A stretch of 64,000 nucleotides of DNA from assembly GCA_945860705.1 (NCBI GenBank), contig CAMART010000003.1, positions 62,001-126,000 of the forward strand. Reading direction: 5' to 3'. Shown in pieces: positions 1 to 64,000 of this stretch. Source of the DNA: Chitinophaga pinensis. GTDB lineage: Bacteria > Bacteroidota > Bacteroidia > Chitinophagales > CAMDFR01. The notes beneath the pieces were generated by a model, which saw only the letters and a program-made list of their open reading frames with translations, was not told the DNA's origin and did no database searches. Position numbers and translations under genes: made by a program. Numbering within the stretch: the first letter of the stretch is position 1; each line of letters begins with the position of its first letter.

Positions 1-513
1 AAAAAAGGTCCTTACTTTTTTGCTGATACTACTATGAATACAGACCCTACAGCAGAGGAATTAGCAAATATTGCTGTACTAACTGCAAACACTATCAAAC
101 AATTTAATATTACTCCACGCATTGCCATGTTGTCTTACTCAAACTTTGGTTCTACAAATAACGGAGAGATACCACGAAAAGTACAAAAAGCTGTGAGTAT
201 ATTACACAAAAATCATCCGGATTTGATTGTCGATGGCGATATACAAGCCAACTTTGCAGTAAATAATGATTTATTAAAAGAACAATTTCCATTCAGTCAG
301 TTAGTAGATAAAAATGTAAACACATTCATATTTCCAAACCTTGCTTCGGGAAATATTGCTTATAAACTCATGCAAGAACTAGGCAATGCAGAAGCTATAG
401 GACCGGTATTAATGGGACTCAAAAAACCTATACATATACTTCAATTAGGTAGTTCGGTAAGAGAGATTGTAAATATGACTGCTATTGCTGTGGTAGATGC
501 TCAGAATAAATAA
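1..513 (+). CDS. maeB: NADP-dependent malic enzyme, C-terminal fragment (phosphotransacetylase-like domain)
   Basis: The reading frame is open from base 1, so the gene begins before the window and only its last 170 residues are seen. They match the phosphate-acetyltransferase-like C-terminal domain fused to bacterial MaeB malic enzymes, with the recognisable stretches MNTDPTAEELA, DGDIQANFAV and FPNLASGNIAYKL near the end. The full enzyme decarboxylates malate to pyruvate. The catalytic malic-enzyme half is outside the window, so a stand-alone phosphate acetyltransferase cannot be fully excluded. The next gene starts about 60 bases downstream on the same strand. Confidence 0.85.
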   Translation, partial: KKGPYFFADTTMNTDPTAEELANIAVLTANTIKQFNITPRIAMLSYSNFGSTNNGEIPRKVQKAVSILHKNHPDLIVDGDIQANFAVNNDLLKEQFPFSQLVDKNVNTFIFPNLASGNIAYKLMQELGNAEAIGPVLMGLKKPIHILQLGSSVREIVNMTAIAVVDAQNK

Positions 514-574
514 TATCAATAAAAAAAACGCATATTTTTACAAATATTTTAAACAAACACACAAAAATTTAAAA

Positions 575-2242
575 ATGAAAAAACAATTCCTAGTACTTTC
601 AATAAGTTTATTATTCTTATTGAATTTAAATGCTCAAACAGCAAAAACTACCATTACTTGGGGTTCTGAATTTATGTCACCTAAAAAACATGTTTTTACA
701 GGAGTTTTAGGAAATCCTAAAGATGGATACGTATCTATCAATCAGCGATATGGCAAAAGTTTGACATTACAAAAATTTAACACTGATTTAAAATTAAAAT
801 CTGAAAATGCTGTAGACTTAAAAACTATGCCTAAAGGCTATATGAGCGAGTTTTTTTTAGATATGAATAATAAATACTATTGGGTATATTCTACATGGGA
901 TAAGAAAGCTAAAATAGAACAACTCAATGTACGACCTATAGATATAAGTACTGCAAAACTTACAGGTAAGTCTACTCCTGTAATAAAATCAGATAAAAAA
1001 TTAGCAGGTGATTTAGTTGCTACTGGATTTTATAAAATAGGGACTGCGAATAAATGGGAAAGCGAATTATCTGATAATGGTAGCAAAGTTTTAGTTCATT
1101 ATAGATTGAAACCTGAGATAAAAGACGATTCTAAAAATAAAGATGTAATTGGATTATATGTATTTGATAGCGAATTTGAGGAAATATCAGGGAGACGTGT
1201 AGAAATGCCATATGTAGAAGAATTTCTTGATATTATGTCTTATCAAATAGATAATGCAGGCAATGCTTACATACTAGGTAAAGTATATGAAGGAAGTAAA
1301 AAAGAAAAAACAAAAGATAAAAAACCAAATTATCATTTTGAGATTTTTAAATACACTAAAGATAATTCTGAGGCAATAAAAATTTCATTAAAACTAGAAT
1401 CTACTTTTGTAAGCTCTATAAAACTTGTAGAAGGTAAAGAGGGTAATATGATATTGGTAGGCTATTATTCTAAATCTACATATGGTGCAGCAGATGGTGT
1501 ATTTTGTTTCAACCTAAATAGTACGACTAATAAAATCGAAAATAAATTTAAAGGATTTTATGAGTTTCCATCAGATATTATGAAAGCATACGAAAAAAGT
1601 AGAACTGCAAAAAAAGTAAATGATAAGGAAGCAAAAGATGCCAATGAATTAACATCTTTAAAAATCAAAGATATCATGGTAAATGAAGATGGAAGCTTTG
1701 ATGTTTTTGGAGAAGAATATACACATATATGGTATGTGAGAATAAATAATAGAAGAGTGGAATATGTTCACAAATTAATCTACGGAGATATTTATGTAAT
1801 GCGTATTGGTGCTGATGGAGAAATGAAACAAGTAAATAAAATACCAAAATATCAATTTAAATCATTAACTACATCTAGTCCTGTACTAGCTAATGAAGTA
1901 TTTGGAATGTCTTTCTATCTAGATAAAAAAGATGGTAATTATTTTATATACTATGTAGATAATCTAAAAAATCTAAATATCAAAGCTACAGATGCTCCAG
2001 AAAGACATGTTGATGGTGCAGGTGGTGTATTGATGTCAACTAAATTAGGCTCTGATGGAAGCTTGACAAAAAATAAATTGTTTGATTTTAGAGAAAAGAA
2101 ATATTATATCAATGTAACAGAAATGGATAGAATAGGACCAAATGACTATGTAGCTCTAGCATATGCATATTCTGATAGTCCATTTGCATATCTTACATTC
2201 AATAGCAAACCAAAAAAGTTTGTTCAAATCAGTGTTAAATAA
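575..2242 (+). CDS. Secreted protein of unknown function
   Basis: This 555-residue protein begins with a clear signal peptide (MKKQFLVLSISLLFLLNLNAQ), and I place its start at that methionine. The open frame reaches 26 codons further upstream, but those residues are not signal-like and overlap the malic enzyme end. The mature part is lysine-rich and beta-rich with repeated hydrophobic strands, which suggests a periplasmic or surface propeller or beta-sandwich protein. I see no catalytic motif and no T9SS sorting domain. A rho-independent terminator follows directly. I do not recognise the family. Confidence 0.8.
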   Translation: MKKQFLVLSISLLFLLNLNAQTAKTTITWGSEFMSPKKHVFTGVLGNPKDGYVSINQRYGKSLTLQKFNTDLKLKSENAVDLKTMPKGYMSEFFLDMNNKYYWVYSTWDKKAKIEQLNVRPIDISTAKLTGKSTPVIKSDKKLAGDLVATGFYKIGTANKWESELSDNGSKVLVHYRLKPEIKDDSKNKDVIGLYVFDSEFEEISGRRVEMPYVEEFLDIMSYQIDNAGNAYILGKVYEGSKKEKTKDKKPNYHFEIFKYTKDNSEAIKISLKLESTFVSSIKLVEGKEGNMILVGYYSKSTYGAADGVFCFNLNSTTNKIENKFKGFYEFPSDIMKAYEKSRTAKKVNDKEAKDANELTSLKIKDIMVNEDGSFDVFGEEYTHIWYVRINNRRVEYVHKLIYGDIYVMRIGADGEMKQVNKIPKYQFKSLTTSSPVLANEVFGMSFYLDKKDGNYFIYYVDNLKNLNIKATDAPERHVDGAGGVLMSTKLGSDGSLTKNKLFDFREKKYYINVTEMDRIGPNDYVALAYAYSDSPFAYLTFNSKPKKFVQISVK

Positions 2243-2264
2243 TTTATATAAAAAAAACAAATAC

Positions 2265-2297
2265 AAAGCCATCCAAAACATTGGGTGGCTTTTTTTG
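2265..2297 (+). terminator. Rho-independent terminator after the secreted protein gene
   Basis: AGCCATCC (2267-2274) pairs with GGGTGGCT (2283-2290), with one G-T pair and an 8-base loop, and a run of T follows. It lies 25 bases past the stop codon of the secreted protein gene. Confidence 0.85.
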
Positions 2298-2323
2298 TCT
2301 ATATTTTATATATTTAAATTTAT

Positions 2324-2917
2324 ATGGATGACTTTTTTCAATTAAAAAATTACATTAGTAAAATCGTAGATTTTTCTACAGATGAGATGAATGCTTTTAC
2401 TAGTAAAATGAAGATTTGTACTTATAAAAAAAACACATTTATTCTTGAAGAAGGAAAACTAGCAAAATCTATATTTTTTATAAATAAAGGTTTAACTAGA
2501 AATGTAAGTATCAAAAAAGATGGAAGTGAAGCAAGTTTATTTTTTAGCTTAGAAAATACTTTTGTTACAGAATATGCCTCATTTCTGCAAAATACGCCAG
2601 CTATCTATGGTATTCAGTGCATAGAAGAATCTGAAATAATTGAAATACCAAAAGAAAGTATTGAGCAAGCTTATATACATATTAAAGATGGGAATAAATT
2701 GGGCAGATTAATTGCTGAACATTATTTTGTGATGTTGACTAAATTTAACTATGAATCACAAATAAAAGACCCCTTACAAATATATTCTGAACTAGAAAAA
2801 AAATTTCCAAATATACATCAGCGTATTCCTCAGCATATGATAGCATCTTATTTAGGCATTAGTTCTGTACATCTTAGTAGACTAAAATCTGAAAGTATCA
2901 CTAAAAGAAAACAATAA
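2324..2917 (+). CDS. Crp/Fnr-family transcriptional regulator
   Basis: The first ~120 of 197 residues look like a cyclic-nucleotide-binding (cNMP) beta-roll, for example FILEEGKLAKSIFFINKG followed by acidic strands. The C-terminal part contains a helix-turn-helix of the Crp type (IPQHMIASYLGISSVHLSRL, about residues 167-186). I see neither the cysteine cluster of Fnr nor a convincing cAMP-binding arginine, so the ligand is unknown. Many short Bacteroidota members of this family act as local regulators. The gene stands between a terminator and a lipoprotein gene that probably has its own promoter. Confidence 0.82.
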   Translation: MDDFFQLKNYISKIVDFSTDEMNAFTSKMKICTYKKNTFILEEGKLAKSIFFINKGLTRNVSIKKDGSEASLFFSLENTFVTEYASFLQNTPAIYGIQCIEESEIIEIPKESIEQAYIHIKDGNKLGRLIAEHYFVMLTKFNYESQIKDPLQIYSELEKKFPNIHQRIPQHMIASYLGISSVHLSRLKSESITKRKQ

Positions 2918-2949
2918 CATTTGTTAATGATTATTGAATTTGATAGAAA

Positions 2950-2957
2950 TACATTTG
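2950..2957 (+). promoter_or_regulatory. Candidate -7 promoter element (TACATTTG)
   Basis: TACATTTG matches the Bacteroidota -7 consensus TAnnTTTG and sits 20 bases before the lipoprotein start at 2977. No well-spaced -33 TTTG is seen (the nearest copies give spacers of 7 and 26), so support comes from the -7 match alone. Confidence 0.4.
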
Positions 2958-2976
2958 TCATATAAATTTTAGTTAT

Positions 2977-4005
2977 ATGAAAAAGTTTTATTTTTTATCA
3001 ATTATTATAATCTTAGCGGGATGTACTACAATCATACCAGCTATTACTAAAAAGAAATCGTTTAATATTATTGATAAACCTGTTGCAAAAGAAGCTAATG
3101 AGTATTTTTGGAATAATTATCATCAAGGAAATTATGATAGTATTGATAATATTATAGCCAAACTAAATATTGCATTATTGGATGACCCTCAAAATTTGAG
3201 AACTACTGCGCACCTTGGCTTTGTTCATATATGGGCACTTGCAGAAAGACAAAGATTACAAAATGCTAATCCTTCTATAACTGAACATATTTTTTTATCT
3301 CAAAAATATTTTGATGAAGCCTATCATATGAATCCGCATGACCCTAGAATATTGGGATTTTTAGCTGATTTGACTTTAGCTGAAGGTAATCAGTTAGTAA
3401 ATAAAAGAAAAGAAACTCAAGGTTATTTTTTAGGTTTAAAATCAATAAGACAATGGCAACAGTTCAATAGGTTTTCTATTGGTTATATCATGAGTAATTT
3501 AGATACAAGTGATAAAAATTTTCAAAAAGGGCTAGAATGGCAATATGAGACAATTGATGATTGCTCTTGCGAAAAAAACACTAGAAAAACAGACTATAAA
3601 AAAGCAATAGATAATATAAGAAAATCTACAGACCCAAAAATACATAGAGCTTGCTGGAATACATGGATAGCACCACATAACTGGGAAGGATTTTGTTTAA
3701 ATTGGGGCGATATGTTAGTAAAAAATGGAGATGTTAATGAAGCAATACGTATATATAGTCTAGCTAAAGAAAGTGATAACTATCAAGAATGGCCCTACAA
3801 GAATGAACTAGAATTAAGAATCAAAAATGCGCAAAATAATGTTTCTGCATTTAATAAGCCTATTGATGAACAAAATATAAAAGATCAACAAGTGATCATG
3901 TTTAATTCAAAAATGGCTTGTATGGGTTGTCATCAAATGAGTAAAAATGAATTTCAGAAAATGGGATATCAAGAACTAGGTAAAGAATATTACTTTATTA
4001 AATAA
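2977..4005 (+). CDS. Lipoprotein with TPR-like helices and a C-terminal CxxCH motif
   Basis: The N-terminus carries a lipoprotein signal (ILAGC, Cys16), so the 342-residue protein should be membrane anchored. Its middle looks like helical TPR-type repeats (ANEYFWNNYHQGNYDSI; KYFDEAYHMNPHDPRILGFLADLTLAEG). Residues 315-319 are CMGCH, the covalent heme-c attachment pattern, only 23 residues before the end. In typical cytochromes c the motif lies near the start of the domain, so heme binding here is an inference; if real, the second ligand must come from upstream or another protein. The gene follows the Crp/Fnr regulator by 60 bases on the same strand. Confidence 0.75.
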   Translation: MKKFYFLSIIIILAGCTTIIPAITKKKSFNIIDKPVAKEANEYFWNNYHQGNYDSIDNIIAKLNIALLDDPQNLRTTAHLGFVHIWALAERQRLQNANPSITEHIFLSQKYFDEAYHMNPHDPRILGFLADLTLAEGNQLVNKRKETQGYFLGLKSIRQWQQFNRFSIGYIMSNLDTSDKNFQKGLEWQYETIDDCSCEKNTRKTDYKKAIDNIRKSTDPKIHRACWNTWIAPHNWEGFCLNWGDMLVKNGDVNEAIRIYSLAKESDNYQEWPYKNELELRIKNAQNNVSAFNKPIDEQNIKDQQVIMFNSKMACMGCHQMSKNEFQKMGYQELGKEYYFIK

Positions 4006-4053
4006 ATACTATAGTTGTTGATATAAATTTAGTCAAAGTATTTAAATCAGCTA

Positions 4054-4061
4054 TAAATTTG
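4054..4061 (+). promoter_or_regulatory. Candidate -7 promoter element upstream of purM (TAAATTTG)
   Basis: TAAATTTG matches TAnnTTTG and lies 21 bases before the purM start. A partial TTTA sits about 22 bases further upstream in place of the -33 TTTG, so the match is incomplete. Confidence 0.4.
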
Positions 4062-4081
4062 TATAGCCAAATACAATTATT

Positions 4082-5251
4082 ATGTCTGATAAATATCTAC
4101 AAAGAGGAGTTTCTGCAGCTAAAGAAGAAGTACATGCTGCTATTAAAAACTTAGACAAAGGACTATTTCCTCAAGCTTTTTGTAAAATTCATCCCGATTA
4201 TTTGGCTGGTGATAAAGACTTTGTAAATGTAATGAGTAGTGATGGTAGTGGCACAAAATCTATTATAGCCTATCTATATTGGAAAGAAACTGGCGACGCA
4301 TCTGTTTGGAGAGGTATAGCACAAGATGTAATCGTGATGAATCTAGATGACCTACTTTGTGTTGGAGCTACTGGTCCGTTTGTATACAATTCTATTATCA
4401 ATAGAAATAAACATAAAATACCTGGTGAAGTGCTCAAAGAAATCATAGAAGGTACTGCATCCTTTTTTGAGATGCTTCAAAAATATGAAATCAATTGTCA
4501 TTTTCTTGGTGGAGAAACTGCTGATCTGGGTGATATCACTCAAACTATGACTACTGACGGCACCATGACTACGCGTATGCTTCAAAAAAATATTATTAAT
4601 AATGGTAATATTCAAGCTGGTCAAGTAATAGTTGGTTTGGCTAGTTATGGACAAGCGATTTATGAAAATGAATATAATAGCGGCATAGGTAGCAATGGGT
4701 TGACTTCTGCTCGACATGATTTACTATCTAAAAAATATGCTACTCTTTATCCAGAATCATTTGATTCAAATACCAATCAAAATGTTTTATATTGTGGGAA
4801 ATATAGTGTTACTGACCAATTGCCTAATTTGCCTTTAAACATTGGAAAAATGTTGCTCTCTCCTACTCGTACTTTTAGTCCTGTGATAAAAAATATTTTA
4901 AATAATTGTGGTGATAAAATAAGAGGTTTAGTTCATTGCACAGGAGGTGGACAAACAAAAGTGCTACATTACATTCAAAATGTAGATATAGTTAAAAATA
5001 ATTTATTGCCTATTTCTGACTTCTTTCAGTTGATAAAAAACGAATCGAATGTAAGCTGGCAAGAGATGTATAAAGTATATAATTGTGGGACTAAATTTGA
5101 ATTATATACTGATGAAACTACTGCATCAGAAGTGATTCAAATAGCCAACTCATTTGGTATAGATGCGCAAATAATAGGATATACTTCAACTCAAAAGGAA
5201 TCTAAACCTAGAGTGATAATTCAAAATAATGGAGAAGAAATAGTTTATTAA
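4082..5251 (+). CDS. purM: Phosphoribosylformylglycinamidine cyclo-ligase (AIR synthase)
   Basis: This cytoplasmic enzyme of purine synthesis closes FGAM to aminoimidazole ribonucleotide using ATP. The 389-residue protein shows the AIRS-family pattern: the N-terminal start KYLQRGVSAAKEEVHAAI, the metal and phosphate region VMNLDDLLCVGA, the glycine-rich GGETADLGDI and the C-terminal-domain stretch IRGLVHCTGGGQTKVL. It is longer than the ~345-residue enterobacterial enzyme. It is a single-gene unit ending at a bidirectional terminator, with lon converging from the other side. Confidence 0.93.
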   Translation: MSDKYLQRGVSAAKEEVHAAIKNLDKGLFPQAFCKIHPDYLAGDKDFVNVMSSDGSGTKSIIAYLYWKETGDASVWRGIAQDVIVMNLDDLLCVGATGPFVYNSIINRNKHKIPGEVLKEIIEGTASFFEMLQKYEINCHFLGGETADLGDITQTMTTDGTMTTRMLQKNIINNGNIQAGQVIVGLASYGQAIYENEYNSGIGSNGLTSARHDLLSKKYATLYPESFDSNTNQNVLYCGKYSVTDQLPNLPLNIGKMLLSPTRTFSPVIKNILNNCGDKIRGLVHCTGGGQTKVLHYIQNVDIVKNNLLPISDFFQLIKNESNVSWQEMYKVYNCGTKFELYTDETTASEVIQIANSFGIDAQIIGYTSTQKESKPRVIIQNNGEEIVY

Positions 5252-5270
5252 AAATAATACATAAAAACAA

Positions 5271-5305
5271 AAAGGGATTTATCAATTGATAAATCCCTTT
5301 TTTAT
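5271..5305. terminator. Bidirectional terminator between purM and lon
   Basis: A perfect 13-bp stem (AAAGGGATTTATC at 5271-5283 with its complement at 5288-5300) closes an AATT loop. It has T runs on both strands and lies between two convergent genes, so it can stop transcription from either side. Confidence 0.9.
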
Positions 5306-5326
5306 GTGTAAAAATATAATGATATC

Positions 5327-7729
5327 TTACGCCAACACTATCTTCAACACTTCTTCCATTCTATCTACATAATGGAATTTAAGTGATTTGATATATTCTT
5401 CTTTTATTTCTTCTACATCTTTTCTATTCATAGTGCTCATCACTATTTCTTTCATACCTGAGCGTTTAGCAGCTAAGATTTTTTCTTTGATACCACCTAC
5501 AGGAAGCACTTTGCCTCTTAGGGTTATTTCGCCAGTCATAGCTAAGTGCGATTTGATAGGCTTATCCAATAACAACGATGTAAGCGCAGATAATATAGTG
5601 ATACCAGCAGATGGACCATCTTTTGGCACAGCACCTTCTGGTACATGCAAGTGAAAATCATTCTCTTCAAATAGCTTCGTATCTATTTTAAGTTTTGCTG
5701 CATTAGATTTTATAAATGTCAAAGCAGTACTTGCAGATTCTTTCATCACATCGCCTAGTTTACCTGTAAGTATCAAAGCACCTTTCCCTTTATATTTGCT
5801 GGTTTCTATATACAATATATCGCCACCTACAGAAGTATAAGCAAGACCAACAGCTACTCCACTAGGAGTCTTTTCATTATATAAATTTCTATCATATTTT
5901 GCAGCACCAAGCACCCTATACAAGTCTTCACATTTCACATCTTCTTCATAGGCTTCTTCCATCACTATATGTTTAGCTGCATAACGCATCACACTTGCTA
6001 GCACTCTATCCAGCTCCCGCACACCGCTTTCACGAGTATATTCATCTATGATTTGATTGAGTGTTTTCTTACCTACTTTTATATCTTTTAGTTTTAGTCC
6101 ATGCGCTTTTCGTTGCTTTGGTACCAAATAGTTTTGTGCTATTTCCAATTTTTCTTCAGTAGAGTATCCATCTATTTGTATGATCTCCATTCTATCTCTG
6201 AGTGCTGGATGTATACCCGCTAACGAATTTGCGGTAGCTATAAACATCACTTTAGATAAGTCATAATCAAGCTCTAAATAGTTGTCATAGAAGTTGGCAT
6301 TTTGTTCTGGGTCTAGCACTTCTAATAAAGCCGAAGCAGGATCGCCTCTGAAGTCATTCCCTATTTTATCTATTTCATCTAAAATAAAAACAGGATTAGA
6401 CGATTTTGCTTTTTTCAATGATTGAACAATACGACCTGGCATAGCACCAATATAGGTTTTTCTATGTCCACGTATTTCGCTTTCGTCATGCAGACCGCCC
6501 AATGCCATACGCACATATTTTCTATCTATAGAGTCTGCAATAGATTTGCCTAATGAGGTTTTACCCACACCTGGAGGACCTACCAAACAAAGAATAGGTG
6601 ATTTGAAATCTCCTTTTAGTTTTAGAACTGCTAAGTATTCGAGTATTCTTTCTTTTACTTTATCTAAACCAAAATGATCTTTATCTAAAATTTCTTTAGT
6701 CTTCTTTAGGTCAAATTTATCTTTGGTATATTCTCCCCAAGGAAGCTCCAGCAACAAATCTAAATAATTTAATATCACCCCATATTCAGCCGCTGCAGGA
6801 TTGGTTCTTTCTAGCTTGGCGAGTTCCTTATCAAATGCTTCTTTGGCATGAGCCGTAAGTTTAGCTGATTCAGATTTTTCTCTCAATCTTTTCACTTCTT
6901 TGCTCACGCTATCACCACCCAATTCTTCTTGAATGATACGCATTTGTTGACTCAAAAAATAATCTCTTTGTTGTTTGTCAAGGTCGCCTTTTACTTTATC
7001 TTGAATTTGATTTTTGAGCTCTAACAATTGCATTTCTTCATTCAATAAAGTATAGCAAGTATTGGCTCTTTCGTAGAGTTCATTTATTTCAAGTATTGCC
7101 TGTTTTTTAGCTAAGTCAATATTCAAATTGGATATGACAAAATGTATTAAAAAAGTAGGATTATTAATATTATTTAAAATCGTAGCTGCTTCAGTAGGAA
7201 TATTTGGTGAAGATTTGATGATTTGTTTTGATAAATCTTTGATACTGCTTATCAATGCATTGAAGCCTTTTTCATCCGTAGCTTTCACATCATTTAGTGG
7301 GGTGATATTTCCTATGAAAAATGGTTCTTCTTGCACCATCTCGCCCAGTGCAAATCGTCTATTACCTTGTATGATTACCGTAGTAGAACCATCGGGCATT
7401 TTGAGTCTTTTCAATATCTTTGCTATAGTACCTACTCGATGCAGTCCATCGGGGTTTGCTTCCTCTTCATTGGGGTCTTTTTGGCTGATGATACCTATGA
7501 TTTTATCTTTTTTGTACGCTTCATTTACGGCAGCTATAGATTTATCTCTTCCTACAGTGATAGGCAATACTACACCGGGGAAAAGCACGGTATTTCTAAG
7601 AGCTACTAATGGTAAAACATTAGCAATATCGGCATCTTTGAGCATTTCTACATCATCATCACTCAATACTGGTAAAAACTCTACCTCATCATCTCCATTT
7701 TGTAGATTCATTCTGTGATTATCAAACAT
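5327..7729 (-). CDS. lon: ATP-dependent Lon protease
   Basis: This 800-residue cytosolic AAA+ serine protease degrades misfolded and regulatory proteins. The order is an N-terminal substrate-binding LON domain (from about LPLVALRNTVLFPGVVLPI), a coiled helical region, an AAA+ module with Walker A GPPGVGKTS, Walker B VFILDEIDKIG, and the protease domain. The Ser-Lys dyad is Ser707 (DGPSAG) and Lys750 (GGIKEK). Length and motifs are those of the soluble LonA type with all catalytic residues present. It faces purM across a shared terminator and is divergent from the UbiB-family gene. Confidence 0.97.
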   Translation of the reverse strand: MFDNHRMNLQNGDDEVEFLPVLSDDDVEMLKDADIANVLPLVALRNTVLFPGVVLPITVGRDKSIAAVNEAYKKDKIIGIISQKDPNEEEANPDGLHRVGTIAKILKRLKMPDGSTTVIIQGNRRFALGEMVQEEPFFIGNITPLNDVKATDEKGFNALISSIKDLSKQIIKSSPNIPTEAATILNNINNPTFLIHFVISNLNIDLAKKQAILEINELYERANTCYTLLNEEMQLLELKNQIQDKVKGDLDKQQRDYFLSQQMRIIQEELGGDSVSKEVKRLREKSESAKLTAHAKEAFDKELAKLERTNPAAAEYGVILNYLDLLLELPWGEYTKDKFDLKKTKEILDKDHFGLDKVKERILEYLAVLKLKGDFKSPILCLVGPPGVGKTSLGKSIADSIDRKYVRMALGGLHDESEIRGHRKTYIGAMPGRIVQSLKKAKSSNPVFILDEIDKIGNDFRGDPASALLEVLDPEQNANFYDNYLELDYDLSKVMFIATANSLAGIHPALRDRMEIIQIDGYSTEEKLEIAQNYLVPKQRKAHGLKLKDIKVGKKTLNQIIDEYTRESGVRELDRVLASVMRYAAKHIVMEEAYEEDVKCEDLYRVLGAAKYDRNLYNEKTPSGVAVGLAYTSVGGDILYIETSKYKGKGALILTGKLGDVMKESASTALTFIKSNAAKLKIDTKLFEENDFHLHVPEGAVPKDGPSAGITILSALTSLLLDKPIKSHLAMTGEITLRGKVLPVGGIKEKILAAKRSGMKEIVMSTMNRKDVEEIKEEYIKSLKFHYVDRMEEVLKIVLA

Positions 7730-7782
7730 AAATATGATTTTTTATTTTATATCTTTTCTTTATGACAATTATTATTCCAAGT

Positions 7783-7790
7783 CAAAAATA
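7783..7790 (-). promoter_or_regulatory. Candidate -7 element for lon (TATTTTTG on the minus strand)
   Basis: Read on the minus strand, TATTTTTG matches TAnnTTTG and lies about 53 bases upstream of the lon start. I find no clear -33 TTTG at the usual distance. No heat-shock type operator is evident in this 225-base divergent region. Confidence 0.3.
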
Positions 7791-7907
7791 CTGACATAAT
7801 TGGTAAAATGTGGCAGAGAATAAAATTAAAATATCTCAAAATTAAATATTTGGGAATGCTGTAAACTCAATATTTTACGACTAGGAATTATATATTACTC
7901 TATTAAT

Positions 7908-7939
7908 CTTGCATAAAAAAGTAAAAAGTAATACGTTTG
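7908..7939 (+). promoter_or_regulatory. Bacteroidota-type promoter for the UbiB-family gene
   Basis: CTTG at 7908-7911 is followed after 20 bases by TACGTTTG at 7932-7939. This fits the -33 (TTTG, three of four) and -7 (TAnnTTTG) consensus with normal spacing. Transcription would start very close to the ATG at 7955. Confidence 0.55.
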
Positions 7940-7954
7940 TTGTATATTTAACAT

Positions 7955-9628
7955 ATGTCTATTTTTCCAAATTTTAAAATCTTACGTAGGTATCATGAAA
8001 TAATCCGTATTTTATTTAAGTATGGTTTTCAGGATATCATTGCAGATGCAGGTTTTTCGTATAGAGCCAGATTTGCAAAAACTTTTTTACCAGATAATAT
8101 TATTGAGGATATACAAAAACATTCGAAGTGGGAACGCATGCGAATGGCTACTGAAGAATTGGGCACTACGTTTATAAAATTTGGTCAAATACTGAGTAAT
8201 CATCCAGATATCATACCTCTTGAATTAGTTGCAGAATTTGAAAAACTACAAAACAAAGTTCCTCCGTTTAGTACTGATGACGCTAAAAAAATTATTGAAC
8301 AAGAATTAGGAGCAAGTATAGAATCTATTTTCAAACAATTTGATGAAGAGCCTTTTGCAAGCGCATCTATTGCTCAAGTGCATAAAGCAAAATTGATAGA
8401 TGGAACTACAGTAGTGATAAAAGTAAGAAGACCTGATATACTAGAAAAGATAAATTTAGATATAGATATAATGAAATTTTTCTCTACCAAATTGATGGAG
8501 AATGGTTACTTTATCAATCTAGATCCAGTAGGTATCGTTAGGGCATTTGAAAACGCCATACAAAAAGAAGTAGACCTAAGACACGAAGGATATAATTTAC
8601 AAAGATTTACAGGCAATTTTAAAGATAGTAAAATAGTATATGTACCAAAATATTATCCAAAATATACTACCAATAAAATACTTACAATGGAATTTATTGA
8701 TGGGGTGCATCCTTATGACAGTGCTGGATTAGAGAAAATAGGGGTAACTCCTCATCAATTAGTAGTCAATGGTATGTATGCATTGTTTCAACAGATTTTT
8801 GAATTTGGATTTTTTCATGCAGACCCACATCCAGGAAATTTATTTGCGTTGCCGGGCAATAAAGTTTGTTTTATCGATTTTGGAATGATGGGCACCGTAT
8901 TAAAAAGTGATGTAGAATTTTTTGCAGATATTGTATATGGAGTGATAGCTAAAGATTCAAAACGGCTAATTTGGGGACTAAAAAACATTGCAATAAGCCA
9001 AGAATTTGATGGTGTAAAATCTTTTGAATATGATGTAGAAGATATCATACAAGAATATCATTCATTACCACTCGACAAAGTAAATATCACTGCACTTTTT
9101 AATCAATTGATAGAATTGGCAAATAAATATAAAATAAAAATGCCATCAGATTATTTTTTACTTTCAAAATGTTTGATAACAATAGAAGGTGTAGGAAGAA
9201 GAGTAGATCCAAGTTTGAATATAATGGACGAACTAAAACCGCATATCACTAAAACTCTAGAATCTGAATATAGTCCTATAAGTATTGCAAAAAAAATGCT
9301 CAACTCAGCTAGAGATTCCTTATTCTTAATAGAAAACTTACCAAATGATATCAGAGATATCGTATCAAAAGTAAAAAAAGGAGAAATAAAAGTAGCTATA
9401 GAACATGAGGGTTTAAGTGAAATGACCAACAAGATAGACAAAGCTAGTAATAGAATAACTGGTGGATTTATTATTGGTTGTATACTTATAGCTTCTGCCG
9501 CACTGATAGCAGTAAAATTTCCACCAGTTTATAAAAACATATCTGTATTTGGAGCACTTGGTTTTTTGATTGCAAATATTTTAGGCTTAAGAATTTTATA
9601 TGGAATATTTAAGAATAATCAGTATTGA
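7955..9628 (+). CDS. UbiB/ABC1/ADCK-family atypical kinase
   Basis: The 557-residue protein has the signature of the AarF/UbiB family: the KFGQ motif (residues 75-78), the alanine-rich loop ASASIAQVHKAKL, the ATP lysine in VVIKVRRP (Lys156), the catalytic HADPHPGN and the metal-binding FIDFGMMG. The C-terminus has two predicted membrane helices (GGFIIGCILIASAALIAVKF; ISVFGALGFLIANILGL). Family members support quinone and membrane-lipid metabolism. Menaquinone-using Bacteroidota also carry them, so a specific role in ubiquinone synthesis should not be assumed. Confidence 0.9.
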   Translation: MSIFPNFKILRRYHEIIRILFKYGFQDIIADAGFSYRARFAKTFLPDNIIEDIQKHSKWERMRMATEELGTTFIKFGQILSNHPDIIPLELVAEFEKLQNKVPPFSTDDAKKIIEQELGASIESIFKQFDEEPFASASIAQVHKAKLIDGTTVVIKVRRPDILEKINLDIDIMKFFSTKLMENGYFINLDPVGIVRAFENAIQKEVDLRHEGYNLQRFTGNFKDSKIVYVPKYYPKYTTNKILTMEFIDGVHPYDSAGLEKIGVTPHQLVVNGMYALFQQIFEFGFFHADPHPGNLFALPGNKVCFIDFGMMGTVLKSDVEFFADIVYGVIAKDSKRLIWGLKNIAISQEFDGVKSFEYDVEDIIQEYHSLPLDKVNITALFNQLIELANKYKIKMPSDYFLLSKCLITIEGVGRRVDPSLNIMDELKPHITKTLESEYSPISIAKKMLNSARDSLFLIENLPNDIRDIVSKVKKGEIKVAIEHEGLSEMTNKIDKASNRITGGFIIGCILIASAALIAVKFPPVYKNISVFGALGFLIANILGLRILYGIFKNNQY

Positions 9629-9657
9629 TATATCCTATTAGCTTGTGATTGTTTTTT

Positions 9658-9741
9658 GACCAATCCACAGAAAATCATCTTCACAAAATAAATTCTATAA
9701 AATAAATATCAAGTAACTGGATTGGTCATAAGACCAACCAG
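9658..9741. other. Inverted repeats with two competing foldings between convergent genes
   Basis: GGATTGGTC (9719-9727) can pair with GACCAATCC (9658-9666) across 52 bases. It also overlaps a local hairpin, CTGG-A-TTGGTC / GACCAACCAG (9717-9741), with a 4-base loop and one bulged A. The two pairings exclude each other. No T run follows on either strand, so neither is a canonical terminator. Confidence 0.45.
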
Positions 9742-9757
9742 AGGTAAAATAATAAGA

Positions 9758-10771
9758 CTATTCTTTATCTATATTTTTTGTATCGTTTGATGTAGTATTG
9801 ATAAGATCATATTGTTCTTGAATTCGTTTTTTTCTACTATCTGTATTCAGTGATTTGATGATTTCTAATTCATCATATTGTATTTTGTCATACATAGAAA
9901 ATGGAGAAAAAGTTTTGAAAATAAGGGGCAGAATATCTACTAGCATAAAAGCCAAAATAAGCATAAATTCTGTAATGCCGATGATTGGATTCTCCTTTTT
10001 CAAAGTAGATAGTACTACTTCTCTTTTGAGATAATCAAAACTAGTATGTTTATCTATATTTGACTTTGCATTATTTTTTATCTGAATCAATTCATCATTT
10101 ACTAGATTAATTCGTTTTTGTTCTAAGTCTATTTCATTTTTGAGATTTGAGATTAATTCTTCTATTTTGCGTGTCCTAGGAAAATTGCCTTTTATATTAG
10201 GAATTCCAGAACTACTACCACAAGGCAAATCGAGTTTAGTGCCACTCTGCTCTGCTGTAAGTAATTTTTCATAACATCTTTTTGTTTCTATTAATTCTCT
10301 TAGATTATAGCTTATAGTATCATAAGATGAAAGGTACTTTTTCTCTTCTATCACTATAGAATTATCTTTATCTTTTATGATTCTTTCTGTAATACTTCCT
10401 TCAAAATACATCAATACAAAGGGATGAGAGATAATAATACCTAGTACAATTGCAAAAAATAATCTTAAATAAAATGTGATATTTTTAAATTCATCTTTGT
10501 GATAAAGTTGTTTTCTATGAGTAGAAACAATATATCTATCAAAAGCGAAAACAATTGCACCCCATACGATTCCACCAAAAATAAAATAGAATTCATGTTG
10601 TGCTATTTTATCAATTGTAGATAAGGCATAAGTCATAGAAATACAACCTAATATAGCAGGAATCAATACAAGCGTACCTATCCCTATATGCTTTGTTCTG
10701 ACAGAGTCTTCACATTTTGCTAATAAATTTTTGTCTGCACCAGAGCACCAAATAAAAAACGCTTCTATCAT
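9758..10771 (-). CDS. DUF4407-family membrane protein
   Basis: The 337-residue protein has four predicted membrane helices: about residues 30-51, 61-78, 101-122, and one around the ITEFMLILAFMLVDILPLIF stretch. A long charged coiled-coil segment lies between helices 3 and 4. The N-terminal FIWCSGAD and the VFAFDRYIV motif match the DUF4407 family of Bacteroidota and Actinobacteria, whose function is unknown. The gene sits alone, convergent with the UbiB-family gene, and about 100 AT-rich bases separate it from glpK. Confidence 0.75.
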   Translation of the reverse strand: MIEAFFIWCSGADKNLLAKCEDSVRTKHIGIGTLVLIPAILGCISMTYALSTIDKIAQHEFYFIFGGIVWGAIVFAFDRYIVSTHRKQLYHKDEFKNITFYLRLFFAIVLGIIISHPFVLMYFEGSITERIIKDKDNSIVIEEKKYLSSYDTISYNLRELIETKRCYEKLLTAEQSGTKLDLPCGSSSGIPNIKGNFPRTRKIEELISNLKNEIDLEQKRINLVNDELIQIKNNAKSNIDKHTSFDYLKREVVLSTLKKENPIIGITEFMLILAFMLVDILPLIFKTFSPFSMYDKIQYDELEIIKSLNTDSRKKRIQEQYDLINTTSNDTKNIDKE

Positions 10772-10873
10772 AATTAAAATATTAATATAAATGTATAATG
10801 AAATATGTTAACTATTTAGTATATAAATTACATAATTTATATAATTATAGTATTTTAACTTTTGATGTTCTCC

Positions 10874-13760
<2,887 letters not shown>

Positions 13761-13856
13761 TAATTTATAAATACATTTCGTTAATAAAAACTATTTGGTA
13801 TATACTTTGTAATACACATATTTATAAATAACTTCGTACTCTGATAAAAAAATAAA

Positions 13857-15785
13857 ATGAATAAGATTATAGTATCACTTTGTATATCATTTAGTATTGT
13901 ATTTACGAGCTGTTATAGCCAAGTACAAACAATAAAAAATGTAGATAAAAAAGCGGCGAATTTTGCAACAGAAGGAATTATATCAATGCGTCAAGGACAA
14001 ATAGATAAAGCCATTGAATATTTAAAGATGTCACTAGAGATTGCACCTAATTTTATAGATGCAAATAGCACATTAGGATTATTATACTATGACTTTAAAA
14101 AAGATAATATTAAAGCTGAAGAGTATTTATTAAAAACAATCAAACTTGACCCAAATTACGATTTTAATGTTTATATCACTTTAGCTCAAATTAAATTATC
14201 TCAACAAAAATTTGATGAAGCAAAAGAATTTGCTAGTTATGTTGTAAATTCAAAAGAAGAAAGTGCTAGCGAACGACTAAAAAAAGAGTGTAGAAGAATT
14301 ATTGCTAATTCTGAATTTGCAGAAGAAGCTATGAAAAATCCAGTTGAATATAATCCAAAGAATCTAGGTAATGCTATAAATTCAAAATCTGATGATTATT
14401 TCGCTGCACTTACAGCAGACGAACAAAATTTATACTATACAAGAATTGAACACAGTAGAGTATCTTTTCCACAAGAAGATATTTATGAAAGTAAATTTAA
14501 TAATGGTATTTGGTCAAATTCTATCCCTTTATCTGCTTCTATTAATTCCCCAGAATATAATGAAGGAGCAATAGCTGTCTCTCCAACAGGGAAATACTTA
14601 TTTTTTACTAAATGTGAAAGCCCAGATTGTATTGGGAGTTGTGATATTTTTTTAGCAAAAAGATTAGGTAGTGAATGGGTAAACCCTAATAATCTTTCAC
14701 CTATAATAAATACTAGAGGTAAGGAGACACAACCATCAATTTCAGGTGATGGTAAAGATTTATATTTTGTTAAAAGCACTGCAAATAACAGGCTAGATAT
14801 CTATGTAAGTCATCTAGATGAAAAAACAGGTTTCGGTACACCAATTAGTTTAGGTGACATTATAAATACTGAATTTGATGAAGAAAGACCATTTATTCAT
14901 CCAGATAACAAAACATTATATTTTGTTTCAAATGGTCATCCAGGAATGGGAGGAATGGATATTTTTATGAGTAAAAAAGACGCTGATGGTAATTGGTCTA
15001 AACCAATAAATTTAGGGTATCCTATTAATACTTCTGATGATGAATATGGTTTATTTGTTAGTACATTAAAAAATACTGCATATATTAGTTCAGAAAGAAA
15101 AGAAGGTTTTGGAGGCTTGGATATTTATTCGTTTGAATTGCCAAAAGAATCGAGACCTGATGAAGTAACATATGTAAAAGGCATCATCACAGATGCAGAT
15201 ACTAAAATGATGCTTCAAGCAAATATTCAATTATATGATGTAGCAACAGGACAGAAAATAACTAGTATGACTTCTGATGCGAAAAATGGTTCATTCCTTG
15301 TGACGCTTCCTATTGGTAAAGACTATATGTGCAATGTATCGAAAGATGGTTACTTGTTTTATTCAGAAAATTTTTCATTGATTGATTATACAGACAAAGA
15401 GCCATTTTTACTAGATATACAACTCAACAAAATCAAAGAAGGGGTAAGTATAGTGCTAAAAAATATTTTCTTTGAAACTGCCAAAGCCACACTCAAAGAT
15501 GAATCTAAAACAGAGCTTAATAAATTGGTAGAGCTACTTACAAAAAATCCGACAATAAAAATAGAAATAGGTGGACATACTGATAATGTAGGGGTAGATG
15601 CAGAAAATCTAAAACTATCTGATGCTAGAGCTGTGGCTGTGAAAAATTATTTGACTGCTAACGGAATAAGTGCTGATAGACTCAGTACGAAAGGATATGG
15701 CGAAACGCAACCTATAGCAGATAATAATACAGAAGTTGGCAGAGCAAAAAATAGAAGAACGGAATTTAAGGTAATTTCAAAATAA
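13857..15785 (+). CDS. porE: OmpA-family lipoprotein with TPR and PD40 propeller (PorE-like T9SS component)
   Basis: The 642-residue protein starts with a lipoprotein signal (VFTSC, Cys19). It then has TPR repeats (about 30-150), a PD40-type beta-propeller (about 180-440, with repeated YLFFTK / LYFVKS / LYFVSNG strands), a carboxypeptidase-regulatory-like domain (about 445-530) and an OmpA-C domain. The last includes IEIGGHTDNVG and the peptidoglycan-binding region NLKLSDARAVAVKNYL. This is the domain order of Porphyromonas PorE, which anchors the type IX secretion machine to peptidoglycan. Other Bacteroidota OmpA paralogues share it, so the gene name is tentative. Confidence 0.78.
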   Translation: MNKIIVSLCISFSIVFTSCYSQVQTIKNVDKKAANFATEGIISMRQGQIDKAIEYLKMSLEIAPNFIDANSTLGLLYYDFKKDNIKAEEYLLKTIKLDPNYDFNVYITLAQIKLSQQKFDEAKEFASYVVNSKEESASERLKKECRRIIANSEFAEEAMKNPVEYNPKNLGNAINSKSDDYFAALTADEQNLYYTRIEHSRVSFPQEDIYESKFNNGIWSNSIPLSASINSPEYNEGAIAVSPTGKYLFFTKCESPDCIGSCDIFLAKRLGSEWVNPNNLSPIINTRGKETQPSISGDGKDLYFVKSTANNRLDIYVSHLDEKTGFGTPISLGDIINTEFDEERPFIHPDNKTLYFVSNGHPGMGGMDIFMSKKDADGNWSKPINLGYPINTSDDEYGLFVSTLKNTAYISSERKEGFGGLDIYSFELPKESRPDEVTYVKGIITDADTKMMLQANIQLYDVATGQKITSMTSDAKNGSFLVTLPIGKDYMCNVSKDGYLFYSENFSLIDYTDKEPFLLDIQLNKIKEGVSIVLKNIFFETAKATLKDESKTELNKLVELLTKNPTIKIEIGGHTDNVGVDAENLKLSDARAVAVKNYLTANGISADRLSTKGYGETQPIADNNTEVGRAKNRRTEFKVISK

Positions 15786-15845
15786 ATCTAAAGGCTTGTA
15801 TATCTATAAATATCATAGTATTTTTATAATCTAAATATAATAGCT

Positions 15846-16205
15846 ATGATATTTTTTGGAACTAGTAAAGAAAAATCTACAAACACAGAATTAGTGCCAT
15901 TTGAAACCTGCTCAAAGTGTAATACAAAAGATAGTACTTATGTAACTACACTCATCAGATATGCTCATTTGTATTGGATACCTCTTGTACCTGCTGGAAA
16001 AAGAACTGTTGTATTTTGCAATCATTGCAAAGCAAATTATAACTCTACTGGGCTCACTGCACAAGGCAAAGCCTACTGTGATGAATTTGAATCTAAACAA
16101 AGTTACCCATGGAGCTATTGGACTATCTCATTAATAATATTAGCTATTGGAGCTTATATGTTTTTGTCTTTTTTGTTTCATTTTATAGTTAACTTATTTA
16201 GGTAA
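15846..16205 (+). CDS. Small zinc-ribbon membrane protein
   Basis: The 119-residue protein has two cysteine pairs (CSKC near residue 22 and CNHC near residue 58) that form a zinc ribbon, and a C-terminal hydrophobic helix (WTISLIILAIGAYMFLSFLF). It resembles the zinc-ribbon proteins of unknown function common in Bacteroidota. Its TAA stop is followed with no gap, and in the same frame, by the TTG start of the acyltransferase, so the two are surely cotranscribed. Confidence 0.72.
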   Translation: MIFFGTSKEKSTNTELVPFETCSKCNTKDSTYVTTLIRYAHLYWIPLVPAGKRTVVFCNHCKANYNSTGLTAQGKAYCDEFESKQSYPWSYWTISLIILAIGAYMFLSFLFHFIVNLFR

Positions 16206-17075
16206 TTGAAATATTTCTTCTTTTTACTCTACAAAATATTTGTAAGACCGCTGTCCTATTTACCTTTAGTTTTTTTATATAAAATAGGGAATGTGTTTTA
16301 TTTTTTTCTGCATTATATTTTTAGATATAGATATGAGGTGATTTATAAAAATCTGAGCAACTCTTTTCCTGAAAAAACAACATCAGAAAAAACAGCAATC
16401 ATCAAAAAATATTATTGGTTTCTTACAGATTTGATGGCAGAAAACCTCAAAGCGATGACCATATCTGACTCTGAAATAGAGCAAAGAGTCACATATAAAA
16501 ACATTGAATTGATAGAGGAGCTAGTAGCAAAAAACAAGTCTATAAGTATACTCACTGCACACTATGGCAATTTTGAATGGATGCTGATGACTATCAATAA
16601 ACACTTGCCCTTACAAGTTTTTTCTTTTTATAATTATATAGCTAATCCATATTTCAGAGACGAAATCATTAATAATAGAACTCGCAATGGATTGAAACTT
16701 TTACTTACCAATGAAGCCTATGATTTCTATAAAAATCCTATAGAAAAAATATATGCAAATATTTTCGCTTCAGATCAATCGCCATCCAATTTAAAAAATG
16801 TTTATTGGACAGACTTTTTAAATCAAGACACTGCATTTCTAACTGGTGCAGCTCGATACTCTCAAATGCATGATACAGCTATAGTGTATATGAGTATAGC
16901 TCAAACATCTCGTGGATACTATGAAATCAGTTTCAAAAAAATACTAGATAATGCTCATGAACATAGCAGAGATGAAATCATGAAACTATACGTATCTGCT
17001 CTAGAAACTCAAATAAAACAACAACCAGAATACTGGCTCTGGTCTCATAAAAGGTGGAAGAAAAAACGAAATTAA
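16206..17075 (+). CDS. Lysophospholipid / lipid A acyltransferase (LpxL-HtrB family)
   Basis: The 289-residue membrane-bound acyltransferase has an N-terminal hydrophobic segment and the catalytic HX4E motif HYGNFE (His119, Glu124). The ASDQSPS stretch matches the second conserved block of the family. LpxL-type enzymes add secondary acyl chains to lipid A; Bacteroidota relatives may also act on other lysolipids. The start is TTG, because the preceding in-frame codon is the TAA of the zinc-ribbon gene and the next in-frame ATG would remove the N-terminal helix. Confidence 0.82.
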   Translation: MKYFFFLLYKIFVRPLSYLPLVFLYKIGNVFYFFLHYIFRYRYEVIYKNLSNSFPEKTTSEKTAIIKKYYWFLTDLMAENLKAMTISDSEIEQRVTYKNIELIEELVAKNKSISILTAHYGNFEWMLMTINKHLPLQVFSFYNYIANPYFRDEIINNRTRNGLKLLLTNEAYDFYKNPIEKIYANIFASDQSPSNLKNVYWTDFLNQDTAFLTGAARYSQMHDTAIVYMSIAQTSRGYYEISFKKILDNAHEHSRDEIMKLYVSALETQIKQQPEYWLWSHKRWKKKRN

Positions 17076-17296
17076 AATCTAGATACTAGACGCTAGATAT
17101 TAGATACTAGAAAAAAACAACTTATTATTTCGAACTTACCATAGGATATACCATGATTGAAATATATTAACTGCACCTGCGTTAGAATTTAATACTTTAG
17201 GTCAAGTAGTATTTCACCCATGTTATTTCCTCAATTGGGAAGTGCCTTTATATATTAAGAAGTAAGATTTCAATAATATAAGTTGTAACAATTAAT

Positions 17297-17530
17297 TTAT
17301 TTCTTATTAAGTAATAAGTCACTTAATTCTATTTGCATACCATCTGCTAATTCTTTTAGATAAACAATAGATGGATTTATATATCCTTTTTCTAATCTAT
17401 TTATATTCTGTCTATCTTTATCTGTAAGCCTTGCTAATTCAGACTGTGTGATATCAAGACTTTCTCTTTTAGATTTAACGAGTTGTCCAATTTCAATTAA
17501 AAAATTTCGCTTATCTTTTTTTGAAATCAT
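17297..17530 (-). CDS. XRE-family helix-turn-helix regulator
   Basis: I place the start at 17530 (MISKKDKRN), giving 77 residues. The frame is open 36 codons further, but that part is hydrophobic and lies in the divergent promoter region. Residues 9-70 form a Cro/C1-type domain: IGQLVKSKRESLDITQSELARL, then DRQNINRLEKGYINPSIVYLKELADGM. It is divergent from the split lipoprotein gene, with about 100 bases between the starts that hold a perfect 7-bp inverted repeat (17565-17584), so control of both directions is likely. No toxin partner is adjacent. Confidence 0.85.
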   Translation of the reverse strand: MISKKDKRNFLIEIGQLVKSKRESLDITQSELARLTDKDRQNINRLEKGYINPSIVYLKELADGMQIELSDLLLNKK

Positions 17531-17564
17531 TAAAAGCGAAATTGATATATAGTATGAAAAAAAA

Positions 17565-17584
17565 TGTAATCGTACTTGATTACA
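17565..17584. promoter_or_regulatory. Candidate operator, TGTAATC-N6-GATTACA
   Basis: A perfect inverted repeat with 7-base arms and a 6-base spacer lies in the divergent region between the XRE regulator and the lipoprotein gene. Size and symmetry fit a dimeric Cro/C1-type repressor. Assignment to the neighbouring regulator is inferred from position. Confidence 0.55.
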
Positions 17585-17636
17585 AAAAATAATATTTATA
17601 TCTTGTATTAATATTGTTAACATAAATAAAAAAAAC

Positions 17637-17942
17637 ATGAAAAATTTAAAATTTTTGTTTGTACTTATTTTTATAATAAGTATATTTAGTTGTAGAAAAG
17701 ATATTCAAAAATCTTATGTAGAAAAATCAATAAAGAAACTTACTTATACAAGCAAAAAAACAAATGAATCAAATAAAACAATTTCACAAATTAATTACGA
17801 ACTAGTTGATGGTCGATTAAAATTTGAGAATAAAGAAGATTTTAATGATATGCTCATAGGATTAGATAATGAAGTATTGGATGATTGGGAAGGAAGTATA
17901 GGTTTTACATCTTATAGAACTAGTACTAATAAGGAAGTATAG
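17637..17942 (+). CDS. Lipoprotein, N-terminal part of a gene split by a 41-bp duplication
   Basis: The 101-residue product has a lipoprotein signal (IISIFSC, Cys19) and ends in a premature TAG inside the second copy of a perfect 41-bp tandem repeat. Removing one copy puts this frame in register with the downstream frame at 17972 and gives a single protein of about 372 residues. The region around WEGSIGFTSYRT, joined to LNGNGIIQVSPFIFKL from the second part, resembles Bacteroidota surface lipoproteins that I know only as domains of unknown function. As it stands, only a truncated lipoprotein would be made. Confidence 0.7.
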   Translation: MKNLKFLFVLIFIISIFSCRKDIQKSYVEKSIKKLTYTSKKTNESNKTISQINYELVDGRLKFENKEDFNDMLIGLDNEVLDDWEGSIGFTSYRTSTNKEV

Positions 17943-17971
17943 GTTTTACATCTTATAGAACTAGTACTAAT
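17890..17971 (+). repeat. Perfect 41-bp tandem duplication causing a frameshift
   Basis: Bases 17890-17930 and 17931-17971 are identical over 41 bases. Because 41 is not a multiple of three, the second copy shifts the frame and brings a TAG at 17940-17942. With one copy, codons run on from ACT AGT ACT AAT directly into ATG GAA GAA at the start of the downstream frame. Confidence 0.97.
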
Positions 17972-18796
17972 ATGGAAGAAGCATTAGATGATGCATTAGA
18001 AAGTGAAACAGAACTAAACCTAAGTGATAGACAGCTTGCTTCTGTACTAAATGGAAATGGAATAATTCAGGTAAGTCCATTTATTTTTAAATTAATACCA
18101 GAAACTAGAACAGTATTAGTATTGGACGAAGTAAATATTTCAAATTTGAGCCTTTTACAAACATCTACTACTGCTAATAATGATGCATTTATTTTTGAAT
18201 ATTCATTTGATGAAGATGTGTTTGATGAACTAGAAGCTCAGCCAGACCCTAGCTCCAGAACTAGTGCGAGGCAAGGTTGTAATGATAAATATGCTAGAGC
18301 TAGTACAGATAAATATAATAACGAAGAGTCTTGTGGTTGGATATATGTGTCTGGAGCAAATAGAAAATTTAAATATTGGGCAAAACTAGATTATAATAGT
18401 GCTGGAATCAATAAAAAATTCTTTTTAGATATTAAAAGAAGACAAAGAACTCATACAAGTGCTTGGAGAAAACCTTGGGCAGCTACAAATGTAGATTTTA
18501 CGGCTCAATGGGCATATTGTACTAGATGTGGAGCTGAAAGTACAGGAGAATGTCCATCACCACAAACTGTAGAATCAAGTATTCATACAAAATTCAATCC
18601 ATATAGAACTTCAGTACCTGGTATAACAGGTACTTTATATTATTGGTCTAATGTAACCGATAGAGAATACGTATTCTATAGAGGAACAAGGTCGTTAAAA
18701 TCATATTATGCAAGAGCACAAACTAAATATTATTCGTGTGAAGGATCTATACTAGCGCCAAGTACAAGATATTTGTTAATAGAAGATTATAATTAA
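17972..18796 (+). CDS. C-terminal part of the split lipoprotein gene
   Basis: This 274-residue frame opens with the ATG just after the second 41-bp copy, 29 bases past the premature stop. It has no signal peptide of its own and is best read as the lost C-terminal part of the lipoprotein; reinitiation at this ATG is possible but would leave the product in the cytoplasm. It has LNGNGIIQVSPFIFKL at the start, then a cysteine-containing region (QGCNDKY, ESCGWIY, YCTRCGAESTGEC). Its stop is 3 bases before the next start, so it is in an operon with the beta-barrel gene. Confidence 0.7.
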   Translation: MEEALDDALESETELNLSDRQLASVLNGNGIIQVSPFIFKLIPETRTVLVLDEVNISNLSLLQTSTTANNDAFIFEYSFDEDVFDELEAQPDPSSRTSARQGCNDKYARASTDKYNNEESCGWIYVSGANRKFKYWAKLDYNSAGINKKFFLDIKRRQRTHTSAWRKPWAATNVDFTAQWAYCTRCGAESTGECPSPQTVESSIHTKFNPYRTSVPGITGTLYYWSNVTDREYVFYRGTRSLKSYYARAQTKYYSCEGSILAPSTRYLLIEDYN

Positions 18797-18799
18797 TAT

Positions 18800-19585
18800 A
18801 TGAGATTATTTTTATTAGTTATTTTAACATCATACTCAGTTTTTTGTGCAGAAGCACAAAAAACTGAGTATGGTATTTTGATGAATTATGGGGTAAATTA
18901 TACAACTAATAAAGTGGTATTTTCAGACTTAACAAACAATTTTAAAGCATATAATGTCCCTAATTTCAAGTTTCAATTTGGCGCATATATCACATTGAAA
19001 AATCACTATCATATCGAATGTAACTATAGGTGGGCTATAATTTCTATAGGATATAAATATAGTCGCATACTAAATTTGGAAAAAGGTGTTCATTCTTCAA
19101 GAACATATAGTCCACATAATAACTTTAACGTATTATTTGGTTATAATATTTTTAATAAGAAGTTATCAATAATGCCATATATAGGTATTAATTATATGTT
19201 TGATAATAATTATAATACTATTAGGGGAGGTTATTCTAGAAGTGGTGGCGAAGTATATGATTCTACAGGTACTATACTAATCAGTTCTGATTCTGAAGGT
19301 AATGATAGTGCTTATATGCCTAGAAAAGATATATTTGGTGTAGATATGGGTATTAGATTAAACTATAAAATAAAGATGATAAATTTCATGTTTAATATTG
19401 GCTATACACAAGGATTAAGTACTTATTTTTATGGAAGATACTATAGTCATGAATACAGAAGAGAACCATATCTAAATACAGGAATGTTTAAACATTTACT
19501 AAAAAGTAATTCTTCTTATTTATATATGACAGCAGGTATATCACTTAATATAGGATATTGGATTAAAAGGAAAAGTAATACTTAA
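18800..19585 (+). CDS. Outer-membrane beta-barrel-like protein
   Basis: The 261-residue protein has a signal peptide ending near AEAQ (residue 20). The mature part has alternating strands rich in Tyr, Asn and Gly (for example HIECNYRWAIISIGYKYSR and MINFMFNIGYTQGLSTYFYG), typical of small Bacteroidota porin-fold proteins. It lies 3 bases after the split lipoprotein gene and is probably its partner at the outer membrane. A perfect 17-bp inverted repeat lies within the signal-peptide codons (18833-18870). I do not recognise a specific family. Confidence 0.7.
   Translation: MRLFLLVILTSYSVFCAEAQKTEYGILMNYGVNYTTNKVVFSDLTNNFKAYNVPNFKFQFGAYITLKNHYHIECNYRWAIISIGYKYSRILNLEKGVHSSRTYSPHNNFNVLFGYNIFNKKLSIMPYIGINYMFDNNYNTIRGGYSRSGGEVYDSTGTILISSDSEGNDSAYMPRKDIFGVDMGIRLNYKIKMINFMFNIGYTQGLSTYFYGRYYSHEYRREPYLNTGMFKHLLKSNSSYLYMTAGISLNIGYWIKRKSNT
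18833..18870 (+). repeat. Perfect 17-bp inverted repeat in the signal-peptide codons
   Basis: Bases 18833-18849 are the exact reverse complement of 18854-18870, with loop AGAA. In mRNA this is a long uninterrupted hairpin that starts 33 bases after the start codon, in codons for about residues 12-24 of the beta-barrel protein. No T run follows, so it is not an ordinary terminator. Confidence 0.95.
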
Positions 19586-19647
19586 TTAGATATAACTATA
19601 GACTTATCATTTTGACAATGTTAAGTATAATAACTTCATCAACAATT

Positions 19648-19695
19648 TTCAAATCCGCTAATTATCAAATCTGCTAATTATCAAATCTGCTAATT
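19648..19695 (+). repeat. Three 16-bp tandem repeats
   Basis: The unit ATCAAATCTGCTAATT occurs at 19664-19679 and 19680-19695. A copy with two differences (19648-19663) precedes them. The array ends 4 bases before the stop codon of the HPPD gene and lies between convergent genes. Confidence 0.9.
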
Positions 19696-19698
19696 AGA

Positions 19699-20832
19699 TT
19701 AAAGGTTTCCTCTACTTGCTTGTTCTCTTTCTATACTTTCAAATAGAGCCTTGAAATTGCCTTTACCAAAAGATTTGGCACCTTTTCTTTGTATGATTTC
19801 ATAAAACAAAGTAGGTCTATCTTCTACAGGCTTAGTAAATATTTGTAATAAATATCCATCATCATCTCTATCTATAAGAATATTTTGTTCTTTAAGTAAG
19901 TCTAGATTTTCTTCTATATGACCTACTCTATCTAGTACATCATCATAGTATACTTCTGGTACATATAGAAACTCCACACCTCTTCTACGCATTTCACTTA
20001 CCGTATCTATGATATTATCTGTTTCTATAGCTATATGTTGCACGCCTGCAGTATGATAAAAATCTAGATATTCTTCTATTTGAGATTTTTTCTTTCCATC
20101 AGCTGGTTCGTTGATTGGAAATTTGATATAGCCATTACCATTGCTTACAACTTTACTCATCAATGCAGAGTATTCAGTAGAAATATCATTATCATCAAAA
20201 GTCAAAAGTAATTTGAAGCCCATCACATCTTCATAAAATTTTACCCATTCATTCATTCTGCCAAGTTCTACATTTCCTACACAATGATCTATATATTTTA
20301 GTCCAACAGGAATAGGTTTGAAGGTACTTTGTTTTTTTACATAACCGGGCATAAAAGCACCATTATAGTTTTTTCTTTCAACAAACTTATGAATAGTTTC
20401 GCCGTATGTTTTTATAGCACTGATTACTACTTCTCCTTCTTCGTCTTTGATAGTATGTGGCTCTATTACACCTACTGCACCTCTTTTCACAGTTTCATTA
20501 TACGAACTTGTTGCATCATCTACCCATAGTGCCAATACTTTCACGCCATCACCATGTTTTTTTACATGTTCTGATATTTCGCTAGATGGATGTAAAGATG
20601 AAGTAAGTACGATGCGTACTTTATTTTGTTGCAATACATAAGATGCTCTATCTTTCACACCAGTTTCTGGTCCTGCGTATGCTACCAGTTCAAACCCAAA
20701 TAAATATTGATAATAATATGAACTTTGTTTTGCATTACCACAATAAAACTCAACGTGGTCAGTACCGTTCAAAGGTAAAAAATCATCTGTTTTTTTATAA
20801 TCTGTAGCTATTGCTGTGTCGTTTCTTTCCAT
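19699..20832 (-). CDS. hppD: 4-hydroxyphenylpyruvate dioxygenase
   Basis: This cytosolic Fe(II) dioxygenase of tyrosine catabolism converts 4-hydroxyphenylpyruvate to homogentisate. The 377 residues form the two VOC-fold halves of the family. The iron ligands are His183 (YIDHCVGNV), His266 (GVQHIAIETDNI) and Glu345 (LFYEIIQRKGAKSFGKGNF). Length and motifs fit full activity. The usual downstream homogentisate dioxygenase is not next to it. It is convergent with the beta-barrel gene and is followed on the minus strand by tandem repeats. Confidence 0.96.
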   Translation of the reverse strand: MERNDTAIATDYKKTDDFLPLNGTDHVEFYCGNAKQSSYYYQYLFGFELVAYAGPETGVKDRASYVLQQNKVRIVLTSSLHPSSEISEHVKKHGDGVKVLALWVDDATSSYNETVKRGAVGVIEPHTIKDEEGEVVISAIKTYGETIHKFVERKNYNGAFMPGYVKKQSTFKPIPVGLKYIDHCVGNVELGRMNEWVKFYEDVMGFKLLLTFDDNDISTEYSALMSKVVSNGNGYIKFPINEPADGKKKSQIEEYLDFYHTAGVQHIAIETDNIIDTVSEMRRRGVEFLYVPEVYYDDVLDRVGHIEENLDLLKEQNILIDRDDDGYLLQIFTKPVEDRPTLFYEIIQRKGAKSFGKGNFKALFESIEREQASRGNL

Positions 20833-20877
20833 TATATTATGATTTTATTTTATGCAAAAATAACTAATAAAAGCGGA

Positions 20878-21888
20878 TTATTTCGTGACTTTTATCAACT
20901 CTATTTCGTAGATGATATTGGTACGTGGTGGTACTCTATCTTTATACCCAGTATCTCCATAAGCGAGTGTATAAGGGATAAAAATAGTGGCTTTTGAACC
21001 CTCTGTCATATTTTTAATACCTTCTTCTAGACCTCTTGCTAGTTTGCCAGTGCCAAGAGTTGTATTTATTGGATTGTCTACTTTGTCAAATAATGTTCCA
21101 TCTTCAAAGCTAGCTGTATATTTTATATCTACTTTACAAGTTTCACAGGGTGTGAGACCATTTCCTATTATTTGTTTATTAATTTTTAAACCAGATGGCA
21201 ATATCTCCACATTTGGATAATATTTAATAATCGAATCAGTGAAATTTGTCAAGATGCTTTGTTTAATAGCTTCTGCTTTGCTGTACTGTTCGTACTGATA
21301 TTTTTGATAGGTTTCTTTATTACAAACAAATGCTTGAGCATTTTTACCAATTCTATTTATCACTATTTTTTTGATGGTATCTTCTTTTGTAAGCAAATAC
21401 AATACATCAAAACCAGTATACATACTTCCAAATACGGTGTATTTATAATCTAAATTGGGCATTGGCTTTTTGGTCAAATATATTTGAGAGCTATTTGTAT
21501 TGGGTCCTAAGTTTGCAAAACCCAAAATACCAGCAGCGTTATTCAAAATACTACTATCTATTTGGTCATGAAAATAAAAACCAACATTTTCATTGCTATT
21601 ATTGGATGGATCACCAAATACAATAAATTTATCTTTATTGATATTGTATATTTTTTGATTATCGTAAAAAGGTTTGCTGATTGGGGTAAGCTTATTTTCT
21701 AATGTACCTTCAGCTAATCCTACAAAAACACAACTCGGCAAAGGTACTTTTTGGTATTCTATTTTGAAATTCATTTCACCTTTAGTAGTAATGAATTTTG
21801 CATAAATACCTTCCGGCAATTTTTTCTTTTTTGCATAAACAACTTGGCTTAATGCTATCAAAAATAAGTATAGTATCGTTTTGTTCAT
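20878..21888 (-). CDS. Secreted two-domain peptidyl-prolyl isomerase (cyclophilin plus FKBP)
   Basis: The 336-residue protein has a signal peptide (MNKTILYLFLIALSQVVYA). It then has a cyclophilin-type domain (about 28-180, with GILGFANLGPNTNSSQIYLT and YTVFGSMYTGFDVL) and a C-terminal FKBP domain (about 235-336, with FEDGTLFDK, GLEEGIKNMTEGSKATIFIP and LAYGDTGYKDRVPPRTNIIYEIEL as conserved pieces). It should catalyse proline isomerisation in the periplasm or at the outer membrane. The cyclophilin part is divergent and may be a binding module, while the FKBP part retains the family pattern. Confidence 0.88.
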   Translation of the reverse strand: MNKTILYLFLIALSQVVYAKKKKLPEGIYAKFITTKGEMNFKIEYQKVPLPSCVFVGLAEGTLENKLTPISKPFYDNQKIYNINKDKFIVFGDPSNNSNENVGFYFHDQIDSSILNNAAGILGFANLGPNTNSSQIYLTKKPMPNLDYKYTVFGSMYTGFDVLYLLTKEDTIKKIVINRIGKNAQAFVCNKETYQKYQYEQYSKAEAIKQSILTNFTDSIIKYYPNVEILPSGLKINKQIIGNGLTPCETCKVDIKYTASFEDGTLFDKVDNPINTTLGTGKLARGLEEGIKNMTEGSKATIFIPYTLAYGDTGYKDRVPPRTNIIYEIELIKVTK

Positions 21889-21940
21889 ATTTTATAAAAT
21901 CTTCATTACAAAAATATCTAATATTTACTATTAAATTTTA

Positions 21941-22297
21941 TTATCCCCAAAATGCATCAATTATATGATTTATTTCAATTTTATCTGCATTTTTAATAAT
22001 TGTTAAGATATCAAATCTTACTTCTTCTTTAAGGTCATTTATCTCAATATAGTGCAAAGCACCTTCTTGTAGTTTTTCTATTTTTTTAGCATTAACAGCA
22101 TTTTCAGGCAAATCAAATACTGTATTACTTCTGGTTTTTATTTCTACAAATGCTATAGTACTATCCTTTTTCACTATTAAATCAATCTCTGATTTTTTAT
22201 ATCTATAATTTTTTTCTAGTACTAAATATCCATTATTTAATAGAAATTCTAAAGCAATCTGCTCTCCTTCAATACCTAAATCATAGTGTTTTGCCAT
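21941..22297 (-). CDS. yraN: YraN-family protein (UPF0102, endonuclease-like fold)
   Basis: The 118-residue protein has the family start GIEGEQIALEFLLNNGYLVLEKNYRYKKSEIDLI split over residues 7-40, followed by VKKDSTIAFVEIKTR. These conserved Glu, Asp and ExK residues resemble the catalytic set of Holliday-junction resolvase-like nucleases. The cellular role of the family is unsettled. It is divergent from the phosphosugar isomerase gene, with only 43 bases between them. Confidence 0.88.
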   Translation of the reverse strand: MAKHYDLGIEGEQIALEFLLNNGYLVLEKNYRYKKSEIDLIVKKDSTIAFVEIKTRSNTVFDLPENAVNAKKIEKLQEGALHYIEINDLKEEVRFDILTIIKNADKIEINHIIDAFWG

Positions 22298-22340
22298 AAA
22301 TAGTCAAAAATAATTTGATAAATTTATGTAAAATTGCAGT

Positions 22341-23327
22341 ATGAAACAACTAATTGAAGATTTTGGTAAAGAAATTTCACATGCTATAGAAATTGGTCAA
22401 AATACTAGTTTTGTAAATACAGATGCCACTTTTGAAAACATATTAGTATCGGGTATGGGTGGTTCAGGTATCGGAGGAAGCATAGCATATTCATTGTTAA
22501 ATGACCAACTAACGATTCCCTTTCAGGTAAATAAAGGATACTCACTACCAAATTTTATTGGTAAAAAATCACTTGTTGTTGTTTGCTCGTATTCGGGAAA
22601 TACAGAGGAAAGTATCAGTGCATTTCATCTAGCAAAAGAAAAAAATGCAACTATAGTTTGTATAACATCTGGAGGAGAATTACAAAAACTTGCTATAGAA
22701 AATAATTTAAATCATATCATTATTCCCTCTGGCAGACCACCTAGAGCATCTTTAGGTTACTCATTAGTTCAGTTATTTTTTGTACTAAAAAATTATCATT
22801 TAATAAATGAGTCTATTTTTAATGAACTTAAAGAAACAGTAAATTTTATTACTTCAGAGCAAAATGCTATAAGTTCTTTAGCACTAGAAATATCCAATAA
22901 AATATATAATAAACTACCAGTAATATATTGCGAAGAGACAATCGAATCAATTGCTATAAGATGGAAACAGCAACTCAATGAAAATAGCAAAATGCTTTGT
23001 TGGCATAATGTTTATCCAGAGCTCAATCACAATGAATTGGTAGGCTGGAGAGAAGAAGATAAAAATCTAGCCTTAATTTTCTTAAAAACGGGAGATGAAT
23101 ATATTAGAAATAAATATAGAATAGATTTCAATCAGTCTATTTTCGAAAAAATAACCGACACAAATATTCATATAATAGCAAAAGGGACAACAAAACTTGA
23201 TAAAGTGATGTATTTAATTCATTTTGGAGATTGGTTATCTTATCACCTAGCAATAAAAAGAGGATATGACCCTATAGAAATAGAAGTTTTGATTGATTTA
23301 AAAAATAAGCTTGCAAATACTAAATAA
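22341..23327 (+). CDS. Bifunctional phosphoglucose/phosphomannose isomerase (SIS domain)
   Basis: The 328-residue cytosolic protein has tandem SIS folds: SGMGGSGIGGS and VVVCSYSGNTEESISAF bind the sugar phosphate, and SGRPPRASLGYSLVQLF matches the dual-specificity PGI/PMI family. Typical family members interconvert glucose-6-P or mannose-6-P with fructose-6-P. The C-terminal part (WKQQLNENSKMLCWHNVYPELNHNEL split) also fits. It heads a plus-strand operon that continues through rluD and the AcpH-like gene to porV and porU. Confidence 0.88.
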   Translation: MKQLIEDFGKEISHAIEIGQNTSFVNTDATFENILVSGMGGSGIGGSIAYSLLNDQLTIPFQVNKGYSLPNFIGKKSLVVVCSYSGNTEESISAFHLAKEKNATIVCITSGGELQKLAIENNLNHIIIPSGRPPRASLGYSLVQLFFVLKNYHLINESIFNELKETVNFITSEQNAISSLALEISNKIYNKLPVIYCEETIESIAIRWKQQLNENSKMLCWHNVYPELNHNELVGWREEDKNLALIFLKTGDEYIRNKYRIDFNQSIFEKITDTNIHIIAKGTTKLDKVMYLIHFGDWLSYHLAIKRGYDPIEIEVLIDLKNKLANTK

Positions 23328-23328
23328 T

Positions 23329-24375
23329 ATGCAGAACGATGAGGATTTATCTATTGATAACGATGAAGAAGAAGATTTAATATCAAGGTATGAAATAATA
23401 GTAGACAAGGGACAAGAACCTACTAGAATAGATAAATTTTTGACCGATAGACTGGAGCGTATAAGTCGTACCAAAATGCAAGCGGCAGCAATTGTAGGAA
23501 ATCTTACTGTAAATGGAAAAACTGTAAAATCTAATTATAAAACCAGACCCTTTGATACCATAGTTTTAGTATTACCAAGACCTATAGGTTATACAAAACT
23601 AGAAGCTGAAAATATTCCTTTAGAAATTTTATACGAAGACGAAGATGTAGTAGTCATTAATAAAAAAGCTGGACTTGTAGTTCATCCTGGTGTAGGAAAT
23701 TTTACTGGTACTCTAGTCAATGCGCTGATGTACCATTTTAAATCACTTCCTAGCAATGGAGATGAAACTAGACCTGGTTTGGTACACCGATTAGATAAAA
23801 ATACGAGTGGTATTATGGTAATAGCAAAAAACGAATATGCTATGAGTCATCTTGCCAAACAATTTTTTGATAGAACAATAGAACGAAATTATGTATCTCT
23901 AGTATGGGGCGATGTAGAATCTGATGAAGGCACCGTGGAGGTAAATATAGGCAGAAGCTCTAGACAACGTCAACAACAAGATGTGTATCCAAATGGAGAT
24001 GAAGGCAAACATGCAGTAACTCATTACAAAGTATTGGAACGCTTTGGCTACACTACATTGGTGAGTTGTAAACTAGAAACTGGAAGAACACACCAAATAA
24101 GAGTGCATATGAAATATATTGGGCATACTGTATTTAGTGATGAAAGATATGGTGGCGATAAAATTCTAGCAGGTACTATTTATAGTAAGTATAAGCAGTT
24201 TGTAGAGAATTGCTTTACTATGTGTCCTAGACAAGCGTTGCATGCAAGGTCTCTAGGATTTAGCCATCCAGTAACTGGCGAATGGATATATCATGAAGCT
24301 AATCCGCCTGAAGACATGACTAATGTTATAGAGAAATGGCGAAACTATTCTAAAAATCTAGAGCTGGATAAATAA
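23329..24375 (+). CDS. rluD: RluA/RluD-family 23S rRNA pseudouridine synthase
   Basis: I choose the ATG at 23329, 1 base after the upstream stop, over an ATG 18 bases earlier that overlaps the upstream gene. The 348-residue protein has an acidic N-terminal tail, an S4 RNA-binding domain (TRIDKFLTDRLERISRTKMQ) and the synthase domain with catalytic Asp156 in VHRLDKNTSG. ETGRTHQIRVHMKYIGH is a further conserved block. RluD-type enzymes modify helix 69 of 23S rRNA. Assignment as RluD over another RluA paralogue rests on overall pattern. Confidence 0.88.
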   Translation: MQNDEDLSIDNDEEEDLISRYEIIVDKGQEPTRIDKFLTDRLERISRTKMQAAAIVGNLTVNGKTVKSNYKTRPFDTIVLVLPRPIGYTKLEAENIPLEILYEDEDVVVINKKAGLVVHPGVGNFTGTLVNALMYHFKSLPSNGDETRPGLVHRLDKNTSGIMVIAKNEYAMSHLAKQFFDRTIERNYVSLVWGDVESDEGTVEVNIGRSSRQRQQQDVYPNGDEGKHAVTHYKVLERFGYTTLVSCKLETGRTHQIRVHMKYIGHTVFSDERYGGDKILAGTIYSKYKQFVENCFTMCPRQALHARSLGFSHPVTGEWIYHEANPPEDMTNVIEKWRNYSKNLELDK

Positions 24376-25050
24376 ATGAATTTTATAGGGCACTACTATA
24401 TGGACAAGGATATTCAAAATCCTTATTTTACTTTTGGTGCTCTTCTACCAGATATAGCTAAGGGATTTGCAAAGACGTACAATCAAATGCACAAATTTCC
24501 TTTACCTACAAAGCCTACTCATCTTTCTATACAAAATGGCATATATAGACATATGAAAACTGATACTGTTTTTCATAATCTGGAGAGTTTTCACCAAGCT
24601 TGTGATGAGTTAGAAATTATATTAAAATCAAATCCCGCATTACAGCTTCCAAAAACATTTTTTATAGCACATATATTGGTAGAACTTCTTATTGATAAAC
24701 ATATAGCAATCAATGATATAGAAGTTGTAAGAAATTTTTATCTAGAAATGAAAGAAATTGATAATACTGAGTTAATATCATACTGTGATTCTATACATTT
24801 TTTTGATTTTAAATCAAAAATTTTACCTAGATTTGATATGTTTATTCAAAATGAGTATGCATTGAAACTTTTACACAATGAAAACGTATTAATTGCGTTA
24901 GAGAAAATATGTTTTGATAAATTAGATATAAAAACATCAGAACAGGATAAAGAAGTTTTAATAAAATTAATTTCAGATGCAGATGAAGCTATGAAAGATA
25001 GGCATCAACTCATATTGGATCAAACAAAAGAAAAATTAAACTATGAATAA
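24376..25050 (+). CDS. Acyl-carrier-protein phosphodiesterase-like (AcpH-like) protein
   Basis: The 224-residue protein starts directly after the rluD stop and overlaps porV by 8 bases. Its layout recalls E. coli AcpH: an N-terminal MNFIGHYYMD, then FGALLPDIAKGF in place of the NLLADFVRG region, then IYRHMKTDTVFHNLESFHQA in place of the HRRIDxxTD region, and a later helix FIAHILVELLIDKHI. AcpH removes the phosphopantetheine arm from ACP. The match is by pattern only and distant. Its fixed place before porV suggests a conserved gene order or simple operon hitch-hiking. Confidence 0.55.
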   Translation: MNFIGHYYMDKDIQNPYFTFGALLPDIAKGFAKTYNQMHKFPLPTKPTHLSIQNGIYRHMKTDTVFHNLESFHQACDELEIILKSNPALQLPKTFFIAHILVELLIDKHIAINDIEVVRNFYLEMKEIDNTELISYCDSIHFFDFKSKILPRFDMFIQNEYALKLLHNENVLIALEKICFDKLDIKTSEQDKEVLIKLISDADEAMKDRHQLILDQTKEKLNYE

Positions 25051-26152
25051 ATTTTTTTCGTTATCGCTTTGTTTTTTAGTTGTTTACATATCTAGTGCTC
25101 AAGAAGCTAGAAAATATAGCAATGACTTTTTATCTATAGGCACTGGAGCAAGAGGTTTGTCCATGAGCAATGCTCAAGTAGCTAGTGTAAGTGATGTGAC
25201 TGCTGGATATTACAATCCTGCTGGCCTTGCTTTTGTAAATAACAATATACAACTAGGTGCTATGCATGCAGAACTTTTTGCAGGCATATCAAAATATGAT
25301 TATGTAGGTTTTGCAGTACCTTTTGCAGACAAAACTAAAACAGTAGGTTTTACATTTCTGAGATATGGTGTAGATGATATTCCTAATACACTAAATCTAT
25401 ACAACCCTGATGGAAGTATCGATTATAATAATATTCGTTCGTTCTCTGTAGGTAGCTATGGTATTTATTTACACTATGCTCAAAAAATAACTGCAGTAAA
25501 AAAAGGAGAACTTTCTATAGGTGTGAGCCCAAAAATAGTCTATAATAAAATGAGTACTTTCGCTAATTCTGTAGGCTTTGGAATAGACTTAGGTGTACAG
25601 TATAGAATCAAAAACTGGAGAATCGGATTTATGGGTAGAGATCTTACATCTACATTCAATGCTTGGAAATTTAAATTTACTGATAAAGAAAAAGCAGTGC
25701 TAGCTCAAACAGGAAATGAAATACCGGTGAATAGTTTAGAAATTACATTACCTAGACTTTGGTTTGGAGTAGCATATGAATATAAGTTTAAAAAAATAAT
25801 GAAAATAACTCCTGAATTGAATTTTGACCTAAGTACTGATGGTCAGAGAAATGTACTTATTCCTGGAAAACCTATTAGTATGGATATGAACTTTGGTCTT
25901 GAACTCAGTTTTGTAGATATCGTATACTTAAGAACGGGTTTTGGAAATGTACAAAGAAGTACAGATGATAGAGGAAAAAAAATCACTACTTTCCAACCAA
26001 ATATCGGTGCTGGTCTTGGATATAAAGGCTATGTAAGACTAGACTACGCATATACAAATATTGGTGAAAGTACGGGTGGTTTATACTCTCATGTTATTTC
26101 TCTTCACTTAGGTATCAATAAAAAAATTAAGAAAACACCTACAACTAGTTAA
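25043..26152 (+). CDS. porV: Type IX secretion system outer-membrane protein PorV (LptO)
   Basis: The 369-residue protein has a signal peptide (ending SSAQ) and a FadL-like barrel pattern beginning FLSIGTGARGLSMSNAQVASV and SVTAGYYNPAGLAF-like DVTAGYYNPAGLAF. PorV carries T9SS cargo from the translocon to the sortase PorU and recognises the C-terminal signal. The very next gene is porU, 28 bases downstream, as in many Bacteroidota. It overlaps the AcpH-like gene, so translation is coupled. Confidence 0.92.
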   Translation: MNKFFSLSLCFLVVYISSAQEARKYSNDFLSIGTGARGLSMSNAQVASVSDVTAGYYNPAGLAFVNNNIQLGAMHAELFAGISKYDYVGFAVPFADKTKTVGFTFLRYGVDDIPNTLNLYNPDGSIDYNNIRSFSVGSYGIYLHYAQKITAVKKGELSIGVSPKIVYNKMSTFANSVGFGIDLGVQYRIKNWRIGFMGRDLTSTFNAWKFKFTDKEKAVLAQTGNEIPVNSLEITLPRLWFGVAYEYKFKKIMKITPELNFDLSTDGQRNVLIPGKPISMDMNFGLELSFVDIVYLRTGFGNVQRSTDDRGKKITTFQPNIGAGLGYKGYVRLDYAYTNIGESTGGLYSHVISLHLGINKKIKKTPTTS

Positions 26153-26180
26153 TGTTGATCAATAATATAAAACATAATTA

Positions 26181-29100
26181 ATGAAGAAAATTCTACTACT
26201 ACTATTCAGTGTTTTTTCCTTTGCGCTTGCCTACTCTCAGCCATATGGCAATGAGTGGATTAATTATTCTCAACCCTACTATAAAATAAAAGTGGCTTCT
26301 GATGGGATTTATCGAATTCCATATACTACATTAAATTCTTCTATACCTGGTTTAAGTTCTTTGACTGGTGCCAATTTTACTATGTATCACAATGGAGTAA
26401 ACATACCAATATATGTAACTACTGCAGGTACTCTTAGTAGTAGTGATTATATAGAGTTTATGGGTAGAAAAAATGATGGCAAGCTGGAAACTTCTTTATA
26501 TAAAGACAGTATCTATCAGATGCACGACTTATTTAGTTTGTTTAGTGATACGAGTTCATTTTATCTTACTTACAATACACTATCTAGCAATCCCCGATTT
26601 ATAAATACTATAAATGATATGACTTCTCTTCCCGCACGAGAAGAGTATTTTATGTATACTGCTAGAAAACTAAACACAAATGCCTATTCATACGGACGTG
26701 GATATAATATAGCTGGTTCAACTTTATACGACAGTGAGTTTGATATGGGTGAAGGATGGTTGGGTACTGACTTTGTAGGAACTACAGTCAATAATAATAT
26801 TAGTACACCAAATGCATATACACTCGGTCCAGCTACAGCAAGTATTCGTTCGGTAATATTTTCAAAATCATTCAACAACCATAGAATCAGCGTAACACAT
26901 AATGGCAACTTACTTGTAGATTCTACAAGATTTGGATATTACTTATGGAAGTTTAATCATACAGTACCTATTTCTACTATCACAGCTACCAGCAATGTAT
27001 CTATAGATGCCCAAGACCCAGACAATGATAGAAATGCTATTTCGTTGATAGAAATTACCTATCCGAAAATTTTTAATTTTGAAAACTTAAGTACATATGA
27101 ATTTACTATAACAGCAGGTGCAAGAAAGTATATAGAAATCACCAATTTCAATAATCGTTCTACAACACCAATTCTATATGACTTAACAAATAACTTACGT
27201 ATCACTGGAGTGATAGTAGGTACTACTCTTCGTTTTGCTCTACCCGCTTCTAGCCAAGATAGACAATTATACTTACGTAGTGATGCAACTGTAGATTATA
27301 AAACAGTGAGCAGTATTAGTACTGTCAATTTTGTAGATCTTCGTTCTCTATCCTCTCAAGGAGATTATATTATTTTATCAAATTCAAAATTATTTGATGA
27401 TGGAACTGGTACAAATTGGGTAGAAGAATATAGAAAATATAGAGATATAGGTTCATCTACTACAGGTACATTTTATGCAAGAACTATTGATGTAGAGCAA
27501 ATCTTTGAACAATTTGGATACGGTGTACCAAAATCACCTGTAGCTTATAGAAATTTTATATCCTATGCACTAGATGTTTGGACTATAAAACCAAAATATT
27601 TATTTCTTGTAGGAAAAGGAAGAGAATACAATGCACAAAGAAATGGAGGTAGTACATTTAATGCAAATTTAGTCCCTTCATTTGGATATCCAGCTAGTGA
27701 TGCTATGGTCACAGGTTCACAAAGCAACTATTTACAACGTGTGGCTACTGGAAGATTAGCTGCAGATAATGGTACCGAAGTAAAAAATTATTTTGAAAAA
27801 GTAGTACAATACGAAGCTGAACAAAGAACTTTTGGAGATCCTTATCAAACTATAGATAAAAAAGGATGGATGAAGGAAGTACTGCATCTTGGTGGAGGTA
27901 CTACTACATTTGAACAAACTGAATTTAGAGGATATTTAAATAGTTTTGAAAATAGAATAGAAAGAGATTCTTTTGGAGCTCATGTAAATTCACTTTATAA
28001 AAGCTCTACTGCTCCAATAGATGTGACCGCTACAGAATATCTAAAAGCTAGAATTGATAGTGGCATATCATTGATGACATTTTTTGGACACTCAGCTTCA
28101 GGTACTTTTGATATAAGTATAGATGAACCAGAAAACTATAATAATACAGGAAAATATCCAGTCATATATTCAAATGGATGTTTTGCAGGAGATATTTTCA
28201 CGTCTGGTACGGGTATTAGTGAGCGTTTTGTATTGACTCCACAAAAAGGTGCTATTGCATTTATAGCAAGTACAGGTCTTTCATTATCTACATCACTATT
28301 TTCATATGGAACATCTTTATACAATTCTTTCTCTGGAAAAACATATGGTAAAGGTCTCGGAGATCATATAAAACAAGCCGTAGCAGAAATGAAATCTTCT
28401 GCTTATTTATACAATGAATTACTTGCACATGAAGTAGCGCTGCATGGCGACCCTGCTATCAAGCTCAATAATTATTTAGCACCCGATTATATGATTAGTC
28501 CTCAAACAGTATTTTTCAATCCACCTGTTATAACTGCTAGTCTAGACACTTTTGAGCTAAATGTAGTGACTACAAATTTAGGAATGGCTATCGTAGATTC
28601 GTATGCTATAGAAGTAACAAGAATTTTATCTGATGGTTCTCAAATTTTATATAGACAAAATGTAAAAGCTCCTTACTATAGAGATACTACAATATTTAAA
28701 ATACCAACGCTTCTTAGCGGGGGAACTAGTGGACTTGGTATTAATAATTTTAGTGTGTATGTTGATGTTGATGACGAAGTACCAAGTGAACTAAGCGAAT
28801 CTAATAATTATATACTTAATGCGGTAAGTACGACTATTCAAAGTGAAGATATTTTACCTATATATCCATACGAATTTTCTATTGTACCACAACAACCCAT
28901 CACTTTCAAAGCAAGTACTGTTAATCCATTTGCTGCACCTAGATGGTATGTATTTGAAATGGATACTACTGAACTTTTTAATAGCTCTATCAAACAGCAA
29001 ATGAAAGTATATCAAAGTGGAGGAGTGGTGCACTTCACACCATCGTTTTTGTATAGAGATAGTGTAGTATATTATTGGAGAGTGAGTAAAGATTCTACAT

Positions 29101-31220
29101 CAGCTACAGATGGATATTCTTGGCATAACTCATCTTTTATTTATATCACTGGCGAATACCCAGGCTGGAATCAATCTCATTACTATCAATGGTTAAAAGA
29201 TGACTATAGCAATGTATATATGGACAATGATAGAGTACTCAAATTTGTACCAGATATAAAAGCAATAGAGGTAAATACTGGTCTGTGGAATGGATACGGA
29301 GGACCTACCACTTTTGAACGTATAGAATGGAAAATAAATGGAGCTAATATGCATCGTGCACGTATGATTGGTTGTGGTGCTACTTATGGTATCAATATAG
29401 CTGTGATCGATCCTGTATCTGGTTTGCCATGGTTTTCTACAGTTACAGCTGGAAGTAATTATAATCCAAAATATGGTAGTTATCATTGTAGTTATCAGCC
29501 AAATGACCAATATGCATTTACTTTTAGAACTACTGGAACTCATCCTACGCTTGGTATTCCATGGTCAGAAGTGATTACAAATTTTATTGATTCTATTCCT
29601 GCAGGATATTATATACTTATTTATAGCCAAAACAAACCTCTGTATACAGCTTGGGATGTATCACTTCGTAGTAAAATTTTAGGACTAGGCGCTACACAAT
29701 TATTAGATTTATTGAGTGGAGTAGCAGAAGGGCCATATGCTTTCTTTTGCAAAAAAGGAGATCTCACATATCCAATTCAAGAGCAATATAAAAATAGTTG
29801 GAGCCAACAAGTATATATGGCATTCAATATAACAGGTAGATGGAATCAAGGTTCGTTTATTTCACCAAAGATAGGCCCATCAAGAGAATGGGGAAGTGTA
29901 CATTGGAGATTTAGCTCACAAGATAGTCCCAAAACAGATATAGAAAGTATGGATATAATTGGTGTTGATGCTGGAGGTATTGAAACAAATTTAAAAACAT
30001 TGACCTCTACACTCGATACAAATATTACTTTTATTGATGCATATATTTACCCATACATACGACTAAGATACAATACGTATGACTCTATCAATAGAACTCC
30101 TACACAGCCTTATTACTGGAGAGTCCTATATAAAGAAGTGCCTGAAATAGCTTTAAATCCATCTATATTTTTCAAGCTCACAAAAGATACTATGCAACAA
30201 GGAAATATTCTCAACTTACAATGTGCTGTAGAAAGTATAGTAGATATAGACATGGATAGTCTTTTAGTAAAATATGATGTGCGTGATGCAACACATACTA
30301 CCAATTTATTTTTCAATAGAGGTGATAGTATCAAAGGACTTGATACTATGAATATCAATTTTGATTTGAATGTACTTGGCAACAATTATGTAGGACTCAA
30401 CTATCTAGTAGTAGAACTCAATCCAAACAATGATCAACTCGAACAATATCATTTTAACAATTATGGATTGCTTCAATTTTTTGTAAAAGGGGATGATGTA
30501 AATCCACTACTCAATGTGACTTTTGATGGAAGACATATACTCAACGGTGATATAGTGAGTGCTAAACCAAATATCATGATTACTCTAAAAGATGAAAGTA
30601 GATTCCTAGCATTGGATGACACTTCAGCAATAGATGTGTCACTCAAATATCCTGATGGAGGTATGAGACGAATCAATTATGATAATAATATTCTTACATT
30701 CTTCCCAGCAGATGCAGGCAGACTGAATATAGAAAATAAAGCACGAGTAGATTTCAAACCACTACTCACATCAGATGGTACCTATGAACTCATCATCACA
30801 GATAAAGATAAAAGTGGTAATGTATCGCATAGAAATAATTATAGAATACAGTTTGAAGTGATCAATAAATCTACTATCAGTAATGTACTGAACTATCCAA
30901 ATCCATTTACTACCAAAACTAGATTTGTGTTTACACTTACTGGATATGAAATACCTACCTACTTCAAAGTGCAGATATATAATGCTACAGGCAAAGTAGT
31001 AAAAGAAATCACACAAGATGAACTAGGCCCAATAGTGATCGGCAGAAATATGACTCAATACGCATGGGATGGTACAGATGAGTATGGCGATGCTCTAGGC
31101 AATGGAGTTTACTTCTATAGAATAGTGAGTACTATCAACGACGAGAAAATAGAACATAGAGAAGAAAGCTATGATAAGTTCTTTAAAAAAGGATTTGGAA
31201 AGATGCTCTTGATAAGATAG
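26181..31220 (+). CDS. porU: Type IX secretion system sortase PorU (C25 gingipain-like)
   Basis: The 1679-residue secreted protein has a signal peptide (ending AYSQ), a long N-terminal beta region, then a C25-type cysteine protease domain with His637 (FFGHSASG) and Cys667 (SNGCFAGD). CARDB/Ig-like regions follow, and a C-terminal FlgD-like/T9SS-type domain (NYPNPFTTKTRFVF; YAWDGTDEYGDALGNGVYFYR split). PorU cuts the sorting domain from T9SS cargo and attaches the cargo to anionic lipopolysaccharide or releases it. It is longer than P. gingivalis PorU (about 1160), with the extra length between the protease and the C-terminus. Confidence 0.93.
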   Translation: MKKILLLLFSVFSFALAYSQPYGNEWINYSQPYYKIKVASDGIYRIPYTTLNSSIPGLSSLTGANFTMYHNGVNIPIYVTTAGTLSSSDYIEFMGRKNDGKLETSLYKDSIYQMHDLFSLFSDTSSFYLTYNTLSSNPRFINTINDMTSLPAREEYFMYTARKLNTNAYSYGRGYNIAGSTLYDSEFDMGEGWLGTDFVGTTVNNNISTPNAYTLGPATASIRSVIFSKSFNNHRISVTHNGNLLVDSTRFGYYLWKFNHTVPISTITATSNVSIDAQDPDNDRNAISLIEITYPKIFNFENLSTYEFTITAGARKYIEITNFNNRSTTPILYDLTNNLRITGVIVGTTLRFALPASSQDRQLYLRSDATVDYKTVSSISTVNFVDLRSLSSQGDYIILSNSKLFDDGTGTNWVEEYRKYRDIGSSTTGTFYARTIDVEQIFEQFGYGVPKSPVAYRNFISYALDVWTIKPKYLFLVGKGREYNAQRNGGSTFNANLVPSFGYPASDAMVTGSQSNYLQRVATGRLAADNGTEVKNYFEKVVQYEAEQRTFGDPYQTIDKKGWMKEVLHLGGGTTTFEQTEFRGYLNSFENRIERDSFGAHVNSLYKSSTAPIDVTATEYLKARIDSGISLMTFFGHSASGTFDISIDEPENYNNTGKYPVIYSNGCFAGDIFTSGTGISERFVLTPQKGAIAFIASTGLSLSTSLFSYGTSLYNSFSGKTYGKGLGDHIKQAVAEMKSSAYLYNELLAHEVALHGDPAIKLNNYLAPDYMISPQTVFFNPPVITASLDTFELNVVTTNLGMAIVDSYAIEVTRILSDGSQILYRQNVKAPYYRDTTIFKIPTLLSGGTSGLGINNFSVYVDVDDEVPSELSESNNYILNAVSTTIQSEDILPIYPYEFSIVPQQPITFKASTVNPFAAPRWYVFEMDTTELFNSSIKQQMKVYQSGGVVHFTPSFLYRDSVVYYWRVSKDSTSATDGYSWHNSSFIYITGEYPGWNQSHYYQWLKDDYSNVYMDNDRVLKFVPDIKAIEVNTGLWNGYGGPTTFERIEWKINGANMHRARMIGCGATYGINIAVIDPVSGLPWFSTVTAGSNYNPKYGSYHCSYQPNDQYAFTFRTTGTHPTLGIPWSEVITNFIDSIPAGYYILIYSQNKPLYTAWDVSLRSKILGLGATQLLDLLSGVAEGPYAFFCKKGDLTYPIQEQYKNSWSQQVYMAFNITGRWNQGSFISPKIGPSREWGSVHWRFSSQDSPKTDIESMDIIGVDAGGIETNLKTLTSTLDTNITFIDAYIYPYIRLRYNTYDSINRTPTQPYYWRVLYKEVPEIALNPSIFFKLTKDTMQQGNILNLQCAVESIVDIDMDSLLVKYDVRDATHTTNLFFNRGDSIKGLDTMNINFDLNVLGNNYVGLNYLVVELNPNNDQLEQYHFNNYGLLQFFVKGDDVNPLLNVTFDGRHILNGDIVSAKPNIMITLKDESRFLALDDTSAIDVSLKYPDGGMRRINYDNNILTFFPADAGRLNIENKARVDFKPLLTSDGTYELIITDKDKSGNVSHRNNYRIQFEVINKSTISNVLNYPNPFTTKTRFVFTLTGYEIPTYFKVQIYNATGKVVKEITQDELGPIVIGRNMTQYAWDGTDEYGDALGNGVYFYRIVSTINDEKIEHREESYDKFFKKGFGKMLLIR

Positions 31221-31344
31221 ACTTTATTAGTTACAAGTTCAAAGTTACAAGTTAATAGTTACAAGCTTGCCTGACGGCAGTCAGTTTCAAAGTTGATGTT
31301 AAATATTAAAAATATTCACTTAGTCTTCTCAACCGGCTCATCTT

Positions 31345-31448
31345 CCCCTCTTGAGAGGGGTTAGGGGTGTGTTTATGAAGTTGTATAAGTCACGAAGCAA
31401 TTGAGAGAGCCTGTTCCGCTATAGCGGGAGGTTAGGGGTGTGTTTATG
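31345..31448 (+). repeat. Two units of hairpin plus GGTTAGGGGTGTGTTTATG
   Basis: The 19-base tail occurs at 31359-31377 and 31430-31448. The first tail overlaps the end of a 7-bp hairpin (CCCCTCT-TG-AGAGGGG, 31345-31360), and the second follows a different palindrome (CCGCTATAGCGG, 31416-31427). So the stem sequence varies but its position next to a constant tail is kept. Confidence 0.85.
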
Positions 31449-31457
31449 TAAAATAAA

Positions 31458-31778
31458 AGATGCCTCCTTCCTCGGCATTTCAAAATGTAATTTCATTATC
31501 ACAATTAGTTTGTCATTCTGACGAAGGAAGAATCTAATAGTATATCAATCAAATTATAGATGCCTCTTTCCTCGGCTTTCAAAAGGAATATATTATCGCA
31601 ATTAGTTTGTCATTCTGACGAAGGAGGAATCTCTATTAATTTCAAGTAAAAAAGATGCCTCTTTCCTCGGCATTTCAAAAAGCAAATATTTTATTACATT
31701 ATGCTTGTCATTCTGACGAAGGTAGAATCTAATAATATGTATTTCAAAGTTAGATGCCTCCTTCCTCGGCATTTCAAA
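31458..31778. repeat. Alternating inverted-repeat (REP/BIME-like) array of seven elements
   Basis: Element A (starts AGATGCCTC, ends CATTTCAAA, 26-27 bases) lies at 31458, 31558, 31653 and 31752. Element B (starts TTGTCATTC, ends GAATCT, 26 bases) lies at 31510, 31607 and 31705. B resembles the reverse complement of A, so neighbours can pair. They strictly alternate A-B-A-B-A-B-A with spacers of 20-25 bases. Similar sequences are, from memory, common between genes in Bacteroidota genomes. Confidence 0.88.
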
Positions 31779-31826
31779 GAATAAAATTTGTACAATAATT
31801 TAACTTTGGAATATCATATCTGCTAA

Positions 31827-32480
31827 TTAATTACCATCTATCTCTTTCAAAATAATTTTAATAATTTCTTCGCTTTTTTCCATCATCATCAAGTGAGTAC
31901 CTCCTTTTATTTTTATACAATCTTTGATATAAAATATCGGAAATAAGGTATCTCTTGTGCCATGTATATGTACGATGTTGTGTGGGTATGTTTTATTATC
32001 CCATTGCATCACTTTTTCTATAGCCCATTTCATAAATCCTGGATCAGCATCCTGACTCATATCTAGAGCCAATTGCAAAAATTTCTTCTCACTACGTAAT
32101 CTGAGTATTTTTACTATCGCTCTATTTACGCCATTATAAAATCTGCCTGTGGTACTTCTAAATAAAGAAATATATTTACCAATTCTAATAAAATGAGGCA
32201 ATTCTTTTCTTTGTTTTACAGATGATACAATGATTACTTTTTCTGGTTGAAGTATTTTAGAAAGCTCTACAGCTATGATACCACCCATAGAAGTTCCAAT
32301 GATTGCAAATGGTTCTGTAGTTTTTATCTGTTTGCTAAATCGTTCTATATAGTCTGCAAAACTCTCCTCTGGAAAAGGAACAAACCAATCTAATACTTCT
32401 GTATCTCTATCATCCAGTGAAGTGATAGGTTCATACATTCTAGCATCAGCTCCAAGTCCAGGTATTAAATATAATTTCAA
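31827..32480 (-). CDS. Alpha/beta hydrolase
   Basis: The 217-residue protein has the alpha/beta hydrolase pattern: oxyanion-hole region YLIPGLGADARMY, nucleophile elbow GTSMGG (Ser64), acid Asp177 in HGTRDTLFP and His196 in KGGTHLMMM. It lacks a signal peptide and is therefore cytosolic. The substrate cannot be told from sequence, and small esterases or lipase-like proteins share this layout. It follows the metallohydrolase gene on the same strand by about 50 bases. Confidence 0.85.
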   Translation of the reverse strand: MKLYLIPGLGADARMYEPITSLDDRDTEVLDWFVPFPEESFADYIERFSKQIKTTEPFAIIGTSMGGIIAVELSKILQPEKVIIVSSVKQRKELPHFIRIGKYISLFRSTTGRFYNGVNRAIVKILRLRSEKKFLQLALDMSQDADPGFMKWAIEKVMQWDNKTYPHNIVHIHGTRDTLFPIFYIKDCIKIKGGTHLMMMEKSEEIIKIILKEIDGN

Positions 32481-32529
32481 CTATTTTCTATTTTGTATTA
32501 TCAAATGTAAATATACTAAAATTGACAAT

Positions 32530-33930
32530 TTACAAGGCTACTTCTTCTTTGTAGTTTGGTATATATATATTTTGAAATCCTGCTTCATTCAAATGATTTT
32601 TAAATACATGCATTACATTTTCATCTCCATGCACTAAAAATACTTTTTTGACATCTGAAGGATTTTGTGATGACAAAAATTTAAGCATTTCAACATAATC
32701 ACCATGTGCTGAAAACCCATTGAGTTTTTTCACTTGTGCTTTTACAGGAAAATAACTCCTAAATATTTTTACTTCTTTTGCGCCACCTACGAGCTTTCCT
32801 CCTAAACTATATGGAGAGCAATATCCCACCATCAAAATCGTATTTCTAGAATTTACTATAGCGTGAAGTATATGATGTTTTACTCTACCGGCTTCCGCCA
32901 TACCACTTGCAGAAATAATAATACATGGCTCATGTCTTTCATTCAATGCTTGACTTTCGCTTTTACTTTGTATAAAAGTTAGTCCCTTAAATCCAAATGG
33001 ATCTGGATCTTTTTTCATAAAAGCTTTCATTCTATCGTTATAGCATTCTGGATATGTTTCCATGATATCTGTAGCTCGCTCACTCAATGGACTATCTACA
33101 TAAGTTTTTATTTTAGGCAATTTATTTTCAAATGATAAATCATTCAATGCTGAGAGTAATTCTTGAGTTCTACCAACACTAAAAGCAGGTATTATCAATT
33201 TCCCTTTTCGTCTAATACAAGTATCTTCTATTATCTCTAATAATTTAAATTTTAAATTTGGATCTGGGTCATGAATTTTATCTCCATAAGTACTTTCTGT
33301 AAGTATAATATCTGCTTGAGGAAATGCTTGAGGTGTGCGAAGTATTCTATTATTGTATCGTCCTATATCTCCTGTAAATGTAAGACGTGTAGTTTTGTCT
33401 TTTTCTTTTAAAACTAAATTCACGGATGCACTTCCTAGAATATGACCATTATCTAAAAATAATACTTGTACTGAATCATCTATATTAAATGGAGTATCAT
33501 ATGCTACAGTTTCTATTTGAGAGATTGCTTTATTTACGTCTTTGATATCATACAAAGGTTTGAGATCAGGCAAATTATTTTTCTGTCTTTCTTTGTTTAC
33601 AAATTTGATATCGCTCTCTTGTATACTAGCACTGTCTTCTAGCAATGCTTCTGTTACGTCTTTTGTAGCTGGAGTACAGTATATTTTACCTTTAAATCCT
33701 TCTTTTACTAGTTTTGGTAAAAGTCCTGAATGATCTATATGAGCATGTGAGAGTATTACATATGAAATTTTTGATGCATCAAAACCAAAATTCTTATTCC
33801 ATTCATCTATCTCTTCTCCACTGCCTTGAAACAAACCACAATCCAATAAAAATTGAGTGCCATTATCTAAGGTAACTAAATGCTTAGAGCCTGTTACTTC
33901 TTTTGCTGCTCCATAAAATCCTATTTTCAT
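32530..33930 (-). CDS. Beta-CASP metallo-beta-lactamase-fold RNase-like protein
   Basis: The 466-residue protein has the metal-binding HxHxDH motif (HAHIDH, residues 62-67), a beta-CASP insertion and the C-terminal RNA-metabolising region with GFSAHGDYVEML and HGDENVM. This is the architecture of CPSF/YsiA-like exonucleases or endonucleases acting on RNA. The conserved motifs appear intact. A precise RNA target cannot be named. It lies downstream of infC on the same strand but beyond a terminator, so it has its own transcription start. Confidence 0.88.
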   Translation of the reverse strand: MKIGFYGAAKEVTGSKHLVTLDNGTQFLLDCGLFQGSGEEIDEWNKNFGFDASKISYVILSHAHIDHSGLLPKLVKEGFKGKIYCTPATKDVTEALLEDSASIQESDIKFVNKERQKNNLPDLKPLYDIKDVNKAISQIETVAYDTPFNIDDSVQVLFLDNGHILGSASVNLVLKEKDKTTRLTFTGDIGRYNNRILRTPQAFPQADIILTESTYGDKIHDPDPNLKFKLLEIIEDTCIRRKGKLIIPAFSVGRTQELLSALNDLSFENKLPKIKTYVDSPLSERATDIMETYPECYNDRMKAFMKKDPDPFGFKGLTFIQSKSESQALNERHEPCIIISASGMAEAGRVKHHILHAIVNSRNTILMVGYCSPYSLGGKLVGGAKEVKIFRSYFPVKAQVKKLNGFSAHGDYVEMLKFLSSQNPSDVKKVFLVHGDENVMHVFKNHLNEAGFQNIYIPNYKEEVAL

Positions 33931-33939
33931 ATACTATGT

Positions 33940-33981
33940 TTTTTTAAAAAATAAAAGCTATTGAAAGTATTCAATAGCTTT
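33940..33981 (-). terminator. Terminator after infC (minus strand)
   Basis: A perfect 12-bp stem (AAAGCTATTGAA at 33954-33965 with its complement at 33970-33981) and a 4-base loop lie 22 bases past the infC stop. A T-rich stretch follows on the minus strand. Confidence 0.85.
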
Positions 33982-34002
33982 AAATTAATGGTTTATATTA
34001 AA

Positions 34003-34578
34003 TTATTTTTTCTTTGTGTTTTTAGGATTTAGAATCATAAACATTCTTTTTCCTTCTAGTTTTGGAAGTTGCTCAGGAAGACCAAATTCTTCTAATCCTT
34101 TTGCAAATTTCAATAGTAATAACTCTCCCATATCTTGAAATACTATAGCTCTACCTTTAAACTGAACATAACATTTTACTTTAGAACCATCTTTCAAAAA
34201 TTTCTCTGCATGTTTTATTTTAAAATCAAAATCATGCTCATCTGTATGTGGTGTAAAACGAATTTCTTTTATAACAGTTTTCTGAGAATTACTTTTTATT
34301 TCTTTCTCTTTTTTCTTTTTTTCGTATAAAAACTTTGTGTAGTCGATTAGTCGGCATACTGGAGGAACTGCATTTGGAGAAATCTCTACTAAATCTACTC
34401 CTAAATCTTCTGCCATTTGAATAGCTTCGCGTGTACTTACTATGCGAGATTCTACATTATCACCAGTGACTCTTACTTCTGGTACTCTGATATCAGCATT
34501 TATTCTATGCTCGTCTTTTTTTTGTTGTTGTGGATTAAATCTGTTGTATGGTGTTGTTGATTTCTTAATTAATGCCAA
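34003..34578 (-). CDS. infC: Translation initiation factor IF-3, TTG start
   Basis: The 191-residue protein has both IF-3 domains joined by a lysine-rich helix. The N-domain includes HRINADIRVPEVR and LVEISPNAVPPVCRLIDYTKFLYE-type sequence; the C-domain includes KEIRFTPHTDEHDFDFKIKHA and FKGRAIVF in separate pieces. No in-frame ATG precedes the conserved part, an in-frame TAG lies just upstream, and the first usable codon is TTG at 34578; an ATT lies at codon 4. Rare infC start codons allow autoregulation in other bacteria. It is not next to rpmI-rplT as it usually is. Confidence 0.93.
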   Translation of the reverse strand: MALIKKSTTPYNRFNPQQQKKDEHRINADIRVPEVRVTGDNVESRIVSTREAIQMAEDLGVDLVEISPNAVPPVCRLIDYTKFLYEKKKKEKEIKSNSQKTVIKEIRFTPHTDEHDFDFKIKHAEKFLKDGSKVKCYVQFKGRAIVFQDMGELLLLKFAKGLEEFGLPEQLPKLEGKRMFMILNPKNTKKK

Positions 34579-34648
34579 GTTCTATTTGTTTTAATGAATA
34601 ATAAGTTTTTTATTTAATACGTAAAAATAAGTATAAAAAATGATTTAT

Positions 34649-35632
34649 TTATATATTTCTATGAGTCTTTTTTAATACTAATCTAGGAAAAATGATTAAA
34701 ATCATACTCAAAGTACCAAAAACTAAATAAAAAATACTTTGACCAGCATGTATCACCACTGGAATAGTAGTACTTTCTATATCATTTACAAGCATGGCTG
34801 AGAGTGCAAAAGATGCACATAAATGATAGGTGCCTAATCCGTGTGCCGGCACAGGCAATGACCTTCCTATACCACCTATTACTATTACTAAAAGAGCAGT
34901 ATGAATAGATAAATGAGCATCTTCGAATGCAAAAAACCAAAAATAAGTCATCAATAAATACATAAGCCAAATAACTAGTGTATAAAAAAGAAATATTTTT
35001 TTTTCTTTCATTTGAAAAATACTTTTCAAACCACTATAAAATGCGGAAAATTTATTATTAAAATAACTCAGTATCATTTGTCGATAAAAATATAAAATAC
35101 AAATGGATACTAAAAAAACGAATAATAAAAGTATAAGAATATTAAAACTAGTCTGAGTAAACTGGGCTTCTATATATTTTTGATAAAAAGAATAAATGAT
35201 TTTATAATTAAATAGAGCAGTGAAAATAAATAATATGAGCAATGATAAAACATCAAACACCCGCTCAATAAATACTGTAGCTAAAGAGTATGTAAATGGA
35301 ATATCATTCTCCTTTCTCAAAATACCACACCTATATATTTCACCCAATTTCCCTGTAGCAAAATTGACCAAATAAGCACTCATTATAGCATTATACGTAG
35401 TGAATGTATCGCTTTTATATTCGTTTTGATCTAGTAGAAGCTGCCATCGTTTTGTGCGAGCAATATGGCATATAATCGTACAAAGTAGTACTGGCAAATA
35501 CCAAAAATAATTGATAGATTGAATTGTTTTTATAAGTGAATGAATATTTTGATTTCTAAAAGAAAAGTAAATACATACTATTCCAATAAGTAAAAATAAA
35601 ATGGATGAAAAAATACTTTTCAGATGCATCAT
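34649..35632 (-). CDS. Flippase-like / lysylphosphatidylglycerol synthase-type membrane protein (UPF0104)
   Basis: The 327-residue protein has about eight hydrophobic helices and the UPF0104 pattern: IARTKRWQLLL, then NAIMSAYLVNFATGKLGEIYR, and VFIERVFDVLSLL, with a late GGIGRSLPVPAHGLGTYH. Relatives include the membrane domain of MprF and dolichol-linked glycosyltransferase accessory proteins. A lipid-transport role is likely but not proved. It overlaps the GNAT gene upstream by 4 bases (ATGA), so the two are coupled. Confidence 0.82.
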   Translation of the reverse strand: MMHLKSIFSSILFLLIGIVCIYFSFRNQNIHSLIKTIQSINYFWYLPVLLCTIICHIARTKRWQLLLDQNEYKSDTFTTYNAIMSAYLVNFATGKLGEIYRCGILRKENDIPFTYSLATVFIERVFDVLSLLILFIFTALFNYKIIYSFYQKYIEAQFTQTSFNILILLLFVFLVSICILYFYRQMILSYFNNKFSAFYSGLKSIFQMKEKKIFLFYTLVIWLMYLLMTYFWFFAFEDAHLSIHTALLVIVIGGIGRSLPVPAHGLGTYHLCASFALSAMLVNDIESTTIPVVIHAGQSIFYLVFGTLSMILIIFPRLVLKKTHRNI

Positions 35633-36111
35633 GCTTTTTTTATCATATCATTATGATAGATTCCTGTATCCAAATATGCTTCGTTGAGTACTTCAAAACC
35701 ATAGGTTTTATAAAACGGCACCAAATAACTTTGAGCTTGTATTTTTATATTTTGTATACCGTAGTATTCTTGTAAATATTTCATAGCATTAGCAAAAATT
35801 ACTTTACCTAAGCCATGTTTTCTATATTCTTGGTGTGTCAAAACTCTACCAATAGTAGCTTCTTTGTAAATAGTATTTTTATCCAGCGCACGTGCATACG
35901 CTACTATTTTGTTATCTTGGTTATATAAAATCAAGTGAATAGCCTTTTTATCGTGTCCATCGCTATCTATAAATGCACATTCTTGTTCTACTACAAAAAC
36001 ATCTTGTCTTATACTAGTAATGTCATACAATTCGTTTATAGTTAGTTCATCAAAATGTTTAACTACTAAATGAAATTCTATTCCATTATGAAAAATATTT
36101 TCCGATTTCAT
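35629..36111 (-). CDS. elaA: ElaA-family GNAT N-acetyltransferase
   Basis: The 160-residue cytosolic protein has the ElaA pattern: the opening ELYDITSIRQDVFVVEQECAF, the strand HLILYNQDNKIVAYARAL, and the acetyl-CoA region GRVLTHQEYRKHGLGKVIF. ElaA substrates are not known. The TGA stop overlaps the start of the downstream membrane protein, and the start lies 45 bases from the divergent DnaJ-domain gene. Confidence 0.85.
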   Translation of the reverse strand: MKSENIFHNGIEFHLVVKHFDELTINELYDITSIRQDVFVVEQECAFIDSDGHDKKAIHLILYNQDNKIVAYARALDKNTIYKEATIGRVLTHQEYRKHGLGKVIFANAMKYLQEYYGIQNIKIQAQSYLVPFYKTYGFEVLNEAYLDTGIYHNDMIKKA

Positions 36112-36156
36112 ACTTGCAAATTTAAGAAAAGAAATTTACCATATCTTTGAATTAAT

Positions 36157-36963
36157 ATGCATCCGACTATAAAATGGTTTTTTTTTATTGTTTGTGTCAC
36201 TACAACACACAACCCTGTTTTATCTATGATTGTATTGGTTGTATTTTATCTCATACAACTAAGTTTTGATTCAAGCATCAATAATGATGAAGGCAACACA
36301 GAAAAAGAATACTACAGACCTGAGAGAAACAATGAACATGCAGATATTGGACTTATATATTTAGCAGCATATGTGATGCAAATAGAAAGTATCATACACC
36401 ATAATCAAGTAATGTATATCAAAAAATTTCTATCGAGAAATTTTGATGAAGAACATGTAAATAGCCGTATGAATTTACTCAATAGATTGCTACATATGAA
36501 TATTTCTTATGAGGATGGTTGTAGAAGAATCATGTACTATTATGAAATAGAAAACAGATATAAAATAATCGATTTTTTATTTAGTTTGGCCGCATCAGAT
36601 GGAAGAGTATCCTATTATGAAATGAGTGCTATTAGACGTATAGCCCAGACACTATATGTAGATGAAAATCAGTTTGAAAGACTAAAAAAAATCTACTATA
36701 AAGAAAATGAAAGTGAACGAAGACAAAGAGAAAGACCTACTACCTTTACATTTACATCTATTGAAACTCATTATTCAAAACTGGGATTGAGTAAAGAAGC
36801 TAGTATTGATGATTTGAAAAGTTCTTATAGAAAATTAGTACTCAAATATCACCCTGACAAATGGATCAGCGCATCTAAAGTAGACCAAGAGAAAGCAAAA
36901 CAACAATTCATACAAATACAAGAAGCCTACGATAAAATCAAAGAACACAAAGGGATAAAATAG
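36157..36963 (+). CDS. djlA: DjlA-like membrane-anchored J-domain co-chaperone
   Basis: The 268-residue protein has an N-terminal hydrophobic anchor (about 6-36), a TerB-like helical domain (about 62-180, with IDFLFSLAASDGRVSYYEMSAI-type sequence), and a C-terminal J domain with HPD at 232-234. DjlA-type proteins stimulate DnaK ATPase at the inner membrane. The anchor, the TerB-like domain and the C-terminal J domain are in the usual order. A 130-base AT-rich spacer follows, with repeats related to those at 31228-31295. Confidence 0.85.
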   Translation: MHPTIKWFFFIVCVTTTHNPVLSMIVLVVFYLIQLSFDSSINNDEGNTEKEYYRPERNNEHADIGLIYLAAYVMQIESIIHHNQVMYIKKFLSRNFDEEHVNSRMNLLNRLLHMNISYEDGCRRIMYYYEIENRYKIIDFLFSLAASDGRVSYYEMSAIRRIAQTLYVDENQFERLKKIYYKENESERRQRERPTTFTFTSIETHYSKLGLSKEASIDDLKSSYRKLVLKYHPDKWISASKVDQEKAKQQFIQIQEAYDKIKEHKGIK

Positions 36964-36969
36964 TTCAAT

Positions 36970-37090
36970 AAAACAAGTTATAAGTTTAATGTTACATGTT
37001 CAAAGTTTAAAGTTATTAGTATGCCTTACTACTGTCAGATTCAAAGTTTTAAATCTAAAATCTAACGTATAGTATCTAGCATCTAAAGAC
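36970..37090. repeat. AT-rich degenerate intergenic repeats
   Basis: The stretch holds degenerate CAAGTT/TTCAAAGTT repeats and TATGCCTTACTACTGTCAG, which lines up with TTGCCTGACGGCAGTCAG in the 31.2-kb region. It lies between the convergent DjlA-like and M23 peptidase genes. No T-tailed hairpin was found. Confidence 0.5.
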
Positions 37091-37097
37091 TTGCTTC

Positions 37098-37628
37098 CTA
37101 CTTCTCAAAACACTTAATCGGATTTATATACCACATTTTTTTATAGCCTTGTGGTGTTGTATCTACTTGCCAGATGTATGGTATCAATGTATGGATTTCA
37201 TAGTGTAGGTGTGGAGCTTTCCCTCTTGCATTTCCGGTATCACCAACAGCAGCTATTATTGTTCCTTTTTTGGCGATGGTAAAACTCTTTGTATAAATAG
37301 CACTCAAATGAGCAAAATAATGAAATCTCCATTTAGAGCTTAATAGTACTACATAATTTCCTCCTAGATTATTCTTTCCACACTTGATAATAATACCATC
37401 GCATGGAGCAATAACTTTTGTACCAATATTTGCAAATATATCTACACCCTTGTGTGTGCCACTTTTGCCCCATGGATTATACCAAAATGATTTTGCATTA
37501 TAACTAGAAGAAGTGGCATCTTTTACTGGAATCAATAATTTCTGATTTGGAATAAAACCAATCACTATTATCAAAATGATAGATAGAAACAATAGCTTGT
37601 ATTTATTTTTTGAAATAAAAACGAACAT
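37098..37628 (-). CDS. M23-family metallopeptidase (LytM/lysostaphin fold)
   Basis: The 176-residue protein has an N-terminal membrane helix (about 11-26) and an M23 domain with the zinc ligands His59 and Asp63 (HKGVD) and His142, alongside His140 (HLHYEIH). All catalytic residues look intact, so it should cut peptidoglycan cross-bridges in the periplasm. The short domain resembles minimal Bacteroidota M23 enzymes. It follows the ECF-associated envelope gene by about 37 bases on the minus strand. Confidence 0.88.
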   Translation of the reverse strand: MFVFISKNKYKLLFLSIILIIVIGFIPNQKLLIPVKDATSSSYNAKSFWYNPWGKSGTHKGVDIFANIGTKVIAPCDGIIIKCGKNNLGGNYVVLLSSKWRFHYFAHLSAIYTKSFTIAKKGTIIAAVGDTGNARGKAPHLHYEIHTLIPYIWQVDTTPQGYKKMWYINPIKCFEK

Positions 37629-37664
37629 ATGTTTTAACTAAAATGGAAAATGAAAAATGAATAT

Positions 37665-38948
37665 TTATTTGATAGAGCTCTTTGTAGTAAATGTAATAGT
37701 AGCATTTACACCTACACCGATACTGTTAAATGAACTTGTATTGTTTTGCGTCCAATTGCTCAATTGTTTAGCATCACCTCCATAGTTTGCTTCGGCACCT
37801 AGAGTCACTCCTAAGTTTTTCTTTACATATACTTGGTATTCCACTCCAGCTATGAATCTTATATTGTGATTTGGCAAGTAAGACTTCGCATTTAGATGAG
37901 CATTTTTATAATGAACCAATTTGCTATTATCTACTTTAGATTCCGCTCTAGTCAAGTAAGCATAAGACATTCCACTATATACATTTACAGAATTTACTCT
38001 GTTGTTTTTGTCTACCCAATTGTTTCTTATTTTAACGATAATAGGCAATTCTACATAAGATAGTTTTAGGCTACCGCTACTGCTTGCATCAGAGAAATTA
38101 CTTTTGTATGATAGATTATTTTGCATGTAGCTAAGACCCGACTGTACAGCAACTCTATTATTAATATTATAACCTACTATCAAGCCGCCTTTCACACACA
38201 TACTTGGAGTATATGTAATATTTGAGCCTAGCATTTTATTAGATGTATTATTTGCAGTCATCACATTAGTTCCAGCTTGTGCACTAGCTCCATAATAGAT
38301 TCCTTTTAGATTCGGTCTATTATTTATCACTATTGGTTCTTCTTGTTGTTTATAGTTTTTGAAAGCAACAACTTTGTTTGCCACAGCCAATGTGCTAGGA
38401 TACATAGTAGGCATTTCTTTATATGATCTTAGTCTATTTTCTAATGCTATAGAAGAGATAGATTCTTTTTCTTCAGTAGGCAAAACTGATAAGTATATAT
38501 GTTTAGTATTATCATTGCTTACAAAAACTCTTTCTACTTTAAAATTAGTAGATGATGAAGTTGTGTTAGTTGTTGAGTTTGAATAATTACTATTATATGA
38601 ATTACTAGAATTATTTGAATAATTGGCAGTTTTAGAACTATTAGATTTATTATAGTTCATCGCAAAATGATTTGCATCAATATTTTTAGACGCAGTTTCT
38701 TTGTTTTTGCTTCCTTTATTGAGAATAAAATAAGATGATGATGCAGAAATACCCACAAGCGACATAAACGCTAATAAAAGTAAAAAGTACTTTGTATTAT
38801 CTTTTTTCTTAGGATCTGGCATATCTCCTTGTATAGATTCTTCGATACCAGCCCATAGAGATGCACTCGGCTCTATCTCATAGTCATAGAGCTTGTTTTT
38901 GATGGCATCATCAAAGTTTTGATTCATTAAATTTTTATCTATACTCAT
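37665..38948 (-). CDS. Envelope protein with cytoplasmic tail, membrane helix and C-terminal beta-barrel-like domain
   Basis: The 427-residue protein starts with a soluble segment (FDDAIKNKLYDYEIEPSASLW) like those fused to anti-sigma-type proteins downstream of ECF sigma genes in Bacteroidota. It then has a membrane helix (about 54-75), a Ser/Asn-rich linker (about 90-135), and a C-terminal region (about 215-427) that looks like a PorT-type outer-membrane barrel (GIYYGASAQAGTNV, LSYVELPIIVKIR, SVNVYSGMSYAYL). It directly follows the sigma gene. An envelope-spanning sensor role is inferred, not shown. Confidence 0.75.
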   Translation of the reverse strand: MSIDKNLMNQNFDDAIKNKLYDYEIEPSASLWAGIEESIQGDMPDPKKKDNTKYFLLLLAFMSLVGISASSSYFILNKGSKNKETASKNIDANHFAMNYNKSNSSKTANYSNNSSNSYNSNYSNSTTNTTSSSTNFKVERVFVSNDNTKHIYLSVLPTEEKESISSIALENRLRSYKEMPTMYPSTLAVANKVVAFKNYKQQEEPIVINNRPNLKGIYYGASAQAGTNVMTANNTSNKMLGSNITYTPSMCVKGGLIVGYNINNRVAVQSGLSYMQNNLSYKSNFSDASSSGSLKLSYVELPIIVKIRNNWVDKNNRVNSVNVYSGMSYAYLTRAESKVDNSKLVHYKNAHLNAKSYLPNHNIRFIAGVEYQVYVKKNLGVTLGAEANYGGDAKQLSNWTQNNTSSFNSIGVGVNATITFTTKSSIK

Positions 38949-39017
38949 TTTTTTCTTTTCCGCGCCTTCTCTTTTGATTGATTAGACGCTTATTTTATTG
39001 TTTTGGTTGTAAATATA

Positions 39018-39593
39018 CTAAGCTCCGTCGTTTGTTTTTGCAATTTTATGAATTTTTTCTACTTTTTCTTGAAGCAACATTCTAGCTCTAGACAATTGAG
39101 ACTTAGAAGTTCCTTCACTTATTCCCAACATTTCTGCTATTTCTTGGTGAGAATAGCCTTCAATCACGTACATATTGAATACCGTTCTGTATCCTATAGA
39201 CAACTCCCCTATCATTTTAAGTAAATCTGCTTCCTGTAATTGGTCTATTACATCGCCATTATATGTTTTTATATTATCATTTTCTATTTCAGTTACAGCA
39301 TATAAATTCACTTTTTTACGGTAATGTTCTATAGAAGTATTTACAAAAATTCTACGCACCCAACCCTCAAATGAACCTTCCCCTCTATATTTTCCTATAT
39401 TTTTGAATACTTTAATAAATCCTTCTTGTAAAATGTCTTCAGCTATATGATAATCGTTTGTATAACGCATACATACCCCGAACATTTTAGAATACATGCT
39501 TTTGTATAGAATTTTTTGGGCTATTATATTCCCCTCACAGCATCCTTTGATGATGTCTTTTTCGTTTTCTGCTGTGAGTTTTTGATGGTTCAT
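39018..39593 (-). CDS. ECF-type RNA polymerase sigma-70 factor
   Basis: The 191-residue protein has sigma region 2 (YSKMFGVCMRYTNDYHIAEDILQEGFIKVF split by the track, with AEDILQEGFI) and region 4 (GEL-type HTH: YSHQEIAEMLGISEGTSKSQLSRARMLL in short pieces). This is the standard extracytoplasmic-function layout. It is followed by the barrel/anti-sigma-like gene, 69 bases on, which is likely its regulator. No own-promoter motif was confidently identified. Confidence 0.9.
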   Translation of the reverse strand: MNHQKLTAENEKDIIKGCCEGNIIAQKILYKSMYSKMFGVCMRYTNDYHIAEDILQEGFIKVFKNIGKYRGEGSFEGWVRRIFVNTSIEHYRKKVNLYAVTEIENDNIKTYNGDVIDQLQEADLLKMIGELSIGYRTVFNMYVIEGYSHQEIAEMLGISEGTSKSQLSRARMLLQEKVEKIHKIAKTNDGA

Positions 39594-39629
39594 GCTTTAT
39601 TTACCTATAACAAATCTATATTAATTATA

Positions 39630-40214
39630 TCAGAAATCCAAGTATTTTCTATAAAATGACATAAAACTGACAATTGCTTTTTTACGATGACTCAATTCAT
39701 TTTTTTCTTCAAAACTCATTTCAGCAAAAGTTTGCTCATGTCCTTCTGGTATAAAAACGGAATCGTACCCAAAACCGTTGCCTCCTCGCTCCATTATATC
39801 TATGCTACCATTTGTCAATCCTTCAAACTGCTCATATTTGCCATTGTCATAAAAAGTTATCACCGTCTTAAAACGTGCTTTTCGCTCTTTTATTGTCTTT
39901 AGATTGGATAAAAGTAAATCTATATTTTCTTGAGAATTAGCATTTTCACCTGCATATCTAGCAGATCTTACTCCTGGTTCGTTGTTTAGATATAGCACTT
40001 CCAGCCCTGTATCTTCTGCTATACAAGCTACTCCTGCTTTTTCGCTAGCATATCGAGCTTTAGCAAGGGAATTTCCTTCTATAGTTGATTCATTTTCTGG
40101 TATTTCCTCGAATATTCCTACATCCTGCAAACTCAACAATACAATATTATCAGGCAATATGGCCTGAAACTCTTTGCGTTTATTGGCATTATTTGATGCT
40201 AAAAGTAATTTCAT
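39630..40214 (-). CDS. rdgB: Non-canonical purine NTP pyrophosphatase (RdgB/HAM1)
   Basis: This enzyme hydrolyses ITP, dITP and XTP to monophosphates, keeping deaminated purines out of DNA and RNA. I set the start at 40214 (MKLLLASNN); the longer frame reaching 40259 would overlap the upstream gene and adds a non-conserved leader. The 194 residues keep LLASNNANKRKEF, IAEDTGLEVLYLN, GVRSARYAG and the C-terminal SHRKKAI. It lies between a gene of unknown function and the ECF sigma gene on the minus strand. Confidence 0.93.
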   Translation of the reverse strand: MKLLLASNNANKRKEFQAILPDNIVLLSLQDVGIFEEIPENESTIEGNSLAKARYASEKAGVACIAEDTGLEVLYLNNEPGVRSARYAGENANSQENIDLLLSNLKTIKERKARFKTVITFYDNGKYEQFEGLTNGSIDIMERGGNGFGYDSVFIPEGHEQTFAEMSFEEKNELSHRKKAIVSFMSFYRKYLDF

Positions 40215-40222
40215 GTGTAAAA

Positions 40223-40675
40223 CTATTTTTGATGAAACATCTTTTGAAGACCCAACCAAAACTCATTTTTTTGTGCTTTATTAGATGGATTATTTATCAG
40301 ACCTAATGCATCAGTAAAAATAAATTTTGAATTATTAATTGTAATGTATTGATTTTTTGAATATTGAAATTGATTTTCTACTAAATTACTAGCTTCGCCA
40401 AAAACGATAAAATATTTTAAAGTATTGTTTATCAATATATTCTTAAATGAAGTTGGATTTGTAAGACTTACAATTTTATATTGATCTTTTTCTAATTTTA
40501 GAGCTCCGGCTATATTATTTATAAGCACATTGTAGGCTATATCATATCTATCTTCTTCCACATCTGGCACTAGAAATAGAGTAGTAGTTTGCTCATGTAT
40601 GTCGCATATAAGTTGTTCTTTATCAGATATTTGATAAATTTCGCTACCGATGTAAAGCTCTTGTCCTATATTCAT
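40223..40675 (-). CDS. Protein of unknown function upstream of rdgB
   Basis: The 150-residue acidic cytosolic protein has no signal peptide or membrane helix. It contains VLINNIAGALKLEKDQYKIV and YFIVFGEASNL, which suggest an alpha/beta fold, but I do not recognise the family. It ends 8 bases before the rdgB start, so the two are in one operon. It is divergent from ilvE, with about 60 bases between the starts. Confidence 0.72.
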   Translation of the reverse strand: MNIGQELYIGSEIYQISDKEQLICDIHEQTTTLFLVPDVEEDRYDIAYNVLINNIAGALKLEKDQYKIVSLTNPTSFKNILINNTLKYFIVFGEASNLVENQFQYSKNQYITINNSKFIFTDALGLINNPSNKAQKNEFWLGLQKMFHQK

Positions 40676-40737
40676 AGTTATAAATTAAAAAATAAACACT
40701 TTCTTTGCATTCGCTTAGCTAAAAAAAAGTGCGTAAA

Positions 40738-41823
40738 ATGAGACACGAAATTAAAGTAAACAAAGCAAAGTCGTCTAGAATAAATGAAGTAGATTTCAAC
40801 AATCTAGCATTTGGTAAAGAATTTTCTGACCATATGTTTATAGCGGACTATTCTAATGGAGAATGGAGCAACTATAGAATAGAACCTATGGCAAATATAG
40901 CTTTTCATCCAGCAACATCTGCATTTCACTATGGTCAAGCTATATTTGAAGGACTAAAGGCTCAAAAAGATAAAGATGGTAATGTATTGGTTTTCAGACC
41001 AGACATGAATGCAAAAAGAATGGATATTTCTGCTAATAGAATGGGTATGCCGTCTTTACCAGAAGGTTTGTTTTTACAAGCAATAGAAGAATTGATAAAA
41101 CTAGATGCTAGTTGGGTACCAACTGACGCTAATTCAAGTTTATATATAAGACCATTTATGATTGCAACTGACGAATACGTTGGTATCAGAGAATCTGAAC
41201 ATTATAAATTTATCATTTTTACTTGCCCAGTAGGTGCGTATTATTCTGCTCCCGTAAATGTTTATGTATCTGAAGAATATATAAGAGCATTTCCAGGTGG
41301 TGTGGGTTTTGCAAAATGTGCAGGTAATTATGCAGCAAGTTTATATCCACTAAGATTTGCTAAGCAAGAAGGTTATGACCAAATTCTATGGCTAGATGGT
41401 ATAGAAAAAAAATATTTTCAGGAATGTGGTACTATGAATGTCTTCTTTATGATAGATAATGTACTTGTAACACCACCACTTGATGAAGGCACTATACTTG
41501 CTGGTATCACTAGAGATAGTGTAATAACACTAGCTAAAGAAATGGGTATAAAAGTAGAAGAACGCAATATAAGTGTAGAAGAGTTTTTGCAGGCACATAA
41601 AGAAAATAGAATACAAGATGCCTTTGGTGCTGGCACCGCTGCAACTATTGCTCCTATAAAAATAGTAGGATATAGACATACGAAATACGAGTTGCCTGAT
41701 ATAGAAACTAGAACAGTTTCTACAGCTATAAAAGCAAAAATGAACCAAATAAAAAATGGTGATGATGCTCAAAAAAGTGCATGGGTGATGAAAATAGATG
41801 CTTCTGAACATGTTCCTGTATAA
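40738..41823 (+). CDS. ilvE: Branched-chain amino acid aminotransferase
   Basis: This PLP enzyme makes the last step of Val, Leu and Ile synthesis and starts their breakdown. I choose the ATG at 40738; a GTG 9 bases upstream is possible. The 361 residues include FHYGQAIFEGLKA, the Schiff-base lysine Lys193 in FAKCAGNYAASL, and QECGTMNVFF. The fold is the type IV aminotransferase of the eukaryotic-like BCAT group. It is the first gene of a plus-strand run toward mutS2, and TTTCTTTG near 40700 is a near-match to the -7 element. Confidence 0.93.
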   Translation: MRHEIKVNKAKSSRINEVDFNNLAFGKEFSDHMFIADYSNGEWSNYRIEPMANIAFHPATSAFHYGQAIFEGLKAQKDKDGNVLVFRPDMNAKRMDISANRMGMPSLPEGLFLQAIEELIKLDASWVPTDANSSLYIRPFMIATDEYVGIRESEHYKFIIFTCPVGAYYSAPVNVYVSEEYIRAFPGGVGFAKCAGNYAASLYPLRFAKQEGYDQILWLDGIEKKYFQECGTMNVFFMIDNVLVTPPLDEGTILAGITRDSVITLAKEMGIKVEERNISVEEFLQAHKENRIQDAFGAGTAATIAPIKIVGYRHTKYELPDIETRTVSTAIKAKMNQIKNGDDAQKSAWVMKIDASEHVPV

Positions 41824-41869
41824 ATTGTTTATACATATATTTTAACTAATTACTATTTACTGCTGAGTG

Positions 41870-44245
41870 ATGAAACTCTACCCACACGATATTCTTGAAA
41901 AATTAGAATTTCATAAAATTATTGATTTACTGAAAGAACAAGCCATGTCTGACATGGGTATTGAAAGATGTTTGCTTCTTAGTCCAGTAGCTGATAAAAA
42001 TTATATAGCAAAATCACTAAAACAAATTTCAGAATTTAAAGAACTTCAAAACTCAGGCTTTCATTTTCCTAGTCAAAATTATTTTAACTTGAGTGAAACA
42101 ATAACTCAACTAGAAATAAATGATTATGTGCTTGCAGAAGATTTGTTATTGCAACTGAAAATATTTACTGAAACAATAGGTGATATAGTAGAATTTTTAA
42201 AAACGCATCAAGATATAGCTCCTACCCTATTTTTACTTATAAAAAATATTTATTTTGAAAAAAATATTATACTCAAAATAGATGCAGTAATAGATGAAAC
42301 TGCTATTGTACGAAGCAATGCTAGTAAAGAACTTGAACGAATACGTAAAGATAAAATCATAAAAGCTAGAGAACTTGATGCAGCTTTTAGAAGAATAGCC
42401 TCACAACTAAAAAACTCTGGATATACTACAGATACTGGAGAAAGCATAAGAAATGGAAGAAGAGTTGTTTCAGTTTTTGCTGAAAGTAAGCGACAGGTAA
42501 AAGGAATCATACATGATGAAAGTGAAAGTGGGAAAACAATATATATAGAGCCCGAAGAAACTGTTTATTTGAATAATGAAATTTTTGAACTAGAACGAGC
42601 GGAGAAAAGAGAAATATATAGAATACTCAAAACACTTTGTAATGAACTCAGAGAATATACGGCTCTAATAAAAGATTATCAAGAATTTATTGGACTCTGT
42701 GATTTCATAAGAGCAAAATCAAAATTGTCTTTTATACTCGAAGCTATTGAGCCGGGCATACTTCCAACTGCGAGTATGAAACTAGTTCGAGGTTTTCACC
42801 CTTTATTAAAACTTATTAATAAAAAAAATAATAAAGATACCATACCGCATACAGCCAGCATCAACCAAGAACAGCAAATCATTTTAGTTAGTGGCCCTAA
42901 TGCTGGTGGGAAATCAGTTACGCTAAAAACCTTTGCATTACTACAATTGATGTTTCAGTCTGGACTTCATGTGCCAGTAGATAATACTACTGAATTAGGA
43001 ATATTTGATCAGATAATGGCCGATGTGGGAGATAGTCAATCTCTAGAAGATGAACTGAGTACTTATAGCTCTCGCCTTAGATACATGAAATATTTTGTAG
43101 AAAATGCCAATGCAAATACGTTGTTTTTAATAGATGAGTTTGGAACAGGAACCGACCCTGTTTTTGGTGGAGCTATGGCAGAATCTATTCTCAAAGAACT
43201 TTTGCATAAAAAGGCTAAAGGTGTAATCAATACTCACTATGGCAACTTAAAAATATTTGCAGAACGAAATAAAAACATCGTAAATGCGGCTATGATTTTT
43301 GATGAGGAACATCTAAGTCCTACGTACAAAATGCAAATAGGCAAACCTGGTAGTTCCTACACTTTTGTGATAGCAAGAAAAAACCAACTGCCTGAAAGCA
43401 TCATCAAATATGCTCAAAACCTAGTAGGAAATAATATAGTAAAATACGAAGACCTACTCAATAAAATAGAGAGTGAACGAAAAGATATAGTGAAAGCTGG
43501 AGACGATTTAGAAAAACAAGATAAACGTCTCAAAGAACTTATTAGAAAATTTGAAATACAAAATAAAGAAATAGAATATCAAAAGAAAAAGCTGAAGTAT
43601 GATTATTACTTGCAGAAACAAGAATTTGAAACCAAGCTAGAGCAGGAGATACAAAAGGTATTGAAAGATATTCAAAAAGAAAAAAACGAAGCGGAATCGA
43701 AAGCTAAAGAACTACTCAAAAATGTACAACAAGACAAAACAGTGAGTATACAACTCGTAGATAAAAGTAAAAAAGAACTGCACAGCAAAAAAGCACCAAC
43801 TGTTCTAAAGGTAGGCGATAGAGTAAAAATAACTGACACGAACGAAATTGGTACAATAGAGACACTTAATAAAAATAAAGCACATGTAGTATTTCAGCAT
43901 GTGAAAACTTGGATAAGTCTAGAAATGCTCGAACATGTAGATATGAGCAAACAAAAAAAACATACTCCAATAGCTGCGATAAGAAATTACAATAGTGATG
44001 ATGCAACTTATGAGCTAGATATAAGAGGTATGATGAAAGAAGAAGCCTATCCACTGATAGAATCTTTTTTAGATAAAAGTATGTTGAGCAATTTTCCGGA
44101 AGTGCGTATAGTACACGGAAAAGGAAGTGGCGCATTGAAAATGCTCGTAAAACAATATATAAAAGGATATAAAGAAATAAAAGAGAGCTATCATCCAGCT
44201 CCAGAGTATGGTGGTGATGGCGTGACTATGGTAAAGTTTTATTAG
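41870..44245 (+). CDS. mutS2: MutS2-family ATPase/endonuclease
   Basis: The 791-residue protein has the MutS core but no mismatch-recognition domain. It has Walker A SGPNAGGKSVTLKTF, Walker B LFLIDEFGTGTDP, a long coiled coil (about 510-640), and a C-terminal Smr nuclease domain with LDIRGMMKEEAYPLIESFLD-type sequence and VHGKGSGAL. MutS2 acts in recombination suppression or, in some bacteria, in rescue of collided ribosomes. I choose the ATG at 41870; a GTG directly before it is also in frame. Confidence 0.94.
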   Translation: MKLYPHDILEKLEFHKIIDLLKEQAMSDMGIERCLLLSPVADKNYIAKSLKQISEFKELQNSGFHFPSQNYFNLSETITQLEINDYVLAEDLLLQLKIFTETIGDIVEFLKTHQDIAPTLFLLIKNIYFEKNIILKIDAVIDETAIVRSNASKELERIRKDKIIKARELDAAFRRIASQLKNSGYTTDTGESIRNGRRVVSVFAESKRQVKGIIHDESESGKTIYIEPEETVYLNNEIFELERAEKREIYRILKTLCNELREYTALIKDYQEFIGLCDFIRAKSKLSFILEAIEPGILPTASMKLVRGFHPLLKLINKKNNKDTIPHTASINQEQQIILVSGPNAGGKSVTLKTFALLQLMFQSGLHVPVDNTTELGIFDQIMADVGDSQSLEDELSTYSSRLRYMKYFVENANANTLFLIDEFGTGTDPVFGGAMAESILKELLHKKAKGVINTHYGNLKIFAERNKNIVNAAMIFDEEHLSPTYKMQIGKPGSSYTFVIARKNQLPESIIKYAQNLVGNNIVKYEDLLNKIESERKDIVKAGDDLEKQDKRLKELIRKFEIQNKEIEYQKKKLKYDYYLQKQEFETKLEQEIQKVLKDIQKEKNEAESKAKELLKNVQQDKTVSIQLVDKSKKELHSKKAPTVLKVGDRVKITDTNEIGTIETLNKNKAHVVFQHVKTWISLEMLEHVDMSKQKKHTPIAAIRNYNSDDATYELDIRGMMKEEAYPLIESFLDKSMLSNFPEVRIVHGKGSGALKMLVKQYIKGYKEIKESYHPAPEYGGDGVTMVKFY

Positions 44246-44264
44246 GAAAAATATTATATTATAT

Positions 44265-44684
44265 ATGGAAAACAAAACTAAAATTACCATAACAACTGCA
44301 TTAAACGAACCAATTGAAAAAGTTTGGGATTACTTTACCAATCCTATACATATCATAAAATGGAATCATGCTTCTGATGATTGGCATTCTACTAAAGCTA
44401 TTAATGACTTGAGAGTTGGAGGTAAATTTGAGTATAGAATGGAAGCAAAAGATGGAAGTTTTGGATTTGATTTTTTTGGTTTCTATGATAAAATAATAGA
44501 CTTCAAATTAATAGAATATACGCTTGGTGATGATAGAAAAGTAAGTATCAATTTTACAAACGATGGCAATGAAGTTTTTATAGAAGAGATATTTGAGGCA
44601 GAGTCTGAAAACCCTATAGAACTTCAAAAGACTGGATGGCAAGCTATACTAGATAACTTTAAAAACTATACTTCTTCTAATTAA
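44265..44684 (+). CDS. SRPBCC/AHSA1-family protein
   Basis: The 139-residue protein has the START-like AHSA1 pattern: ITTALNEPIEKVWDYFTNP, then KWNHASDDWHSTKAINDLRVGGKFEYRM in two stretches, and a C-terminal helix LQKTGWQAILDNFKNY. These proteins bind hydrophobic ligands in a helix-grip fold; individual functions vary and none is assignable here. It follows mutS2 by 19 bases, so it is probably cotranscribed. Confidence 0.85.
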   Translation: MENKTKITITTALNEPIEKVWDYFTNPIHIIKWNHASDDWHSTKAINDLRVGGKFEYRMEAKDGSFGFDFFGFYDKIIDFKLIEYTLGDDRKVSINFTNDGNEVFIEEIFEAESENPIELQKTGWQAILDNFKNYTSSN

Positions 44685-44773
44685 ATATATTGTTATATTA
44701 AAACCTTTTAAAAAAGGAATTTAATCAATTATTTTATTAAGCTTATCTTTAAGTTTATAATCTAAAATATATT

Positions 44774-45916
44774 ATGCCATTTTCTAAGCTTGGTCTTTCG
44801 CCTCATTTGCTGAATACACTTTTAAAGCAAAACTATGCAGCACCCTACCCTATTCAACAAGAAGCCATACCAGCTATTATTAAAAAGAATGATGTATTGG
44901 GAATAGCACAAACAGGCTCTGGCAAAACTGCGAGCTATGTATTGCCGATACTTACCAATTTACAAGAATTAAAAAAAATAAAAAACAGGCATATACCTGT
45001 ATTAGTATTAGTACCTACGAGAGAACTTGCTATGCAAGTGCAAGAGGTATTTAGGCAATTTGAAACTTCACTCCCACTAAGAATAAATTCCCTTGCAGTT
45101 TATGGAGGCGTATCTATCAATCCTCAAATGCAAGCATTGCAATACACGCATGTATTGATAGCTACACCAGGTAGATTACTTGAATTAGTAGAAAACAATG
45201 CGGTAAGTTTATCTTCAGTAGATACATTGGTTTTGGATGAAGCAGACAAAATGTTGAACTTAGGTTTCAAAGCAGAAATGAATCGTATTTTCTCCTTATT
45301 GCCATCACAAAGACAGAACTTATTATTTTCTGCAACTTTAAGCGAAGACTTAGAAAGCATTAATCAGGTGCTTCTAAAAAATCCAGTAATAATAAAAATA
45401 GAATCTGAAAGTAATCATATTGACTTGATAACTCAGACAGGATATTTTGTAGAAGACAATAAAAAAGGACCTTTACTTAGATATTTGATAAAAACAAATG
45501 ATATCAAACAACTTTTGGTATTTACATCTTCTGTATATGAAGCAGACAATGTAGCTGATAAACTTCGCAAAAATGGTATAAATGCCACTGCAATACATAG
45601 TAAGAAAAGTCAAAGTGCAAGGACGGAAGCTCTTAATAATTTTAAAAGTGGAAAATTAAATGTGCTCGTAGCAACCGATTTAATATCTAGGGGAATAGAC
45701 ATAAAATTTTTGCCTTATGTTATCAATTATGAGTTGCCTCGTTCACCAAAAGACTACATACATAGAATAGGAAGAACTGGAAGAGCTGAGTCACCTGGTG
45801 AAGCTATATCGTTTGTAAATGCTGAAGCACAAAATCATTTCAAAGTCATTCAGAAAAAAATGGGTAAATGGGTAACGATGATAGATGCAGAAAAAATCAA
45901 CCTAAAGGACTATTAA
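44774..45916 (+). CDS. DEAD-box RNA helicase (RhlE-like)
   Basis: The 380-residue protein has both RecA-like domains with Q-motif PYPIQQEAIPAI, Walker A AQTGSGKT, VPTRELAMQ, the DEAD box (VLDEADKML), SAT, VATDLISRGIDIK and HRIGRTGR. It ends soon after the helicase core with only a short basic tail. DEAD-box enzymes remodel structured RNA or ribosome intermediates. RhlE is the closest pattern in Bacteroidota, but other subfamilies share it. Confidence 0.92.
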   Translation: MPFSKLGLSPHLLNTLLKQNYAAPYPIQQEAIPAIIKKNDVLGIAQTGSGKTASYVLPILTNLQELKKIKNRHIPVLVLVPTRELAMQVQEVFRQFETSLPLRINSLAVYGGVSINPQMQALQYTHVLIATPGRLLELVENNAVSLSSVDTLVLDEADKMLNLGFKAEMNRIFSLLPSQRQNLLFSATLSEDLESINQVLLKNPVIIKIESESNHIDLITQTGYFVEDNKKGPLLRYLIKTNDIKQLLVFTSSVYEADNVADKLRKNGINATAIHSKKSQSARTEALNNFKSGKLNVLVATDLISRGIDIKFLPYVINYELPRSPKDYIHRIGRTGRAESPGEAISFVNAEAQNHFKVIQKKMGKWVTMIDAEKINLKDY

Positions 45917-45932
45917 AAAGTGCTTATTATAT

Positions 45933-45963
45933 TTTGGAATTAAATACATTATGATTATATTTG
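45933..45963 (+). promoter_or_regulatory. Bacteroidota promoter for the T9SS cargo gene
   Basis: TTTG (45933-45936), exactly 19 bases of spacer, then TATATTTG (45956-45963) fits both the -33 and the -7 consensus elements with standard spacing. It lies in the gap after the helicase gene and about 43 bases before the start of the secreted protein. Confidence 0.7.
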
Positions 45964-46006
45964 ATATATAGTATTAATTATATTTTTAACCCTAACACTA
46001 TTATTA

Positions 46007-47881
46007 ATGAAAAATTATTTACTCTATTTTTTCTTATTGATATTTATAAGTATCAATATAAATGCACAACTCAGTAAAACAATCCTACCAAATGATGCAA
46101 AATTTATTGGTTCTGCTACAAAATCTGCTACATACACTTCTATACAATTAGGTAAAGTAGTACCTGTATCTGCTGATTTGACTTGGAGACCTTTACTTAT
46201 AAATAGATGTATCACTCATCATTCAAAATTACCTGATGAGCAACTAAAAGCTATCAAAGAAGCTAAACTCTCTTTGAAAATTAATTCCTCTTTAAAAACA
46301 GATGGTGCTGAAAACAGCAGTGCTAACAGTGCATACACACCTGTAGTTGGTAGAAATTTTGCAGGCAATACCAATACTGGAAGCACACCTCTAGATAACT
46401 CAATAGCAATATCAAATAATGATAATATAGTAAGTGTATGCAATACTTCTATTGAATTTTATAATTCAAGTGGTACTAGAACATTTACCAATAGTATAGA
46501 AACTTTTTTTAATGATGTTTCTATATCTAATGTTTGCGACCCAGTAGTAATCTATGATGGTGGCGCAGATAAATTTATTTTCTTTGCTCAAGAATGTTCA
46601 GGAAACTCGAGTAATACTAACTTACTAGTTTGTTTTTCTGTATCTAACGACCCAAATGCTGGGTGGTGGAGGTATAAACTGACTGGCGACCCTGCTAGTA
46701 CTAATACTTGGTTTGACTACCCAAAAATGGCAGTATCAAATAATGAATTATATATTACTGGAAATTCATTTTCAAATAGTGGTACATTTCAAGAAGCACT
46801 TCTTTATCAAATTGAAAAAAATAATGGATATACAGGTGGTACATTTAATTGGCAATATTGGAGAAATATAAGTGGTGCTCCTTTTACACTTCTTCCTGTA
46901 TCGAGTGGACAACAAGCAAACTATGGCCCTGGAATATATTTAGTAGCTACAAGTTCAAGTGGAGATAATAGTTTCAAATTTTATGATTTGACAAATGATA
47001 TGAGTGCAGCAGATGAAGCACTAAATGGATATAATATATCTACTACAAGCTACTCTCCTGCTTCAGATGCACAACAATTAGGAACTTCTATACTACTTGA
47101 TAATGGAGATTGTAGGGCTTTATCAGGATTTTATTTAAATGGATATATTCATTTTGTATTTCACTCAGATTTAGGAAGTGGCTATAATGGTATTAACTAT
47201 AATAGATTTGACTTATCAACTCAAACAAATACTTCTACTTTATTTGGTCAAAATGGTTTTGATTATTCATACCCTGCAGTAGCATCATTTTCTTCAAGTG
47301 CTACAGACAAATCAGTGATGATAGGTTTCGGTAGATCTGGACCATCGATTTATCCTGAAGTGAGAGTTGTAAGTTGTGATGCTGGATTTAATTGGGGACC
47401 TTCTACACTTGTAAAATCAGGTAATGGGTATTCTGCATTATTAGGTGGCAGTGTAGAAAGATGGGGTGACTATACAGGCATCAGTAGAAAACATAATGCT
47501 ACCCAACCTACAGTATGGATGAATGGTATGTTTGGTACAGGTGTCAATAACTGGGATACGTGGATTGGTGAAATCACAGCTACAGGGTCTTCTGCTACAG
47601 GAGTTAATGATTTAAAAAATAATACAAACATACAAGTATCTCCTAATCCGATTTATAATGAATTTAAGACTGAGTTTGACTTAACTGAAAAATTGAATAT
47701 AAGTATTCGTATTATAGATGCTCAAGGTAAAATAGTGAAAGAACTATATAACGGTATAGCACAATCTGGTAAAAATACATTTCTATTTAATAAAGCAAAT
47801 CTTGAAGCTGGTTCTTATATACTGAGTATAACATCTAATAATCAAACAATAAAAAATGAACAAATCATTATATCTAACTAG
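46007..47881 (+). CDS. Secreted T9SS cargo protein with a C-terminal sorting domain
   Basis: The 624-residue protein has a signal peptide ending INAQ and a large central domain rich in aromatic and beta segments (about 100-525, such as GWWRYKLTGDPASTNTWFDYPKM in parts and WGDYTGISRKHNATQPTVWM), resembling sialidase- or propeller-like surface proteins. The last ~80 residues are a type-A T9SS sorting domain (VSPNPIYNEF, IRIIDAQGKIVKELYNG, LEAGSYILSI). It should be exported by the T9SS and processed by PorU. The substrate or partner is unknown. Confidence 0.85.
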   Translation: MKNYLLYFFLLIFISININAQLSKTILPNDAKFIGSATKSATYTSIQLGKVVPVSADLTWRPLLINRCITHHSKLPDEQLKAIKEAKLSLKINSSLKTDGAENSSANSAYTPVVGRNFAGNTNTGSTPLDNSIAISNNDNIVSVCNTSIEFYNSSGTRTFTNSIETFFNDVSISNVCDPVVIYDGGADKFIFFAQECSGNSSNTNLLVCFSVSNDPNAGWWRYKLTGDPASTNTWFDYPKMAVSNNELYITGNSFSNSGTFQEALLYQIEKNNGYTGGTFNWQYWRNISGAPFTLLPVSSGQQANYGPGIYLVATSSSGDNSFKFYDLTNDMSAADEALNGYNISTTSYSPASDAQQLGTSILLDNGDCRALSGFYLNGYIHFVFHSDLGSGYNGINYNRFDLSTQTNTSTLFGQNGFDYSYPAVASFSSSATDKSVMIGFGRSGPSIYPEVRVVSCDAGFNWGPSTLVKSGNGYSALLGGSVERWGDYTGISRKHNATQPTVWMNGMFGTGVNNWDTWIGEITATGSSATGVNDLKNNTNIQVSPNPIYNEFKTEFDLTEKLNISIRIIDAQGKIVKELYNGIAQSGKNTFLFNKANLEAGSYILSITSNNQTIKNEQIIISN

Positions 47882-48206
47882 TTTATTAATTATTATTTGC
47901 ATAACATTTAGTGCATGTAATAGAGAAAAAGTAAAAAGTAACGAAGCTAAAACTGCCAATACTACTACAGAAGAAAAATCTAGTACTACATCTACTACTA
48001 ATCAAGATGCAAAACCAATAGATGGTGCAAATACACATAGTGAGACTAAGGAAGCATCTAATAGCAACAATAATAATACTAAAGCAGTAAATACAGAAGC
48101 TAGCAAAAGTCAAAAAACAGAAATAAAGCATGGCACTGATGCCCCTGCTAAACTAGACAGTATTAAAAACGCAAAAGCAAAAGAAAAATTTAAAGATAAA
48201 CCCTAA
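47856..48206 (+). CDS. Small low-complexity lipoprotein
   Basis: The 116-residue protein has a lipoprotein signal (ITFSAC) and then a very Ser/Thr/Asn/Lys-rich chain with no fold-like hydrophobic core. It overlaps the cargo gene by 26 bases in a different frame, with the start inside the end of the sorting-domain codons. Such tails suggest a flexible linker or spacer at the cell surface or in the periplasm. I do not recognise a family. Confidence 0.7.
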   Translation: MNKSLYLTSLLIIICITFSACNREKVKSNEAKTANTTTEEKSSTTSTTNQDAKPIDGANTHSETKEASNSNNNNTKAVNTEASKSQKTEIKHGTDAPAKLDSIKNAKAKEKFKDKP

Positions 48207-48209
48207 TTC

Positions 48210-49253
48210 ATGCGATATATAAGCTTACTTACTATTATATCTATAATTATTTTCACTACTACTAACTGCAAAAAACCTGATAATACTAGTAATCTAAATG
48301 ATTTAAATAATACATTGGGTTTTGGTGTACTAAGTAAAATAAATGGGATATGGAATGGTTCTCTTACATCTACTACTGCACTTGGTTCTTATCCAGAGTG
48401 GATTGTAGATTTTAGACCACTAAGTGAAAACCAAATTTCTGCAAAAAACGAATTGGATTCGCTTAATGATATTCATTTAAGTTTTTTTATTGCAAAATAT
48501 AAAGACGAATACAGAGTATGTTTTAGAAATGGTGGTTCGTTTGCAGGGAATACTAGAGTTTCTTATTTTTTAGCAGATAGTGTTTATGAAACTAGTACCG
48601 AATCTTATTATCGTTTTTCTGAAATCATAAAAGGTAAAAATAGAGCCTACACAGAACTCATTTTTAGGAGTGATAGTTTTTATATGAAATCATATACCAA
48701 TATATACAATACTCTTGCAGCACCTGCTCTACATATGTCTTGGTCTGCCAAAAAACAAGATATAACTTCTAGTCAAACAACTACAGCACTTTTCGATTTC
48801 CCAAAGAAAACGTTGACTAAAGATTTCACTTCATCATTTGATGGTATCACAGAAGCTATATTTTACAATTCGACTACCGACCCTTATGCTGAGTCTGCTC
48901 AACCATACTTAGGTAAGACAACTATTAATTATACTTATGCAAGTGGATTTACTCCATCATCTAGCAAAAAGGTATTTCTACTTATCACTACTCAACCATT
49001 GATTTCAGGATTTAGCATCAATACTTCTAATATGAAATATCGTTCTAGATACGTGATACTTTCTGCTACTGATCAAAATTTTGATTTTAATTATATGCAT
49101 CCGGGCACTTATTATATCTATGCACTCTATGATGCTGATGGCAATAATTATTTCAGTTCAGGAGACTGGACGAGTACGACCAATACTACATTTACACTAG
49201 GTGCACTTGCAACACAAACTGCTACTACTCAAATAAACTTTACAATACCATAA
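48210..49253 (+). CDS. Lipoprotein of unknown function
   Basis: The 347-residue protein has a lipoprotein signal (IFTTTNC) and a beta-rich body (FGVLSKINGIWNGSL, YRVCFRNGGSF). A late segment (ITTQPLISGFSIN, then PGTYYIYALYDADGNNYFSSGDW in parts) resembles an Ig-like or CBM-like sandwich. I do not recognise a family. It starts 3 bases after the low-complexity lipoprotein and ends right before the next gene, so it belongs to the same transcription unit. Confidence 0.75.
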   Translation: MRYISLLTIISIIIFTTTNCKKPDNTSNLNDLNNTLGFGVLSKINGIWNGSLTSTTALGSYPEWIVDFRPLSENQISAKNELDSLNDIHLSFFIAKYKDEYRVCFRNGGSFAGNTRVSYFLADSVYETSTESYYRFSEIIKGKNRAYTELIFRSDSFYMKSYTNIYNTLAAPALHMSWSAKKQDITSSQTTTALFDFPKKTLTKDFTSSFDGITEAIFYNSTTDPYAESAQPYLGKTTINYTYASGFTPSSSKKVFLLITTQPLISGFSINTSNMKYRSRYVILSATDQNFDFNYMHPGTYYIYALYDADGNNYFSSGDWTSTTNTTFTLGALATQTATTQINFTIP

Positions 49254-49694
49254 ATGAAAAAACATATATTAATTTGTGCATTGTTTTTAATAAGTCTATA
49301 CCTATTAAACTCATGTTGTACAAAAGTTGGATGTTTAGGTGTTGATGATATTCGAACTATTAAATTATACAATTTCAATAGCACCGATTTTGATACTATT
49401 TATTTATTAAAATATGATATTGGAAATAATTTTACAAATAAATTAGATAGTAATATTTATAATATCTACAATATCGAAAATAGGAATAATGAATATAATG
49501 AGTTAATGTTAAATCTATTTATTAATAAAGATTTTGAATACAAATTAGTATTTAAGAGTATAAACCAAGAATACAAAATCAAAAACATTACTTCAGAAAA
49601 GAATAAATGTAATTGTGACTATTTTGATGCTTTAAAATCATATATTGTAAACGATTCGCTTATTGAGGATTCTTATTTATCCATCTATCGCTAG
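49254..49694 (+). CDS. Small lipoprotein-like protein of unknown function
   Basis: The 146-residue protein has a signal segment ending LLNSCC that looks like a lipoprotein signal, and then an Asn/Tyr/Asp-rich body with several cysteines (CCTKVGC, KCNCDY). It starts directly after the preceding stop. Its own stop overlaps the stop of the convergent receptor gene at CTAG. Its base composition looks even more AT-rich than its neighbours. No family recognised. Confidence 0.65.
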   Translation: MKKHILICALFLISLYLLNSCCTKVGCLGVDDIRTIKLYNFNSTDFDTIYLLKYDIGNNFTNKLDSNIYNIYNIENRNNEYNELMLNLFINKDFEYKLVFKSINQEYKIKNITSEKNKCNCDYFDALKSYIVNDSLIEDSYLSIYR

Positions 49695-52114
49695 AAAGCT
49701 TCCATACCTCCACCTCCATTCATGTTTTCATCCATACCTCCACCGCGTTTTTTTGTAGATGATTTATTATCATTATTACCAAATCTGTATGTAAGTCCTA
49801 CATAGAAATTTCTTGTATCTCTTTTTCTGATGGCATTGCTTTCAAAATTAAATCCAGATGCTTCTACGGCAAACTGACGGGTATTAAATATATCACTTAC
49901 TCTAAGATTTACTATCAATTTCCCTTTCAGTGCAAAAAACTTCATGCCTACTTCAGCACCATGCATAGATCTCATACGTCCTTGTGGGAATTGATTGGGT
50001 CCTCTATAATTATACATAGCTTGTATATTCCAAAATTTCATGATAGTCCAGTTGCTTATGAAATTGAAACCATACATGATATTTTGTCTATTTTTCAAAT
50101 CTCTAAATCTAGAATCAACCAATGTTTGTCCACCACCATTTACATCCAGACTTAATGTCCACCATTTGTAAGGATTATATCTACCGCTCAATTCTACTCC
50201 ATAGTTGTGTGCTGTACCTATATTACCAGATATGATTCTACCAAATCCTTCATTATCTACTTTTCTAACGAACGTAATCATATCATATTGTAATCGATAA
50301 TAAACAGTACTTGAGAAGGTATATTTTTGGTTATTTTTATCAAAACCTAACTCAAAAGAATGGGTTGTTTCTGGTTGTAAAGCAGGATTTCCACTACGAA
50401 CATTTCTAGGGTCGCTATAGTCGCCAAATGGATTTAGCTGATTGATACCAGGTCTCTGTAGTCTTCTACTATAGGTAAATCGCATACTTCTATCTTTACC
50501 CAAATCTACATTCATATGTAAACTAGGAAATAATTTAAAATAATTATTTTTAAAAACTTCATTTGTATTAATCAATTTACCAAGTGTACGAGTGTCTTCT
50601 GCTCTCAATCCAATTTTGTAGGAGAGCTTTTCATAACTAGAATTGAAAGTGACATACGCTGCATTGATATGATCTCTATAAACAAATTGATTGGTTCTAT
50701 TCGTATCAGTATAATAATCAGAAATACTACTATTATTTTTTAAAGAATAATCTAATAATCTGTCTGTTTCATTATATCTGTAGCTATATCCTATTTCCAT
50801 AAATGATTTTGGATTAAATGGATGTACGTAATTAATTAGTGCATTAGCATTTTGAAGTTTTACATCAGTAATTACACTATCATAGACTATATTATTATCT
50901 ACAATTATTTTATTTAAATAAGATTCAGAAGCTGTAAGTAAATTATATTCTTTTCCATTTTGATAATATACATCTATAGTGAATTCTTTCTTTGGGGTTT
51001 TATACAAACGTCTATAAGAAATAGTCCCATCTACATATCTATTTTTGGTATGTGTGATGGCTTCTCTACTACTCGTATAGTCAATAGCGGAGTCTTGATT
51101 GTAAAAATATCTATCTACTTTATTATACTCATTATTTCTATTGATGCTATAGTTACTTACAAATGACAAGGTGTTTTTATCGTTTAGAAAAAAATCAATA
51201 CCTACCTTAGGTGCAATATTAAGTGGTTTATTAAGTCCTCTAGATTTAAAATGCTGATAAAAAGTAGTGTCTATTGCCGTATTAGTACTATTAAAGATAC
51301 CTCGTGTATATGCGTAGTTGTGCTGAAATCCTAAATTGGTAGTTAAATTAAATATCTTGTTTTTATAGTTGAGAGAAGCACCTGCGGTATATTTATTTCT
51401 TGTACCCACTGTAGCAGTAATATTACCACTAATGCCCTGTTTTGCATTTTTTTTAAGTACAATATTGATGATTCCCCCTGTACCTTCTGCATCATATTTT
51501 GCAGATGGATTACCTATTATTTCTATACTTTCAATCATACTTGCAGGTATTTGGTCTAGCACGGTATTTATATTCCCTCCTCTACTACCTATGGGTTTTC
51601 CATCTATTTGTATATTTAGATTTGATGAACCTCGCATCTCAACTTTCTCATCGGAGTTGAGACTTACACCAGGTAATGTTTGTAAAATATCTACCGCTGT
51701 ACCTCCTGTACTTACAGTATTTTTATCAATATTTATTATTCTTTTATCTAGTGTATTTTGCACATATGATTTTTCACTAGTCACATTTACTTCACCCAAT
51801 ACTTTATCATTTGATTTTAGTAAAATAGAAGGCAATTCTATAGTTTCTTTCACATAAAGTTTTTTTGCAAAAGGTATGTAGCCTGCTTGTTTTATATCTA
51901 CTATTACAAGCATTTTTTCTTTAAAAGTATAACTAAACTTTCCATCCACATCTGTTTGTACTGCAGCAATCATTTTGCTGCTATCTTTGAAAACTATGGT
52001 ACAAAATTCAATAGGTTTATTAGTACCAGCATCTTTTACAGAGCCTGTTATTGTATATTGTGAAAAGAGAGAATTAGTAAAAATTATGAGGACAAATAAC
52101 AAAAGATTTTTCAT
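49691..52114 (-). CDS. TonB-dependent-receptor-like outer-membrane protein
   Basis: The 807-residue protein has a signal peptide (ending LFSQ), a carboxypeptidase-regulatory-like domain (about 22-105, TITGSVKDAGTNKPIEFCTIVF in part), a plug domain (about 120-215, GSSNLNIQIDGKPIGSRGG, ASMIESIEIIGNPSAKYDAEGTGGIINIVLKK in part) and a C-terminal barrel. It ends in a Gly-rich tail (GGGMDENMNGGGGMEAF). It belongs to the OMP_b-brl_3 type of receptor. The substrate is unknown, and no SusD-like partner is next to it. Confidence 0.9.
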   Translation of the reverse strand: MKNLLLFVLIIFTNSLFSQYTITGSVKDAGTNKPIEFCTIVFKDSSKMIAAVQTDVDGKFSYTFKEKMLVIVDIKQAGYIPFAKKLYVKETIELPSILLKSNDKVLGEVNVTSEKSYVQNTLDKRIINIDKNTVSTGGTAVDILQTLPGVSLNSDEKVEMRGSSNLNIQIDGKPIGSRGGNINTVLDQIPASMIESIEIIGNPSAKYDAEGTGGIINIVLKKNAKQGISGNITATVGTRNKYTAGASLNYKNKIFNLTTNLGFQHNYAYTRGIFNSTNTAIDTTFYQHFKSRGLNKPLNIAPKVGIDFFLNDKNTLSFVSNYSINRNNEYNKVDRYFYNQDSAIDYTSSREAITHTKNRYVDGTISYRRLYKTPKKEFTIDVYYQNGKEYNLLTASESYLNKIIVDNNIVYDSVITDVKLQNANALINYVHPFNPKSFMEIGYSYRYNETDRLLDYSLKNNSSISDYYTDTNRTNQFVYRDHINAAYVTFNSSYEKLSYKIGLRAEDTRTLGKLINTNEVFKNNYFKLFPSLHMNVDLGKDRSMRFTYSRRLQRPGINQLNPFGDYSDPRNVRSGNPALQPETTHSFELGFDKNNQKYTFSSTVYYRLQYDMITFVRKVDNEGFGRIISGNIGTAHNYGVELSGRYNPYKWWTLSLDVNGGGQTLVDSRFRDLKNRQNIMYGFNFISNWTIMKFWNIQAMYNYRGPNQFPQGRMRSMHGAEVGMKFFALKGKLIVNLRVSDIFNTRQFAVEASGFNFESNAIRKRDTRNFYVGLTYRFGNNDNKSSTKKRGGGMDENMNGGGGMEAF

Positions 52115-52155
52115 AGTGCAAAGTTACGCATATAAAAAAATCTTATATTATATAA

Positions 52156-53157
52156 TTATGAATTTTCTTTATTTGCTTTAGCTTCTTTAAGTATAGCTTC
52201 TTGGTCGCCCCAATTGTCATAAGCTCTAATGATTTTTTTCACCAATTTATGACGTACTACGTCTTTTTCACTAAGATTGATAATACCTATTCCATTGATA
52301 TTTTCAAGTATTTTCAAACCTACTCCTAGTCCACTTCGCTGATTTCTCGGCAAATCTATTTGTGTCATATCTCCCGTCACTATTGCTTTAGCAGATGGTC
52401 CTATCCTCGTCAAAAACATTTTAAGTTGCGGTACAGTAGTATTTTGTGCTTCATCTAAAATAATAAACGCATTATCAAGCGTACGACCACGCATAAAAGC
52501 AAGAGGTGCTATTTCTATGATTCTATTTGTAATCATATAATTGAGCTTTTCTGGATGTATCATATCATCAAGCGCATCATACAATGGTCTTAAATATGGG
52601 TCTATTTTTTCTTTTAAATCTCCTGGCAAAAATCCTAAGTTCTCACCAGCCTCTACAGCTGGTCTTGTGAGTATGATTCTTTTTACTTGTCTTTCTTTCA
52701 ATGCTTTTACAGCTAATGCTACAGCAGTATAAGTTTTACCAGTACCTGCTGGCCCTATAGCAAAAAGTATGTCATTCTTTTGTGCTGCTAGTACTAGTTT
52801 TCGTTGGTTAGGTGTTTTTGCTCGCACTACATGACCACCATGACCATGCACAATTATCTCACCTTTAGTATCTGCTGGAGTTTCTATTGCTTTTTTTTCT
52901 ATATCACCTCCTGTTACTATTTCCTCAAAATCTTGATAGGAAATGTATTTAGCTCTCTCGAGTTTATCTACTACTTGAGATACTTTTTGTTTAAATTTTA
53001 TTATATTTTTCTCGTCACCATTGACTTTCACACTCTGTCCTCTTGCACTTATTTTCAAGCTTGGAAAAGCATTTTTCAATATATTAAACTTATCATTATT
53101 GACTCCAAAGAACTCAATTGGATCAATAGTTTCTAAATGCATAGTTAATTCACTCAA
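52156..53157 (-). CDS. phoH: PhoH-family ATPase
   Basis: The 333-residue protein has an N-terminal KH-like part (about 20-80), a PhoH ATPase with Walker A GPAGTGKTYTAVALAV and the conserved TRPAVEAGENLGFLPGDL, and Walker B AFIILDEAQN. PhoH is a cytosolic ATPase linked to phosphate stress and to RNA metabolism with YbeY-type proteins; the exact role is unsettled. It is divergent from the SAM hydrolase gene across 43 bases, and the barrel receptor gene ends about 40 bases from its stop. Confidence 0.93.
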   Translation of the reverse strand: MSELTMHLETIDPIEFFGVNNDKFNILKNAFPSLKISARGQSVKVNGDEKNIIKFKQKVSQVVDKLERAKYISYQDFEEIVTGGDIEKKAIETPADTKGEIIVHGHGGHVVRAKTPNQRKLVLAAQKNDILFAIGPAGTGKTYTAVALAVKALKERQVKRIILTRPAVEAGENLGFLPGDLKEKIDPYLRPLYDALDDMIHPEKLNYMITNRIIEIAPLAFMRGRTLDNAFIILDEAQNTTVPQLKMFLTRIGPSAKAIVTGDMTQIDLPRNQRSGLGVGLKILENINGIGIINLSEKDVVRHKLVKKIIRAYDNWGDQEAILKEAKANKENS

Positions 53158-53164
53158 TTCTTAC

Positions 53165-53172
53165 TAATTTTG
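53165..53172 (+). promoter_or_regulatory. Candidate -7 element for the SAM hydrolase gene (TAATTTTG)
   Basis: TAATTTTG matches TAnnTTTG and lies 28 bases before the ATG at 53201 in the short divergent region with phoH. The upstream -33 box would lie inside the phoH coding start, so the match is partial. Confidence 0.35.
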
Positions 53173-53200
53173 AGCGAAAATAAGTAATTTTATTTACTCA

Positions 53201-53959
53201 ATGTCTATAATTACATTAACATCTGATTTTGGTTGGCGAGACCACTACCTTTCTTCACTGAAAGGAAAGCTACTTTGTCAAATACCAAATACTACAATTA
53301 TAGATATTTCTCATGAAGTAATGCCCCAAAATGTTATTGATGCATCATTTATATTCAAAAACGCATATGCTAATTTCCCTGAACAGACTATACACATTGT
53401 AGCTGTAGACCTAGCAGGCACAAGTAATATCAAGTTGCTATACTGTCATCATGAAAACATGCATTTCATCATTCCAGACAATGGTATTATCTCGTTAGTA
53501 TTTGAAGAACTGCCTAAAAATATAATAGAAATAGACTTACTTGGATTTCCACTCTATATTTCTTACAAAGAAATCTTTGCGTATCTGTGCGAAAAAATTT
53601 CGAATCACGAACCAATAGAAGGCAAACTTGTGCAGAGCATCAAATCATTTACTATGTTACGTCCTATGACCTATCCAGATATGATCAAAGGTTCTGTGAT
53701 TTATATCGATCATTTTGATAATGCTATAACGAATATCAAAAAAAATGAATTTGACGCAATAAGAAAAGAACGAAGCTATGAAATACAGTTTAGCAAAAAT
53801 ATTTTGCAACTAAGTGAAACTTATTCCAATGTTCCAGAAGGAGAAAAACTTTGTCTGTTTAACAGTATTGGTTTACTTGAAATAGCTATTAATAAAGGTA
53901 ATGCTTCTAGTCTTCTCAACCTAAAAGGAGGTAGTACTATACAAATATTTTTCAAATAA
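53201..53959 (+). CDS. SAM hydroxide adenosyltransferase (DUF62/chlorinase-fluorinase fold)
   Basis: The 252-residue protein has the family opening MSIITLTSDFGWRDHYLSSLKG, HIVAVDLAG, and PDNGIISLVFEELP, followed by a C-terminal small barrel domain (VIYIDHFDNAITNIKKNEFD). Most family members hydrolyse SAM to adenosine and methionine using an activated hydroxide. Only a few are halogenases, and I see nothing to point to halogenation. Its neighbours are a small ABM-domain protein and aroB, though the link to shikimate synthesis is positional only. Confidence 0.88.
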   Translation: MSIITLTSDFGWRDHYLSSLKGKLLCQIPNTTIIDISHEVMPQNVIDASFIFKNAYANFPEQTIHIVAVDLAGTSNIKLLYCHHENMHFIIPDNGIISLVFEELPKNIIEIDLLGFPLYISYKEIFAYLCEKISNHEPIEGKLVQSIKSFTMLRPMTYPDMIKGSVIYIDHFDNAITNIKKNEFDAIRKERSYEIQFSKNILQLSETYSNVPEGEKLCLFNSIGLLEIAINKGNASSLLNLKGGSTIQIFFK

Positions 53960-53966
53960 TAATCCT

Positions 53967-54260
53967 ATGATTACACGTATCGTAAAACTTCATATAGATG
54001 AAAATAAAGTAGCTGATTTTATAGCAATATATGAATCAAGTAAATCATTTATTCAAAACTCTAGTGGAAATATTTCAGTGAAGTTAGTAAAAGATATACA
54101 TCAAGAAAATATTTTATTTACTATAAGTGAATGGAATTGTGAAGAAGATTTAAATAACTATAGAAATACAGAATTTTTTGCAAAAGTATGGTCACAAGTA
54201 AAAACGCTACTCATCAGTAAAACAGATGCATGGAGCTTAGAAGAAATAATTAATCATTAA
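53967..54260 (+). CDS. Antibiotic-biosynthesis-monooxygenase (ABM) domain protein
   Basis: The 97-residue dimeric ferredoxin-like fold has the family pattern MITRIVKLHIDENKVADFIAIYESS and NILFTISEWNCEEDLNNYRNTEFF split around its centre. Proteins of this type range from monooxygenases to heme-handling enzymes, and no catalytic residue can be assigned here. It is flanked by the SAM hydrolase and aroB with 1-7 base gaps, so it is in their operon. Confidence 0.82.
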   Translation: MITRIVKLHIDENKVADFIAIYESSKSFIQNSSGNISVKLVKDIHQENILFTISEWNCEEDLNNYRNTEFFAKVWSQVKTLLISKTDAWSLEEIINH

Positions 54261-54261
54261 A

Positions 54262-55296
54262 ATGACCATGCAACTTCATCTAAATATAAAGTTTGACATT
54301 AATGAATTAAAATTATTTATAGAACAAAATAATTTTGATAAAATATTTATTCTTACAGATGAAAATACATCTTTACATTGTTTACCTATTATCAAAAATT
54401 TCATAACTGAATTCTATGAAATAAAAATAAAAAGTGGTGAAGCAAATAAAAATTTAGATACATGTAAATATATTTGGGAAGAATTATTCAAGCAAAACGC
54501 ATCTCGACAAAGTTTACTTATCAATCTTGGTGGTGGCGTAATCACTGACATGGGTGCATTTATAGCTTCTGTTTTTAAACGTGGTATTTCATGTATCAAT
54601 ATCCCTACATCTTTACTTTCTATGGTAGATGCAAGTGTAGGTGCGAAAACTGGAATAGATTTTTTTGGAATTAAAAATAGTTTAGGAACTTTTTACGAAG
54701 CAAAAATGACTATTATTGATAGTAGTTTTTTAGATACCTTACCTAAAAGACACATCCAATCTGGATTTGTAGAAATGCTCAAACATGGTATTATAGCTGA
54801 TTTATTTTATTTCAAACAACTACTTCAAATAAGTTTTGATGAACAGAACGATTGGAATAGATACATAAAAAAATCTATAGAAATAAAATCGAAAATCGTA
54901 CTCGAAGACCCAGCTGAAAAAGGAATCAGAAAAATATTAAATTTTGGTCATAGTGTTGGACATGCTTTAGAATCTTATTTTTTAAATACTGATAAAACAT
55001 TATATCATGGAGAGGCTATACTTTATGGAATGAAAGTAGCTATGCATTTATCTATTATAAAAAATAATGCTGATAAAAATATATTAGCTGAATTAGAAAT
55101 ATTTTCAGAAAAAACAAACCTTGCAAAAAAACTTGCATTTGATAAAAATGAAATTATTCAGTTACTCACTCAAGATAAAAAAAATAACAATGATGAATTT
55201 TTATTTGTTTTAATCAATGAAGACAATCAAGCTGAATATGACCGTAGATGCACCAAAGAAGAAATATTAAACGCTTTAAACACAATACATGCCTAG
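54262..55296 (+). CDS. aroB: 3-dehydroquinate synthase
   Basis: This NAD- and metal-dependent enzyme carries out the second step of the shikimate pathway. The 344 residues keep the NAD-binding INLGGGVITDMGAFIASVFKRG, the PTSLLSMVDASVGAKTGID segment, and the metal-ligand regions GFVEMLKHGII, LNFGHSVGHALE and YHGEAILYGM. The start is the ATG at 54262; a second ATG two codons on is possible. It overlaps aroA by 8 bases. Confidence 0.95.
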   Translation: MTMQLHLNIKFDINELKLFIEQNNFDKIFILTDENTSLHCLPIIKNFITEFYEIKIKSGEANKNLDTCKYIWEELFKQNASRQSLLINLGGGVITDMGAFIASVFKRGISCINIPTSLLSMVDASVGAKTGIDFFGIKNSLGTFYEAKMTIIDSSFLDTLPKRHIQSGFVEMLKHGIIADLFYFKQLLQISFDEQNDWNRYIKKSIEIKSKIVLEDPAEKGIRKILNFGHSVGHALESYFLNTDKTLYHGEAILYGMKVAMHLSIIKNNADKNILAELEIFSEKTNLAKKLAFDKNEIIQLLTQDKKNNNDEFLFVLINEDNQAEYDRRCTKEEILNALNTIHA

Positions 55297-56512
55297 AATA
55301 CTTTTACAAAAAAAACAAGATATAAAAGAATGTATCATCAATTTGCCTAGTTCAAAAAGTATTGCAAATAGAGTTTTATTGATTCAAAAACTATGTAAAG
55401 AATCTTTCAAAATCAAAAATCTTTCTACAGCAAATGATACCGATATTTTCAGAGAAGCACTTGCATTAAATTCTGAATGTATAGATATACAAGATGCAGG
55501 GACAGCTTGTAGATTTATGGTAGCTTATCTTAGTTTGCAAAAAGGCAAGTACCAACTTACAGGTACTGAACGTATGCAACAAAGACCTATTAAGCCATTA
55601 GTGGATGCATTGAATAGCTTAGGTGCAAATATCCAATATCTAAATCAAGAAGGTTTTTTACCATTAGTCTTTAACAATAGTCAAATAAATGGAGGAGAAG
55701 TTTCAATAGATGCTTCAACTAGTAGTCAATATATTTCCGCATTATTGATGATTGCACCTGTATTGGAAGGTGGATTGACAATCAGATTTAAAGAAATTGT
55801 GTCTAGAGATTATATTGAAATGACACTCGAAATCATGAAACATTTTGGCATATCATTTCATGCAAGTGATGATAAAATACACATACCTCAACAAGAATAT
55901 AAAGCTCAAAATATAAGTATAGAAAGCGATTGGAGTAGTGCATCTTATATTTTTAGTATCAGCGCATTAATACCCAACTCTAGAATACAAATGAATAATC
56001 TCACCGTATATTCTTTGCAAGGTGATAGTGTATGTAGTTATATTTCTTCTCTTTTAGGTGCTGAAACACATCTATTAGGCGATAATATAGCTGTGCGAAA
56101 TGAACCAAATGATAGTACATTTTTTGAATATGATTTTAAAAACTGTCCTGACTTAGTGATGACATTTGCAGTGCTCTGTGCTCTCAAAAATATAAAAGCA
56201 AGATTTTATAATATAGATCATTTAGCGCATAAAGAATCAAACAGATTACTTTCATTAGAAATGGAATTAGCAAAAATAAATTGCAGTTTTACTAAAAGTG
56301 ATAATGCATGGATACTCATTCCATCTGATTTTGATAAATCTAAAACAATTGAAATAAACACACACAATGATCATAGAATAGCTATGGCATTTGCACCACT
56401 AGCACTTGTTAGCAATGGAGTGATATTTGATGATGATACTGTAGTGAAAAAATCATTTCCAAATTTCTGGAATGAAATAGAAAAATGTGGATTGATGAGC
56501 TCAGTCGTATAG
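55289..56512 (+). CDS. aroA: 3-phosphoshikimate 1-carboxyvinyltransferase (EPSP synthase)
   Basis: This enzyme joins shikimate 3-phosphate and PEP in the sixth shikimate step. The 407 residues show the family PSSKSIANRVLLIQKL, the conserved GTACRFM region (QDAGTACRFMVAYLS), QRPIKPLVDALNSLGANI in part, VSRDYIEMTLEIM and the C-terminal NDHRIAMAFAPLAL. Overlap with aroB makes coupling likely. The catalytic residues look intact. Whether it is the glyphosate-insensitive class cannot be judged from the sequence alone. Confidence 0.95.
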   Translation: MPRILLQKKQDIKECIINLPSSKSIANRVLLIQKLCKESFKIKNLSTANDTDIFREALALNSECIDIQDAGTACRFMVAYLSLQKGKYQLTGTERMQQRPIKPLVDALNSLGANIQYLNQEGFLPLVFNNSQINGGEVSIDASTSSQYISALLMIAPVLEGGLTIRFKEIVSRDYIEMTLEIMKHFGISFHASDDKIHIPQQEYKAQNISIESDWSSASYIFSISALIPNSRIQMNNLTVYSLQGDSVCSYISSLLGAETHLLGDNIAVRNEPNDSTFFEYDFKNCPDLVMTFAVLCALKNIKARFYNIDHLAHKESNRLLSLEMELAKINCSFTKSDNAWILIPSDFDKSKTIEINTHNDHRIAMAFAPLALVSNGVIFDDDTVVKKSFPNFWNEIEKCGLMSSVV

Positions 56513-56599
56513 TATATTGTCATACTTTTCCTTTCTTTGTCATGTTTTATGCATGGCATTATTCTTGAAACAATTTTGATAGATTATTATTATACATAT

Positions 56600-57286
56600 A
56601 TGATAGATTACAATCAAGAACAACATGAAGTAAGCCTTCGTAAAGAAAGAAATCTTCTTTACACTAGCTTTTCTATCACATTTATATTTGTTTTATTTAT
56701 ATGGATCATATGGGCACTAGACTCATTATTTATGCTCAATCTAGTACAGTATGGTGTACATCCTAGAACCATTATTGGTTTACGTGGCATATTATTTATG
56801 CCATATTTACATGGAAGTTTTCAGCATATTTTATCCAATACTATTCCAGCTCTTATTTTAGGTACAGTTCTATTCAATATATATCCAAGAGTAGCGCTCA
56901 AAACTATTATTCTTATTCAAATATTTTCTGGAATCACTGTATGGCTTATAGGTGCAACCAACTCATTTCATATAGGTGCAAGTGGAGTCATATTTGGCAT
57001 TGCTTCTTTCCTCTTTTTTAGTGGCTTTTTCAGAAAAGATAGACAAAGTGTAGCTATCTCTTTTTTTGTAGGAATGCTCTATGGAGGAAGTATGATAGCA
57101 GGTATGCTACCAATAGAACTTGGTATCTCATGGGAAGGTCACCTAAGTGGTGCAATAGGTGGTTTTATATGTGCCTTATTATTCAAAAATATTGACCTAC
57201 CAAAACCTGAAATTGAAATGCTTGAAGATAGCGATATGGATGATAAACCTTTCTTTGAAAAGGAAGATTACGATAAGTTAAGTTAG
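56600..57286 (+). CDS. Rhomboid-family intramembrane serine protease
   Basis: I start the protein at 56600 (MIDYNQEQ), since the longer frame adds a non-conserved stretch. The 228 residues have about six membrane helices and the catalytic Ser128 in GASG and His181 in WEGHLSGAIGG. The HGSFQHILSNT segment is the conserved loop-1 region. It should cleave membrane protein substrates within the bilayer. No gene nearby hints at the substrate. Confidence 0.88.
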   Translation: MIDYNQEQHEVSLRKERNLLYTSFSITFIFVLFIWIIWALDSLFMLNLVQYGVHPRTIIGLRGILFMPYLHGSFQHILSNTIPALILGTVLFNIYPRVALKTIILIQIFSGITVWLIGATNSFHIGASGVIFGIASFLFFSGFFRKDRQSVAISFFVGMLYGGSMIAGMLPIELGISWEGHLSGAIGGFICALLFKNIDLPKPEIEMLEDSDMDDKPFFEKEDYDKLS

Positions 57287-57327
57287 TAATATAATATATT
57301 TCAAAAACTTATCCTTAGCTTTACAGC

Positions 57328-57921
57328 ATGATTATAAAAACAGCTACATTTTCTATCAGCGCACCATATTTGAGTATGTGCCCAGCTACCAAAGAAAAAG
57401 AATATGCTTTTATTGGTCGCTCAAATGTAGGCAAATCTTCTCTTATTAATTTTTTGACTAATCATCATGGATTAGCTAAAGTATCTACTACTCCTGGCAA
57501 AACTCAATTGATAAACTATTTTAATATTAATGAATCATGGTACTTGGTAGATCTACCAGGTTATGGATTTGCTAAAGTATCAAAAACAGAAAGAGAAAAA
57601 TTTGATAAAGTAATCAAAACATATATCAAAAATAGAGAGCAACTTCAATATGTCTTTTTATTGATAGATGCTCGTATTCCACCCCAAAAAATTGATTTAG
57701 AATTTGTCAATTTCTTAGGCGAAAATGCGATTCCATTTGTTTTAGTTTTTACAAAAATGGATGTGAGTAGAAAAAATGAAACTCCAAAAAATATTGCTGC
57801 TTTCAAAAAAGAATTGTCAAAAGATTGGGAAGAACTCCCTCCTATTTTTCACACATCTTCATTCAATAAAACAGGTAAAGAAGAAATACTTGCATTTATT
57901 GCAGCAAACGAAAAAGCATAA
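57328..57921 (+). CDS. engB: Ribosome biogenesis GTPase EngB (YsxC/YihA)
   Basis: The 197-residue protein has the TRAFAC GTPase motifs GRSNVGKSSLINF (G1), VSTTPGKTQ (G2), VDLPGYGFAKVSK (G3), and FTKMD (G4). EngB is needed for assembly of the large ribosomal subunit. It is convergent with plsC across 3 bases, so the two 3' ends are almost back to back. Confidence 0.95.
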   Translation: MIIKTATFSISAPYLSMCPATKEKEYAFIGRSNVGKSSLINFLTNHHGLAKVSTTPGKTQLINYFNINESWYLVDLPGYGFAKVSKTEREKFDKVIKTYIKNREQLQYVFLLIDARIPPQKIDLEFVNFLGENAIPFVLVFTKMDVSRKNETPKNIAAFKKELSKDWEELPPIFHTSSFNKTGKEEILAFIAANEKA

Positions 57922-57924
57922 TTT

Positions 57925-58683
57925 TTAATATCCATTTGGATAATGTTTTTCTAAGTAGGGCTTCATAGTTTCACGTACTTTTTCTTTGAGTTTTTCCATA
58001 TCATTTTCTACGGAAGTATATTCATCCATCTTTATGATTTCACTCCAATACACAATTATTTTCCCAGGTTTTATAAGTATTGTATCTCTAGGCCACAACT
58101 CTCCTGCTCCTATGATGGTAAATACTGCTATGGGCAATTTTGTAGGTATTGCCAACTTAAATGCACCATCATGAAATTTTTTTAAATGTTCTTTTGTGTT
58201 ATTACAAGTACCTTCAGGGAAAAGCACAATACTGGCTCCTTCTTTTGCTTTTACATAAAGTTGATCCATACTCCAAGCTCTATGGTCTTTATCATCTCTA
58301 TGCACGGGTATATAAAGTTTATCTAACAAATATCCTAACACAGGCCATTTGAGTATCTCTGCTTTACCTATATATTTTTTGTAATTTTTTATTACAGTAC
58401 CAGATATCAATGCATCCATATACGATCGATGATTGCCTACGAATATAAATTGCTGATGTTCGTCTATAAGTTCTTTATTGTGCTCTTCTATTCGTATTCC
58501 CCAGAGAAATAAGGTTAACTCTGCAACATAGCATGGAAGAAAGTGCATCCTTCGTATTGTTTTTGGTCCACCAAAACTCACTCCTAAATATAAAAAAGGA
58601 AACATAGCAAATGCTAATGTGAAAAATACTAAAGCACACCAGATTGACCAAAGTAGATGAAATGGAAATAATATATATTTCAT
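57925..58683 (-). CDS. plsC: 1-acyl-sn-glycerol-3-phosphate acyltransferase (PlsC-like)
   Basis: The 252-residue protein has an N-terminal membrane segment and the acyltransferase motifs NHRSYMD (HX4D) and FPEGT, with a basic KIGKAEILKWPVLGYL-type linker region (IGKAEILKWPVLGYLL). It makes phosphatidic acid at the inner membrane. The upstream Spo0M-like gene is on the same strand but is separated by a terminator. Confidence 0.9.
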   Translation of the reverse strand: MKYILFPFHLLWSIWCALVFFTLAFAMFPFLYLGVSFGGPKTIRRMHFLPCYVAELTLFLWGIRIEEHNKELIDEHQQFIFVGNHRSYMDALISGTVIKNYKKYIGKAEILKWPVLGYLLDKLYIPVHRDDKDHRAWSMDQLYVKAKEGASIVLFPEGTCNNTKEHLKKFHDGAFKLAIPTKLPIAVFTIIGAGELWPRDTILIKPGKIIVYWSEIIKMDEYTSVENDMEKLKEKVRETMKPYLEKHYPNGY

Positions 58684-58694
58684 TTTTTAAAAAT

Positions 58695-58733
58695 AGTCTA
58701 AAATAAAAAAAACACATCAATTATTTTGATGTG
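58695..58733 (-). terminator. Terminator after the Spo0M-like gene (minus strand)
   Basis: CACATCAA (58713-58720) pairs with TTGATGTG (58726-58733) around a TTATT loop. Reading on the minus strand, a run of T follows the stem, 26 bases past the Spo0M-like stop codon. Confidence 0.8.
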
Positions 58734-58759
58734 GTTTCATATAAGTTTATGAAAATATA

Positions 58760-59287
58760 TTATTTCATTACTTTGATTTCAACTGAATCTGATGGATCTA
58801 ATTTAGCTCCTTCTACGTCTACTACAGCTTTTACTCTGTATTCACTTCTTTCGTCAGAAGCCATTTTAGCTAATTTACCAAGACCACCTAACATACCACC
58901 TTGTTCTGCTAATTTTTCTGTTGATGTTTTTACAACTTCAAATGGCATTTCAAAATCGATATTTTTTACTTCACCCTCAGCCATATCAAAAGCTGCATTA
59001 TCTCTCCAAGTTCCTAATGTAAAGAATTTAGATTTTTTGTCTTCACCTTTACCAGTGATAAACTCTTCTTCTAATTTTATTTCAATACTTTTTACTTTTT
59101 GTGCACTTTTACCAGTTAATGACAAACTACCTTTTAGTTTTCCATCAGCTCCACTTACGTTTTCTGGTACATTTAGTTTTACAGATATAGTACCGATACC
59201 TAGCATTTGTTTAATTTTTGCGAAAATCCCATTGTTTTTTAGTTTTAAAGGTTTTAGAAAATTTTGAACACTAATATAAGGAAACAA
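58760..59287 (-). CDS. Spo0M-like (arrestin-fold) protein
   Basis: The frame gives 175 residues from a TTG at 59287 or 148 from an ATG at 59206 (MLGIGTISVKL). Related proteins start just before the FAKIKQMLGIG stretch, so neither codon fits perfectly, and I keep the longer limit. The body (VPENVSGADGKLKGSLSLTG, VKSIEIKLEEEF, DFEMPFEVVKTS) matches the Spo0M/arrestin-like beta-sandwich. The function in non-sporulating bacteria is unknown. Confidence 0.65.
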   Translation of the reverse strand: MFPYISVQNFLKPLKLKNNGIFAKIKQMLGIGTISVKLNVPENVSGADGKLKGSLSLTGKSAQKVKSIEIKLEEEFITGKGEDKKSKFFTLGTWRDNAAFDMAEGEVKNIDFEMPFEVVKTSTEKLAEQGGMLGGLGKLAKMASDERSEYRVKAVVDVEGAKLDPSDSVEIKVMK

Positions 59288-59338
59288 TTTTAATATTATT
59301 TCGTTTCCAAATAATTTATATTAAAAAACATTTTTTAT

Positions 59339-59346
59339 TACTTTTG
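59339..59346 (+). promoter_or_regulatory. Candidate -7 element for the channel gene (TACTTTTG)
   Basis: TACTTTTG matches TAnnTTTG and lies 31 bases before the ATG at 59378. No clear -33 TTTG was seen about 20 bases upstream. Confidence 0.4.
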
Positions 59347-59377
59347 TCCAATTCTATAACTAAAACTCAATAAAATC

Positions 59378-61288
59378 ATGACAAAACCGACAACAGGACA
59401 AAAAATTCGTTACTATTTTGAAAACACCATGTCATCAGGACCTGGAGGAGTAATTAAGTGGCTTGCCATACTATCACTTGTTATGGTACTTATACTAGGA
59501 CTTATTATATTTATATTTGGTATCAAAGAATCTGGTGATGCTGAAAGTCCACTTGGATTTTTAGAAGGTAGCTGGCAAAGTTTAATGGCTACTCTAGATT
59601 CAGGTACTATGGGTGGTGACCCTGCTGATGCGTGGCCGTTTCGTATTGTACGTTTTATAGCTACGCTTGTAGGTATTTTCTTAATCTCTATTTTGATAGG
59701 TACTATTTCTAGTGGTATCGATGGTCAAATAGATGAAATGAAAAAAGGAAAATCAAAAGTACTTGAATCTAATCATACACTTATACTTGGTTGGTCAGAA
59801 AAAGTTTTTTCTATTATCAATGAACTAGTAGAAGCTAATTCTAATCAAAAAAATCCAAGTATTGTTATTCTTGCAGATAGGGACAAAGTAGAAATGGATG
59901 ACGAAATACGCGAAAAAATAGAGAACTTTGGAAATACTAAAGTAATTTGTAGAAGCGGAAGCCCTCTAGAATCAAGTGCTATAGCAGTAGTAAATCCAAA
60001 TGAAGCGCGTTCTATTATTGTACTTGGTAGCGAAGAATCTAATGCAGATACTTATGTTATCAAATCTGTATTGGCTATCACTAATGGTAAAAACCGTAAA
60101 AAAGAACCATATCATATAGTAGCTGAAATTAAAGATCCAAAAAATATGGAAGCTGCTGATTTAGTTGGAAACGACGAAACAGTATTCGTACTTTCATCTG
60201 ACTTGATATCAAGAATTACTGCTCAAACATGCCGTCAATCAGGCTTAAGTGTGGTTTACTCTGAGTTATTACAATTTGATGGTGACGAAATATATTTCAA
60301 TGAAGAAAAATCACTAGTAGGTAAAACATTTAAAGATTCTTTATTTGCATACGAAACATCATCAGTGATTGGTATATTCACTGCAGACGAAGAGGTGTTA
60401 ATAAATCCACCTATGGATACTGTATTCAATGCAGGTGACCAAGTAATAGCTATTAGTGAAGATGATGATACTGTAGTAGTAAGTGGTAAATCTAATTTCA
60501 ATATTGAGGAAAGTTTATTCAATAGAATGGATGGCTCAAATCAAACAGTAGAAAAAACATTAATTTTAGGATGGAATGACAGAGGTATTAGAATCATTGA
60601 AGAATTAGACAATTATGTATCTGCAGGGTCTGAAGTATTAATACTTGCAGATGGAGTAGATATCGATACAGATTTATCTGAACTAAAATCTAGTCTTGAA
60701 AAACAACGTCTTACTTATACTAAAGGAGATATAATTGATAGAGCTACACTAGAAAGCCTTAATGTTGCATCTTATGATCATATCATATTATTGAGTTATA
60801 CAGAAGGTATAGATATTCAAGAAAGCGATGCAAAAACTCTGATATGCTTACTTCACTTACGTGCTATGAGCGAAAAAGCTGGAAAAGATTTTAGTATAGT
60901 TTCTGAAATGCTTGATATTAGAAACAGAGATTTAGGTGTGGTAGCAAAAGCAGATGACTTCATAGTGAGTGACAATTTGATAAGCTTAATGCTTAGTCAA
61001 TTAAGTGAAAACAAAGATTTGAAAAAAGTATATGATATTTTATTTGAGGCTGATGGATCTGAAATATATTTAAAACCAGTAAGTAGATATGTAAAAACTG
61101 GGGAGGATATGAACTTCTATACTGTATTAGAAAGTGCTGCAGCGCAGAATGAAATAGCTTTTGGATATAGAATCAGTGCTGATGCATCTAATAGTGATGA
61201 GCATTTTGGAGTGAAAATTAATCCTAAAAAAGATCAAACAGTTAATTTCAGTCCAGAAGATTATATCATAGTTTTAGCAGAAGATTAA
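59378..61288 (+). CDS. CASTOR/POLLUX-type ion channel with tandem RCK domains
   Basis: The 636-residue protein has two membrane helices (about 26-49 and 88-112) around a pore-loop region and two Rossmann-type RCK domains, beginning near HTLILGWSEKVFSIINEL (132) and KTLILGWNDRGIRIIEEL (about 388). This is the layout of the CASTOR/POLLUX/DMI1 family, described in plants as nuclear cation channels, with bacterial homologues of unknown role. A typical K+ filter GYG is not seen, and SLMATLDSGTMGG fills the pore position. It is a single-gene unit with a terminator. Confidence 0.88.
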   Translation: MTKPTTGQKIRYYFENTMSSGPGGVIKWLAILSLVMVLILGLIIFIFGIKESGDAESPLGFLEGSWQSLMATLDSGTMGGDPADAWPFRIVRFIATLVGIFLISILIGTISSGIDGQIDEMKKGKSKVLESNHTLILGWSEKVFSIINELVEANSNQKNPSIVILADRDKVEMDDEIREKIENFGNTKVICRSGSPLESSAIAVVNPNEARSIIVLGSEESNADTYVIKSVLAITNGKNRKKEPYHIVAEIKDPKNMEAADLVGNDETVFVLSSDLISRITAQTCRQSGLSVVYSELLQFDGDEIYFNEEKSLVGKTFKDSLFAYETSSVIGIFTADEEVLINPPMDTVFNAGDQVIAISEDDDTVVVSGKSNFNIEESLFNRMDGSNQTVEKTLILGWNDRGIRIIEELDNYVSAGSEVLILADGVDIDTDLSELKSSLEKQRLTYTKGDIIDRATLESLNVASYDHIILLSYTEGIDIQESDAKTLICLLHLRAMSEKAGKDFSIVSEMLDIRNRDLGVVAKADDFIVSDNLISLMLSQLSENKDLKKVYDILFEADGSEIYLKPVSRYVKTGEDMNFYTVLESAAAQNEIAFGYRISADASNSDEHFGVKINPKKDQTVNFSPEDYIIVLAED

Positions 61289-61313
61289 TATATTTATATT
61301 GTAAAATATTTCT

Positions 61314-61346
61314 TTATAAAAGACCTAGTTTTGCTAGGTCTTTTTA
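61314..61346 (+). terminator. Terminator after the CASTOR/POLLUX-type channel gene
   Basis: AAAAGACCTAG (61318-61328) pairs with CTAGGTCTTTT (61334-61344) around TTTTG, and a T-rich run follows. It separates the channel gene from rpmI-rplT. Confidence 0.9.
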
Positions 61347-61513
61347 TTTTTCTGTCTTTTATAAAATAAAAATGTAAAAATATTTACGGATAATAATATT
61401 TACATATTATTGTTTTTCAATACTTTACAACAATAAAATAGGATTTCTTTTTACTATTTAAAAAAGATGATAAAAAAAGATTACAATAATCAACTTTTTA
61501 AATAAAATATTCT

Positions 61514-61521
61514 TACCTTTG
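61514..61521 (+). promoter_or_regulatory. Candidate -7 element of the rpmI-rplT promoter (TACCTTTG)
   Basis: TACCTTTG matches TAnnTTTG and lies 22 bases before the rpmI start. It implies a very short leader, too short for an L20-binding structure like that of other bacteria. No good -33 box is seen at 19-21 bases upstream. Confidence 0.5.
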
Positions 61522-61543
61522 CCATCCAAAAATTTTTATAGAT

Positions 61544-61744
61544 ATGCCTAAAATGAAGTCAAATTCTGGAGCTAAGAAAAGGTTTAAAATAACTGGCTCT
61601 GGTAAAGTAAAAAGAGGTCAAGCATTTAAAAGACACTTGTTAGAAAGTAGATCAAAAGATAGAAAAAGAAATCTTACAGGTAGTACTTTGGTTCATAAAT
61701 CTGATGAAGCTAGAGTGAGAAGAATGCTAGCTGCTCAAAATTAA
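61544..61744 (+). CDS. rpmI: Ribosomal protein L35
   Basis: The 66-residue basic protein begins [20 protein letters not shown] and continues [13 protein letters not shown], the L35 signature, with RNLTGSTLV later. It binds 23S rRNA in the large subunit. Its stop is 30 bases before rplT. In most bacteria infC precedes it directly; here infC lies 27 kb away on the other strand. Confidence 0.97.
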
Positions 61745-61774
61745 TATTAATAACAACAGTAAAATTTAAATAGG

Positions 61775-62122
61775 ATGCCACGTTCAGTAAACGCAGTAGC
61801 GAGTAAAGCAAGAAAAAAGAAAATATATAAATTAGCTAAAGGATACTTTGGTAGACGAAAAAATGTATGGACAGTAGCTGTAAATGCAGTTGAAAAAGGT
61901 CTTTCATATGCATACGCTCACAGAAAACAGAAAAAAGGTGACTTTAGAAGACTTTGGATCACTCGTATCAATGCAGGTGTAAGAGAGCACGGACTGAGCT
62001 ATTCTGTATTTATGAATTTACTTGCAGAAAATAATATCAATCTTGATAGAAAGATATTATCTGATATGGCTATGAATGACCCTGCAGCTTTCAAAGCATT
62101 AGTAGAAAAAGTAAAAAAATAA
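61775..62122 (+). CDS. rplT: Ribosomal protein L20
   Basis: The 115-residue basic protein shows [30 protein letters not shown] in two overlapping parts, then [25 protein letters not shown], all typical of L20. It is needed early in large-subunit assembly. In other bacteria L20 also represses its operon through the mRNA leader; here the leader before rpmI seems too short for that. A terminator follows. Confidence 0.97.
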
Positions 62123-62140
62123 TTTTTATAAATACATACC

Positions 62141-62184
62141 ATAGGCTATCAATTTATTTTTTGATAGCCTATTTTTATTTTATT
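62141..62184 (+). terminator. Terminator after rplT
   Basis: ATAGGCTATCAA (62141-62152) and TTGATAGCCTAT (62161-62172) form a 12-bp stem with an 8-base loop, followed by TTTTATTTTATT. It lies between rplT and prfB. Confidence 0.9.
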
Positions 62185-62209
62185 AACGCATATAAAATCG
62201 GTATTTGTT

Positions 62210-63296
62210 ATGACTAAAGAACAAATAGACACTATAAGAGGCAGAGTACTAGCCTTGAGGAGCTATCTTTGACGTCGATAATAGAAAACATATTATCTTC
62301 GAACAGGAACAAATAACTCATCTTCCAGACTTTTGGACAGATGCAGCTAAAGCCGAATCCATCCTTAAAAATATTCGTACACACAAATCATGGGTCACTC
62401 AATTTGATAAAGTGCAAGCGTCATTTGATGATTTACTTGTTCTACAAGACTTTTTGGAACAGGGTGAAACGAATGAAGAAGAACTGCGAAATCAAGAATC
62501 CATACTCATGAGTCAAATAGAAGAGCTCGAATCTATCTGCACACTCAACCAGCCCGAAGATCAACTCGGAGCTATACTTGAAATAAATGCTGGAGCAGGC
62601 GGAACAGAAAGCTGTGACTGGGTAGCCATGTTACTGCGAATGTATACAATGTATGCCGAGAAAAATGGATTTAAAGTATCCTTGCTTGACCAGAAGGACG
62701 GTGATGTGGCTGGTATTAAATCTGCATCTATTGAAATAACTGGCGATTTAGCCTATGGTTATCTAAAAGGTGAAAATGGAGTGCATAGACTCGTGCGTAT
62801 ATCTCCTTTTGACTCAAATGGCAAGCGACATACCACTTTTGCTTCTGTATATGTATATCCGATGGTAGATGATAGTATTGATATAAATATATCTCCAGCC
62901 GATTTAGAATGGGATACTTTCAGAAGTAGTGGTGCAGGCGGACAAAATGTAAATAAGGTAGAAACAGCAGTACGTGTGAGACACTTGCCTAGTGGTATAG
63001 TTATAGAATGTCAGCAAGAGCGCTCTCAAGCTGGCAATAAAGATATCGCACTACGGATGCTCAAATCAAAACTCTATGAAATAGAAGTACAAAAGAAAAA
63101 TGAAGAACGTGCAAAAATAGAAGGGCAGAAAATGAAAATAGAATGGGGCTCACAAATAAGAAACTATGTGATGCATCCTTATAAACTTGTAAAAGATGCA
63201 CGCACAGGATATGAAACATCACAAGTACAAGATGTGATGGATGGAGATTTACACGCATTTATTAAAGCTTATTTATTGAGTTCACTTAATAAATAA
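62210..63296 (+). CDS. prfB: Peptide chain release factor 2, with programmed +1 frameshift
   Basis: RF2 releases chains at UGA and UAA. The first 20 codons (62210-62269) end at CTT followed by TGA C (62270-62273). A +1 slip on CTT skips base 62270, and the rest of the protein reads from 62271 to 63296, for about 361 residues. An AGGAG Shine-Dalgarno-like sequence lies just before the site (62258-62262). The main part has the RF2 tripeptide-region SPFDSNG and the GGQ motif ([16 protein letters not shown]). The frameshift lets low RF2 raise its own synthesis. Confidence 0.96.
62257..62273 (+). promoter_or_regulatory. RF2 programmed frameshift site
   Basis: GAGGAG, a tyrosine codon, CTT, and TGA C follow the classic order of internal Shine-Dalgarno, slippery CUU and weak UGA C stop. 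The +1 frame opens directly behind it. The purine-rich motif differs slightly from the AGGGGG of E. coli. Confidence 0.93.
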
Positions 63297-63365
63297 TTAT
63301 AGTTTATAAATAAATCTTCTATTTAAAATTCTTTTTTCATACTTTTATGATACAATTAATATTTT

Positions 63366-64000
63366 ATGAAAATTAAAAAAGAATATATCATTTTTAGCTT
63401 TATAGCCGGAATTATTATTCTTATCAATACGCTTCAACTATTAAAATTCATTTATCTTCCACATACCTTGATGTCTATCTCTAGATGGACATTAGTGATA
63501 ATATTAGCTTATTTTTCGTATCAAAGAAAATCGCTAACTTGGTGGACTTTTACTGGTATGCTTGCTGGTGCTTGCATTGGTCATGACTTTTCAGATTTTG
63601 CTATGAATCTTGATGTACTTAGTAAAATATTTATAAGACTCATAAAAACGATTATTGCACCCCTTCTATTTTCTACATTAGTTGTAGGTATTGCAGGTCA
63701 TAGCAATCTCAAACAAGTGGGACGAATGGGTTGGAAATCTTTATTATATTTTGAAGTGATCACTACTGTAGCTTTAGTTATTGGATTATTGGCAATAAAT
63801 ATCACAAAAGCTGGAGTAGGATTAGTAATACCTGAAAACACAAATGCTATCATTCAAAAAGTAGAAAAACAAGATTGGCAACAAATCGTACAACATATAT
63901 TTCCTGAAAACATTGCCAAATCAATAGCTGAAGGTCAAGTATTAGAAATAGTAGTATTTTCTGTTTTATTCGGTATAGGATTAGCCATGGTAAAAGACAG
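63366..64000 (+). CDS. Cation:dicarboxylate (DAACS) symporter, N-terminal part
   Basis: The frame is open from the ATG at 63366 to the window end (211 complete codons). The sequence begins MKIKKEYIIFSFIAGIII and includes the conserved family segment SKIFIRLIKTIIAPLLFSTLVVGIAGHSN in two parts, and later GQVLEIVVFSVLFGIGLAM. It should import C4-dicarboxylates or acidic amino acids with sodium or protons at the inner membrane. The substrate-binding C-terminal half lies outside the window. It starts 69 bases after prfB. Confidence 0.88.
   Translation, partial: MKIKKEYIIFSFIAGIIILINTLQLLKFIYLPHTLMSISRWTLVIILAYFSYQRKSLTWWTFTGMLAGACIGHDFSDFAMNLDVLSKIFIRLIKTIIAPLLFSTLVVGIAGHSNLKQVGRMGWKSLLYFEVITTVALVIGLLAINITKAGVGLVIPENTNAIIQKVEKQDWQQIVQHIFPENIAKSIAEGQVLEIVVFSVLFGIGLAMVKD

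Follow-up and report, generated by a model that had tools for sequence, protein, structure and literature searches.

A recent 41-bp tandem duplication, most likely from slippage, in a lipoprotein gene of a Chitinophaga pinensis genome: a presumed loss-of-function allele, probably revertible

Introduction

Reversible tandem duplications within genes are known from the capsule genes of Streptococcus pneumoniae, where they occur in the type 3 locus, cap8E and tts (Waite et al. 2001, 2003, as cited in PMC4243769 and PMC3541774). In Staphylococcus aureus, icaC undergoes phase variation by slippage in a tetranucleotide repeat, which is RecA-independent and reversible (PMC4117637). Microhomology-mediated tandem duplications that can be reversed are also reported for ssp1 in fission yeast (review PMC13207564).

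Here we describe an exact tandem duplication of 41 bp inside a predicted lipoprotein gene from an assembled genome of Chitinophaga pinensis (Bacteroidota). The gene lies in the window, which is the whole 64,000-nucleotide stretch of DNA that was analysed, on contig G000:C3 of a genome of 2.94 Mb in 46 contigs (G000). As in the pneumococcal capsule genes, spontaneous duplication of a short segment inactivates a single reading frame and exact excision would restore it; reversion was observed in the pneumococcal cases, whereas this locus is represented by one assembled sequence of a Bacteroidota lipoprotein gene. The likeness to icaC lies in a frame-shifting change in a tandem repeat through slippage, which is the presumed process here, but the icaC unit is 4 bp long and belongs to a pre-existing short array, while the 41-bp unit is present in two copies and homologs have no array. 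Short microhomology at the ends and one extra copy within a coding region are shared with ssp1, which differs in being a eukaryotic gene with events demonstrated in populations; the present case comes from a bacterial assembly and its microhomology is imperfect (6/7). The locus shares the anatomy of phase variation by intragenic tandem duplication, a class defined by interconversion of its two states. An earlier note on this DNA regarded a long out-of-frame duplication as a different format from the usual switches, which is a weak distinction given the pneumococcal capsule genes as presented in those same sources.

Our preferred reading, to which we assign a probability of about 0.66, is that a single recent 41-bp tandem duplication, most likely produced by slippage, occurred in a formerly intact lipoprotein gene and created a probably revertible loss-of-function allele, with no indication of an evolved switch.

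The duplication and its effect on the reading frame

The features of the locus are as follows (window coordinates).

17297-17638, minus strand: divergent Cro/C1-type (HTH_3) regulator gene (PF01381, E=4.9e-12)
17637-17942, plus strand: lipoprotein gene, 5' part as read with two copies, carrying a signal peptide and lipobox Cys19 (101 aa)
17890-17930, plus strand: copy 1 of the 41-bp unit (sequence comparison)
17931-17971, plus strand: copy 2 of the unit, with the same 41 bases as copy 1 (sequence comparison)
17972-17978, plus strand: ATGGAAG, an imperfect partner (6/7, core GGAAG) of the AAGGAAG that opens each copy; likely slippage microhomology
17933-18796, plus strand: 3' part of the lipoprotein gene, frame intact, without a signal peptide of its own
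18800-19585, plus strand: partner gene for a predicted exported protein of 261 aa, beta-barrel-like by appearance only

The two copies lie head to tail within one open reading frame and are identical letter for letter, as the earlier note had it; their exact match continues for one base, to 17972, and then ends. Tandem Repeats Finder (TRF) places the end of the array at 17978, since six of the seven bases that follow copy 2 (ATGGAAG) agree with the AAGGAAG that opens the unit. The expected number of exact 41-bp tandem pairs is ~1.6e-16 for 2.94 Mb at local composition, which rules out a chance repeat, and the pair is therefore a duplication. The loop that contains the duplication also holds what could be an older repeat, in frame and matching at 13 of 15 bases, but such a match was judged to be within chance.

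The duplication is out of frame. In the two-copy state, a TAG stop codon at 17940-17942 ends the product after 101 residues, and the downstream frame (17933-18796) spans 287 codons from stop to stop, or 274 aa counted from the ATG at 17972. Scripted deletion of one copy joins the two frames into 372 codons plus a stop, and the open frame so restored matches the intact homologs. The truncation and the one-copy length of about 372 residues given in the earlier note are thus both borne out.

Homologs and the ancestral state

Homologs of the lipoprotein gene occur within the genus and in other families. Genome G002, of the same genus, has two adjoining homologs of 341 residues each, G029 has one, and wider searches added family members in G074, G371, G330, G450, G623 and G552. 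Those in G002 (both copies), G029, G074, G371 and G330 run uninterrupted across the split site with a shorter loop. Homologs match the present gene on both sides of the split, with (D/N)W..SIGF.S before it and LN..GIIQV..(Y/W)IFKL after it; between these anchors the lipoprotein family has a poorly conserved loop whose length varies. No tandem repeat was found at the duplication site in any homolog compared, all of which are from other species. Since the homologs are uninterrupted and match both flanks, this comparative evidence makes the intact one-copy gene the ancestral form and the second copy a derived interruption, which agrees with the earlier view that the duplication splits a once-intact gene.

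The split could also be read as giving two separate working proteins, a 101-aa lipoprotein and a 274-aa product re-initiated at the ATG at 17972, which lies ~30 bases past the TAG at the head of an open frame. This is very improbable: the 3' piece lacks an export signal, whereas the homologs are exported single chains, and intact homologs are never split at this site.

The lipoprotein, its partner and the regulator

By eye, the N-terminus of the product, MKNLKFLFVLIFIISIFSC, has a signal peptide and a lipobox cysteine (..SIFSC), both of which also occur in homologs. The best described surface export signal of Bacteroidota lipoproteins is C-X-K-(D/E)2 (PMC5080379). The residues that begin with the lipobox cysteine are C-R-K-D-I, with a single acidic residue, and fit neither this signal nor an S-D-D-rich one, although other Bacteroidota clades may differ. 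The earlier designation as a surface lipoprotein is therefore upheld for the signal peptide and lipobox cysteine and not for the surface location. No Pfam family was found for the 3' part and none above cut-off for the intact homologs, a PDB search gave nothing at E<=0.001, and searches for RNA features against Rfam and for tRNAs were likewise empty. AlphaFold models an intact homolog poorly overall (mean pLDDT 52), with low confidence for residues 96-122, which form the loop. No backup copy of the lipoprotein gene was found in G000.

A gene of ~235-265 aa, predicted to be exported and with the look of an outer-membrane barrel, comes after most of the lipoprotein homologs. The partner proteins are alike only weakly (23% over 128 residues, E 0.093), so that the pairing of lipoprotein and partner rests on gene order. 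A Cro/C1-type regulator divergently adjoins the lipoprotein gene both here (17297-17638) and in G330 (L093 960-1427), and the two genes are possibly a conserved control unit. The regulator frame is listed from an ATG at 17638, and its true start may be internal.

Elsewhere in the window, positions 31451-31778 hold a tandem array with a 97-bp unit (3.3 copies, 79% match) that contains GTCATTCTGACGAAGGAAGAATCT and looks like a dispersed Bacteroidota repeat.

Origin, age and revertibility

Template slippage is most likely the cause of the duplication, judging from the bases at its ends. The junction microhomology AAGGAAG/ATGGAAG is imperfect, at 6/7, and the chance of such a match at that register is ~0.003 by a hand calculation from match probability. 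During replication, CTTCCTT (the complement of AAGGAAG) would be copied into a new strand, which would then slip back and re-pair with CTTCCAT (the complement of ATGGAAG) with one mismatch. The product would have the order AAGGAAG...AAGGAAG...ATGGAAG, exactly as seen. As 41 is not a multiple of three, such an event would shift the frame and shorten the protein from 372 residues to 101, which would make the two-copy form a loss-of-function allele. A search for the 41-bp unit in viral contigs found none.

The duplication is recent, as indicated by the identity of the copies together with the open downstream frame. The 274 downstream sense codons have been kept though 6.2% of random single substitutions there would create a stop, and the upper bound on age is ~2-3% neutral divergence if indels are assumed to occur at 10% of substitutions. 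The earlier proposal of a recent event or ongoing exchange holds in its first part; an absence of other defects does not show the second.

Reverse slippage would delete one copy and restore the frame, and perfect repeats of this type are prone to such spontaneous copy loss. In E. coli, 101-bp tandem repeats undergo deletion at high frequency even in the absence of RecA (PMC8378479), and for this reason the two-copy allele is probably revertible, with the proviso that the E. coli rate applies to 101-bp repeats in another organism.

Assembly status

A search for the 16S gene in G000 found none, while the same search was positive in nine of 14 control genomes. With 46 contigs and no 16S gene, G000 is probably a short-read metagenome-assembled genome (MAG). 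This bears on the possibility of an assembly artefact or strain mixture, in which the real or predominant form would have one copy and the contig would carry a duplicated overlap or a minority haplotype. A perfect duplication that breaks an otherwise intact frame would fit such an origin, and its length is suggestive because some assemblers work with k-mers of 41. However, short-read assemblers collapse such repeats more often than they create them, the duplication ends carry a biological microhomology, and 1.55 Mb of the genome contains no second exact 41-bp tandem duplication, the other long one being a 44-bp intergenic repeat. We consider an artefact unlikely. The earlier note had placed a dead-end mutation and an assembly error on an equal footing with a switch; of these the dead-end mutation is the likeliest, and an assembly error or strain variant keeps a smaller probability.

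Heptamer arrays of AATTCTT occur at L013 6185-6313 (the end of G000:C3) and at L012 17913-17968; the contig that carries the window ends inside one of them.

Switching or recurrent loss

Exact tandem repeats with periods of 18-300 bp were scanned for in 1.55 Mb (~53%) of G000, and seven were found. Repeats of 21, 22 and 44 bp are intergenic, two heptamer arrays lie outside genes, and an 18-bp repeat lies within a repetitive gene and keeps its frame, which leaves the 41-bp pair as the only exact out-of-frame tandem duplication inside a gene. The 44-bp duplication (L072 11672-11762, G000:C7) is the only other long non-heptamer case in the scanned sequence. A genome-wide habit of such duplications was considered and set aside, with no second case in the 1.55 Mb.

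Other family members are also broken. A third paralog in G371 (G371:C92; L098, ~1464-1490, minus strand) has been split by a frameshift that adjoins a poly-A run; gene decay, homopolymer phase variation or an error of assembly could each account for it. In G401:C298 (L102, first 150 bases, reverse strand, at a contig end), a homolog lacks its 5' part and is broken at the same loop; the sequence there resembles one end of an insertion element, with the start of a transposase on the other strand. About three of 13 clear family members, with the 41-bp duplication included, are broken, each by a different lesion, which fits recurrent loss of a dispensable or sometimes costly gene by ordinary lesions.

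A selected phase-variable switch, in which copy gain and loss would be fast enough to maintain ON and OFF cells together, would account for the perfect copies, for a length that breaks the frame and for the frame that stays open downstream. It has pneumococcal capsule gene precedents (cited in PMC4243769 and PMC3541774), and the frameshift beside the poly-A run would turn off a second family member by a lesion of a reversible type. Against this, no homolog has a repeat at the site, the scanned stretches hold no second case, and the apparent insertion element in a third member points to loss in general. We judge a selected switch decidedly unlikely, and the on/off switch of the earlier note is not supported by a duplication that is solitary in the scanned half of the genome, repeat-free homologs and breakage of other members by unrelated lesions. 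The broader proposition that lipoprotein/partner genes in Bacteroidota are phase-variable or repeatedly switched off by any repeat-borne lesion, with one- and two-copy states coexisting naturally, is likewise improbable.

Implications

As it stands, the two-copy allele is probably an ordinary and recent loss-of-function mutation. One-off duplications of this kind can imitate switches. If the duplication is real, it provides a clean, potentially self-reversing knock-out allele in a probable environmental Bacteroidota genome. If both states are shown to coexist, switching by duplication of the type known from pneumococcal capsule genes would be extended to a lipoprotein of another phylum.

Follow-up and report, generated by a model that had tools for sequence, protein, structure and literature searches.

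A perfect inverted repeat with 19-nt arms lies at the signal-peptide end of an intact gene for a predicted outer-membrane barrel protein, within the window of 64,000 nucleotides (the whole stretch of DNA that was analysed). The hairpin is genuine and statistically exceptional for its genome. It is probably a palindrome confined to its lineage and of a mutational type already known, and we favour, with confidence that is about evenly balanced, the reading that template switching during replication (quasi-palindrome correction) created it or made it perfect. This reading is preferred because the hairpin length is far outside chance, the arm is unique and all four homologues (4/4) are devoid of the hairpin.

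The left arm (18831-18849, forward strand) and the right arm (18854-18872, forward strand), its exact reverse complement, enclose a 4-nt loop, AGAA (18850-18853, forward strand). The original prediction had described a perfect inverted repeat with 17-nt arms at 18833-18870. This repeat is present, and represents the inner part of the longer one. The start assigned to it, 33 bases after the ATG, is correct for the 17-nt version, but the full arms begin 31 nt past the A of the ATG, and the hairpin spans positions +31 to +73. RNA folding yields 21 consecutive pairs, one of which is a G-U pair, and arms of 24 nt are 92% complementary. The hairpin lies within codons 11-25 of an uninterrupted 261-codon ORF (18800-19585), and the residues encoded across it (S-Y-S-V-F-C-A-E-A-Q-K-T-E-Y-G) make up the last part of the signal peptide and the beginning of the mature chain. 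The arms had been said to code for the end of the signal peptide; they do so, but the hairpin also covers the start of the mature protein.

The 261-aa product of this gene (18800-19585, forward strand) is a predicted outer-membrane barrel protein with a signal peptide, as suggested by a structure model, structural matches and syntenic homologues. Searches of Pfam and NCBIfam gave no family matches for the protein. The model, which is of low confidence (mean pLDDT 52.6), features a signal helix followed by strands, and the structures that match it best are those of small outer-membrane barrels such as the OprF N-domain (Z 10.4), NspA (Z 10.3) and OmpA (Z about 10). The beta-barrel label proposed earlier is supported solely through this low-confidence model and its matches.

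The frequency of perfect stems with loops of 3-12 nt was surveyed in 42 stretches of the same genome, including the discovery window. The stretches cover 884 kb of 2,939 kb (30%) and contain 741 mechanically called, ATG-started ORFs with a minimum length of 100 aa. Perfect hairpins in coding DNA number 208 at 8 bp, 67 at 9 bp, 18 at 10 bp and 5 at 11 bp. Above this length, coding DNA contains one 13-bp hairpin and the 19-bp hairpin described here, which is the sole coding case longer than 13 bp. By our own extrapolation of this series, about 5e-4 hairpins of at least 19 bp are expected in the sample. Non-coding hairpins reach 22 bp in the same 884 kb, and many of those listed look like terminators. 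When the codons of 630 ORFs (743,996 bases) were shuffled, a 19-bp stem was reached in 0/200 shuffles, and the maximum, 18 bp, was observed one time. Synonymous codons were also redrawn according to the codon usage of the window, with the first 36 residues of the protein kept fixed; stems of 19 bp were obtained in 36 of 20,000 draws (0.18%), and about 2% of the draws gave 14 bp or more. The predicted fold is similarly extreme. A 131-nt segment at the hairpin folds at -36.5 kcal/mol vs -18.1 (sd 3.0) in 200 shuffles, none of which is as good, and the 5' end of the barrel gene (110 nt) folds more strongly than that of any other among 720 ORFs (-35.4 vs a mean of -15.0 kcal/mol, sd 4.4). The earlier assertion that a chance match is very unlikely is thus borne out by the shuffles, the genome survey and the codon redraws. 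An inherent self-complementarity of signal-peptide junctions is not supported, as complementary codons occur at 16/135 junctions of signal-peptide ORFs vs 71/585 other ORFs, with no general enrichment.

The arm is present in a single copy in its own genome, apart from the partner arm; five other matches were found, each with 3 mismatches. The full hairpin occurs in only one of 198 genomes of the order, its own, even when up to 3 mismatches are allowed. Several classes of elements were examined and set aside. Dispersed repeats and mobile palindromes of the REP or in-frame RPE type are ruled out, since they require many similar copies and the arm is single. An insertion of the in-frame RPE type was also rejected, as there are no extra residues and the length of the signal peptide is like that of homologues. 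The target hairpin of a diversity-generating retroelement (DGR) is also ruled out, because the genome contains no template repeat for window positions 18200-19000. The best genome match to this segment, the place itself and the opposite strand of the hairpin aside, is 26 bases long (93%, E 0.013), and RVT_1 matches lie elsewhere in the genome, on C16. A phage or viral origin was rejected on the lack of matches to positions 18700-18950 in phages and to the hairpin pattern in viral_contigs. Nothing in Rfam exceeds the gathering score; four sub-threshold matches to miRNA hairpins were found (22.6-28.9 bits vs thresholds of 60-95).

Searches with the barrel protein identified its own genome only, among 99 genomes, and zero direct relatives in genome_contigs. 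Syntenic pairs in G002 and G028 were found by using the upstream ORF, which belongs to a lipoprotein gene, as query, and a profile of three barrels, run against 298 genomes, revealed a fourth barrel in G073 (E 2.8e-49). An alignment of the lipoprotein matched two loci in genome_contigs, one on a Saprospirales MAG contig (40,102 bases) and one in a Saprospiraceae MAG (L058), the latter with a barrel-like gene downstream of the lipoprotein gene. The lipoprotein and barrel genes are paired in 5/5 genomes in which the lipoprotein locus was opened (its own, G002, G028, G073 and L058), a count that does not extend to G265, where the lipoprotein matches weakly (E 3.0e-6), or to matches above E 0.001. 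G002 carries the lipoprotein gene in tandem duplicate (L010 7604-9890), and the barrel gene follows one copy only.

The barrel proteins of G002, G028, G073 and L058 are 16%, 21%, 18% and 20% identical to the window protein, and the longest perfect stems within the initial 110 nt of their genes measure 7, 6, 6 and 5 bp, respectively. The comparison with homologues suggested along with the original prediction therefore yields four of four genes without the hairpin, at a divergence too large for the arms to be aligned base by base. Judged from these sequences, deep conservation of the hairpin is refuted, and a recent function or history is outside the reach of homologues of 16-21% identity. A small-RNA or regulatory site that is conserved likewise finds no support, as 0/4 homologues keep the hairpin and only sub-threshold miRNA hairpins were found in Rfam. 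The length of the signal peptide in the window is similar, by visual comparison in alignment A4, to that in G028, G073 and L058, which makes a rewriting of the sequence more likely than an insertion of the palindrome. Both arms fit the protein family, one as the end of the signal peptide and the other by an aromatic residue in the first strand, and neither looks foreign.

The locus is disturbed on both sides of the barrel gene. Upstream, the lipoprotein gene is broken into two frames because a perfect 41-bp tandem duplication (17890-17972, forward strand; two copies, 42-nt self-match) shifts the frame. The 5' fragment (17637-17942, forward strand) corresponds to positions 3-104 of the family model, and the 3' fragment (17972-18796, forward strand), in the other frame, to positions 94-286. 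The split gene is either a recently formed pseudogene or a switch that slippage can reverse. A 16-bp tandem repeat of 3.3 copies (19644-19696) is located just 3' of the barrel gene, and the gene beyond it is, as we take it from reading its sequence, hppD-like. Perfect tandem arrays with a period of 15-150 number five in the 884 kb; two of the five flank the barrel gene, and one of these breaks the upstream gene. This suggestive clustering is a post hoc observation and has no formal statistical weight. A scan of four proteins for defence families gave matches only for the helix-turn-helix gene at 17297-17638, which we read as generic HTH matches. The source genome may be a metagenome assembly. 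Elsewhere in the window, a perfect 34-nt intergenic palindrome, AAAAAGGGATTTATCAATTGATAAATCCCTTTTT, is found at 5269-5302 and is probably a two-way terminator, and a 97-bp unit repeated 3.3 times (79% matches) at 31451-31778 contains TTTGTCATTCTGACGAAGGAAGAATCT.

Template switching would proceed in a few steps. A nascent strand would fold back on a partly self-complementary stretch within the signal-peptide codons, one arm would be copied from the other, and synthesis would then return to the true template, which would leave exactly complementary arms with no clear change in length. The protein would tolerate the change because signal peptides and first mature residues accept many sequences. 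The transcript is expected to carry the hairpin from 31 nt after the start codon, and the effect on expression would be at most modest and non-conserved. That the sequence was probably rewritten rather than inserted, that the locus bears other marks of replication slippage, and that a second coding palindrome of this kind occurs in relatives (described below) were all counted in favour of template switching. Against it, the nearest homologues are so distant that the origin is beyond reconstruction, neither arm has a foreign appearance, and the proposed seed, a set of complementary codons, is not generally enriched at signal-peptide junctions. Template-switch repair of an imperfect palindrome had been listed in the original prediction, and is the best-supported reading of a repeat that is non-random, genome-unique and absent in the four homologues; the imperfect precursor is the part that we infer. 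Ribosome blocking, an RNase site and operon regulation, also listed there, may still apply in this one lineage, and a distance of 34 nt from the upstream stop codon leaves room for a leaky terminator.

Events of this kind are known from other organisms. In E. coli, the replicative polymerase templates on the nascent strand and makes quasi-palindromes more perfect (PMC7202029). Perfect stems can come from single template switches (PMC8794818), and 39 protein-coding genes of yeast were rewritten through template switching (PMC8604942). The hairpin resembles the products of quasi-palindrome correction in E. coli, yeast and primates in its short, perfectly paired arms and small loop, in that such repeats may occur in coding DNA, and in that length is kept. 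It differs in that neither a precursor nor a mutant/wild-type pair is at hand, and the event is deduced from its product. Many perfect inverted repeats, up to 284 bp long, are present in translated genes of Nematomorpha mitochondria (PMC6649704), and in the discussion of that paper template switching is brought up as a way in which they may have arisen. The likeness to these is the perfect inverted repeat inside a translated gene; in contrast to the many Nematomorpha repeats, the 884 kb of bacterial sequence surveyed here contain a single coding one of 19 bp. If template switching is the correct reading, the barrel gene provides a clean bacterial case of a replication error that rewrites several adjacent codons and leaves the gene open, a kind of change easily taken for selection.

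The main functional rival, which we regard as unlikely, is that the hairpin, which would then overlap the start of the barrel gene, serves the lipoprotein gene upstream as a leaky intrinsic terminator or attenuator. Unless reinitiation at 18800 is prompt, the hairpin would form, RNA polymerase would stop and less barrel transcript would be made; a terminator would then be hidden within a signal peptide. The stem begins 34 nt past the upstream stop (18796), has a 4-nt loop, 19-21 pairs and the tail GTATTTTG, and is terminator-like in a pattern scan. Bacterial inverted repeats are located 50-80 nt past stop codons, with spacers mainly of 4-5 nt, in a published survey (PMC13155455), and this pattern of location and spacer was counted in favour of termination. 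The tail was compared with 56 hairpins of at least 12 bp lying within 80 nt of a same-strand stop codon in the 884-kb sample. Seven T residues are present in the 14 nt scored; as few or fewer are found in 14/56 comparable hairpins, but 42/56 have more, and the median distance from stop codon to hairpin in this set is 20.5 nt. The hairpin is thus similar to intrinsic (Rho-independent) terminators in being a stem-loop with a 4-nt loop soon after a stop codon, and dissimilar in its mediocre U-tract, which has no clean U-run, and in its location within the coding region of the next gene. The gene that contains it is, moreover, intact and conserved, and the hairpin is missing from homologous gene pairs. 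Under either template switching or termination, no new class of system is involved.

Ordinary substitutions may also have made the arms complementary by a coincidence of codon choice, with no special mechanism or function, a possibility to which we assign low probability. The synonymous redraws speak for it, since 0.18% of the 20,000 draws reach 19 bp and about 2% reach at least 14 bp with the protein fixed, and so does the fact that the hairpin was chosen as a striking item of one window, out of a set of windows of unknown size; the codon shuffles (0/200) and the extrapolated length series (about 5e-4 in the sample) speak against it. More doubtful still is a selected translational or RNA-processing element, in which the hairpin would slow the first ribosome or act as an RNase site and thereby, in this lineage, adjust export or the stoichiometry of the operon. 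Its top rank for 5'-end folding among 720 ORFs is consistent with such a role, whereas the failure of all four homologues to keep the hairpin and the lack of above-threshold Rfam families argue against it. Least probable is a young translation-coupled attenuator in the signal peptide: the broken lipoprotein gene would reduce ribosome flow, the hairpin would form and the barrel gene would be off, and since the 41-bp duplication could be reversible by slippage, the two genes would be phase-variable together.

A comparable coding palindrome was found in relatives. Their sample consists of 60 stretches (1.11 Mb) with 750 ORFs of at least 150 aa, from which the overlapping L010 and L057, derived from one contig, were left out; an earlier count had included them. 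Also outside the sample, because of the 150-aa limit, is the 13-bp hairpin that L064 carries in an ORF of 139 aa. The longest coding hairpin in this sample, 16 bp, is located at 9431-9465 of L064, in a gene of G006 that, from reading its sequence, we take to be leuS, for leucyl-tRNA synthetase. In G050, a genus-mate of G006 (94% identical), the same leuS stretch carries a single mismatch, by which Gln becomes Lys. As far as sequence comparison goes, the pair shows the perfect and near-perfect states of one coding palindrome in sister genomes, and conserved genes can thus contain palindromes of this type; the single-base difference is explained by point mutation as well as by template switching.

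The same leuS site varies in other ways. In-frame nuclease domains are present in the leucyl-tRNA synthetases of two genus-mates, PBECR3 in G026 (L114 1378-1950, E 1.4e-18) and DUF559 in G038 (L115 1400-1840, E 1.5e-39). Both domains are located just before the TTRPDT stretch, at the site of the G006/G050 coding palindrome, and other genomes feature short extra residues there. The site before TTRPDT looks like a hotspot of in-frame insertion.
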